A stretch of DNA of 42,663 bases, taken from positions 16,719 to 59,381 of the forward strand of contig JAOZKN010000006.1 in assembly GCA_029935315.1 (NCBI GenBank), given 5' to 3'. Of the stretch, positions 1 to 42,663 are shown piece by piece. Origin of the DNA: Desulfocapsa sp. GTDB taxonomy: Bacteria > Desulfobacterota > Desulfobulbia > Desulfobulbales > Desulfocapsaceae. Every line of letters starts with the position of its first letter. Position 1 is the first letter of the stretch. Below the pieces are notes generated by a model. It was not told the DNA's origin and did no database searches. It worked only from the letters and a program-made list of their open reading frames with translations. The position numbers and the translations under genes were made by a program.

Positions 1-1975
1 CATCATCAAATTGACTTAATGCTGCAACCAGACTCTCTTCATCTTCAGGGTTCTCATCGGTGAAATCCAGTGCCTGATCAGCAGCATCATCGTCGTCACC
101 AAAGTCACTCAAGCCTGCCACGTCCTCTTCATCATCAAAAAGGGCTTGTTCAGTGCTCTCTTCCTCGACCTCATCAAATGCACTTAAAGCTGCAGCAAGG
201 CCTTCTTCAGCCACAAGGGATTCATCGTCTGCTTCAAGAATTTGTTCTCCTTCAACTTCTGTGTCCCCTTCAGTTTCATCAAACGCTTCAGAAAGTGCAG
301 CAATTAACCCATCTTCATCACCTGGAGTATCATCATCTGCTTGAGAAATTTCTTCTTCAATCTCAGCACCCCAACCTTCTGATGACGAGGCTACTTCATC
401 ATCAAAAAAGTCGCCAAGACGACTTTCAATTGCCTCAGAACCCTCATCATCGAAATCAGAGGACATACTGCTTTCATCAAAACCGCCGTCATCGTCTGCA
501 CCTGACAAAGCAGGAGCCAATGCCCCATCACTCATAGGAAGAGATTCTTCATCGGAGTCATCGTCTGCTTCAGTTTCAACATCCACACCCATAACTGTAG
601 AGTCTTCTTCTGTAGCATCACCACCAACATCTTCTACGTCAAGTACATCGTCGTCTGCTTCAATATCATCCCCTACGATTGCATCTGGAGTTACTGTGGG
701 GGAGGCAACAGAGAGATCGCCTGCAAGTTTTTCCACGCTGAAACTACTGTCTTCATCTATTTCAGCAAGTGCAGGCGAAACACCTCCATCTTCAAAAGGC
801 AATGCATCCTCTTCTGATTCATCATCAGCCTCAGTTTCAACATTGACTCCTTCAAGGGCTTTATTCTTATCACTGTCACCATATTCGTCCGTGACCATCT
901 CGTCCTCACCAAACACGGAGCTTAGACGAGAACTCACATCACTGGCCACATCATCTTCAGCAAGAGCAATTTTTGCATCAGGCTCAGTTTCTGTTGCAGA
1001 CATGGCTGCCGGAGATTCTTCAGCAACAACGGGAATTTCTTGTGGAAGATCCTTATCTTCAGGGGTAGCTATTACCTCACTAACCGCGGCAGAGGGAGGA
1101 GCATCCCCGGCAATTGCTACCTTAAACTCTTTAAACTTGGACACTTCTGCTAAAAGAAGCTTTTTTTGTTCTGGCGCAGATAAGGTATTGCCTGAAACCT
1201 TTTCCAACACTTCATAAAAGGAGTGAAGCAAAACAAATGCTTCATTTTTGGACTTGCTGCGCATCTTATTAATGTATGCACTCAATGACCCTATTCCCTG
1301 CAACAAAATAATCTTAGGTCGATCATCAGCAAAAACTACTTCAAGACGTTTAACTTCATCTCCGAGTTTTTCTAATTCAACATCGTTTATTTCCCAGTCA
1401 ATTCCGAGAACCTGTGCCTTTAATCCCTTTAATTCGTGAATATTTTCTTTGTTTTGGATGGATCCACCTGCTGCGGTAGAAGGTTTAGTCTCAGTACTCT
1501 CAACATCTGCGTCTGCTTCGCCAGTCTCAGACGGTTGTCCAATCTGCCCTTTTAACTGATCAAATTTTTGCACATCAGAAAGTAGCAGTTTTCTTTTCTC
1601 ACCCTCTCCCATATTCTCATCTGACAGAACAATGACTTCAAGATTGTGGTAGAAAGAGAGCAATAATTTAATAGCATCAGGATGTGCACTTGCTTTTTCC
1701 TTAAAAATGTACTTCCCGATTTTACTTAATCCCTGGACATAAACCTGCTTGATTTTATCACCGGCCCAAATTTCTCCAAGATCAAGAAGTTCATCCTCAA
1801 GCTGCTTTAAAATTTCGTCGTTAATTTCCCAGTCAATGGAGAGAATTATAGATTTTAGCTGGGCAATAGGTGATTCATCATCCCCGGAAATTCCGAACAT
1901 GTCAATCGAGTCATTGCTCTCTTCCATATCAACGGTCAAATCATCTTCAAATTGGTTTCCGCTCAGCTGTGTCAC
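1..1975 (-). CDS. Large acidic repeat protein of unknown function, C-terminus cut by the window edge
   Basis: An uninterrupted reverse-strand frame runs from a GTG at 1975 to the left edge, so about 658 residues are visible and the C-terminus is missing. The GTG follows an in-frame TGA and has an AGGG about nine bases upstream. The N-terminal third holds two related segments of roughly 105 residues, each with a core like SIDWEINDE or GIDWEINDV, then a helical stretch and a second core like KRKLLLSDVQKFDQLK or KKLLLAEVSKFKEFK. The rest is dominated by Asp and Glu and contains recurring motifs such as LAAALSAFDE, LVAALSQFDD and EADDDE. I see no membrane segment, signal peptide or catalytic motif. 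It lies 11 nt after the MglA-type GTPase gene and probably shares its transcript, so an effector or scaffold role is a reasonable inference. I do not recognise the family. Confidence 0.75.
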   Translation of the reverse strand, partial: MTQLSGNQFEDDLTVDMEESNDSIDMFGISGDDESPIAQLKSIILSIDWEINDEILKQLEDELLDLGEIWAGDKIKQVYVQGLSKIGKYIFKEKASAHPDAIKLLLSFYHNLEVIVLSDENMGEGEKRKLLLSDVQKFDQLKGQIGQPSETGEADADVESTETKPSTAAGGSIQNKENIHELKGLKAQVLGIDWEINDVELEKLGDEVKRLEVVFADDRPKIILLQGIGSLSAYINKMRSKSKNEAFVLLHSFYEVLEKVSGNTLSAPEQKKLLLAEVSKFKEFKVAIAGDAPPSAAVSEVIATPEDKDLPQEIPVVAEESPAAMSATETEPDAKIALAEDDVASDVSSRLSSVFGEDEMVTDEYGDSDKNKALEGVNVETEADDESEEDALPFEDGGVSPALAEIDEDSSFSVEKLAGDLSVASPTVTPDAIVGDDIEADDDVLDVEDVGGDATEEDSTVMGVDVETEADDDSDEESLPMSDGALAPALSGADDDGGFDESSMSSDFDDEGSEAIESRLGDFFDDEVASSSEGWGAEIEEEISQADDDTPGDEDGLIAALSEAFDETEGDTEVEGEQILEADDESLVAEEGLAAALSAFDEVEEESTEQALFDDEEDVAGLSDFGDDDDAADQALDFTDENPEDEESLVAALSQFDD

Positions 1976-1986
1976 CGTTCACGTCC

Positions 1987-2592
1987 CTAGAGTAATTTTT
2001 TCTGTATAGAAACAACCGTTGAAGAAATAATTTTTTTCAAGGTTGCTGCAACATTATATCCGGTTATTGCACTTGCTTCAAAGTCAGGTACTTTCAAACG
2101 ACTGTTCAAATCTCTACGCAATACAGATGTGGGCAGGATAGGTACACCATGATCTTTCAAATCGACTTTATTATACTGAATGACCAGCGGTAATTTGAAA
2201 ATGGATTCTTTATATGCCAACAGGTTTTCATGGAGCTGGTTCAGTGATCGAATATTTTTTTCACGCTGTTTCTCCATGGCATCGGCAACAAATACCACAC
2301 CATCAACACCTTTAAGAACCAGTTTACGGGTGGCATTGTATTTTACCTGGCCTGGAACAGTATAGAGCTGAATTTTAATATCGTATCCCTTGATCTGTCC
2401 CATGTCGAATGGAAGAAAATCAAAGAACAGTGTTCGGTCGCCATGGGTCTTTAAACTCACCATTTCCGACTGAATCTGGCTGCGAAACTTGCGATTGACA
2501 TACTCAAGATTTGTGGTCTTTCCACATCGCCCGGGACCATAATATACTATTTTGACCTGGACAACTTTGTCTTTTAGATTGATAAAACTCAA
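1987..2592 (-). CDS. MglA-type Ras-like small GTPase
   Basis: This 201-residue protein matches the MglA family of bacterial Ras-like GTPases, which set cell polarity in Myxococcus and relatives. The P-loop GPGRCGKTT is at residues 19-27, the family's modified switch II motif TVPGQ at 78-82, and the guanine-specificity motif NKVD at 141-144. MglA proteins typically begin MSFIN followed by KIVYYGP, and this one does if the TTG at 2592 is used, with a GGGGGTAAGAG stretch just upstream; I therefore accept the TTG. The preceding gene encodes a roadblock protein, the usual MglB-like GTPase-activating partner, and the next one is a long acidic protein. The three probably form one operon. The cellular process controlled (motility, polarity or secretion) cannot be told from the sequence. 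Confidence 0.92.
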   Translation of the reverse strand: MSFINLKDKVVQVKIVYYGPGRCGKTTNLEYVNRKFRSQIQSEMVSLKTHGDRTLFFDFLPFDMGQIKGYDIKIQLYTVPGQVKYNATRKLVLKGVDGVVFVADAMEKQREKNIRSLNQLHENLLAYKESIFKLPLVIQYNKVDLKDHGVPILPTSVLRRDLNSRLKVPDFEASAITGYNVAATLKKIISSTVVSIQKKLL

Positions 2593-2649
2593 ACTCTTAC
2601 CCCCAACTAAGCATAGTTGAATTGTTCAGGAAATTTACATAGTAAACCA

Positions 2650-3054
2650 TCAGTCCTCATTACTTCCCCAAACCTTTCGTATCTGCTCTATTGCTTCAAC
2701 AACATTTAATCGTAAGAACCCAAGAGAGATATCTTTGCCAAACATGGAAATAAGCAAAAGTTCATCATCTACTTTACTGAAATGAATATTGGATTCCTGA
2801 CCTTTATGAAAAAGCAATGAGAATTCAGCCTCCCCAACCAGTTTTGCCATGGCGTCAACAGTGGCAAAATTGCCTGCAGCGAGTGCGGCGAACGAATAGA
2901 CATCATACTTACTCTCGCCATTATCCTTAGCTGTTATAATATTGCCTGCCATATCGATGATAATAACGCAGTCGACACCAAGCTTAATGAGCTTATCGGC
3001 CAAGATCGTATCGATCTGTTCTAATTGTTCCTGACTGACGATTCCATAATTCAT
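2650..3054 (-). CDS. Roadblock/LC7 domain protein, MglB-like
   Basis: The product is 134 residues and consists of a single roadblock/LC7 fold. After a short N-terminal helix comes a beta segment GVDCVIIIDMAGNII, then a helix rich in Ala (FAALAAGNFATVDAMAKLVG), the strand pair FSLLFHKGQ and IHFSKVDDELLLISMF, and a final helix. Proteins of this family pair with small GTPases; MglB activates GTP hydrolysis by MglA. The gene lies 57 nt upstream of the MglA-type gene on the same strand, which supports that partnership. The ATG at 3054 has an AGAGGT ribosome binding site seven bases upstream. It is the first gene of the operon, so its promoter should lie in the AT-rich gap 3055-3411. Confidence 0.9.
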   Translation of the reverse strand: MNYGIVSQEQLEQIDTILADKLIKLGVDCVIIIDMAGNIITAKDNGESKYDVYSFAALAAGNFATVDAMAKLVGEAEFSLLFHKGQESNIHFSKVDDELLLISMFGKDISLGFLRLNVVEAIEQIRKVWGSNED

Positions 3055-3411
3055 CCCGCTTACCTCTTTCTTAATTATGAGTTAACTTCGTCAACTCTTC
3101 ATGACTGATATACTTGCAACTACTCATTGCGATAAAACTATTTTGCAACTCTCTTTATTGAACAGCAGGCATTATCGACTGCAATATTTCTGCTTTACCA
3201 AAAGAGCAACTCTCTTTCACGAAATATAACAAATAGTATATACACTTAACCAATTTTCAGTATACGACAGATTCTTAATGATATGAAGCTGTTTTTTTAT
3301 TTTCATTAAAAAAATCACAGCGATAGTTCAAAACCGCAGCTTCAACGGAAAATGCTTAAACCCTAACATACTGATTTGACAATGCTTGAAGAGAGCCCAA
3401 ACAGCGCAAAC
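3055..3411. other. Gene-free gap with short direct repeats
   Basis: No coding frame is convincing here. The gap separates the end of the adenine deaminase gene from the start of the roadblock operon, both on the minus strand, and should hold the operon promoter. The 12-mer GCAACTCTCTTT occurs at 3145-3156 and again at 3206-3217, and a shorter relative (GCAACTACTC) begins at 3116. I see no clear hairpin terminator for the deaminase gene and no textbook -35/-10 pair. Confidence 0.4.
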
Positions 3412-5148
3412 TCAAACCCACAGGCTCACATGGCTAAATGCATCCACATCCACAAGACCAAGATCTGTAATTTTTAAATGGGGGATGACAGGAAGTACGA
3501 GAAAGCTCATAAACATAAATGGATCTGGAACTTGAGCACCTAAACCATCAACTGCCCTGAGCAAATCAGCAAAATTCAGTGCCACCGTTTCAGCATCCTT
3601 TGTTGACATTAACCCTGCAACATCCAAAATCAGACTGGCTCTCACTTTACCATCCGCTACAACTGCAAGCCCCCCGCCCTGGTCGATAATGGTCTGCACA
3701 GCAAGGAGCATATCTTCATCACTGGCACCCACGACTGTGATGTTGTGGGAATCATGTCCCACTGTTGAGGCCAATGCCCCCCTTTGCAACCCCAGTCCCT
3801 GTACAAAGCCAAGCCCAATATTTCCAGTGGCATGGTGCCGCTCCACCACTGCAATTTTCAGAATATCTCTCTCTGTATCTGCAACAGCTAAATCAGCAAC
3901 AACTTTCATTTCAAGTTCGACCGATTCTGTAATCAATTGATCTTTTATAATTTTTATAACCCTTGCATTTCTCCCCTCAGCAGGAATGGCAAAGGACAAA
4001 GAACCCGTATCGACATGGATGGAATCAAATACCTGAGGATATTGCTTTGGCAAGTTCCTCCTTTTATCGGGAACGGAGACCGTACTTTTTTTATATTCTA
4101 CCCCCCTCGAGAACACCTTTTCAACGTGTATATCCTGTAAGTCTTGAAACAGAACAAGATTGGCCAGGTATCCTGGAGCCACAGCCCCAACAGCCGGCAA
4201 AGCGTAATAGTTTGCAACATTAATTGTTACCATCTGGATTGCGGTTACAGGATCCATACCCAGACCGATAGCCTTACGAAGAATACGGTCCAGGTGGCCA
4301 TTTTCTAATAATTCCTGGGGATGGCAATCATCTGTAACCAGCAAACAGCGATGACTATTTTGAGCAGTCACCACAGGCAGCAGACTTTTAAGATTCCTGG
4401 CGGTAGACCCTTCACGAATAAACAGATACATACCTGAACGTAGCTTTTCCAGTGCTTCCTCCGCTGTTGTACATTCATGATCCGAAAGAATACCACTACC
4501 AACATAGGCTTGCAGGTCTTTACCGCTTAACCCTGGCGCATGTCCATCCACTGGCATTGCCCTCTTCTTTGCAGATTCGAGTTTTGCCAGCACCTCATCA
4601 TCCTGCAAGAGAACACCTGGAAAATTCATCATTTCTGCTAAGCCCAATACCCGTGGCTGAGAGAGAAGTTTATCCAAGACCTGGCTATCGAGTATTGCAC
4701 CTGAATTTTCAAGATGGGTGGCAGGAACACAGGAAGGTGCCATACAAAAAATTTCGGTTAATAGTCCTTTACTCTCCTCGAGTAAATATTCTATACCGGC
4801 AAGACCAGCGACATTGGCGATTTCGTGAGGGTCACAGACAACAGTTGTGGTACCATGTCCAATGACTGTCTCGGCAAACTGTGCAGGACTGAGCATTGAA
4901 CTTTCGATATGAATATGGCCTTCCATAAACCCGGGTGCTACATAAGCTCCATGACAATCAACTTCTCTCTCTCCAGAATACTGACCAATCCCAGCTATAT
5001 GATCTTCACAGATGGCAACATCACCCGGAACAATATCTCCACAGAATACATCTACAATTTTACAATTTTTCAAAACAACATCGGCGGGGATAAGACCCCT
5101 GGCCATTGAAATCTGTTTTTTTATGGAACTTTGTTTTTTTATTACCAT
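3412..5148 (-). CDS. ade: Adenine deaminase
   Basis: This 578-residue protein fits the adenine deaminase (AdeC) branch of the amidohydrolase superfamily in length and motifs. The enzyme converts adenine to hypoxanthine and ammonia in purine salvage, in the cytosol. The metal-binding HIH is at residues 78-80 inside GHIHIESSM. It is followed by VCDPHEIANVAG, DGHAPGLSG, SDHECTTAEEA and TDDCHPQELL, and by the C-terminal motif VGHDSHNITVVG typical of this family. The ATG at 5148 has only a poor purine stretch upstream; an internal Met at residue 15 (MARGLIPADVV) is a possible alternative. The gene stands alone, divergent from the TatD gene across 151 nt. Confidence 0.95.
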   Translation of the reverse strand: MVIKKQSSIKKQISMARGLIPADVVLKNCKIVDVFCGDIVPGDVAICEDHIAGIGQYSGEREVDCHGAYVAPGFMEGHIHIESSMLSPAQFAETVIGHGTTTVVCDPHEIANVAGLAGIEYLLEESKGLLTEIFCMAPSCVPATHLENSGAILDSQVLDKLLSQPRVLGLAEMMNFPGVLLQDDEVLAKLESAKKRAMPVDGHAPGLSGKDLQAYVGSGILSDHECTTAEEALEKLRSGMYLFIREGSTARNLKSLLPVVTAQNSHRCLLVTDDCHPQELLENGHLDRILRKAIGLGMDPVTAIQMVTINVANYYALPAVGAVAPGYLANLVLFQDLQDIHVEKVFSRGVEYKKSTVSVPDKRRNLPKQYPQVFDSIHVDTGSLSFAIPAEGRNARVIKIIKDQLITESVELEMKVVADLAVADTERDILKIAVVERHHATGNIGLGFVQGLGLQRGALASTVGHDSHNITVVGASDEDMLLAVQTIIDQGGGLAVVADGKVRASLILDVAGLMSTKDAETVALNFADLLRAVDGLGAQVPDPFMFMSFLVLPVIPHLKITDLGLVDVDAFSHVSLWV

Positions 5149-5299
5149 CTTTTCACGCTCTGACAGAATTTGTGGTTAGCAATCAACAGAAGGAATTCAT
5201 CTCAATACTACTATGGCTTCCCACGGAAAACAAAACTTTTTGTTCAATTTGACCATTGCAGGAGCACATTGAATCTGCTACAAAACAACTGGTGAAATT

Positions 5300-6127
5300 A
5301 TGAAAAAACTAAAAGCTCCAATCCCCGTACTTGCGGCAGGTTGTTACCTGATTGACAGCCACTGCCATCTTGACATGGACTGGTACGAAGAAGACCTTGA
5401 CCATGTACTTGATCGCGCAAAATCCCAGGGGATACGTGCCATAATAAGTATAGGAATTGATGAAAAAAGCTCTTTCGCTGCTGTTGCACTTGCCAAGCGC
5501 TATCCGATGATAAAAGCCACCGTCGGCATCCATCCCCACGACGTTGCACACATCAATAGTGCTACCTACGATCGCTTGCGGCAATTAGTTGCAGAGAACA
5601 GAGAACATATCGTCGCATTTGGAGAAATTGGACTTGACTACGCCAAAGAATACTCGCCTAAAAATGTTCAGCTACAGGCATTCAAGGAACAACTGGAACT
5701 GGCAAAGGAGTTGGAATTGCCAGTGATAATTCACGACAGGGATGCCCATGACGATTGCCTGACATTACTGGAAGCAGCAGCCCCCTTTCCCCAAGGGGGA
5801 GTCATGCACTGTTTTTCCGGAGATACGCATCTCGCCAAAAGGGTACTCGCGCTGGGTTTTTATATATCCATCCCCGGGGTTGTTACCTTTAAAAATGGAA
5901 AAACCCTGCAAGAGACTGCCGCACAAGTCCCTCTGGAATCCATGCTCATTGAAACCGACGGCCCTTTCCTGGCACCTGTACCGTGGCGAGGAAAGCGCAA
6001 TGAACCATCCTATCTACCCTATATCGCAGAAAAAATAGCTGAGCTAAAAGGTATACCCATTGAAGCTGTGGCAAAACAGACAAGCATTAACACCCAGACG
6101 CTCTTTCACTTTACTCTCAACAACTAA
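5300..6127 (+). CDS. tatD: TatD family metal-dependent hydrolase (putative DNase)
   Basis: The 275-residue product is a TatD-type TIM-barrel hydrolase. The first metal-binding motif HCH is at residues 21-23 (LIDSHCHLD). Further ligands occur in AFGEIGLDYA, VIIHDRDAHDD, VMHCFSGD and LIETDGPFLAP, the usual series for the family. TatD proteins have 3'-5' DNase activity or act in DNA repair and quality control in several bacteria. The start at 5300 has GGTGAAATT just upstream. About 17 residues precede the usual family N-terminus, so a slightly later start is possible, but no better one is visible. It is followed after six bases by the YggS gene and surely co-transcribed. Confidence 0.93.
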   Translation: MKKLKAPIPVLAAGCYLIDSHCHLDMDWYEEDLDHVLDRAKSQGIRAIISIGIDEKSSFAAVALAKRYPMIKATVGIHPHDVAHINSATYDRLRQLVAENREHIVAFGEIGLDYAKEYSPKNVQLQAFKEQLELAKELELPVIIHDRDAHDDCLTLLEAAAPFPQGGVMHCFSGDTHLAKRVLALGFYISIPGVVTFKNGKTLQETAAQVPLESMLIETDGPFLAPVPWRGKRNEPSYLPYIAEKIAELKGIPIEAVAKQTSINTQTLFHFTLNN

Positions 6128-6133
6128 TTCTCA

Positions 6134-6826
6134 ATGAGCATCCTCAAAAACCTGGAAAACATTCGCAACTCAATTACAGAAACTGCCAATTCCTGCGGCA
6201 GAGATCCTGCGAACATCAAATTACTGGCTGTTTCAAAACGTCATCCTGTGACAAGTATTCTGGAAGCGATGGAAGCAGAACAGTTTCTCTTCGGTGAAAA
6301 TTATATGCAGGAAGCCGTGAAAAAATGCAAGGCTATTCCCGACGCCTCCTTTCATTTTATTGGGCATATACAGAGCAATAAGGCAAAAACTGCTGCAGAA
6401 CACTTCAGTATGGTGGAAACCGTAGACAGACTTAAACTTGCAAAGGCATTACATAAGCATCTCGAAAAACTTTCCAGAAAACTGGATATTCTTATTCAGG
6501 TAAACATAGGCAATGATCCGAAAAAATACGGGATGTCTCCTGACAACACCGAGGCACTTCTCCAGGAGATACAAGCCCTGCCACAACTCCGGCCCAGAGG
6601 CTTGATGACAATGCCGCCTTTTGCAACAGATCCTGACGAGACCAGAAACTATTTCAGACAATTGCGTCTGCTGGGTGCAAATTGTGCTGAGAAAAATCTT
6701 TTTTTCGATAACAGTAAGGTAGAGTTATCAATGGGGATGTCGCATGACTACCGTATAGCCATCGAGGAAGGTTCTACGATTATCCGTGTTGGAACGGCAA
6801 TCTTTGGTGAGCGGCCGATAAAATAA
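6134..6826 (+). CDS. yggS: YggS-type pyridoxal phosphate homeostasis protein
   Basis: This 230-residue protein belongs to the YggS/PLPBP family, a single-domain fold like the N-terminal barrel of alanine racemase. The PLP lysine lies in KLLAVSKRHP near residue 35, followed by the hallmark FGENYMQEA. FHFIGHIQSNK, VNIGNDPKKYGM, PRGLMTMPP and LSMGMSHDYRIAIEEG, and finally IIRVGTAIFG are all present. These proteins balance free PLP and amino-acid pools and have no known catalytic reaction. The ATG is six bases after the tatD stop, with no good Shine-Dalgarno sequence, so translational coupling is likely. A strong hairpin follows about 7 nt after the stop. Confidence 0.95.
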   Translation: MSILKNLENIRNSITETANSCGRDPANIKLLAVSKRHPVTSILEAMEAEQFLFGENYMQEAVKKCKAIPDASFHFIGHIQSNKAKTAAEHFSMVETVDRLKLAKALHKHLEKLSRKLDILIQVNIGNDPKKYGMSPDNTEALLQEIQALPQLRPRGLMTMPPFATDPDETRNYFRQLRLLGANCAEKNLFFDNSKVELSMGMSHDYRIAIEEGSTIIRVGTAIFGERPIK

Positions 6827-6832
6827 CAAAAA

Positions 6833-6863
6833 AAAGGCGTTACCCATTCAGAGTAACGCCTTT
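6833..6863 (-). terminator. Intrinsic terminator between yggS and the PxxKW gene
   Basis: GGCGTTAC (6836-6843) pairs perfectly with GTAACGCC (6853-6860), extended by three A-T pairs, around a nine-base loop. On the minus strand the stem is followed by eight U residues, so it is a textbook terminator for the cysteine-rich gene ending at 6891. In the plus direction it is followed by only three U residues but may still stop the tatD-yggS transcript. Confidence 0.88.
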
Positions 6864-6890
6864 CAATCTTAGCTTGTGGTACTACCGGGA

Positions 6891-7139
6891 TCAGACTTTC
6901 TTGGCAGAAGCTCGCTTAGCAGCTTTCAATGGGTTAATACGGACTGTAATGACCTTAATTTCCGGTTTTGCATGGGTAGCAAAGTTACAAATCCCCAGAC
7001 GCCATTTAGATGCAGGCTGAAGATAAGAGCTACAAAACTGTGAACCCGCCTCTTCTACTATTCTATCGCATCCTTCACAACTCTCAACAACAGGTTGGAA
7101 ATTTCTCTCACTAAAACTCAAAGCAGCTTGATTCTGCAT
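6891..7139 (-). CDS. PxxKW family cysteine-rich small protein
   Basis: The 82-residue product fits the small cysteine-rich PxxKW family found in Desulfobacterota. The pattern is CEGCDRIV, then SQFCSSYLQPASKWRLGICN, then FATHAKPE, with four cysteines in two near pairs and a Pro-x-x-Lys-Trp motif. The four cysteines could bind a metal or cluster; that is an inference. The C-terminus ends in a basic tail (LKAAKRASAKKV). The ATG at 7139 has a very strong GAGGAGG ribosome binding site, which suggests high expression. It is a single-gene unit, bounded downstream by a hairpin terminator and upstream by 322 nt without a convincing gene. Its function is unknown. Confidence 0.85.
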   Translation of the reverse strand: MQNQAALSFSERNFQPVVESCEGCDRIVEEAGSQFCSSYLQPASKWRLGICNFATHAKPEIKVITVRINPLKAAKRASAKKV

Positions 7140-7461
7140 GCTGTCCTCCTCAATGTAAAACAGACAATTTTATATAAAACTTAACTAGCGCATATTCTTC
7201 TTCAACAAAATTTAGAACTACACAACATACTAACAAAATCCCCTCTTCACAAGAACAAAAACACAATCTCTCATAAAAACTGACCGGCAAGATTTCAAAA
7301 GGTTACACGGACGGTTCTTTCCATCCATATCCCCATCAATGTTCCCCAAACAAACAACATGGCAGACCTTGTGTTCCTGCAGGACAGTTAGCAGAGGCAG
7401 CGATGTCCTCCAGGAGTGAACAATCACAGATATTCACGAATCTAGTCCGGATATCAAATCC
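7140..7461. other. Gene-free gap upstream of the PxxKW gene
   Basis: This stretch lies between the end of pepA and the start of the PxxKW gene, both on the minus strand. It presumably contains the PxxKW promoter and leader. A 65-codon reverse frame at 7230-7427 has no ribosome binding site, no recognisable domain and an odd composition, so I do not call it. I see no tRNA or clear structured RNA. Confidence 0.4.
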
Positions 7462-8994
7462 TCAGGCCTGGAATTTTTTCCAGTTACGAACCATATCCAC
7501 CAGGGTCCTGACTCCTGTACCGGAAGGGCCTTTAGGAATATAATTCTTTTTAGTAAAACCCCATGCTGTGCCAGCAATATCCATATGTGCCCATGGGGTA
7601 TCACCCACAAATTCCTGTAAGTATGCAGCAGCAGTTATGGATCCTGCCCCTGGTCCTCCGGTATTTTTTATATCAGCCACATCTGAATCAATCTGTTTTG
7701 TGTATTCCTTATCCAAAGGGAGCTGCCAGAGAGGTTCGCCGCAATTGTCCCCGGCTTTACACAGACGATCAATAAGAGGCTGATTATTACCCATCAATCC
7801 GGTGCGGTGATGGCCAAGTCCAACAATAACAGCTCCGGTTAAGGTCGCCAGATCGACTACACAATCAGGGCTAAACTTTTCAATTCCATAGGCCAGGGCA
7901 TCAGCCAGGATCAAGCGTCCCTCGGCGTCAGTATTGATTATTTCTGATGTTATTCCACTATAATGTCTTATGATATCTCCGGGTTTCAAAGCAGCCCCAC
8001 CCCCCATATTATCTGTGGCAGGGATGATTGCGATTACGTTAACATCCGGCTTTTCTTCCCCCACAACAGCCATGGCAGACAGCGCCGCAGCGCCGCCACA
8101 CATATCATACTTCATATCCTGCATGCCCGGAGAAGGTTTCAGGCTCACACCACCTGAATCAAAAGTCAGTCCCTTACCCACAAGAAGAATGGTGTCCACT
8201 TTCTTTTTTAAGGCTTTATACTCAAGGATCACCATTTTAGGGGCTTCGGAAGAGCCCTGATTCACAGCCAGGATACCACCCATTTTCAGGCGTTTCATTT
8301 CTGCCTTACCAAGAACCGTACATTTCATTTTATGCTTTATGGCAAGCTCTCTTGCATAGTGAGCAAAACTTACAGGAGTCCAGCAGTTACCCGGTTCATT
8401 GGCCATATTCCTTGCATCACATGCGGCACTGGCGGCAAGTCTTGCCCTGTTAATCCCTTTGCGTAATCCTTTTTCTGCCTTGGGTGACCAGACCGATATC
8501 TTTGCAATGCCGGTGAATTTCTCTTTTTTGCCATCCTTCTTTTTATATTTGAGGAAATGATAATCACCAAGCAGCACCCCTTCCAGGAGACACTCGATAA
8601 AAATATCTGCCGGAATCGATGCAATAGCCGGCAAACATAAACAAACTTGTTTAGCCTTTACCTGTTTAGCCATTGAGGCAATTTTCCCTCCGATCTCACG
8701 GCAACGCTCTCGCAATTCTGTAGGAGAATCATCACTCGCCTGGCCCAGTCCCATGTAGAGAACCCGCCCGGAAAACGACTTGGCCCCGGAAGAAGCATGG
8801 GGATACACAAGGAGGGTTTCATTCTCTTTTCCCTTAAAATCACCAAGCTTAATGGCTGTTTGCAATTCTTTTTTACCCAGGCCTGCTATCGCTGTCGGCT
8901 TTTCCTTTTTATCCTGAGGAATACAATATACCAGTAGATCGCCGGTAAACTGGTCAGGTTTTTTACGAGTAATACTGACTTTTGCTGATTTCAT
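7462..8994 (-). CDS. pepA: Leucyl aminopeptidase (M17 family)
   Basis: The product has 510 residues, the normal length for M17 cytosolic aminopeptidases, which release N-terminal residues from peptides with two bound divalent metals. The catalytic C-terminal domain shows VGKGLTFDSGGVSLKP (catalytic Lys and metal Asp), MKYDMCGGAAALSAM and the family signature NTDAEGRLILADAL. DLATLTGAVIVGLGHH and GPGAGSITAAAYLQEF follow. The N-terminal half is the less conserved macro-like domain. The ATG has GAGGG eight bases upstream. The gene begins 18 nt after the GlpX-like gene and is probably the last gene of the operon that begins with the class III FBPase, or further upstream at mgtE. Confidence 0.95.
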   Translation of the reverse strand: MKSAKVSITRKKPDQFTGDLLVYCIPQDKKEKPTAIAGLGKKELQTAIKLGDFKGKENETLLVYPHASSGAKSFSGRVLYMGLGQASDDSPTELRERCREIGGKIASMAKQVKAKQVCLCLPAIASIPADIFIECLLEGVLLGDYHFLKYKKKDGKKEKFTGIAKISVWSPKAEKGLRKGINRARLAASAACDARNMANEPGNCWTPVSFAHYARELAIKHKMKCTVLGKAEMKRLKMGGILAVNQGSSEAPKMVILEYKALKKKVDTILLVGKGLTFDSGGVSLKPSPGMQDMKYDMCGGAAALSAMAVVGEEKPDVNVIAIIPATDNMGGGAALKPGDIIRHYSGITSEIINTDAEGRLILADALAYGIEKFSPDCVVDLATLTGAVIVGLGHHRTGLMGNNQPLIDRLCKAGDNCGEPLWQLPLDKEYTKQIDSDVADIKNTGGPGAGSITAAAYLQEFVGDTPWAHMDIAGTAWGFTKKNYIPKGPSGTGVRTLVDMVRNWKKFQA

Positions 8995-9012
8995 AACATG
9001 CCCTCTGAATTT

Positions 9013-9963
9013 TTAAAAAACCGGATTGTAGTCAAAAAAGTGATTGGTTGTCAGATGGCGAAAGGTACGGGTTTCACTTCTGGCAACAAATGAATGGGTA
9101 ACTGCCCCCGTTGCAGTAAAGCGAACACCTTCCAGGAATTCACCATCTGTTACTCCTGTTGCCGCAAAAGAAATTTTATGGGAGCTAATCAAGTCTTCTG
9201 CCCTGAAAACCTTTTCAAAATCTGTTAAGCCGTGGCTTATGGCCTCCTGCTGCATTTCATCGGTATCATAATAAATTTTTCCTTCCATATACCCGCCTAA
9301 ACAGCGTATGGCAGCAGCGACCACGGTCCCTTCAGGTGCATAACCATAGCCCATATAAATATCAGCCTTAACACCGTTTATAGCAGCAAGGCATCCGGAA
9401 ATTTCACCTTCTTCAATAAGTTTTATCCGGGCGCCACAACTTCTCACTTCATTGATCAGATCCTGATGACGTTTCCTGTTCAGGATACAGACCGTTACAT
9501 TTTCGGTATATTTACGCAGAATCCGTGCCACTCGTTTAATGTTTGCGGTGGGTGTCTGATTAATATCCACAACATCGCCAACAGCCGGGCCTACAACAAT
9601 TTTTGACATGCCAAGGTTTGGCACTGATTGAATGGATCCATCTTCAGTTATGACGGTGTAGGAAGTGGCATTATTGCGTCCATCGGCGGCTGCGTGTTGT
9701 GCTTCAAGGGCAACCATCATAAGATCCATCTCGGGCCCACCCTCTCCCAAAAACTCTGGCAGGCTGCAGACTCCCCCTCTCCCCCTGAAGCGATCGTTAA
9801 TCACCGAGCCACTGATCATGAGTCGATCAAGGGTTTTGATCATTGCCTTGCGCGCATGGTTCAGGATGTCATTGTGTTTTCCCAGCCCCTGCATTCGTGC
9901 CGCTGTGAGTGCTGCAATCTCAGTGGCTCTGACAATTTCCATTCCATAATTAATATTCATCAT
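9013..9963 (-). CDS. GlpX-like (class II fructose-bisphosphatase family) protein with degenerate active site
   Basis: The 316-residue protein aligns along its length with class II fructose-1,6-bisphosphatases. Support includes the N-terminal IVRATEIAALTAARMQGLG, SKIVVGPAVGDVVDIN, VCILNRKRHQDLI, YGYAPEGTVVAAAIRCLGG and FAATGVTDGEFLEGVR. However, the catalytic motifs are gone. The GRGDK motif that carries Asp33 in E. coli GlpX reads GLGKH here (residues 26-30). GEGE, which carries Glu57, is replaced by RFRGRGGV (58-65), and DPIEGT, with Asp85 and Thr90, by VALEAQ (84-89). Only the Glu of APEG is kept. The reading frame is intact and I found no frameshift that restores the motifs. It follows the class III FBPase by 9 nt. 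It is probably not an active phosphatase; a regulatory or other role is an inference. Confidence 0.82.
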   Translation of the reverse strand: MMNINYGMEIVRATEIAALTAARMQGLGKHNDILNHARKAMIKTLDRLMISGSVINDRFRGRGGVCSLPEFLGEGGPEMDLMMVALEAQHAAADGRNNATSYTVITEDGSIQSVPNLGMSKIVVGPAVGDVVDINQTPTANIKRVARILRKYTENVTVCILNRKRHQDLINEVRSCGARIKLIEEGEISGCLAAINGVKADIYMGYGYAPEGTVVAAAIRCLGGYMEGKIYYDTDEMQQEAISHGLTDFEKVFRAEDLISSHKISFAATGVTDGEFLEGVRFTATGAVTHSFVARSETRTFRHLTTNHFFDYNPVF

Positions 9964-9972
9964 TCAATCCAT

Positions 9973-11793
9973 TTAATGTGCCGGGGAGACTTCACTGGTC
10001 AACTCTCTTATTCGAGTCAACAAGCCTCTGCTTTGTTGTTTTAAAAAATCTCCCCTTGCGGTATCTTTTATCTTCATAGGCGTTCTGAATTCGTCAATAA
10101 GCTCGATATCAATGGGTGCTGATTCGAGATTTTGTGCGGCCTCCTCCATCTCTTTGGGAGTGGGCAGAATAATGCCAAAGAGTTGATACGGTGTATGCAC
10201 AAGAGCATGCCCACGATTGTAATAGGCGGCAGCAAAGCCTCCGTCTACATTTATGGCTACACCATCACTGGATGCCATCTGGTTTCCTTTTGAATAATCA
10301 ACGGGAGTATGGCCGAAAACAACTCGCTGGATGCCAAACTCTTCCTGCAGCTTTTGTTTAAAGGCATCTGTCTTTAAATTTTTCTTCCAGTAGAGCGTTC
10401 GTTCCTCGTGGCTCTTCTCATCCAGCAAAAAATATCTCTCAAATGTTTTCATGGCATGTTTACCAAAAAACGGGGATTTAGGACCACACCAGAGATAAAA
10501 AAACAGTGCCTGATCTTTTGCGTCCTGCACTTCTCCACTGAGGTAGCGCTTACCAACTCTTTCCACTGTCTCCTGGATAAAATCAAGTAAAGCACGCCCT
10601 TTGTACCCCAAAAACTCTTCAAATTCGCCATTTTCCCTGGAAGGGACAAGGGCATGGATATTGAGACTGTTATTATGGATATGATAGGTATTACCCTTCT
10701 TAAAAAAATAGCCGAGCAACCTTTTAATTTTTGTATTGCCTGTGAACTGCTTTGTCAGGTCGTCGATTATTTCCTGCTCTTCGCTGGTCAGTTTTGCAGG
10801 ATTCTTGAGATCAATCGTCGGAAAATGGGCATCAAGAAGCCCTGCAGTGTCACCGGTTTTCAGCATACCGGCAAGCCTGTCCATCCACAAACGTTCTTCC
10901 ATCTCGTATTCTGGAAACTGTTTAATGGTCTGTTCTTCCAGCTTAAACTGAATAACGGTTAAAGCCTTCTCCATGGACCGGCCTTTATCCGTTTTGGCCT
11001 TGAATTTTCCGGTTGCTTTGGTAGCAGGATATGTACGCTCTGCAAATTTCATCAGCTTTGAACTGTCAAAGTGCAAGCGTTCCATCATCTCAAAATGATC
11101 ATATCGACAGGTAATGCGCATTGCCTCAGCCACGAGGGACTGGTGACCGGAAACGGCTCCCATCCATAAGATATCATGATTACCAAAGACATAATCAACC
11201 ATATCCTTATACGCATTGGAGGACAGTATACGAATTATTTTGTCCGGCTGCGCTCCGCGATCAAAGATATCACCCAGGACAATAATACGATCCAGCAAAA
11301 TCTGTCTGATACTGTGGGCCAGATGGCTGATCAGTCTTTTTGAAATAACTTTTTCTTCAAAAACCTGGTCGGGGACAGGAAGTCCTGAAATGAGCCGTTT
11401 GATGGTATTGCGAAACTCCTCGGGAAAGATATTTCTGGTTCGATGCCTGACATTAGAGAGACGATACTTCAGGATATCAACGAGGCAGAAGATCACATCT
11501 TGTGTATCCATAAGAATACGATCCTCCTCGAAGTATTCTTTTTTGCGGATAATTTTGGTAAGATACTGAATCTTATCTATACTGAATGTTCCCGGCAGTG
11601 CCTCGCGACAAGTCTGGTACAACATGCCAAAACGTCCACGCAGAATAGCCTTAAAACGGTCCCCCTCACCGTGTAAATCACTTATCCAGAGCGTCACAGG
11701 GATATTGGAATTCAGCTCATTTTCTATCTGGAGAAGCTGCTGGACAAGTTTATCGAGTTCATTTGTTTGTATGCGAAACCCTTCCTCTTCCAT
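9973..11793 (-). CDS. fbp: Class III fructose-1,6-bisphosphatase
   Basis: This 606-residue protein is a class III fructose-bisphosphatase, the calcineurin-like metallophosphatase type first known from Bacillus. It hydrolyses fructose-1,6-bisphosphate to fructose-6-phosphate in gluconeogenesis. Metal-binding motifs are [12 protein letters not shown] near residue 40, [25 protein letters not shown] and, near the C-terminus, [13 protein letters not shown]. The length is a little under the roughly 670 residues of the Bacillus enzyme. The ATG at 11793 has GAAGGAG about nine bases upstream. It is followed closely by the degenerate GlpX-like gene, so this is likely the working FBPase of the locus. 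It lies 58 nt after the protease gene on the same strand. Confidence 0.92.
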
Positions 11794-11851
11794 AATATTA
11801 TCTCCTTCTGTTATCCTACTTCCACAATCCCTACTTGTAAAAAATCCAGAT

Positions 11852-12982
11852 TCAATTGCCCAGAACTGACAGTCTCAGGGATATATCCAGGGGCGAATCA
11901 TCTCGTATTATATGCACAGTAACCTGATCCCCCACGGAAAAACGTTCAAGCTCTGTTCGAATATCGTCATAGGAACCGACAGTAACATTTTCAATTCCTG
12001 TTATAATATCGCCAAGGATGATTTCATTCCCGTACTGTTTCGTTGGTCGAATGCCAGCCTGGTGAGCAGGCCCACCCGGTTCGACTCCAAGCACAAGAAC
12101 ACCCTCTATACCTAGCCGTTTCACCAACCTGGCATCGGCCAGACTGGCACCGATCCCGGGTTTTATTAAACGGCCGTTGCTTATAAGCTGGGGGACAACA
12201 CGATTCACCTCATCCACAGGAACCGCAAAACCAATTCCGGCATAAGCCCCCGATGAAGAAAATATTGCCGTGTTGACACCAATCAGACGTCCGGCGCTGT
12301 CAAGCAATGGGCCACCCGAGTTTCCCGGATTAATTGCGGCATCAGTCTGAATCATATCCCTGATTGTTCTACCGGTTATAGATTTAATTCCCCGGCCAAG
12401 GGCCGATATAATCCCTGAGGTGATGGTCTGATCAAGGCCAAACGGGTTACCAATTGCAAAAACCTTTTGCCCAACCTGCAGTTCAACGGATTCACCAACA
12501 GATATAGGGCGTAAAAGATGAAGCGGAGCATTAATCTGTAAAACTGCCAGATCTTTATCAGGAGCTGCGCCAACAAGCAAAGCTTCCCAGGTACTATGAT
12601 CTGCCATGGTCACTTCAATGCGGTTGGCATCACTGACCACATGATAATTAGTAACCACACGCCCTTTCTTGTCCCAGATAAATCCTGAGCCGGTACCCTG
12701 CGGTATTTCCACAGCGTTTAAGGAGAAGATATTCCTCCTGAGGGCAATGGTTGTGATGTAAACCACAGAGGGTGAGGCGTGCTTAAAAAGAGCAATGGTA
12801 TTCTGCTCATCCTGGGCAAGATCACCCCTGGCAGTCACTACTCTGGGGACAGCTTTTTTATCAAGAAAATTTCGTTCAAGGGGCTGAAGAAGCAGCCATA
12901 TCCCAAGGAATGCGACAATAATGATTGCAAGTGGAGATACTTTACCGGATGAGGAGCCAAGTATATCTTTCAAAGATTGCAT
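11852..12982 (-). CDS. HtrA/DegS-type serine protease, membrane-anchored, one PDZ domain
   Basis: The product has 376 residues. A single N-terminal membrane segment (about 16-33) is followed by a trypsin-like domain with the full triad: His114 in TNYHVV, Asp144 in DKDLAV and Ser222 in PGNSGGP. One PDZ domain follows, from about residue 270 to the end. This is the layout of DegS-like periplasmic proteases, which are anchored in the inner membrane and either degrade misfolded proteins or start an envelope-stress cascade. No anti-sigma factor gene is visible nearby, so the specific role is open. The ATG at 12982 overlaps the mgtE stop by one base (TAATG), which implies translational coupling. 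Confidence 0.92.
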
Positions 12983-14376
12983 TATAGATTGAGAAAGAAT
13001 TTGGCAATCATAAAATAAGCGAGTACACCGAGGATATCGATGGCAGTGGTTACAAATGGTCCGGTGGCGACGGCGGCATCAATGTCAAAACGTTTAAGGA
13101 CAAGGGGTATTATAGTTCCCACAGTCGCGGCCATAGCCATTGAGAAGAAAACTGACAGACCGACAACAAGCCCCAGTAGTGAGGGTTCTGAATAACCAAA
13201 ATAGGCAAGAATACCAAGAAAAGAACCATAGAGAATACCAAGAACCAGGCCTACCCGCAGCTCTTTAAAAACGATTTTACGAAATTCTCCCAGATTGACA
13301 TTACCAGTGGCAATACCACGAACAACAATGGTGGATGACTGGGTAGCAATATTACCACCCATACCCATAACGATGGGAATAAAGGCAGCAAGTGCCATCA
13401 CCTGACTCAACTCTTCCTCGAATGCACCAATGATAAAAAGTGCCGCCACACCTCCCAACCAGGAAGCAAAAAGCCAGGGCGCACGTATCATGGCATTTTC
13501 TTTAGTGGACTTGAACAGGATTTCAGTATCTTTACCTGCACCGGCCATTTGCAGAAAGTCTTCAGAGGCCTCTTCGCGCATAACATCAATAATATCATCA
13601 ACTGTGACAATACCAACGAGAACATAATTGGCATCAACCACAGGAATCGCCAGAATATTGTACTTTGAAATTACATGGGCAACCTCTTCCTGATCTGTGT
13701 CTGTGGTAACAGAGAGGACATTGGGCTGCATGATATTTTTCAGCTGTCGGTGCGGAGGGTTGGTAATAAGTTCCCGGAGCGATACAACACCTGCGAGTTT
13801 TCCATCTCCGTAGGTAATGTACAGATAGAAAACCATCTCCTTTTCTTCACTTCTTTTCTGTACTTTCGCTATGGCTTCCCCGACACTGAGCTCTTCATCG
13901 AGATACATAAAGTCCGGGGACATCAGCCCACCGGCAGATTCGGGATGATACTGCAGAAGTTCATCAACCTCCTCCCTGTCCTCTTTCTCCATGTGTTTTC
14001 TGATCTCAGCGGCAAAACCATCCGGCAATGCGTCGATCAGATCAGCAGCATCATCAGGCGACATACCGGCAACAACATCTGCGAGAAATTGTGGTGTAAG
14101 GGCTTCCACCAGGGTAACCATGATCGCTTCATCGAGCTCGCTGAGAAAATCACCAATCTGATCAGTCTGGGCAACAATATTAAAAACGTCCCTGCGTTCA
14201 TGCTCGGACAGATGGCGAACAACCCATGCCATATCAGCAGGATGTGTCTTGGCAACCAGTTTAAGCAGATGATCGGTGGCGTTACGACGGTTCAGGCGGC
14301 GGATCATATCCCGCAGCACCATACCTTCTGAACCAACAAGCTCTTTTTTTTCAGTATTGTTCATGCCTTTCACCAC
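12982..14376 (-). CDS. mgtE: Magnesium transporter MgtE
   Basis: The 464-residue protein has the MgtE domain order. The N-terminal superhelical domain (about 30-140) holds ALTPQFLADVVAGMSPDDAADLIDALP-type repeats. Two CBS motifs (about 145-265) follow, including GIVTVDDIIDVMREEASEDF. The C-terminal pore domain has about five membrane helices and contains PIVMGMGGNIATQSSTIVVR, the family signature near the ion path. MgtE brings in Mg2+ and is gated by Mg2+ binding between the N and CBS domains. The start is MVKGMNNTEKK; an ATG four codons later is an alternative. The gene lies 94-133 nt from the divergent TPR-methyltransferase and overlaps the protease gene by one base. No M-box-like leader was seen. 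Confidence 0.94.
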   Translation of the reverse strand: MVKGMNNTEKKELVGSEGMVLRDMIRRLNRRNATDHLLKLVAKTHPADMAWVVRHLSEHERRDVFNIVAQTDQIGDFLSELDEAIMVTLVEALTPQFLADVVAGMSPDDAADLIDALPDGFAAEIRKHMEKEDREEVDELLQYHPESAGGLMSPDFMYLDEELSVGEAIAKVQKRSEEKEMVFYLYITYGDGKLAGVVSLRELITNPPHRQLKNIMQPNVLSVTTDTDQEEVAHVISKYNILAIPVVDANYVLVGIVTVDDIIDVMREEASEDFLQMAGAGKDTEILFKSTKENAMIRAPWLFASWLGGVAALFIIGAFEEELSQVMALAAFIPIVMGMGGNIATQSSTIVVRGIATGNVNLGEFRKIVFKELRVGLVLGILYGSFLGILAYFGYSEPSLLGLVVGLSVFFSMAMAATVGTIIPLVLKRFDIDAAVATGPFVTTAIDILGVLAYFMIAKFFLNL

Positions 14377-14413
14377 TTAAATGCTTCTGTAAAATTACAA
14401 CCTTGCCATGCTC

Positions 14414-14442
14414 TTGACTTGTACCATAATAAACAGTACATA
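14414..14442 (+). promoter_or_regulatory. Predicted sigma-70-type promoter for the TPR-methyltransferase gene
   Basis: TTGACT at 14414-14419 is followed after 17 bases by TACATA at 14437-14442, inside TACATAATAC. The -35 differs from consensus in one base. The expected start point, near 14450, would leave a leader of about 60 nt before the ATG at 14510. Confidence 0.5.
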
Positions 14443-14509
14443 ATACAATGCTAACGCTGATTCCGTCAATTTGTATTCATCCTTTTCATTATTTTTCCGA
14501 TTTTATCCC

Positions 14510-15736
14510 ATGTCTGAACCTGGCCCACAAATGCAATGTAGCGCTGAAGAACTTGAAGCGAGGTTTATAGAAGCCTGTGAACTGCAGGAAAACAACAGAC
14601 AAAGAGATGCCCTGACGATCTATAAAGAGCTGGAGAAATTTATCCCGGATTCGTCATTACTCCATTTCAACATGGGACTGGCCAGATTTGAGCTGTTGGA
14701 GTTCGCTCAGGCTGAATCACACTATCGTATTGCTGCACTCGCAAATCCTGAGGATCCCGATATTCATTTTAACCAGGGCCTTAATTACAGAAGACTTGAC
14801 AGAATCCAAGAAGCTGTCACGTCTTTCACCCATGCAATTGAACATGGGGACTCTTCACTGGACTGTGTTTACAACCTGGCCCTCTGCCATCAAGACCTTG
14901 GGGAGTTAGAAAAAGCAGCTACGCTTTACGATATAATTTTAAGGAAGAATCCCAAGCATCTGGCCACACTGAACAATTACGCATACCTCTGTCACAAGTC
15001 AGCAGACCTCAAAAAAGCAGAAAAATTCTACAGGGAACTTTTACACATAAATCCAGCCCATGAAGCAGCTCAACATATGCTGAATTCACTGGCTGGCCAC
15101 ACGCCTGAGACTGCGCCCCTTAACTATGTAGAGACTATTTTTGACAATTACGCAGAAAGCTTTGAAGACAGCCTGTTAAATGAGCTTGCCTATCAAACGC
15201 CAACAGAACTATGGAAGCAGTATCAGGTTCTATTTCCTGAGAGCAACAGAAACCGATGTCTTGATCTTGGCTGTGGAACGGGCTTAGCGACTGAAGCCTT
15301 TATGCACTGCTGCAGAAATTTTACAGGGGTAGATATCTCCGACAAGATATTACAAGTTGCTGATGCGAAGAAGATTTATACAAAACTGATCAAAAACGAC
15401 ATCCTCAGTTTTCTTGAACAAGATGAAAACAGCTACGACCTTATTATTGCAGCTGATGTATTCACCTATATGGGAAACCTTGAAGCGCTCTTTAAATCAT
15501 GTTTTAGGCAAGCAACAACACATGGCGTTCTGTGTTTTTCCGTTGAGAATACTGAAGAGGAAGCATTTTTCCTAAAAGATACTGGCAGGTTTGGGCACTC
15601 CGTATCATATATTGAAAAACTCTGCCGCCAAACAGGCTGGACAATCCTCACTGCACAAAACAGCAAACTGAGAAGGGACAGAGACCAGTGGATATGGGGG
15701 CATCTTTTTATCTTTCAGAAAAAAGATACCTGTTAG
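14510..15736 (+). CDS. TPR-repeat protein fused to a class I SAM methyltransferase
   Basis: The product from ATG 14510 has 408 residues (MSEPGPQMQCS). The N-terminal half, roughly residues 10-200, is built of tandem tetratricopeptide repeats with the usual A-x-x-x-Y pattern (QAESHYRIAALANPEDPDIHFNQG). The C-terminal half is a Rossmann methyltransferase: CLDLGCGTGLATEAF is motif I, VDISDKILQVADAK the second strand and DLIIAADVFTYMG the motif near the substrate. The fold is sure but the substrate is not; similar TPR-methyltransferases occur widely in Proteobacteria. A TTG at 14471 would add 13 residues of poor composition, so I prefer the ATG, though it has no clear ribosome binding site. The gene ends in a 4-nt overlap with the convergent DUF2065 gene. 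Confidence 0.87.
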   Translation: MSEPGPQMQCSAEELEARFIEACELQENNRQRDALTIYKELEKFIPDSSLLHFNMGLARFELLEFAQAESHYRIAALANPEDPDIHFNQGLNYRRLDRIQEAVTSFTHAIEHGDSSLDCVYNLALCHQDLGELEKAATLYDIILRKNPKHLATLNNYAYLCHKSADLKKAEKFYRELLHINPAHEAAQHMLNSLAGHTPETAPLNYVETIFDNYAESFEDSLLNELAYQTPTELWKQYQVLFPESNRNRCLDLGCGTGLATEAFMHCCRNFTGVDISDKILQVADAKKIYTKLIKNDILSFLEQDENSYDLIIAADVFTYMGNLEALFKSCFRQATTHGVLCFSVENTEEEAFFLKDTGRFGHSVSYIEKLCRQTGWTILTAQNSKLRRDRDQWIWGHLFIFQKKDTC

Positions 15737-15930
15737 AAAAACCCACTGCGCTGCACAAACCAACAAACAAGAAGCCCCCCAGACATTGACAACAGTCCCA
15801 GTATTCGCAAATGCTCCGCCTTCATTTCACTGATCTTGCGCAGCCATTCCCGCATGGATTCAGGAAAGGCGACATATGGTATCCCTTCAAGGACCATTAC
15901 CATCCCCACCAGTAAAAATAATATTTTCAT
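15733..15930 (-). CDS. DUF2065 family small membrane protein
   Basis: This 65-residue protein matches the DUF2065 (YjeT-like) family. It has a short hydrophobic N-terminal helix (FLLVGMVMVLEGIPYVAF), the motif EGIPYVAFPESMREWLRKI, a polar middle and a second hydrophobic helix after HLRILGLLSMSGGL. Two membrane helices with both loops short are expected. Family members often sit beside hflC/hflK or purA genes; here the next gene on the opposite strand is purM. Function is unknown. The ATG has only a weak GGA upstream. Its stop shares four bases (TTAG) with the stop of the TPR-methyltransferase gene. Confidence 0.85.
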   Translation of the reverse strand: MKILFLLVGMVMVLEGIPYVAFPESMREWLRKISEMKAEHLRILGLLSMSGGLLVCWFVQRSGFF

Positions 15931-16061
15931 AATGTTTTTCCAAAAAATCTGTTATAAAGTATTAGAAATTGAGCAGTCTGCTCTCTTGCATTTTCAGACA
16001 ACGCCTACTATGGTGGGGCAAATTATTCTTAGTAATTAAAACAGTTATATATACTAAAGAG

Positions 16062-17114
16062 ATGAGCGAAAAAAAACAATCCAAATACAGTGAAGCCGGA
16101 GTAGATATCGACAAAGGGAACGATTTTGTTTCCGGAATAAAAGATATCGTTAGCGAGACCCATCAAACCGGCGTTTTAAACGACATCGGCGGGTTTTCCA
16201 GCCTTTTTGCCATTGACCCGCAAAAATACGAAAAACCGGTTCTGGTCACATCCACAGACGGTGTCGGTACCAAACTCGAAATTGCTGCTCGTTGCAACAA
16301 ACATGACACCATAGGCATTGATCTTGTCGCCATGTGCGTCAATGATATTATTGTTGGAGGTGCCACCCCACTTTGCTTTCTCGACTATTTTTCTGTGGGT
16401 AAGCTTGAGTTGGATGTGGCAACCGATGTGGTCAAGGGCATTGCCGAGGGCTGCAAACAATCCAAATGTTCACTGGTTGGCGGGGAAACTGCTGAAATGC
16501 CAGGACTCTATAAAGCCGGAGATTATGACCTTGCCGGTTTTGTAGTTGGCATTGGTGAACGTGACAAGATCATTGACGGCTCTGAGATTAAAGTTGGCAA
16601 TAAAATAATCGGCCTGAAATCTTCCGGCCTCCACTCCAACGGCTTTTCTCTGGTTCGTAAGATCTGCTTTCAGGACAATGATTACAGCGTAAATGATAAT
16701 ATTGAGGAGCTTGACTGCACACTGGGTGAAGAGTTATTAAAACCCACACGGATCTATGTTCAGTCTGTGCTTGCCATACTCAAGAACTACACACTCAATG
16801 GCATGGTACATAATACCGGTGGCGGATTTATCGACAACATCCCCCGTATTCTTCCGGATGGCAGCAAAGCTACAATCCACTGCAACAACTGGGTCGTACC
16901 ACCCATTTTTGATTTTCTGGCTAAAAATGGCGATGTGCCAAGGGAAGAGATGTACCGAACCTTTAATATGGGTATTGGCCTGATGGTCATTGTCGATGCA
17001 AACGATGTCGACGATATCGCCCACCGCTTCAAGGCCCATGGCGAAGAAGTGGCTATTATCGGCGAAATCGGTGTTCAGGAAAACAACCAGGAACAGGTCG
17101 AGCTTATCTTCTAA
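16062..17114 (+). CDS. purM: Phosphoribosylformylglycinamidine cyclo-ligase (AIR synthetase)
   Basis: From ATG 16062 the protein has 350 residues, the normal length for PurM, which closes the imidazole ring of FGAM to AIR with ATP in purine synthesis. The N-terminus reads YSEAGVDIDKGNDFV, as in the family. Motifs include LVTSTDGVGTKLEIA, GIDLVAMCVNDIIVGGA, LVGGETAEMPG, GLKSSGLHSNGFSLVRKI and MVHNTGGGFIDNIPRIL. An upstream in-frame start at 15969 adds 31 residues of non-family sequence, so I set the start at MSEKKQS; only a close AAAGAG serves as ribosome binding site. The stop overlaps the convergent mogA stop by four bases. Confidence 0.95.
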   Translation: MSEKKQSKYSEAGVDIDKGNDFVSGIKDIVSETHQTGVLNDIGGFSSLFAIDPQKYEKPVLVTSTDGVGTKLEIAARCNKHDTIGIDLVAMCVNDIIVGGATPLCFLDYFSVGKLELDVATDVVKGIAEGCKQSKCSLVGGETAEMPGLYKAGDYDLAGFVVGIGERDKIIDGSEIKVGNKIIGLKSSGLHSNGFSLVRKICFQDNDYSVNDNIEELDCTLGEELLKPTRIYVQSVLAILKNYTLNGMVHNTGGGFIDNIPRILPDGSKATIHCNNWVVPPIFDFLAKNGDVPREEMYRTFNMGIGLMVIVDANDVDDIAHRFKAHGEEVAIIGEIGVQENNQEQVELIF

Positions 17115-17620
17115 CCCACCCCGCAATCACTGGTTCCGCCCTGAATTTTATCCAGGGCGTGGGCCAGAGCCGGTAACACAACGGCTATATTTTCCCGTGC
17201 TGCTTTCTCGCTGCCCGGTAAATTAATAATCAGACTCCTGCCACGAATTCCAGCCTTGCCTCGTGAGAGAACTGCATTTACTGTTTTCTGTAAACTTGCA
17301 GCACGCATTGCCTCTGCCATTCCAGGAATTTCTTTCTCAAGAACTTCTTCCATGGCCTCAGGGGTGACATCTGTCGGTGCCACTCCAGTTCCACCGGTGG
17401 TGACAATGAGGTCTATTTTTTTCTTATCCACCCAGGTAATAAGCGTGTCCTTAATAATAGCAACCTGATCCGGGACAATCTCGTAAGCCTCCTGCCTGTA
17501 TCCCTGCTCATTCAGCAGAGATACAAGATAGGGGCCACTGGTGTCTTCCCGTTCCCCCCGAGAGCCCTTATCGCTCATGGTGAGAACTCCAAAAGAAAAT
17601 CTGCTGCAGTCAATCTTCAT
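17111..17620 (-). CDS. mogA: Molybdopterin adenylyltransferase, MogA/MoaB type
   Basis: The 169-residue product has the MogA/MoaB fold. It opens with FGVLTMSDKGSRGEREDTSGP, followed by VTTGGTGVAPTDVTPEAMEEV, the family's nucleotide and pterin binding loop. GMAEAMRAASLQKTVNAVLSR and SLIINLPGSEKAAREN complete the pattern. The enzyme adenylates molybdopterin before metal insertion, in the cofactor pathway needed by formate dehydrogenase and related molybdenum or tungsten enzymes. MogA and MoaB cannot be told apart safely by eye. It starts 18 nt after the EF-G-like gene on the same strand, with AAGG upstream of the ATG, so the two are probably co-transcribed, though no functional link is evident. 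Confidence 0.92.
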   Translation of the reverse strand: MKIDCSRFSFGVLTMSDKGSRGEREDTSGPYLVSLLNEQGYRQEAYEIVPDQVAIIKDTLITWVDKKKIDLIVTTGGTGVAPTDVTPEAMEEVLEKEIPGMAEAMRAASLQKTVNAVLSRGKAGIRGRSLIINLPGSEKAARENIAVVLPALAHALDKIQGGTSDCGVG

Positions 17621-17638
17621 AAAGAAACACCTTCCCTC

Positions 17639-19690
17639 TTATTCAGCCTTGCTGGCTTTCACAATCTTTTCTGCAATCATGGCAGGCACTTCTTCATAAT
17701 GTGAAAAGGAAACACTGAACTTTCCAAGCCCTCCCGTCATTGCCGTGAGATCAGCTGCATATAAAAGGACTTCGGCCTGTGGAACCTGCGCATTAATAAT
17801 TTCTCGTCCCCGCTCGGAATCCATGCCCATAACTTTACCACGGCGAGAGTTAAGATCGCCCATGACATCACCGACATGTTCCTTACCAACTTTTATGACC
17901 AGATCCATATATGGTTCGAGCAGAACAAGGCCAGCTTCCTCTGCACCTTTTTTAAAGGCTTGTGATCCGGCAATTTTAAAAGCCATCTCCGAGGAATCAA
18001 CCGAATGAAAAGAGCCATCAACCAGGCTGATTTTAAGATCGACAACGGGAAATCCGGCCATGACCCCTCTTTCCATGGCCTCAACAATTCCTTTCTCCAC
18101 AGCCGGACGATACTGTTGCGGTATAACACCACCAACAATCTTATCTTCAAACTCAAAACCATTACCATGGGTTGGACTTATCTCAATGGTGCAATCACCA
18201 AACTGACCGCGTCCACCACTCTGTTTTTTATGTTTACCCTGGACAGTCGCTTTGCCTTTAATGGTTTCTTTATAGGGAATTTTAGGGATTGACAGTTCAA
18301 GCTCCACGCCAAATTTCCGTTTAATTCTGGCACCCATAACTTCAAGATGAACCTGGCCTACACCTGAAATCAGTATTTCACCGGTCTGTTCTTCACGGAT
18401 CAGACGAAGAGTTAAATCCTCATCAAGCATTCTGGTAATGGAAGAAAAGAGTTTCTCTTCATCACCCTTGCTGGCTGAAACCGCATAGGAAATGACGGGT
18501 TCCATAACCTCAAGATCATCATAAATAATCGGCGCATTCACATCACAGAGAGTATCGCCGGTGGTAGTTTTCTTAAGCTTGGCAACGGCCACAATCATGC
18601 CGGGCCCAGCTGAGTCAATGGCTTTTTGCTCTTTTCCTTCAGGAAGAAATAACTGCCCGAATCGTTCCTCGCAGTCCTTACTGGAATTATAAAAAGAATC
18701 ACCCGACAATGTCCCGGAAAAAACACGAAAAATAGTCAGACGTCCGGCATAAGGATCGGCCATGGTTTTAAAGACCTGCGCAGAAAACTTTTCATCGGCT
18801 GAAGCTTCTCTTTCAATGGGTTCTCCGGATTTATCAACACCCATGGCTGCAGGACGTTCAGCAGGAGATGGCAGTATGTCGTTAATCGCATCCAGTAATG
18901 GGGCCGTGCCATAATTGGATTTGGCAGCACCAACACATACAGGTACAATAGCTCCACTGGCAACACCCATTTTAAGACCTGCCTGCATATCCTCGGGGCA
19001 GAGCTCGCCGTCTTCCAGAAATTTTTCAATAAGATCATCGTCTGTCTCGGCCACATTCTCCATAAGACTTTCACGATACATCTCGACTTCGTCAACAAGA
19101 TCTTCCGGAATATCTGTTTCTGTAACGCTTCCGTCCTCGTTATACAAATAGCCTTTTTCGGTTCTTATATCGACATACCCACGGAAATTTTCTTCTTCAC
19201 CAATGGGAATTTGCAAAACAACAGGAGTAATTGGCAGAGAATCAGCAATCTGATCAAGGGTACGACTAAAATCTGCACGTTCACGATCAAGCTTACTGAT
19301 AAGTAGAATAGTAGGCAACGATCTGTCTGCAACAAAATCGGCAAATTTGATGGTTTGGCCCTTTACGCCAAGAACAGCACCTATAATAAAAACTGCTCCG
19401 TCAACCATCTGGGTGGCAACAAAACTTTCGTTTATAAAGTTGTCATCCCCTGGAGTATCCATAAGAAAGACATCGTGTTTTTTCCAATTGTAATTGTGAA
19501 AAGAAGTATTGATGGATACCTTACGCTGCTTCTCTTCATCCTCAAAATCAAGGGCCGAGGTACCATCATCAACCTTGCCAAGACGCTTAATCTTGCCGGC
19601 AGTAAACAACATGGCCTCTGCTAATGAGGTTTTTCCACAACTACCGTGTCCAATGATCGCCATGTTTCTTATCTTACTGATATCCTGCAT
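17639..19690 (-). CDS. EF-G-like translational GTPase (EF-G2/FusA2 subfamily)
   Basis: This 683-residue protein has the five-domain layout of elongation factor G. It has a GTPase domain with P-loop GHGSCGKT (14-21), a beta-barrel domain II, then the domain IV region GKHKKQSGGRGQFGDCTI and the C-terminal AQVPQAEVLLYAADLTAMTGG. It differs from housekeeping EF-G in key places. The switch II motif is DTPGDDNF (78-85), so the catalytic His of the usual DTPGHVDF is Asp, and the specificity motif is SKLD rather than NKxD. These marks suit the EF-G-like paralogues common in Desulfobacterota, whose exact role on the ribosome is unsettled. The ATG at 19690 has a strong AAGGAGG site. Confidence 0.9.
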   Translation of the reverse strand: MQDISKIRNMAIIGHGSCGKTSLAEAMLFTAGKIKRLGKVDDGTSALDFEDEEKQRKVSINTSFHNYNWKKHDVFLMDTPGDDNFINESFVATQMVDGAVFIIGAVLGVKGQTIKFADFVADRSLPTILLISKLDRERADFSRTLDQIADSLPITPVVLQIPIGEEENFRGYVDIRTEKGYLYNEDGSVTETDIPEDLVDEVEMYRESLMENVAETDDDLIEKFLEDGELCPEDMQAGLKMGVASGAIVPVCVGAAKSNYGTAPLLDAINDILPSPAERPAAMGVDKSGEPIEREASADEKFSAQVFKTMADPYAGRLTIFRVFSGTLSGDSFYNSSKDCEERFGQLFLPEGKEQKAIDSAGPGMIVAVAKLKKTTTGDTLCDVNAPIIYDDLEVMEPVISYAVSASKGDEEKLFSSITRMLDEDLTLRLIREEQTGEILISGVGQVHLEVMGARIKRKFGVELELSIPKIPYKETIKGKATVQGKHKKQSGGRGQFGDCTIEISPTHGNGFEFEDKIVGGVIPQQYRPAVEKGIVEAMERGVMAGFPVVDLKISLVDGSFHSVDSSEMAFKIAGSQAFKKGAEEAGLVLLEPYMDLVIKVGKEHVGDVMGDLNSRRGKVMGMDSERGREIINAQVPQAEVLLYAADLTAMTGGLGKFSVSFSHYEEVPAMIAEKIVKASKAE

Positions 19691-20034
19691 GCATACCTCC
19701 TTGAAAAGAACGGTTATCCCTATTCACTCGATATAAATATATATTAACTGTTTACTTATTTTTGCAAAAATTCCGTGTCTAAATGAACTTCCCTGTCCCA
19801 TGAGAATTTCGATTTCTCCAAGGTAACCGTGAATGTTCAGGAAAGAAACATCTCTCCATATATTCAATTTTTCCGATGAAAGTCAAGTAGGTTCGCAGTA
19901 TTTCAGTACCATCTCCATACTTTTTCAGAAAGAATTTCATGGCCATGACTTTCAGTGGCAAATGGTTAAAAAAGCATGTACACTGTTCAGGCTAAACATT
20001 ATTCCTTCCGAAGATATCAAGTAAAAAAACACTT
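19691..20034. other. Divergent intergenic region between the EF-G-like gene and murJ
   Basis: No gene is supported here; frames of about 60 codons on both strands lack ribosome binding sites and recognisable domains. The left part is AT-rich and contains the probable promoter of the EF-G-like gene. The right part leads into the TTG start of murJ without an obvious promoter of its own. Confidence 0.4.
19738..19767 (-). promoter_or_regulatory. Predicted promoter of the EF-G-like gene
   Basis: On the minus strand TTGCAA (19767-19762) is followed after 18 bases by TATATA (19743-19738). This lies about 50 nt upstream of the ATG at 19690. The match is fair and the surroundings are very AT-rich, so this call is tentative. 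Confidence 0.38.
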
Positions 20035-21624
20035 TTGAAAAACAAAGCGAAACAGAGCGGTACAATTGCAAAGTCCGCATCAACCGTCTCCATTGCTGTG
20101 ATGTGCAGTCGTGTTCTGGGCCTGATACGTGAACAAATATTTGCCGGAATGTTTGGTGCAGGCCTTGCCTACGATGCCTTTGTTGTTGCCTTTCGCATTC
20201 CCAACCTCCTGCGGGACCTTTTTGCAGAAGGTGCTTTATCAGCCGCATTTATCACCGTATTCACTGACTACGACACCAATAAAAGCCAAAAGGAAACATG
20301 GCAACTGGCTTCCAATGTACTTGTTTTCTTTGCAGTCCTGCTCTCCTGCCTGACCCTGCTGGGAATCTATTTTGCGGATCCCCTTGTAAACCTCCTCGCT
20401 TCAGACTTTTCAGCAATTTCCGGTAAAGCTGAACTGACCATTTTTTTAACCCGAATTATGCTGCCCTTTCTGATCTTCATCTCCCTTTCTGCTGTGGTGA
20501 TGGGAGTATTAAACTCCAAAGGAAAGTTTTTTGTTCCCGCCATGGCTTCAACATTTTTCAATTTGGGATCCATTGTCGGCGGAGTCAGTCTTGCTCTAAT
20601 TCTGCCAAGATTCGGTTACCCTGCCATTACAGGCATGGCTATAGGTACACTGCTGGGTGGATTGTTACAGCTTCTTATGCAGTTGCCCACCCTTAGACGA
20701 TGTGGATTTAAATTCACCCCCCGCTTACGTTTACGGGATCCAGGTTTAAAACGAATTATTACCCTGATGATCCCAGCTGTCATTGGACTGTCTCCCACAC
20801 AAATAAATATATTTATTAACACTAACTTTGCCTCATCCTGTGCAGAAGGATCAGTATCATGGCTGAACTATGCCTTCAGACTTGTCCAACTTCCCATTGG
20901 TGTTTTTGGAGTGGCTCTGTCCATTGCAGCCATGCCAGTGCTTGCCAGACATGCTGCGAAAAATGACATAACCGGCATGAAAGAGACCATGACATCATCA
21001 CTTACCATGGTCTTCAGCCTGACCATCCCTGCCAGCATTGGGCTAATGTTTCTTGCAGAACCCATTATCCACCTCATATTTGAACGTGGTGCATTCACCC
21101 ACTTCGATACCGTCGCCACTGCAAATACCCTCACTCTTTACGCCATTGGCCTGTTTGCCTATTCCGCCAATAAGATTCTGGTTCCCGTTTTTTTTGCTTT
21201 AGAAGACACCCGCTACCCATTGTATGGTGCATTTCTAGCCGTTGCCTCAAATATTTTGCTTATCAATCTCACCATAGACTCTCTGCAGCATCTGGCAATT
21301 GCCCTTTCCACCTCATGCTCAATGATACTCAACTTTATTTTCCTCAGCACAGTGCTCTACATTAAGACAGATGGCTATTCGGTGAGGTACCTGCTAAGGG
21401 GTCTTCTAAAGATAGGCCTTGCCGGAACCGTAATGTCAGTATTTCTTTACTGGAGTAGAAGTTTTTTTTCCGATTACCTCACAGGAAACATTCTCCAGTC
21501 CTGCCTCAGTCTCTTCCTGATCATTGGAATTGCAGCTACACTCTACGGACTCCTTCTCCAGGTTTTAAAACTTCAGGAGTTGACAGTCGTTACTTCGAAA
21601 ATTTATGGAAAATTCAAAAGATAA
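20035..21624 (+). CDS. murJ: Lipid II flippase MurJ
   Basis: The 529-residue product is an MVF/MurJ-type membrane transporter that moves lipid-linked peptidoglycan precursors across the inner membrane. It begins with the diagnostic stretch VMCSRVLGLIREQIFAGMFG, then AYDAFVVAFRIPNLLRDLFAEGALSAAF. Charged residues inside membrane helices, as used for lipid II binding, are visible (RIPNLLRDL). About fourteen hydrophobic helices follow, and FERGAFTHFDT is the usual late motif. The start is a TTG at 20035, chosen because the next in-frame ATG lies inside the first helix; no strong ribosome binding site is visible. The gene is followed by 190 nt before the helicase gene. Confidence 0.94.
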   Translation: MKNKAKQSGTIAKSASTVSIAVMCSRVLGLIREQIFAGMFGAGLAYDAFVVAFRIPNLLRDLFAEGALSAAFITVFTDYDTNKSQKETWQLASNVLVFFAVLLSCLTLLGIYFADPLVNLLASDFSAISGKAELTIFLTRIMLPFLIFISLSAVVMGVLNSKGKFFVPAMASTFFNLGSIVGGVSLALILPRFGYPAITGMAIGTLLGGLLQLLMQLPTLRRCGFKFTPRLRLRDPGLKRIITLMIPAVIGLSPTQINIFINTNFASSCAEGSVSWLNYAFRLVQLPIGVFGVALSIAAMPVLARHAAKNDITGMKETMTSSLTMVFSLTIPASIGLMFLAEPIIHLIFERGAFTHFDTVATANTLTLYAIGLFAYSANKILVPVFFALEDTRYPLYGAFLAVASNILLINLTIDSLQHLAIALSTSCSMILNFIFLSTVLYIKTDGYSVRYLLRGLLKIGLAGTVMSVFLYWSRSFFSDYLTGNILQSCLSLFLIIGIAATLYGLLLQVLKLQELTVVTSKIYGKFKR

Positions 21625-21814
21625 ATGAGTCTTTTCGATTTTCAGGCCTTGTCATTTAAGACTTGCGTTCTTACTTGTATACGGTAAAAGCAGCTCACAA
21701 GACAGTAGCAATATGTCTTTAACCATATAATCAATGAGCATCTGTTCGATCCCATTGCAGGGATTATGCAGTTGTTTATTCTAGAGATCCGTATAAAAGG
21801 ATCCGGGAACACGC

Positions 21815-23521
21815 ATGCAAGCATTTCAAAATTTAGGCATTAACGACAACATCCTTGAGGGACTCTCTGCTCTTGGTTTCACCAAGCCAACTCAAGTACA
21901 GGAAGAGGTCATTCCTCTTATGCTTGAAAAACCCTGCGACCTGGTGAGTCTTGCCCAGACAGGTACAGGTAAAACAGCAGCCTTTGGTATACCCATCATC
22001 CAGCTCGTTAATCCGCAGCTTAAACAAACACAGGCGCTGGTACTCTGCCCCACCCGCGAACTCTGCATGCAGGTTGCAAAAGACCTTGAGTCTTACGGAA
22101 AGTATATCAAAAAACTTAAAGTTTTATCCGTATATGGCGGTGCCCGCATCGATCAACAGATGAACAGCCTGCGCAAAGGCGTACAGATTGTTGTTGCCAC
22201 CCCGGGACGGTTAAAAGATCTTCTCCAGCGAAAAGCAGCAAATCTATCCAAGATACAGTTCGTCGTTTTTGATGAAGCTGATGAGATGCTGCAAATGGGA
22301 TTTCAGGACGACCTCACAAGTATTCTTGAAAATACACCAAAGAATAAGAACACCCTGCTGTTTTCTGCGACCATGCCCAGAGAGATTGCGACTATCTCCA
22401 GAAAATATATGAATAACCCTGTGGAACTGACCATTGGAACCAAAAATGCAGGAGCAGAAAATGTTCGTCATGAATTATACCTGGTGCAGACGCACAACCG
22501 CTATCCAGCCCTGAAACGAATTGTGGATAACAGTCCTGACATCTATTCTATCGTTTTCTGTCGAACAAGACGTGAAACCGGAGAAGTTGCAAACAAACTT
22601 ATTCAAGACGGCTACAACGCTGACTCATTACACGGTGACCTTTCTCAGGCGCAACGTGATATGGTAATGCGGAAATTCCGCAACCGTCACCTTCAAATCC
22701 TGGTGGCCACTGATGTGGCAGCGCGAGGTCTGGACGTGAATGACCTGACGCATATCATCAACTATAATCTTCCCGATGATATTGCCTCATACACCCATAG
22801 AAGTGGTCGTACGGGAAGAGCTGGCCAAGCGGGTATTTCCATAGCCATTATCGCACCGAAAGAACGATATCGAATCAAGGCGATTGAACGAAAAATTCAG
22901 AAGAAATTCAAGCAATGCTCCATTCCCTCAGGAACAGAAATCTGCAAAAAACAGATGTTCAACCTGATGGATGAGGTGACGCAGGTAACAGTTGACCACA
23001 AACAGATAGAACCACTTTATGCAGAAATTGCTGAAAAGCTACAACATCTCGACCGGGAAGAACTTATTAAACATTTTGTTTCCTTACAGTTTAACAAATT
23101 CCTCGAATACTACAAAAATGCACCGGATCTCAATGTTTCTGCAACAGAACAGAAGCGGAATGACAGGAACAAGAAAGATCCTCGACAAAGCCTGAGGCCC
23201 AATCAAAAGCTAACCACATTCCGCCTTGACGTTGGCAGACGACAGGGAATTATGCCCCAGGGCATCATTCGTAAAATCAACGAAATAGAAAACGTAGGGC
23301 GCATCAAGATTGGCCAGATAGAAATCTTGCGAAACTCTGCACGCCTGGAAGCAGACAGCCGATACAATGCTCAGATATTACAGGCATTTCGAGAGTCTGA
23401 AATTAACGGAAAAACAGTATCCATTGAAATTACTCAACCCATAGCACCAGCAGGCAATAGTTACAAGGGACGACGCAAACCAAGCAATCACCGCAAATCC
23501 CGCAGACCCAGAAAAGAATAA
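21815..23521 (+). CDS. deaD: DEAD-box RNA helicase with DbpA-like RNA-binding tail
   Basis: The 568-residue protein has all helicase motifs in order. They are the Q motif GFTKPTQVQ, motif I AQTGTGKT, Ia PTRELCMQV, Ib TPGRL, II DEAD, III SAT, then VATDVAARGLDV (V) and HRSGRTGRAG (VI). After the two RecA-like domains (about 1-370) comes a dimerisation-like helical segment. The RRM-like DbpA/CsdA RNA-binding domain (about 470-545) follows, with TFRLDVGRRQGIMPQGIIRKI. A basic tail (KGRRKPSNHRKSRRPRKE) ends the protein. This layout is that of DeaD/CsdA, which unwinds structured RNA in ribosome assembly and cold adaptation. The ATG is preceded by GGATCCGGGA. The symbol is by similarity of layout. 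Confidence 0.93.
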   Translation: MQAFQNLGINDNILEGLSALGFTKPTQVQEEVIPLMLEKPCDLVSLAQTGTGKTAAFGIPIIQLVNPQLKQTQALVLCPTRELCMQVAKDLESYGKYIKKLKVLSVYGGARIDQQMNSLRKGVQIVVATPGRLKDLLQRKAANLSKIQFVVFDEADEMLQMGFQDDLTSILENTPKNKNTLLFSATMPREIATISRKYMNNPVELTIGTKNAGAENVRHELYLVQTHNRYPALKRIVDNSPDIYSIVFCRTRRETGEVANKLIQDGYNADSLHGDLSQAQRDMVMRKFRNRHLQILVATDVAARGLDVNDLTHIINYNLPDDIASYTHRSGRTGRAGQAGISIAIIAPKERYRIKAIERKIQKKFKQCSIPSGTEICKKQMFNLMDEVTQVTVDHKQIEPLYAEIAEKLQHLDREELIKHFVSLQFNKFLEYYKNAPDLNVSATEQKRNDRNKKDPRQSLRPNQKLTTFRLDVGRRQGIMPQGIIRKINEIENVGRIKIGQIEILRNSARLEADSRYNAQILQAFRESEINGKTVSIEITQPIAPAGNSYKGRRKPSNHRKSRRPRKE

Positions 23522-23547
23522 ACACTAAGGCTCAAGCCGTATGGTAT

Positions 23548-23733
23548 TTAGGGCTTGTAAGGAAATAATATGGCTAATATTGCGCTTGGATTTGGGGCAT
23601 ATTTGAATGTTGAGAGTGAGAAAAACCGCAGACGTAGCTGGCTACGTCGAGGATTTTTCGATTGAATAACATTCGAAGATGACCTGAAGACAAGATGTGA
23701 GATTGGCCATGTTGTTTTTTTACAAGCCCTTAA
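23548..23733. repeat. Long imperfect palindrome (MITE/ERIC-like element or structured RNA)
   Basis: Nearly the whole interval folds on itself. GGGCTTGTAA (23551-23560) pairs with TTACAAGCCC (23720-23729). ATGGCTAAT (23570-23578) pairs with ATTGGCCAT (23702-23710) with one wobble. CATATTTGAATGTT (23598-23611) pairs with AACATTCGAAGATG (23668-23681) with one mismatch and one wobble. GAAAAA with TTTTTC and GACGTAG with CTACGTC close a central hairpin around 23619-23659. It holds no coding frame and lies between two convergent genes. The layout resembles mobile palindromic repeats such as ERIC, but a terminator or structured transcript cannot be excluded. Other copies cannot be seen in this window. 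Confidence 0.75.
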
Positions 23734-23746
23734 GTAAAAACAAATA

Positions 23747-24049
23747 TCACTCGGCTTGATCTGCCTTCTTTTGCAACTCTTCTATTTCAAGCTTCAACGC
23801 ATCAAAATCACTTTTCTTTGCAAGATCCATTTTCTCGAGAACGGCCTGGATTTTTTCTTCGATCTGCTTCTGTAAATCCTGGCGTGCTTCTTCAGAACTG
23901 CTAAGGAGCTGGTCAACAAGCTTCTTACCTTCCTGCTCTGTCATTTTGCCTTTTTCTATCAGATCCTTAGCTAAATCCTCAATTTTTTCTTTACTTAACG
24001 CTGCTACTCCAACACCCGTTAACAATGTTTTTTTTACTAACTCAATCAT
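23747..24049 (-). CDS. Phasin-like coiled-coil protein
   Basis: From ATG 24049 the product has 100 residues (MIELVKKTLLTGVGVAALSK). This start has a strong GGAGGG site six bases upstream; a longer frame from 24085 adds 12 residues and lacks one. After a short apolar N-terminus the protein is almost wholly amphipathic helix: KEKIEDLAKDLIEKGKMTEQ, then QKQIEEKIQAVLEKMDLAKK, ending in an EIEELQKKADQAE coiled coil. This is the look of phasin-family or PhaF-like granule-associated proteins. There is no PHA synthase gene in the window, so a storage-granule role is only one possibility. It ends near the palindromic element. Confidence 0.75.
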   Translation of the reverse strand: MIELVKKTLLTGVGVAALSKEKIEDLAKDLIEKGKMTEQEGKKLVDQLLSSSEEARQDLQKQIEEKIQAVLEKMDLAKKSDFDALKLEIEELQKKADQAE

Positions 24050-24099
24050 ACTTCCCTCCAATATTAAATTGATCGTCTGTGGCAATGCAAAAAATGCAT

Positions 24100-25083
24100 T
24101 TATCCCTCTGCTTTCTCAAAAAAAGCAGCGGCAATTGCACCAGCCTCTTCCAGAGTTTTAGCATTTTGCACGCCAGATGACAAATGATGCCCGAATGCAA
24201 AGTTCTCTGCATAATAATGACTAAACTGTTTTAAGCGTCCAAGTCTCCTTTCCGGAGTAAATCGTTCTTCAAGTAATGCTATAAACCGAAAATAGATCTC
24301 ACTGAACGACCTCCTTTCCGGTTTGGCAAGACCATAAAGTGAATGTGCAATATCAGCAAAGATCCAGGGCCTTATTGCTGCACCTCTGCCAAGCATCAGT
24401 CCATCAGCCCCTGATATGGCAAGACACTGTCTCGCATCTTCTACTGTAAAGATTCCGCCATTGGCAAGCACTGGAATATTCAGAACTTTTTTCACCTTGC
24501 CTATCCAGTCCCAGCGAGCTTTACGACAGAATTTTTCTCCATGCAGACGTCCATGCACAGTGAGTAAATCAATACCTTCATCTTCCAGCATTTTACAGAA
24601 AGATACCAGAGATTTCTCGTCCAGTGTTTTACCCAGGCGTATTTTAGCACTGATTGGCAGGGATGTGGCAGAGCGTATTGCCGCAACTGTTGTACGAACC
24701 AGCTCAGGTGTCATAAACGATCCTGCACCGACTTTTCGAAGAGCCGGAGCTGGACAACCAAGATTTAAATCTATCCCCTGAGCATTCAATGTATGCAGGC
24801 GTGCAATGGCAGGTAACAGATCCTGACCGGGGCAAACAAATATCTGGTAAAAAAAAGGGTTCTCTTCAGGAGTTCTGCAAAGAAAAGGGGATATTTTTTC
24901 ATTTTCGGTGGGAAGCCTGCCAACGGACAACATTTCACTGAAAAACAGGCCAATACCACCAAGTTCCAGAATCAATAAGCGAAGTGCAGAATGAGACAAT
25001 CCGACCATGGGCGCAAGTGCAAGAGGAGGGTTGATCGTACAGGAGTGAAAAACGAGTGAACGTGGATATACTGAAGGTCTCAT
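24100..25083 (-). CDS. dus: tRNA-dihydrouridine synthase (Dus family)
   Basis: The 327-residue protein is an FMN-dependent Dus enzyme that reduces uridines to dihydrouridine in tRNA. FMN-barrel motifs are present: LALAPMVGLSHSALRLL near the N-terminus, DLNLGCPAPALRKVGAGSFM with the catalytic Cys, ISAKIRLG, LLTVHGRLHGEKF, VLANGGIFTVEDA and GLMLGRGAAIRPWIF. A C-terminal helical domain (RRSFSEIYFRFIALLEERF and following) completes the usual length. The sequence does not tell which tRNA position is modified, so no DusA/B/C suffix is given. It follows the HEAT/PilZ gene by 21 nt on the same strand. The ATG at 25083 lacks a clear ribosome binding site. Confidence 0.92.
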   Translation of the reverse strand: MRPSVYPRSLVFHSCTINPPLALAPMVGLSHSALRLLILELGGIGLFFSEMLSVGRLPTENEKISPFLCRTPEENPFFYQIFVCPGQDLLPAIARLHTLNAQGIDLNLGCPAPALRKVGAGSFMTPELVRTTVAAIRSATSLPISAKIRLGKTLDEKSLVSFCKMLEDEGIDLLTVHGRLHGEKFCRKARWDWIGKVKKVLNIPVLANGGIFTVEDARQCLAISGADGLMLGRGAAIRPWIFADIAHSLYGLAKPERRSFSEIYFRFIALLEERFTPERRLGRLKQFSHYYAENFAFGHHLSSGVQNAKTLEEAGAIAAAFFEKAEG

Positions 25084-25104
25084 AGCACAACAACAAAAGA
25101 TGAA

Positions 25105-27492
25105 CTATGCAACAATAGACTTCACAATACGTTCAAGAACTGGTTCGTCGAAGAGAACATGAACTGAAAAATCACCCTCTCCGTATGGTTGGAAACGTAC
25201 TGCTACAATCTGACCAGAGACGGTGATCGGATCTTCTCCCGGGACCGGAATGAGCGTTCTAATACCACGGCCCAGCATTAATCTTGCGTTTTCTTTTCGG
25301 GAAATGCGAATAGAAAAGGAAAGTCCGGTACATGACAGATCGGCGACTTCTCCATTAAAACTGCGCATATTCGCATCCCCGTACTTATCGAGGAGTGAAT
25401 GCTTCACCATAAGAGAGACTGGATAGCGTACTGAATGTCGACGATCTTCACCTGACATTTGCAATAACTTTGGAACTGACTTAGTTCTGTTGCAATACTC
25501 ACGAAGGCATGATTCAAGACCTGGAAACTGTTCGAGCAATTCTAAATAACTTTCTCTTTTTAAAACATGAACATCAGTTTCTCCAAGGGCAGTGAGGGAA
25601 ACAGTCCACACAGAAACATCAAAAAATGGCCCTGCGCCGATAATCTCACCAACGCCTATGCGTTTCAGGAAGATTTCTTCCTTATCACGCCAGCATGAAA
25701 GTCTTGCCTCACCTGAATTAATAAAATAAAGTTCAGGTCTGATTGCACCCTGCTCAACAATGACGACTCCGGGAGAAAAACTTCGTGATTCAAGAGCGAA
25801 GTAAAGTGCATTAAACTCATCAGTGCTCAACGAGTCGTAAAGATCCTGCCAGATACTGATATGATGAGAGTTTATAGAAGTAGATGCTTCCTGTTCAATT
25901 TTTTCTCCGGCCTTGATTAACTCTGCCAAGGCGTTGGGATCTACCTCAAGGATTCGATCCCGTATCAGTTCAGCAGTTTCAAAATCCTTTCGCTCAGCAG
26001 CAGCAACGCATTCTTCAAACAGATACTGGCTGGCATCTTCAGGCGTTTTTTCCCCTAATATTTTGGCAACTTTTTCGTTTATAGCATGGACTTGCTGGCG
26101 TGAAATGTTTTTAGCAACCTGATTCCCCGCAAAAGATACGTCTTCAAAATCCTCATCTATGGTATCATCCAGATCTGTTTCTTCCATTGAATCAGTAGCA
26201 GGCGAATCGTGAATATCAAATCTGGGCTTCAGGATATGGAGCGTGTGATTTACTGCTATAGAAACAGGGTCAGTAGCAGGATCATATTCTTCACTGCGTT
26301 CTTCTGCAATCAGACTGAGGAGATTTACAGCCCTAATGGAATTACTTAAGCGTACCTGAACCGCAAGTTTCTGTAGCAATTCGTCATGAACTTCCGGGGA
26401 AAAATCATCGCGTCGTCCAAGGAGGTCAAGAAAGGCATCACAACCATTCTCTTCACCAAGTACACCTATCACTGAGACCAGTCTGACTTTCAATGTATCG
26501 TCCACAAGCGGGAGGGCTTCCAGTAAATAAGGACCAGAATGCTCGGGGAATATTTCTGTTATACTATCAAGAACCTGCTGTTGGACTCGAATATCTTCAT
26601 GGCTGAGGAAGGGTGTAATTAACGGGAGAAGGGCCTGGTCGGCCATTGCCGCAATCATTAATATTATGTTTCGAATCCCGTACCAGGGAAGATCTTTTTT
26701 GAGGTACTCCTTAATCACATCAACAGACACATTCCCAGTGGCAGGAATAAATCCAACAAGACGCAAACGATCTGCCTTATCCTGACATTCAAGAAGTGTT
26801 TCCAGCAGATACCGTGCAGCACGACGCCCAAGATTCGTAAGGAGTTGCTCAGCAAGCGCCCTTCTTTCCCCACGACCGTGAAGACTTACAAGGGTAAGTT
26901 CCCCAAGGACATAGTCAACAGCCATTCCATCCTGAGCCCTGCAAACAACACTTCGAATTGCATTACTTTTTTGAAGCGATCCTGACTGAATCTGATACAG
27001 AAGATCAAGAAGAGCGGAACATTCCTTCCACATCCCCTCTTCAAGCATCCGTATGCCATTGTCCTGCAATTGTTTACAAACACTGTTGCATACAGAAAGA
27101 AACTCTGTCTCAAAACGCAACCAGTCCTGAAGAAATTTCAGGAGTTTTTTTATCAGATTGGGGTGGTGTTGTTTTAAATCAAGGACACTGAGACAGAGGC
27201 TGAGGGCCATAACGGCACGCTCCCGCATCTTTTTATTTTCATCACAGACACTCTCACCGAGCTTTTCAAACAGAGCAATGGCCTTGTCGTGTTCACCTGT
27301 CTGACAATAGTCCCTGATCAGATCGGGTAAATTCTCAAGCAATTCATCATTTAAGAGAACCTCACGACTACCCTCCTCAAAACCGGCAAGCAGGGTTACA
27401 AGACGTTGCTCAGCATGTTTCTGTTCTGTGGATGCAAGCATTTCATTTGCCTTTTTCTGCGCATCCTTCTGTCTGTTTCTATCTATTTTCAT
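25105..27492 (-). CDS. HEAT-repeat protein with cyclic-nucleotide-binding and PilZ domains
   Basis: The product has 795 residues from ATG 27492; a TTG one codon earlier is possible. The first 480 residues or so are helical repeats of HEAT type (DIRVQQQVLDSITEIFPEHS, LLPLITPFLS). A cyclic-nucleotide-binding domain lies at about 555-670, with the beta-roll SFSPGVVIVEQGAIRPELYF and GVGEIIGAGPFFD in the phosphate-cassette region. The Arg that usually contacts the cyclic phosphate is not obvious. A PilZ domain fills about 684-795. Its RRHSVR matches RxxxR and its DLSCTG matches D/NxSxxG, so c-di-GMP binding is plausible. The protein seems soluble. It may combine two nucleotide signals on a protein-binding scaffold; the output partner is unknown. 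Confidence 0.85.
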   Translation of the reverse strand: MKIDRNRQKDAQKKANEMLASTEQKHAEQRLVTLLAGFEEGSREVLLNDELLENLPDLIRDYCQTGEHDKAIALFEKLGESVCDENKKMRERAVMALSLCLSVLDLKQHHPNLIKKLLKFLQDWLRFETEFLSVCNSVCKQLQDNGIRMLEEGMWKECSALLDLLYQIQSGSLQKSNAIRSVVCRAQDGMAVDYVLGELTLVSLHGRGERRALAEQLLTNLGRRAARYLLETLLECQDKADRLRLVGFIPATGNVSVDVIKEYLKKDLPWYGIRNIILMIAAMADQALLPLITPFLSHEDIRVQQQVLDSITEIFPEHSGPYLLEALPLVDDTLKVRLVSVIGVLGEENGCDAFLDLLGRRDDFSPEVHDELLQKLAVQVRLSNSIRAVNLLSLIAEERSEEYDPATDPVSIAVNHTLHILKPRFDIHDSPATDSMEETDLDDTIDEDFEDVSFAGNQVAKNISRQQVHAINEKVAKILGEKTPEDASQYLFEECVAAAERKDFETAELIRDRILEVDPNALAELIKAGEKIEQEASTSINSHHISIWQDLYDSLSTDEFNALYFALESRSFSPGVVIVEQGAIRPELYFINSGEARLSCWRDKEEIFLKRIGVGEIIGAGPFFDVSVWTVSLTALGETDVHVLKRESYLELLEQFPGLESCLREYCNRTKSVPKLLQMSGEDRRHSVRYPVSLMVKHSLLDKYGDANMRSFNGEVADLSCTGLSFSIRISRKENARLMLGRGIRTLIPVPGEDPITVSGQIVAVRFQPYGEGDFSVHVLFDEPVLERIVKSIVA

Positions 27493-27613
27493 CAATTCAT
27501 CTTTGAAAAGTCCATAACAACATTTCTAACTTAACAGATCCTGTACCGTTCTTCGTCCCTAAGTAAAACTACTATTGAAAATCTACCATACCATTTACAC
27601 AAAAAAAACAATT

Positions 27614-28201
27614 TTAGTTACACAATTCCGAAGACATTGTCATGAGTTTTACCTGCAGGCTTTTCAAACCACTTAAATCATTATCTCCTACGTCATCCTT
27701 TAGCCGTAAAAATTCTGACCTTGCCTTTGGATAACCGTATTCCATGGCAAGCCCAAACCATGCTATCGCAGTGATAGAGGAACGGGAAACACCCTTTCCC
27801 TGGTCATACAGACTCCCTAAAAAAAATTGGGCCATAGGCCAATCCTGTTGGGCTGCACAGAGGTACATGCAGTATGCCTTTTGATAATCCTGCTCGACTC
27901 CACTGCCATTTTCATATTTTATTCCCAGATAAAGGCAGGCCCCGGCCACATCTTTTTCCGCAGCTCTCTCAAACCAGCGAGCAGATTTCTCAGTACTTCG
28001 GCGCACTGTTTCTCCGCCATATTCATAAAGAAGACCTAAGGCATACTGCGACTGAGCGTCACCCTTTTCTGCAGCCTTGATAATATCTGTTTCATAACTT
28101 GTCCCGGCAACAAGTGGATCTGCCAATGCAAGCAACAGGCACAAAAAACAGAAAAAGCCGCTATTTCTGCGAGAAACAGAAATAACGACTTGTATTTGCA
28201 T
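27614..28201 (-). CDS. Secreted Sel1-repeat protein
   Basis: From ATG 28201 the protein has 195 residues. It starts with a signal-like segment (basic RR then FFCFLCLLLALADPLVAG), which suggests export to the periplasm. The mature part holds four Sel1-like repeats, each with an A-x-x-x-L-G-x-x-Y core: AQSQYALGLLYEYGGETV, AGACLYLGIKYENGSGV, AQFFLGSLYDQGKGV and a last weaker one ending in AIAWFGLAMEYGY. Such repeats bind proteins or peptides. A longer frame from 28237-28240 would overlap the lipoprotein gene and spoil the signal peptide. It is co-oriented with the lipoprotein gene and starts 22 nt after it. Confidence 0.83.
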   Translation of the reverse strand: MQIQVVISVSRRNSGFFCFLCLLLALADPLVAGTSYETDIIKAAEKGDAQSQYALGLLYEYGGETVRRSTEKSARWFERAAEKDVAGACLYLGIKYENGSGVEQDYQKAYCMYLCAAQQDWPMAQFFLGSLYDQGKGVSRSSITAIAWFGLAMEYGYPKARSEFLRLKDDVGDNDLSGLKSLQVKLMTMSSELCN

Positions 28202-28223
28202 TGGAAAGGAAAGCAACTGATAC

Positions 28224-28721
28224 CTAAATAGGTTCACCAAAGGCGTTCAATGTTTTACTGGCAGCAAGGTCAACAGTGACATACATGGTAAGAGTGGTAG
28301 CGGAGATAGATGAATTTGGCTCAATTTTCATCATACACGTTCTGTGGGGTTTAGTGAAAGCAAGAATAATATCCTGACTTGATACTTCTCCTGCCAGTTT
28401 CCACTTGTTTTTCTCCATGGAAGTAATAATAAAATCTTTAAGCGAATTAGCTTCTATCCGCCCTTTGTAATGGATAATGCCACCACGAAAGGAATCAGTA
28501 CGAATGGAGACACTGTTGTCATTAATATATTTCATATCTGCTGGAATTTCGATGTCCTCATAATTACCAAGGGTACTTACCATGGGTGGTAATTCATCAA
28601 GGGCTAAGCTGCCTGACATTGGATCCGTATTACTTTTTCCTGGCAAACATCCACTGAAGATAAGCAAAACTGTCAGCAATGCAAAAACAGACTGAACCCT
28701 TATTGGTTTCAAAATTTTCAT
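28224..28721 (-). CDS. Predicted lipoprotein of unknown function
   Basis: From ATG 28721, which has GGAGAG about seven bases upstream, the protein has 165 residues. It begins with a lipoprotein signal: KILKPIRVQSVFALLTVLLI followed by the lipobox FSGC. The mature part includes IEIPADMKYINDNSVSI, then GGIIHYKGRIEANSLKDFII and MEKNKWKLAGEVSSQDIILA, ending with CMMKIEPNSS. This order of motifs, with a GG-x-x-x-Y-x-GR core and a N-x-W, resembles uncharacterised outer-membrane or periplasmic lipoproteins common in Desulfobacterota, but I cannot name the family. It lies 34 nt after gabD and before the Sel1 gene. Confidence 0.8.
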   Translation of the reverse strand: MKILKPIRVQSVFALLTVLLIFSGCLPGKSNTDPMSGSLALDELPPMVSTLGNYEDIEIPADMKYINDNSVSIRTDSFRGGIIHYKGRIEANSLKDFIITSMEKNKWKLAGEVSSQDIILAFTKPHRTCMMKIEPNSSISATTLTMYVTVDLAASKTLNAFGEPI

Positions 28722-28755
28722 AAAATCTCTCCGTTTCTTATAATGATTTATAATT

Positions 28756-30204
28756 TTACAGGCCACCAACACACATATATTTTATCTCTAAATATTCTTC
28801 AATACCATACTTGGAACCTTCCCGCCCAATCCCTGACTCTTTCATGCCACCAAAAGGCGCGGCTTCGGATGATAAGACGCCGGTATTGACACCAACCATA
28901 CCATACTCAAGTGCCTCTGTTACCCGAAAACAACGTGCCATATCCGCACTGAAAAAGTAGGATGCCAGGCCATACTCTGAATCGTTGGCCATGGCGACAC
29001 CTTCTTCTTCATCTGTAAACACAAAAAGGGGTGCAATGGGGCCAAAAGTCTCTTCAGTGGCAATTTTCATTTCACGAGTTACATTTCCAAGAACTGTGGG
29101 CTCAAAGAAAAAACCACTTTCTCCAGTCCTCTTACCGCCTGCAAGCAATGTTGCTCCTTTTTGCAGGGCGTCTTCAATCTGGCTTTCTACTTTCAAAACT
29201 GCATTAATATCAATAAGAGGTCCCTGATTAATATCATTCTCAAAACCGGACCCTACCCGGAGCTGCTCTTTCACGGCCACACATAGTTTAGAGGCAAACT
29301 TTTTATACACACCCTCCTGAACAATAAAGCGATTAGCACAGACACATGTCTGGCCAGCATTTCGGTATTTTGAAGAAACCGCCTCGACAACTGCGGCATC
29401 AAGGTCAGCATCATTAAAAACAATAAAAGGAGCATGGCCGCCAAGCTCGAGTGAAACTTTCTTTACGGTGGAACTGCAGGCAGCCATCAATTTTTTTCCA
29501 ACCGGTGTTGATCCGGTAAAGCTTAGCTTCCTAACTATCGGACTTGAGGTCATTTCTGCCCCGATTTCTCTCGCTGATCCTGTTATCACATTAAAAACGC
29601 CCTTCGGTATACCGGCACGATGAGCAAGCTCAGCTAGAGCCATTGCAGAAAATGGTGTCTGCGCAGCAGGTTTAACAACCACAGGACACCCTGCAGCAAG
29701 GGCAGGTGCAGCTTTTCTGGTAATCATAGCAGAAGGAAAATTCCAGGGCGTAATAGCAGCACAAACACCAACGGGTTCCTTAAGTACTACAATACGCTTT
29801 CCCGGTTGAGCCATGGGAATAGTGTCTCCGTATACACGCTTTGCCTCTTCAGCAAACCATTCAACATATGCAGCTCCATACAGGACTTCCCCTTCTGCCT
29901 CTGCAATGGGTTTGCCCTGCTCACTGGTCATGATCACAGCAAGATCTTTCTTATGCTCTACAATTAAATCAAACCATTTTCGCAACAAAACAGATCGTTC
30001 TTTGGCGGTTAATTTCTTCCAGGGTAAATAAGCTTTTTCAGCTGCCTCTATGGCATCTCTGGTCTCTTTTGCACCAAGAGATGGAACTGTTCCCAGCAGT
30101 TTCAAGTTGGCAGGATTAAACACTTCAATTCTTTCGCTGGAATCAATCCATGCACCATTTATATAACACTTCTCCCTTAGAAGCGCCGGATCCTGTAAAT
30201 TCAT
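28756..30204 (-). CDS. gabD: NAD(P)-dependent succinate-semialdehyde dehydrogenase
   Basis: The 482-residue protein (from ATG 30204 with GAGG six bases upstream) is an aldehyde dehydrogenase of the GabD branch. It shows TPWNFPSAMITRKAAPALAAG, the cofactor motif SFTGSTPVGKKLM, SLELGGHAPFIVF with the catalytic Glu, and RNAGQTCVCANR with the catalytic Cys. EETFGPIAPLFVF and a C-terminal FGGMKESGIGREGSKYGIEEYLEIKY follow. Such enzymes oxidise succinate semialdehyde to succinate. No GABA transaminase is nearby, so a broader aldehyde substrate is possible. Cys-x-Cys around the nucleophile (CVC) is typical of this group. A TTG at 30216 would add four residues. Confidence 0.92.
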   Translation of the reverse strand: MNLQDPALLREKCYINGAWIDSSERIEVFNPANLKLLGTVPSLGAKETRDAIEAAEKAYLPWKKLTAKERSVLLRKWFDLIVEHKKDLAVIMTSEQGKPIAEAEGEVLYGAAYVEWFAEEAKRVYGDTIPMAQPGKRIVVLKEPVGVCAAITPWNFPSAMITRKAAPALAAGCPVVVKPAAQTPFSAMALAELAHRAGIPKGVFNVITGSAREIGAEMTSSPIVRKLSFTGSTPVGKKLMAACSSTVKKVSLELGGHAPFIVFNDADLDAAVVEAVSSKYRNAGQTCVCANRFIVQEGVYKKFASKLCVAVKEQLRVGSGFENDINQGPLIDINAVLKVESQIEDALQKGATLLAGGKRTGESGFFFEPTVLGNVTREMKIATEETFGPIAPLFVFTDEEEGVAMANDSEYGLASYFFSADMARCFRVTEALEYGMVGVNTGVLSSEAAPFGGMKESGIGREGSKYGIEEYLEIKYMCVGGL

Positions 30205-30336
30205 GCAAAACCTCAAAAAAAACTATTGTATTATTAGTATGGAAAATTACTAAAAATATACTACCATGTAACTATATAGCATCCAAGGGAATTGATTTTT
30301 TTTAGCTGAAACACGTTACACAAAAAGAGCAGGAAC

Positions 30337-30579
30337 ATGCAAACAACAAATCCTATGCAAATAACTATTAACAAAGAGCCAATCAGACTCAGTCAATTTC
30401 TCAAACTTGCAAACCTTGTCCAGGACGGAATAGAGGCAAAAATACGAATTCTAGAAAAGGAAGTTACGGTAAATAAGGTCTTGGAAACGCGTCGTGGAAG
30501 AAAGTTGTACCATGGTGATACAATACAATTTAACAATGCTGTTTTTCAGGTCGTAAAGCAACAGGAAAAAACTCCTTAA
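30337..30579 (+). CDS. YbcJ-like S4-domain RNA-binding protein
   Basis: This 80-residue protein is a lone S4-like domain of the YbcJ/RQC-associated small RNA-binding type. It has IRLSQFLKLANLVQDGIEAK, a conserved loop with a KxxI strand, VTVNKVLETRRGRKLYHGD and a terminal strand TIQFNNAVFQVV. The domain binds structured RNA, probably rRNA or tRNA; the target is not known. The ATG has AGGA upstream. It lies divergent from gabD across about 130 nt and ends in a four-base stop overlap (TTAA) with the convergent cyclase gene. Confidence 0.88.
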   Translation: MQTTNPMQITINKEPIRLSQFLKLANLVQDGIEAKIRILEKEVTVNKVLETRRGRKLYHGDTIQFNNAVFQVVKQQEKTP

Positions 30580-32138
30580 GGCAACGAAACTTTGTCAGAT
30601 GCTATGGAATAGAGTTGCACTGCATGTTCGAAGCCACGTAACTGCCTGGCCGCCTCTTTTCGCATGGGAAAAACCTGCTTAACATCGTTCTTTGCCGCTT
30701 CAGTAATTAAAATTGTCCCTGATTCTGTAGCCGAGGCTAAACGCTGCGCTACATTCACTTCTGTTCCAATTACAGTATAATCCAGTCTTCTTGAAGAGCC
30801 GACATTCCCGTGAAATAACTCCCCTCGACTTATACCAATACCAAGCCCAAGCTCCTTAAATACATCTGATTTTTGTAACCATTCCAGTCGTAACTGCTCA
30901 AAACGCTGTGCCAGCTCAACTCCGGTACAGACTGCTGCATCGGATGGATCAGCAATGACAATAGGAGCTCCAAACGAAACAAGGGCCGCATCTCCCATAA
31001 ATTTATCCAACGTTCCTTTCCAGGAAAAAGCCACTTCCGAAAACAAATCAAAGAAGCTGCTGAGAAAATGGCGAATATCTTCGTGTGACAGGTGTTGAAC
31101 TGCCAAAGTAAAGTTCCGAATATCTGCGAACAATACAGTGATCTCCCTGACTCCGCCAAGGAGCATAGGATTGTCGTCGGAGTTAAGCAGAATTTCAGCG
31201 ACTTCAGGAGCAACATACTGTTCAAAAAGTGCTTTTGTACGCGCGTTCTGTTCACGATCCTGCATGGAGGCAACATTCTCAAGAGCCATTCCAGCCTGCC
31301 CGCAAATAACTGACAACATTTCTATGTCCGCTGGACTGTACTCTATATCACTATCCGTCTGCGTAATATTTAGAACACCCAGAATTTTATCACGACCGGT
31401 TAAGGGATATGAAATGGACGCAGCAGTTTCCTTTTGTTTCAAATGCTGAGCAAGTGGAGATTGCTCCTGGGTATTTTTATTAAGAATTACGGGTTCACCA
31501 TGGGCAAAAACCCAACCAGTGATTTTTTCACCTGACCTGACGGCAACCTGCTTTGCAATGGTTTTATCTATTCCCCTTGACGCCACAATATGCAACCGTT
31601 CATCTTCTTCTACAAACATCATAAGAGAAATTTTGGGTACATTGATTTGCAGCAATACGGCTTCCAGAAACAAGTCGTACACCTCCTCAAATGTAACCGC
31701 TTCAGAAAATTTTTCTCCAAGCTTATAGAGGGGAAGCATGGTTTTAAGACGAGTATTTTCTTCACGCAACTCGGAAATCACAAGAGCTTCCTGAACTGAT
31801 CTCAAAATTTCTGCGCCATCCACCGGCTTCTCAAGGACACCGCTGAACCCTTTTTTCATAGCCTCTATGACCATATCCATATCAGCATGACCAGAGACGA
31901 GTATTCCTACAATACCGGGACTACTTTGGCGGATGATATCGAAAGTCTCTATACCACCGATACCTGGCAACATTGCATCAACAATTGCGAGATCAAAGTG
32001 GGTGGTAAGAGCAAGCTCAATTGCCTGTTCACCGCTGTAGGCGCAGGAAACATCATGCCCCACATCGCCAAGAGCCATTCGACTCATATCAGCAATAAAC
32101 GCTTCGTCATCTACAATAAGAATTTTTTGTGAAGCCAT
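30576..32138 (-). CDS. Response regulator with GAF and class III adenylate/guanylate cyclase domains
   Basis: The 520-residue protein has three modules. A receiver domain (1-120) carries acid residues Asp10 and Asp11, the phosphorylation Asp54 (AIVDAMLPG) and Lys103. A GAF domain follows (about 145-290). A class III cyclase domain (about 325-515) retains metal-binding Asp338 (FADIRNF) and Asp382 (GDAAL). It also has Lys378 and Asp452 (LDYTVIGTE), the pair that specifies adenine, plus Asn461 and Arg465. It should therefore make cAMP on phosphorylation or ligand binding. No histidine kinase gene adjoins, so the input is unknown. The ATG has a weak ribosome binding site. Confidence 0.92.
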   Translation of the reverse strand: MASQKILIVDDEAFIADMSRMALGDVGHDVSCAYSGEQAIELALTTHFDLAIVDAMLPGIGGIETFDIIRQSSPGIVGILVSGHADMDMVIEAMKKGFSGVLEKPVDGAEILRSVQEALVISELREENTRLKTMLPLYKLGEKFSEAVTFEEVYDLFLEAVLLQINVPKISLMMFVEEDERLHIVASRGIDKTIAKQVAVRSGEKITGWVFAHGEPVILNKNTQEQSPLAQHLKQKETAASISYPLTGRDKILGVLNITQTDSDIEYSPADIEMLSVICGQAGMALENVASMQDREQNARTKALFEQYVAPEVAEILLNSDDNPMLLGGVREITVLFADIRNFTLAVQHLSHEDIRHFLSSFFDLFSEVAFSWKGTLDKFMGDAALVSFGAPIVIADPSDAAVCTGVELAQRFEQLRLEWLQKSDVFKELGLGIGISRGELFHGNVGSSRRLDYTVIGTEVNVAQRLASATESGTILITEAAKNDVKQVFPMRKEAARQLRGFEHAVQLYSIASDKVSLP

Positions 32139-32306
32139 GTGATCATTTTATTGAAAAGAATAAGTTTTAAATTCACTGTTTAAAAAAGAGTATCATAAAA
32201 AAAAACCTTTGGGAATGTTATCATTAAGAATATCACAGTAAGGTTTATTACCGGGTATTTTACTATTTGCGACACTGAAAGAAAAAAGGTAAATTCAATT
32301 CAAATT

Positions 32307-33776
32307 ATGACCAGCAATCAAAATCAGCCACAACAGCCCATTCTTTCAGTCGGGTGCAGCACATTTTGCAGAATCACACAGGATAAAAATCTTCAATTCA
32401 CTCCACAGCCACAAACTATTCCCTTAACAATGATCAATAAAACTGCTTCCAATATTCCTCTGGCAGAACGTATGCGACCGCAATCTCTTGATGATTTTGT
32501 AGGACAAAAAGAGATCATGGGAGAAGGCAAGTTGCTGCAGAGCGTACTTGAATCCGGCACCCTGCCGTCACTTATCCTCTGGGGTCCGCCGGGGACTGGT
32601 AAAACGACCCTTGCAAAAATCCTGGCACGCGCTACCACTGCCGATTTCGTCTATTTTTCTGCTGTGCTTTCTGGCGTCAAAGAAGTTCGAAAAATTGTAA
32701 CCCAGGCTGAAAAGCGAAGAGAAAAAGAACAAAGAGGAACTATTTTCTTTATTGATGAAATCCATCGTTTCAACAAAAGCCAGCAGGATGCATTTCTGCC
32801 CCATGTGGAAAGTGGGCTGTTTACCCTCATAGGGGCCACCACTGAGAACCCGTCTTTTATGGTTATCGCTCCTCTGCTTTCCCGTTGTAAAGTTCTTGTT
32901 TTACACCCCTTCTGCAAAGAAGAATTAGCCAATATTTTCAAAAAGGCCCTGAAGGATGATGAAAACGGGCTTGGAACCTATGATTTTTCCTTTACTGATG
33001 AGAGTCTTGAGTTGCTCAGTAGCTATGCGGATGGAGATGCGAGAAAAGGATTAAACACCCTGGATATTGCCGCGACCCTGCTGTTACATAGAAATAAATC
33101 TGCAATAGAGAAACCTGAAAACCTGATCACCGTTGCTGATATACAGGAAGCAGCGCAGCAATCAACACTGCGTTATGATAAAGATGGTGATGAACATTAC
33201 AATACAATATCTGCTCTCCATAAGAGTCTCCGTGATTCTGATCCCGATGGCAGCCTGTACTGGCTCTACAGAATGCTTGAGTCCGGTGAAGACCCACTTT
33301 ATATTTGCAGACGCCTGATTCGCTTTGCCTCTGAAGATGTCGGACTGGCTGACCCCCAGGCATTGACACACACCATTTCCTGCAGGGACGCCTACCATAC
33401 TCTGGGCTTACCTGAAGGGAAACTTGCCCTTGCCCAGGCAGTTGTCTACCTTGCCACAGCCCCTAAAAGCAACGCTATCTACAGTGCAGAAAGAAATGTT
33501 CTTCAATGTATTCGAAAATCTGGTACATTAGCCGTTCCGATGCATCTCAGAAACGCCCCGACAAAATTGATGAAAGAACTCGATTACGGCAAGGGCTATA
33601 AATATGCTCACGATACAGATGAGGCTCTGGTTGCACAGGATCATTTACCCGGTGCCATAAAAGAACAGCATTTTTACTCACCAACAAACAGGGGCTACGA
33701 ATCCCGGATAAAAGACCGCCTGCAAAAATGGCGTATTATTCTTCAACAGCGACAAAAACATGCAAAAAAAAATTAA
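32307..33776 (+). CDS. rarA: Replication-associated recombination protein A (RarA/MgsA AAA ATPase)
   Basis: The 489-residue product is a RarA-type clamp-loader-like ATPase that acts at stalled replication forks. The AAA core shows PLAERMRPQSLDDFVGQ, Walker A GPPGTGKTT, Walker B FIDEIHRFNKSQQDAFLP, sensor GATTENPSF and YADGDARKGLN. The C-terminal tetramerisation domain follows with DPDGSLYWLYRMLESGEDP and FASEDVGLADPQAL. The first 41 residues are an unusual Gln- and Thr-rich extension; the Met at 32430 (MINKTASNIPLAERMRP) fits the family start better. Neither start has a clear ribosome binding site, so the longer form is listed and the start is uncertain. It overlaps the next gene by 17 nt. 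Confidence 0.92.
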   Translation: MTSNQNQPQQPILSVGCSTFCRITQDKNLQFTPQPQTIPLTMINKTASNIPLAERMRPQSLDDFVGQKEIMGEGKLLQSVLESGTLPSLILWGPPGTGKTTLAKILARATTADFVYFSAVLSGVKEVRKIVTQAEKRREKEQRGTIFFIDEIHRFNKSQQDAFLPHVESGLFTLIGATTENPSFMVIAPLLSRCKVLVLHPFCKEELANIFKKALKDDENGLGTYDFSFTDESLELLSSYADGDARKGLNTLDIAATLLLHRNKSAIEKPENLITVADIQEAAQQSTLRYDKDGDEHYNTISALHKSLRDSDPDGSLYWLYRMLESGEDPLYICRRLIRFASEDVGLADPQALTHTISCRDAYHTLGLPEGKLALAQAVVYLATAPKSNAIYSAERNVLQCIRKSGTLAVPMHLRNAPTKLMKELDYGKGYKYAHDTDEALVAQDHLPGAIKEQHFYSPTNRGYESRIKDRLQKWRIILQQRQKHAKKN

Positions 33777-35376
33777 TGTAGTTTTCAATGTACCTGTAGT
33801 ATTGATGCTTGCCATTCTCTACCTCTTTGCTTCCCATTGCTCTGCGCTTGCCTCGCAAACCGAACCACTACTGATTTTCTACTCCGATAATGTTCAGGGC
33901 GAAACTGAGCCCTGTGGCTGAAAATCTAATCAAATGGGCGGTCTGTCCAAAAAAATATTTCAGATTAAGAGCCTCAGTAAAGAAAACACAGCTAACAGCC
34001 TGCTGGTTGACAGCGGGAATCTTTTGTTTAAACAAACGAATATTGCAGATGGTCCAAGCCAGGCAAGGCTGGCGGCCAGCACAATTGTTGAAGTTTACAA
34101 GACAATTGGCTTCGATGCCGTGGCGGTAGGTCCTCTGGATCTGGCCGGGGGAGTACTTTTTCTGCAACAGTCTAAAAATGACAATTTCCCCTGGATCTCT
34201 GCAAATATTTTTAACGAAAATGAACAGTTACTCTTTAAACCATTTGTCACAAAAACAATTCAGGATCGTGAAATTACCGTCTTTGCGCTAAGTGGAGCGC
34301 CCAAACGCGCTCTCTCTGATGTATACATAAAACCCTGGGAAGATATCTTGCCATCGCTACTACAACGTATCAGAAAGAAAAACAGAAATGGACTTATCGT
34401 TCTCCTTTCTTCCCTGTCCGACAAAGAAAACCAGGTAATAGCAAAAGAATACAAAGACATTCACGTACTGGTAAGTGCCCACCCGAGAAAAGGAAATGTT
34501 GCTCCCCAACTTATTAACAATACCCTTCTCACACAGACTGCTAAACAAGGAAAACACCAGGGACTCCTTGAAATCACATTTGGTTCCTCTCGTCTGTGGG
34601 GACAAAACAGTCAGAAAAAACTTGCCGATTTACAAAACAGCCTTGGCTCCATAAACTGGCAACTGCAAAGGCTTCTTAAAAAATCTAAACCTTCCGGCAA
34701 TGCTGCAAAATACGAAAAAACCATCACTCGCCTTGAAGATGAGAAGAAATCTCTTGCTGCTGAAATAAATACCATGAAGGATCAAGCGGATGAAGAAAGA
34801 AATGGAGGAACCAAAGAGGACAATTTCACCTATCGCTTTATAGGTCTGAAGAAAAACATGCCAAATGATCAGCGAACAGACGAGAAGATCCATACATTGA
34901 ACCAGGAAGTCAGAAAACTGAACGCCAGGCTGAAGCAGGCAAAGACAGCAAACAGGCATATAACGGGAGCAAAATCATCCCTTTCCCTGATTGGTCACAA
35001 TGCTTGCGGAGAATGCCATGAAAAACAGAAGATTTTCTGGGAATCAACCCGCCACGCAAAGGCTTATAATACCCTGCTGACAAAAAACAAAAATCTGGAC
35101 ACAAACTGTTTACCCTGTCACTTAAGCATGGAAATTACAAAGGGAGCATTTGCGCCCCTTGCTCCGAATATGATACTATCCTATCCTGAAAAATTGCAGT
35201 CTGTTGGCTGTGAGACCTGCCATGGCATAGGAAATAAACACAGTACTGATCCTGAACAATTCAAACTGGTTCTGACACCAGCAAGCGATATCTGCTTAAC
35301 CTGTCACACGGATGAACATGACGACAATTTTATATATAAAGAAAAACTTGAGAAAGTTTCATGTCCGGCGGGATAA
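33760..35376 (+). CDS. Predicted selenoprotein: exported 5'-nucleotidase-like, multihaem c-type protein (in-frame UGA)
   Basis: Read through one in-frame TGA (codon 54, 33919-33921), this gives a continuous 538-residue protein. A signal peptide (MQKKINVVFNV then an apolar run ending SALAS) is followed by FYSDNVQGETEPCGUKSNQM and GGLSKK. That corresponds to the EPCGC motif of a metallophosphatase-like domain known in Desulfobacterota, with Sec in place of its second Cys. DSGNLLFKQ and VAVGPLDLAGGVLFL continue that domain. A coiled coil (about 285-395) leads to four CxxCH haem sites at Cys416, 450, 484 and 512. The chain ends at Cys535-Pro-Ala-Gly. The ATG overlaps rarA by 17 nt. It is likely a periplasmic redox protein; its reaction is unknown. 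Confidence 0.85.
33919..33966 (+). promoter_or_regulatory. Bacterial SECIS-like hairpin with in-frame UGA
   Basis: After the TGA at 33919-33921 come 18 bases, then the loop GGTCT (33940-33944), closed by TGGGC (33935-33939) with GTCCA (33945-33949), five pairs including one wobble. The loop sequence and the 18-base spacing equal those I recall for E. coli fdhF. AATCT (33923-33927) and AGATT (33962-33966) could add a lower stem. Confidence 0.8.
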
Positions 35377-35382
35377 AAAAAA

Positions 35383-35411
35383 AGGCGCTTTCGATTACAT
35401 CGAAAACGCCT
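35383..35411 (-). terminator. Intrinsic terminator after ppaC
   Basis: AGGCGCTTTCGAT (35383-35395) pairs with ATCGAAAACGCCT (35399-35411) with one mismatch and a three-base loop. On the minus strand a run of nine U follows, so it ends the ppaC transcript. In the plus direction it lies just after the selenoprotein stop but lacks a U tract. Confidence 0.88.
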
Positions 35412-35442
35412 CAAAGCTACTGCAATCCAGATGTTTTGTTAA

Positions 35443-36378
35443 TTAACAACCAAAAGCTTTCTGGAGATTTGGTACAGTCTGCTTCTTACGACTCATCATT
35501 CCATCAATCCACATGGAAGAAGTAGCAGCATCAAGCTTTCCATCGAATGCACCTTCAATCAACGCTTCATCGTCAGAAATAACAACAAGTTGTGTACCTT
35601 CTTTTACAACATCAGTAAGCATAAGAAGAACAGTGTGACGTCCGTCAGCTTTTACTTCTTTAACAGCATTCAGAAGATCTTCACGAATATCAGCAACCTG
35701 GTCGAGAGTAGCAAGCTCAAGCTGACCACAACCAACTTTGTTTCCATTCATATCGAAATCTTTGTAGTCACGGAAAACGAGGTCTTTTGCAGGAACGCCT
35801 GCAACAGAAGACTTGGCTTTCAGCATATCCATGAACAGGCCGTCGGTATCATCTACACCGGCAGTACCTTTAAGCTCAGCAACAGCAACCTTATCATCTT
35901 CGGTACAGGTGGGTGATTTAAAGTTAACGGTATCAGAAAGAATCGCTGCAAGCATTCCGCCGGCAACATCCTTAGGAATAGCAACACCGGCATCTTTGAA
36001 CATTTTGTTCAAAACGGTTCCGGTACAGCCAACAGGTTCCACACGGGCAAGAATCGGGTTGTTAGTTGTAACGTCACCAATTTTGTGATGATCAACGATT
36101 GCTACAACTTCAGCATCGCCAAGATTGGCAGGACCCTGTCCTATATCACTAAAATCAACCAGAGCAACAGTTTTGCCAGCACAATCCATCATCTCTTCGG
36201 GAGCGGTAAGACCAAATTTCTCCAGAACAACGGTGGACTCAGGATTAAGATCGGCAAGAGTTGACTGCATACATGCCTTCGCATCCTGTCCCTGTGCATT
36301 CATAAGGGTAGCAAGAGCGATTGAAGCGGTCACTGAATCGGTATCTGGGTTAGAGTGACCGGTTACGTAAATTGTCAT
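35443..36378 (-). CDS. ppaC: Manganese-dependent inorganic pyrophosphatase (class II)
   Basis: The 311-residue protein is a DHH-family class II pyrophosphatase. It shows VTGHSNPDTDSVTASIALA with metal ligands, ALVDFSDIGQGP, IVDHHKIGD with the DHH motif, the metal-binding Asp in ILSDTVNFKSPT, and the C-terminal SRKKQ that grips pyrophosphate. The enzyme hydrolyses pyrophosphate in the cytosol, which drives ATP-dependent sulfate activation in sulfate reducers and biosynthesis generally. Strong signals suggest high expression: GGAGG upstream of the ATG, a near-consensus promoter and a clear terminator. It is a single-gene unit facing the selenoprotein gene. Confidence 0.95.
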   Translation of the reverse strand: MTIYVTGHSNPDTDSVTASIALATLMNAQGQDAKACMQSTLADLNPESTVVLEKFGLTAPEEMMDCAGKTVALVDFSDIGQGPANLGDAEVVAIVDHHKIGDVTTNNPILARVEPVGCTGTVLNKMFKDAGVAIPKDVAGGMLAAILSDTVNFKSPTCTEDDKVAVAELKGTAGVDDTDGLFMDMLKAKSSVAGVPAKDLVFRDYKDFDMNGNKVGCGQLELATLDQVADIREDLLNAVKEVKADGRHTVLLMLTDVVKEGTQLVVISDDEALIEGAFDGKLDAATSSMWIDGMMSRKKQTVPNLQKAFGC

Positions 36379-36458
36379 TGTGTTTTCCTCCGTACACTTT
36401 AAAGTATCTAAATATGCTCAACTTCGAGCTTTAATTAACTACGTCTAAATTGTTGGGA

Positions 36459-36487
36459 ACAATAGTGCTTTAGCTCTACTGAGTCAA
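36459..36487 (-). promoter_or_regulatory. Predicted sigma-70-type promoter of ppaC
   Basis: On the minus strand TTGACT (36487-36482) and TATTGT (36464-36459) are separated by exactly 17 bases. This would give a leader of about 75 nt before the ppaC ATG at 36378. The -35 differs from consensus at one position. Confidence 0.6.
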
Positions 36488-36616
36488 GCATAAAACGGTA
36501 CATGAGGCAAAACAAATGAATGAACATTCAGCCTGATTGCTCGTGACTTTCGACACCGTTCACTGTATATTAGAAGTCAAAATTGCCCACAATTTCACAG
36601 CAAATGAGTTTTATTT

Positions 36617-37633
36617 ATGGATCTTTCAGAAGAAAAGCCAGAACGTCCAAACCCCACTCCTCAAAAAAAGTTTTCTGTTCTTCCTGCAATTCTCATTATC
36701 CTGCTACTCCTTGCAATAGGAGGTATCCTGTTTTTCTTCAACTCCAGTTCAATTCCCCCCCTCGTCATTTCAGAACAGGAACAAACTGAAGAAGGTCATA
36801 CAGCAATAGATCGCGAACAGAAATTTGATACTGAAAAATCAGCTTCCCTCGACTTGAAGTCTACGGATCCAGCGGCAAAACATTTTCCTCTTGATACAAG
36901 GGAACCTCAAGCTGATGAGGATAATGGTGAAGAACAGAAATATGACATTTCTGCCCCTTCAGAAGAGCCACCCCCTCCCCCGGTTCTGCCAGAGGATTCA
37001 GTAGAAGTATCCGTTTGTACACAACCTGAGCAGCGACTACGTGCTTTTTATGCACATCTGGACACGCAACCATATATGAAAGCCTATCATCTCTCCACGA
37101 GCAGTCAGGATCATTTTATAGCGCTTATAAAAAAGCTTCTCGACAACCCGCCTGAAGTGAGTCGTGAATCTGATGATCTGTATACCATACTCAAAAACAC
37201 AGCTCACTTTTTCAGAATTTCCGGAAAAGATAATATATTTATGCTCCAGGGAATTCTCAACAGTGAAAAAGATCAACTTGAACAGATTCTTGCTGATTAC
37301 TATCTGCTGGTGACAATTCCTGAATGTTCATCCAGCCCGTATACAGATACCATCAACAGAGATGCGCTTTACGAATATGCCTGTTTTTTCCTGAATACCA
37401 TGGGAGGCAGACTCTACCTGTTCAGGCGAGATTCTTTGTCACGCATGACTGTTACCTATTATGCTATCCTGCTGGTTGAACTTGCCAACACCCAGCAAAA
37501 CAATCGTCACGGCATTGCCTTAACGACTGGAGTTAATATGCTTATTTCGGAAATGGAAAGAGGTGGTTCCAGTTTAAAAGGCATAGAAGAATACCTGGAT
37601 AAACTTTACGACCTCAAAGAAAAATATCAGTAA
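36617..37633 (+). CDS. Membrane-anchored protein of unknown function
   Basis: The 338-residue product begins with a short cytosolic, proline-rich segment (SEEKPERPNPTPQKK) and one membrane helix (about 20-42, SVLPAILIILLLLAIGGILF). A low-complexity acidic and proline linker follows to about residue 135 (PSEEPPPPPVLPEDSVE). The C-terminal 200 residues form a helical domain with YMKAYHLSTSSQDHFIALIK, then ILADYYLLVTIPECSSSPY and MGGRLYLFRRDSLSRMTVTY. I do not recognise it. The expected topology is a periplasmic C-terminal domain. The next genes on this strand, 160 nt on, encode an aminopeptidase and a lytic transglycosylase. The ATG lacks an obvious ribosome binding site. Confidence 0.75.
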   Translation: MDLSEEKPERPNPTPQKKFSVLPAILIILLLLAIGGILFFFNSSSIPPLVISEQEQTEEGHTAIDREQKFDTEKSASLDLKSTDPAAKHFPLDTREPQADEDNGEEQKYDISAPSEEPPPPPVLPEDSVEVSVCTQPEQRLRAFYAHLDTQPYMKAYHLSTSSQDHFIALIKKLLDNPPEVSRESDDLYTILKNTAHFFRISGKDNIFMLQGILNSEKDQLEQILADYYLLVTIPECSSSPYTDTINRDALYEYACFFLNTMGGRLYLFRRDSLSRMTVTYYAILLVELANTQQNNRHGIALTTGVNMLISEMERGGSSLKGIEEYLDKLYDLKEKYQ

Positions 37634-37795
37634 GTTTGACTTTTATCGAAAATTCACCCTATAGTGTGACAGGAAATATTCTTTATCTCAAAACTGGTTG
37701 CCCTACGCAGACAGTCACACAATCATTTGCTCCCCATACCTGGCTGTGTCTGTTTTTATTGTTATCGTCATTCAAACCTCAATTTATTTCCAATT

Positions 37796-39100
37796 ATGGA
37801 TCTTCAACGCTTCAATCATGAACTCTTTGAGTTCCTCAAATTTTCCACCAGCCCGTTTCACGCTGTACAGTATTTGAGCACCCTCTTTCTAAAATCTGGT
37901 TTCACAAAACTTGAGGAAAAAGACCGGTGGCAAACTACTCCCGGAAAAGGCTATTTCTGTGTCCGCGATGACGGAAGTCTCCTTGTTTTCAAACTGTCAG
38001 GGACAAAACAGGAGAATGATTGCTGGCGAATGCTTGCAGCACATACGGATTCACCTTCCCTGCAGATTAAGCCCCAGCCTGTAACTACATCTAATACCTT
38101 CACTCAACTCGGAGTGGAAGTGTATGGCGGCCCTATCCTCTCAACATGGTTTGACAGAGACCTCAGTATTGCAGGAAGGGTAAGTTTGCTCGACCAGGAA
38201 AACAATATCCATTCAAGAACCATCGATTTTAAACAACCCCTTGCCATTATTCCAAACCTTGCCATACATCTTAATCGTGAGGTGAATGACAAGTACAGCA
38301 TCAAAAGGCAAAAACATCTACTGCCTCTCCTCTGCCAGACAGAAGATGACGATTATTCATTTCATGATACTCTGTTACAACAGGTTCAAGAGGAACACGA
38401 TGATTTGAAGGGAATTAAACTCCTGGGGTTTGATCTCTTCTGTTACGATACTCAGGCCCCGTCAATCACCGGTTTGCACGGTGATTTTATCTCTGCCAGT
38501 CGTCTGGACAATCTGGTGAGCTGTTTTATTGGGACGAAAAGTATGCTGGAGGAAACATCGGGTAACTGCCTTCTGCTCTGCAGTAATCACGAGGAAATTG
38601 GCTCATCCACAGTTGCCGGGGCACAGGGTAATTTTTTAACAACAGTTCTGGAACGTCTTGAGGCTGACGCATCAAAGCGTATGCGGATGTTGAGTAACTC
38701 CAGCCTTATTTCCATGGACAATGCCCATGGCCTGCATCCAAATTTCCCGGAGAAACACGACCCGCAACATTTACCATTACTCAATAAGGGTCCTGTTATT
38801 AAATACAATGCTAATCAACGCTACGCCAGCACTAGTAAATCTGCGGCTCTTTTTAAGGTCCTTTGTGACGCAAGTGGTACACCAGTTCAGGAATTCGTCA
38901 TGCATAATGACCTGCGCTGCGGTTCAACTATTGGCCCCATTGCCGCCACCTCCCTTGGCATCCAGACCGTTGATGTTGGTATACCCAGTCTTGCCATGCA
39001 CTCTATCCGGGAAACCACTGGAGTAAAAGATCCCTACATGCTCTTTAAGGCGATTTCCCGTTTTCTCACCTGTACAAACCTACCAGGAGCAGGGGCCTAA
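37796..39100 (+). CDS. apeB: M18 family aminopeptidase
   Basis: From ATG 37796 the protein has 434 residues and begins MDLQRFNHELFEFLKFST, like M18 aminopeptidases; the longer frame from 37727 adds 23 residues unlike the family. The metal-binding and catalytic motifs are AAHTDSPSLQIKPQP, ASRLDNLVSCF, CSNHEEIGSSTVAGAQG, SMDNAHGLHPNF and CGSTIGPIAATSLGIQTVDVG, ending in PSLAMHSIRE. M18 enzymes are zinc-dependent, tetrahedral dodecameric peptidases that remove acidic or other N-terminal residues. The stop codon is followed directly by the ATG of the transglycosylase gene. The symbol is given by family, not proven specificity. Confidence 0.92.
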   Translation: MDLQRFNHELFEFLKFSTSPFHAVQYLSTLFLKSGFTKLEEKDRWQTTPGKGYFCVRDDGSLLVFKLSGTKQENDCWRMLAAHTDSPSLQIKPQPVTTSNTFTQLGVEVYGGPILSTWFDRDLSIAGRVSLLDQENNIHSRTIDFKQPLAIIPNLAIHLNREVNDKYSIKRQKHLLPLLCQTEDDDYSFHDTLLQQVQEEHDDLKGIKLLGFDLFCYDTQAPSITGLHGDFISASRLDNLVSCFIGTKSMLEETSGNCLLLCSNHEEIGSSTVAGAQGNFLTTVLERLEADASKRMRMLSNSSLISMDNAHGLHPNFPEKHDPQHLPLLNKGPVIKYNANQRYASTSKSAALFKVLCDASGTPVQEFVMHNDLRCGSTIGPIAATSLGIQTVDVGIPSLAMHSIRETTGVKDPYMLFKAISRFLTCTNLPGAGA

Positions 39101-39739
39101 ATGCACAAGCCAACACACTTCACCCTTGTCCTGCTTGGCTTTCTTTTGTTTTTGCTTCCCCTTAACGGAAACAGTGCACAGTTAAAACATTCAGTGAACA
39201 AATATAAGGGAACAGAGGTTAGTGAAGCTGCAATTCAACGCCTCAAACCCTACAACAAGTTTATAAACTATTATTCACAGTTTACTTTCTTCAGGCCACG
39301 CCACAAAGTCAGTCCTGATTTTATCAGAGCCTTGATTCTTGCTGAGTCCAGTGCTAACCCCAATGCCGTTTCCAGCAAAATTGCCATGGGCCTTGGCCAG
39401 ATTATTTATTCCACCGGAAAAGAAGCTGCCCTCGAACTCTCACGCTCATCGTTCACATTTCCACAAATATCCAGAAAAAGGCTTGCCACTCTGAGCAAAG
39501 ATGATCTTTTTGATCCAGAGATGAATATCCTGCTCACCTGTTATCTGATATCCAAATATAATTTTAAATTTAACGGCCAGCTTGAGCTTGTCTTGACTGC
39601 ATGGAACGCAGGGGAATATCAAAAAGAACTAAAGAAAGGGCGAGTGGCACCGTACCAGGAGACGCACAACCTTATCGGCAAAGTGAACAGCTACTATGTT
39701 GACCTGCTGCGGAAACGTTCCCGGCTGGTGGCTAACTAA
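39101..39739 (+). CDS. Exported lytic transglycosylase (SLT domain)
   Basis: The 212-residue protein has a signal peptide (LVLLGFLLFLLPLNGNSAQ), so it acts in the periplasm. A small soluble lytic transglycosylase domain follows. The catalytic Glu is in IRALILAESSANPNAVS, then comes KIAMGLGQIIYSTG, and the motif LVLTAWNAGEYQ matches the AYNAG element of this fold. Such enzymes cleave peptidoglycan to 1,6-anhydro products. The stretch between them (FTFPQISRKRLATLSKDDLF) precedes the DPEMNILLTCYLI motif. The ATG begins directly after the apeB stop (no spacer), so the two are translationally coupled. Confidence 0.9.
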   Translation: MHKPTHFTLVLLGFLLFLLPLNGNSAQLKHSVNKYKGTEVSEAAIQRLKPYNKFINYYSQFTFFRPRHKVSPDFIRALILAESSANPNAVSSKIAMGLGQIIYSTGKEAALELSRSSFTFPQISRKRLATLSKDDLFDPEMNILLTCYLISKYNFKFNGQLELVLTAWNAGEYQKELKKGRVAPYQETHNLIGKVNSYYVDLLRKRSRLVAN

Positions 39740-39769
39740 AGGCAATTATAAGGCGAGTAAACAATAAAA

Positions 39770-39803
39770 AAAGCCCTGTTCTTCACAAGGAAAAACAGGG
39801 CCG
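39770..39803 (-). terminator. Intrinsic terminator of the hdrA-mvhD transcript
   Basis: GCCCTGTT (39773-39780) pairs perfectly with AACAGGGC (39794-39801) around a 13-base loop. On the minus strand it is followed by a run of U residues, so it ends transcription about 25 nt after the mvhD stop. It lies 31 nt beyond the transglycosylase stop but has no U tract in that direction. Confidence 0.88.
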
Positions 39804-39825
39804 GTAAATCAGGAGGGAAAAGAAA

Positions 39826-40428
39826 TTATTTACTGAGTGAAGCCAGTGATTTTTCCATCTTTTTATTTATAATACCGCTGATATGTTCATCGGTCCAGAT
39901 ACCATCTTTGCGTACCGCTTTAGAAGCATTTCCAAAACCGATGCGTACCTTCTGGCTGGACACGGCATCAAGTGCTTTCTGAATCCTTTCCTGCACCTCT
40001 TCTTTTGATAAGCCTTCAGCTTCACCAATGGGTCCAAGATCTTTCATCTGTTCTGTAAAATCGGTTATTAACTGAACAAATCGAGGCGCCTCAGCAGCAG
40101 AGGCCCACTGAAGACTATATCGCTCTTCTTTAATTCCAACATCACGGAGCACCTTCTTGACCAGTGCATCCATTCCCATCGCATCGTAATTACCAACCTG
40201 GTAATGGCATTCGCCAAGTTGTCAGCCACCGGTGAAGATACCATCCGCTCCTTCAAGAAAGGCTTTCAGGACAAATGATGGATCAACGCGGCCGGTGCAC
40301 ATAACCCGAACTGTGCGCATGTTCGGCGGGTATTGAAACCTCGATACTCCCGCTGCATCGGCTGCTGCATAACAGCACCAGTTACAGAGGAACCCAAGAA
40401 TTTTTGGGCTGAATTCATTATCTGACAT
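39826..40428 (-). CDS. mvhD: MvhD-type hydrogenase/heterodisulfide reductase iron-sulfur subunit, selenoprotein (in-frame UGA)
   Basis: Read through one in-frame TGA at 40224-40222 (codon 69), the gene encodes a 200-residue protein. The N-terminal half matches Mvh[17 protein letters not shown] (Cys15, 18, 19), [10 protein letters not shown] (Cys44) and [20 protein letters not shown] (Sec69, Cys74). The family normally has Cys at the Sec position. MvhD carries a [2Fe-2S] cluster and passes electrons between a donor enzyme and HdrA. A C-terminal extension of about 60 residues ([18 protein letters not shown]) is longer than archaeal MvhD. GGAG precedes the ATG. It lies 34 nt after the hdrA stop. 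Sec forms of this family are known in methanogens and anaerobic bacteria. Confidence 0.9.
40189..40224 (-). promoter_or_regulatory. SECIS-like hairpin of mvhD with in-frame UGA
   Basis: On the minus strand the TGA (40224-40222) is followed after 16 bases by ATTACC (40205-40200), loop AGGTT (40199-40195) and GGTAAT (40194-40189), a perfect six-pair stem with a G-G-U in the loop. The spacing of about 23 bases from UGA to the loop GG fits the bacterial SECIS range. Confidence 0.75.
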
Positions 40429-40462
40429 GTTGTTCTCCGAAAATCTATTTATGGGCTACTGC

Positions 40463-42663
40463 TTATGCCTCTACTTTTTCTTTATTATTTCCAAATGCTT
40501 CAATCTGTGAAATCAACTGTTCATTGGTAAATCCACCCATGGAGATGGCAAAAGTTGGACAGTGGGAAGCACAGATACCGCAGGCTTTACATGATGCAGA
40601 AACAGTTTCCGCCTTACGTTTTTTGCCAACTTTTTTCATAACAATCGCGCCATAGGGGCAGAGGCTGGTGCATATTCCACAACCGATGCAATCGTCCTGA
40701 TTAACACTTGAGACAATTGGATCAACAGTAACTGATCCCTGTACAAGAGGCATTGCTGCTTTTGCTGCAGCTGCCTGTGCCTGAACGATTGTCTCGTCAA
40801 TGGGTTTTGGTCCATGGGCAAGGCCGCAGACATACACACCTTCAACAGCGAGTTCAACGGGACGTAACTTCACATGGGCTTCCAGGAAGAAATTATTCGC
40901 TGTCACAGGTAATTTGAGTAACTTGGACAACTTTTCAGTCCCATCAGGAACAAGTCCTACAGATAAAGTCACAAGATCTGGTGTCATTGATACTTCTTCC
41001 TGCATGATGGAATCGAAAAAGTCGACTTGAACCTTGGTACCTTTCTTGCTTACCACAGGCTTGCGATCCATTTCGTATGGAATAAAGATAACACCCTTTT
41101 TACGAGCCTCAAGATAGGCATCTTCAGCAAAGCCGTAAGTCCGAATATCTCTGTAAAGGACAATGATCTGAGACTCTGGATTGATCTCTTTTATTTTCAG
41201 AATATTTTTCATTGCGTGGTTACAGCAGACCTTGGAACAATAGTTAAGATCATCACCACGTGACCCTGCACACTGGATCATAACAACTGAACCGGGAGCA
41301 CGATTTTTAGCACGGCCGGCAAGCTTTGTCTCAAGTTCCTGCTGGGTAACAACCTTCTTGGACTTTCCTAGTTGGTACATATCCGGACGATGTTCATGAC
41401 CACCAGTGGCAACGACAACAACACCATGATCATAGGTTATTTCAGTCTTTTTCTTAGTCTTTCCACTTTCTATGACTGAACTGAAATTACCAACAAACCC
41501 GGAAGTCTCAACAAGAGTCGAATCAAGCATCACCTCAATGTTTTTGGATTTCTTTACTTCAGCTACAAGAGTCTTCAGATGAGCAGCAATAGAATCCCCG
41601 GAAAGGGTGTTCTTCAGATTTAACATCTGACCACCAACTTTAGAAGACTGTTCAACAATAATTGATGGAAATCCCTGATCAGAAAGTGAAAGAGCTGCTG
41701 TCATTCCGGCAACACCACCACCTAAAACAAGTGCTTTAGGGGTAACGGGTACACTCTGCTCTGGAAGAGGCTGGATATGAGAAGCCTTGGAAACTGCCAT
41801 ACGAACAAGATCCTTCGACTTTTGGGTAGCAGCCTCAGGTTCGTTGGCATGAACCCAGGAACATTGATCACGAATATTGACCATCTCGAAGAGATTTCTA
41901 TTCAAACCAGCATCTTTCAGGGTTTCCTGAAAAAGCGGTTCATGTGTTCGTGGAGAGCAGGCAGCAATGACTACTCTGTTCAGCTTTTGCTCTTTAATGG
42001 TCTGTTTGATCTGTTCCTGAGCATCCTGGGAACAGGAATAGAGATTTTCGGTGTAGTAAGTAACATTCTCCATTCCACCAGCCTCATTGGCAACATCAGG
42101 ACAGTCAACAACAGAGCTGATATTAATACCGCAATGGCAGACAAAAACACCGATACGTACTTCATCATCTTCTGTAACGGGTAGTTCTGTGGGGTATTCT
42201 TTTTGTACGGTACCTTTACCACGCTGACTTTTGAGCGTTATTGCAGCAAGTGCGGCGGCGGCTGACGCTTGTGTTGCTGATTCAGGAATATCTTTTGGCC
42301 CCTGGAATGCTCCAGCGACCGAAATTCCCGGCTGGCTGGTTTCAAGAGGTGTAAAGGTCCCAGTCTTGCAGAAATCATAATGATTCAGGTCAATCTTTGT
42401 AATGTCAGCGATTTTTTGCGCATCTTTTGGAGACTCAAGGCCTACTGACAACACTACCATATCATGGGAATCAAACTTATGCTGACCGTCAAGGGTAGAA
42501 TAAGTCAGTTTGAGATGATTTTCCCAGGGAGTTACATCTGCAACCTTGGCACGAACAAACTTGATACCAATGGCCTCTGCACGCTCACGTGCAGCATCAA
42601 AATCCTTGCCCTGAGTACGGATATCCATATAGTAGATGGTGATATCCACTTCAGGATCATGCT
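40463..42663 (-). CDS. hdrA: HdrA-like FAD/iron-sulfur protein with duplicated modules, N-terminus cut by the window edge
   Basis: About 733 residues are visible; the frame is open to the right edge, so the true start lies outside. The visible part opens with the end of one HdrA module (YYMDIRTQGKDFDAARERA, TGTFTPLETSQPGISVAGAF). A second, complete one follows: IGVFVCHCGINISSVVD, IAACSPRTHEPLF, FAD fold LGGGVAGMTAALSLSDQG, and the cluster segment CAGSRGDDLNYCSKVCCNHA. Two ferredoxin motifs, CIGCGICTSLCP and CKACGICASHCP, end the protein. HdrA proteins split electrons at FAD, linking ferredoxin and a disulfide or other acceptor. Fused HdrA pairs with MvhD occur in sulfate reducers. The next gene is the Sec MvhD, its expected electron partner. 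Confidence 0.92.
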   Translation of the reverse strand, partial: HDPEVDITIYYMDIRTQGKDFDAARERAEAIGIKFVRAKVADVTPWENHLKLTYSTLDGQHKFDSHDMVVLSVGLESPKDAQKIADITKIDLNHYDFCKTGTFTPLETSQPGISVAGAFQGPKDIPESATQASAAAALAAITLKSQRGKGTVQKEYPTELPVTEDDEVRIGVFVCHCGINISSVVDCPDVANEAGGMENVTYYTENLYSCSQDAQEQIKQTIKEQKLNRVVIAACSPRTHEPLFQETLKDAGLNRNLFEMVNIRDQCSWVHANEPEAATQKSKDLVRMAVSKASHIQPLPEQSVPVTPKALVLGGGVAGMTAALSLSDQGFPSIIVEQSSKVGGQMLNLKNTLSGDSIAAHLKTLVAEVKKSKNIEVMLDSTLVETSGFVGNFSSVIESGKTKKKTEITYDHGVVVVATGGHEHRPDMYQLGKSKKVVTQQELETKLAGRAKNRAPGSVVMIQCAGSRGDDLNYCSKVCCNHAMKNILKIKEINPESQIIVLYRDIRTYGFAEDAYLEARKKGVIFIPYEMDRKPVVSKKGTKVQVDFFDSIMQEEVSMTPDLVTLSVGLVPDGTEKLSKLLKLPVTANNFFLEAHVKLRPVELAVEGVYVCGLAHGPKPIDETIVQAQAAAAKAAMPLVQGSVTVDPIVSSVNQDDCIGCGICTSLCPYGAIVMKKVGKKRKAETVSASCKACGICASHCPTFAISMGGFTNEQLISQIEAFGNNKEKVEA

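Follow-up and report, generated by a model that had tools for sequence, protein, structure and literature searches.

A predicted tetrahaem selenoprotein of the UshA-like PCG(U/C) family in Desulfocapsa has lost most metal ligands of its phosphatase-like domain

An in-frame TGA lies between two open segments in the window (the whole stretch of Desulfocapsa sp. DNA analysed here, 42,663 nucleotides), which raises the question of whether it ends a gene or encodes selenocysteine (Sec), and what kind of protein would carry that residue. A plain list of open reading frames begins the gene at 33934, that is, after the UGA; the case illustrates how standard gene calling truncates such genes at this codon. 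When this single TGA is read as Sec, the segments on either side of it join in one frame, as a preliminary description had proposed, and translation gives a protein of 538 amino acids, closed by TAA, in which Sec54 is the sole internal TGA and is surrounded by FYSDNVQGETEPCG-U-KSNQMGGLSKK. The other parts of that description could be located as well: the N terminus reads as a signal peptide, a coiled coil after the UGA is predicted by the structural model, and four CxxCH haem sites lie at residues 416, 450, 484 and 512 (positions 35005, 35107, 35209 and 35293). The AlphaFold2 model, built with 63 relatives (mean pLDDT 87.5), has a globular N-terminal domain, long helices across residues 284-402 and a C-terminal haem region. 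The features of the gene are:

33760..35376 (+), UshA-like PCGU selenoprotein, whole frame (translation; profile match)
33760..33852 (+), predicted signal peptide, residues 1-31, cleaved probably after ...CSALA (inspection of the sequence; the model has a helix at 7-27)
33868..34599 (+), UshA-like domain of 5'-nucleotidase fold, residues 37-280, most metal ligands lost (profile matches to 3ivd, UshA, CD73 and SoxB; Foldseek; ligand counts)
33919..33921 (+), UGA codon for Sec54, motif EPCG-U (translation and comparison with relatives)
33935..33949 (+), SECIS hairpin UGGGC-GGUCU-GUCCA, loop 33940-33944 (five pairs compared among relatives)
34609..34965 (+), predicted coiled-coil region, residues 284-402 (model helices 284-309, 315-349 and 371-402)
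34993..35331 (+), cytochrome c554-like tetrahaem domain, residues 412-524 (PF13435, 42.4 bits, cut-off 20.8)

The preliminary description took the gene for a probable new selenoprotein, in a family with no described one, and here it was mistaken. The read-through protein matches NCBIfam NF041198 (UshA_like_PCGU, 'UshA-like (seleno)protein'), a curated equivalog, with 502.6 bits (cut-off 275), over residues 15-527 of the protein and positions 2-519 of the 519 in the profile. A UshA-like protein (COG0737) with the motif CxU was among the selenoprotein families of a 2008 ocean-sampling study (PMC2398784), and it recurs in the family lists of reviews from 2022 and 2026 (PMC9312934, PMC13188914). 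The gene is a member of this known family, catalogued since at least 2008. It has the PCGU motif, the UshA-like domain and the haem sites in common with NF041198 and differs from it in nothing substantial; it is an ordinary though divergent member, of the Desulfocapsa group. To the related N-terminal domain of NF049981 (UshA_like_Sel_2), whose motif is CxxU, the match is weak (32 bits), well under the cut-off of 140. We found no function stated for the family, and literature searches on its occurrence in Desulfocapsa and cable bacteria were unproductive.

Relatives bear directly on the reading of the UGA. Among the 146 genomes of the order, 145 have a family match at E <= 0.001 and 125 have one above the cut-off, and nearly all strong matches carry exactly one internal TGA; the gene itself is ordinary within its order. 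The relatives with names belong to Desulfocapsa and other Desulfobulbales. Across the relatives the TGA falls at PCG[U/C]. The proposal that the UGA sits at the second Cys of EPCGC agrees with this, since the corresponding residue of homologues is Sec or Cys, and not part of a degraded segment with neither. For the tree and the ligand counts below we used a comparison set of 63 proteins. The tree, for which the Sec residue was masked, requires three Sec/Cys changes, with the Cys rows nested within larger Sec groups. As a separate observation, six genomes (G056, G084, G093, G061, G134 and G145) have TAA or TAG besides TGA in the matched stretch, hinting at a recent loss of the C-terminal part.

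The hairpin, with its GGUCU loop 18 nt after the UGA as had been described and a stem UGGGC/GUCCA, presumably resembles that of E. coli fdhF. It is intact, with all five pairs kept, in 54 of 54 Sec genes versus 2 of 9 Cys genes; the SECIS is kept in Sec genes and mostly not in Cys genes, the pattern by which a bacterial selenoprotein is recognized. Two of six hairpin pairs have changed on both sides in relatives; in the relative L066 a pair of silent substitutions turned C-G into A-U. In Sec genes, codons 59-62 vary hardly at all at the third base (entropy 0-0.7 bits). Most of the remaining conserved codons lie at 1.1-1.95 bits and a few are lower (codons 53, 439 and 483, at 0.83-0.95), so that the freeze of silent sites is restricted to the hairpin codons. 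Shuffle counts for the hairpin are not probabilities, because the sequences share kinship. The folding energy of the single sequence is unremarkable (z -0.28), and the hairpin owes its significance to the comparison with relatives, not to energy alone. An Rfam scan of the window gave no match. A heuristic scan of both its strands for an in-frame TGA with a SECIS-like hairpin returned two sites only, and the open frame that follows the TGA at 33919 is by far the longer.

The genome of the window has genes for the decoding machinery. We found selA (604 bits), selB, which runs into a contig end, and two selD genes (C222:23797-24735 and C225:6520-7443). Both selD genes carry an in-frame TGA of their own. 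A first search for tRNA-Sec gave only weak matches, assigned by ARAGORN to tRNAs for Ser, Arg, Glu and Leu. The gene (selC) is complete in six of six relatives of the genus that were tested, and its flanks correspond in the window's genome to the ends of contigs C97 and C85; C85:1-71 is the 5' part of selC with the UCA anticodon, cut by the contig end. The suspicion that tRNA-Sec is absent was rejected on this finding, and a genome without Sec machinery, which would have spoken against the preliminary description, is not what we see.

Going by this comparative evidence, the UGA at 33919 almost certainly encodes Sec. That it is a real stop, whether through a pseudogene, a sequencing error or two separate proteins, can be dismissed as next to impossible: the unremarkable folding of the single hairpin sequence would fit it, but the TGA recurs in dozens of genera, where the remaining frame is intact, the SECIS is conserved and Sec exchanges with Cys.

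The surroundings of the gene separate Sec from Cys forms. Its neighbours in the window are:

32307..33776 (+), rarA-like AAA ATPase gene, conserved upstream neighbour, whose 3' end overlaps the 5' end of the UshA-like gene by 17 nt
35443..36378 (-), manganese-dependent inorganic pyrophosphatase gene (ppaC), conserved convergent neighbour (NF003877, 378.4 bits)

This order, rarA, UshA-like gene and convergent ppaC, is kept at most Sec loci, across families, and at none of the 10 Cys loci. The pattern points to orthology among the Sec genes and, outside cable bacteria, to paralogy of the Cys genes. Around these paralogues the genes vary (a sigma-54 regulator, NAD(P)H-hydrate dehydratase, PAS or chemotaxis proteins), and no partner recurs. 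Neither rarA nor ppaC suggests a function or a redox role. At three loci (L060, L074 and L078) about 4-6 kb of extra DNA lies between the UshA-like gene and ppaC, which elsewhere adjoin. Between the convergent genes of the window we spotted by eye a strong inverted repeat (35379-35414; AGGCG...TTTCGAT/ATCGAAA...CGCCT), probably a terminator common to both.

What the protein does depends in the first place on its phosphatase-like half. The fold is that of a 5'-nucleotidase: Foldseek aligns the N-terminal domain to CD73 and UshA with E of about 2e-16 and 6e-16, at a TM of about 0.4 over ~280 columns, as only this half aligns. The ligand positions (DxH, GD, GNH and late His), mapped by profile alignment with 3ivd and UshA, are mostly altered. 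Among the 63 proteins, Asp 44 of DxH is kept in 44 and His 46 in 11, Asp 87 of GD in 3, and Asn 125 and His 126 of GNH in 0 and 7, respectively; the three late His are kept in 0, 1 and 5, with a column match less certain than for GNH. Each protein retains 0-3 of the 8 ligands, and in the window protein the first five are N, Q, N, P and L, unlike in a UshA-type 5'-nucleotidase. The earlier label 'phosphatase-like' therefore stands for the fold and fails for most of the metal ligands. Because of this loss the protein, as judged from alignment, is very probably not a working metallophosphatase.

Known proteins of the same fold differ in the corresponding ways. UshA, CD73 and 3ivd share the N-terminal domain, whereas the window protein has CG[U/C], lacks most of the metal ligands, and has a coiled coil and haem domain as its C-terminal half instead of a nucleotide-binding domain. 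SoxB (TIGR04486; PDB 2wdc, 4uwq) is weakly similar by profile over the same domain (34.6 bits, cut-off 550), and its metal ligands are not conserved in the window protein. The C-terminal haem domain is like cytochrome c554 (PF13435; PDB 1bvb), but is only one part of a larger, apparently secreted selenoprotein. With its CxxCH sites, which are conserved among relatives, and its PF13435 match, the predicted exported protein would have the features of a multihaem c-type cytochrome. For a selenoprotein of that kind there is a precedent in ExtKL of Geobacter (NF040886; PMC5877670), with a proposed role in selenite reduction; it is set apart as a separate family by the listing in PMC13188914, not by sequence comparison.

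It is quite improbable that metal-dependent phosphatase or nucleotidase activity persists in the protein and is tuned or regulated by Sec. The fold, the first Asp of DxH in 44 of the 63 proteins and the three ligands of some members would agree with such an enzyme; the near or complete disappearance of the GNH and GD residues, and the substitutions in the window protein itself, do not.

Somewhat better placed, though still unlikely, is a metalloenzyme that holds a metal or metalloid through Sec54 and Cys52; a soft-ligand site would then stand where the dimetal site was lost, and the haems would relay its electrons. Other enzymes have Sec as a ligand of Mo or Ni. An invariant C-G-U/C loop follows directly after the strand that bore the first ligands, and the gene is retained where Cys substitutes for Sec, both as such a site would allow. 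Against it, the N-terminal domain has no other conserved Cys or His (besides C54, the invariant residues are Gly, Leu, Trp and Ser), and C52 is Arg in one relative (L067).

Since the ligands are largely gone throughout the family, the pseudo-phosphatase scaffold appears likelier to serve a redox role than to have phosphatase activity, and the lost ligands speak for the former against the name-derived 'nucleotidase'. The best explanation is probably that the gene is a member of NF041198 in which Sec is decoded, and that its product is an exported tetrahaem pseudo-phosphatase with a Cys-Sec redox centre. SelB would decode the UGA at 33919 through the hairpin within the coding sequence; the product would be exported and bear four c-type haems; the 5'-nucleotidase-like domain would be a pseudo-phosphatase; and Cys52-Gly-Sec54 would form a periplasmic thiol/selenol redox centre, as we infer. 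The Cys-Sec pair may then exchange electrons with the tetrahaem domain, and thence with other periplasmic cytochromes; the transfer from Sec to haem we hold to be an even call.

Some relatives vary this arrangement. Five proteins from the taxonomic family of the window's genome (L065-L069) have no haem domain, and four of them have an extra motif residue (CGGU, CGSU or RGGU), with Arg replacing Cys in the RGGU form of L067. Three (L065, L066 and L068) adjoin rarA and ppaC, and L067 and L069 adjoin ppaC. The haem-less CGGU relatives L066 and L068 score 254.9 and 246.9 bits against NF041198, below its cut-off, and 62.2 and 53.6 bits against NF049981, under its cut-off too. Because these five lack haems and one has Arg for Cys, both the haems and the Cys partner are dispensable in some members, which speaks against extending the redox mechanism to the whole family.

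Cable bacteria offer a further variant. In three of their genomes (genus g49) selA is absent, and it is present in the other eleven genomes tested; these assemblies are 92-95% complete, so that incompleteness might account for a missing selA once, but hardly three times. The sole copy of the gene in the three is a Cys form. The seven selA-bearing genomes that have a Cys copy also retain a TGA copy. The adjacent downstream gene in cable bacteria encodes a membrane-anchored multihaem c-type cytochrome, in keeping with the redox reading:

L076:4442-5764, L084:4506-5873 and L087:4520-5905 (-), cytochrome after the Cys form in cable bacteria, with two or three CxxCH plus CxxxCH-like sites

The three cytochromes are 45-53% alike, and outside cable bacteria tblastn found this neighbour, among the loci searched, only in Desulfobulbus sp. 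F5 (L167).

While the selenoprotein family was known already, the loss of most metal ligands in its phosphatase-like half is new, as is the retention of the protein, in Cys form, by cable bacteria without selA. Tentatively, a dimetal hydrolytic site could have given way in this family to a selenium/sulfur redox centre connected with the tetrahaem tail, serving a general periplasmic function of Desulfobulbales that is important enough for cable bacteria without selA to keep the Cys form; the haem-less CGGU and RGGU proteins would be a further variant of the centre. Cable bacteria, with selA missing, Cys in place of Sec and a neighbouring cytochrome gene, are a natural comparison for the role of selenium.
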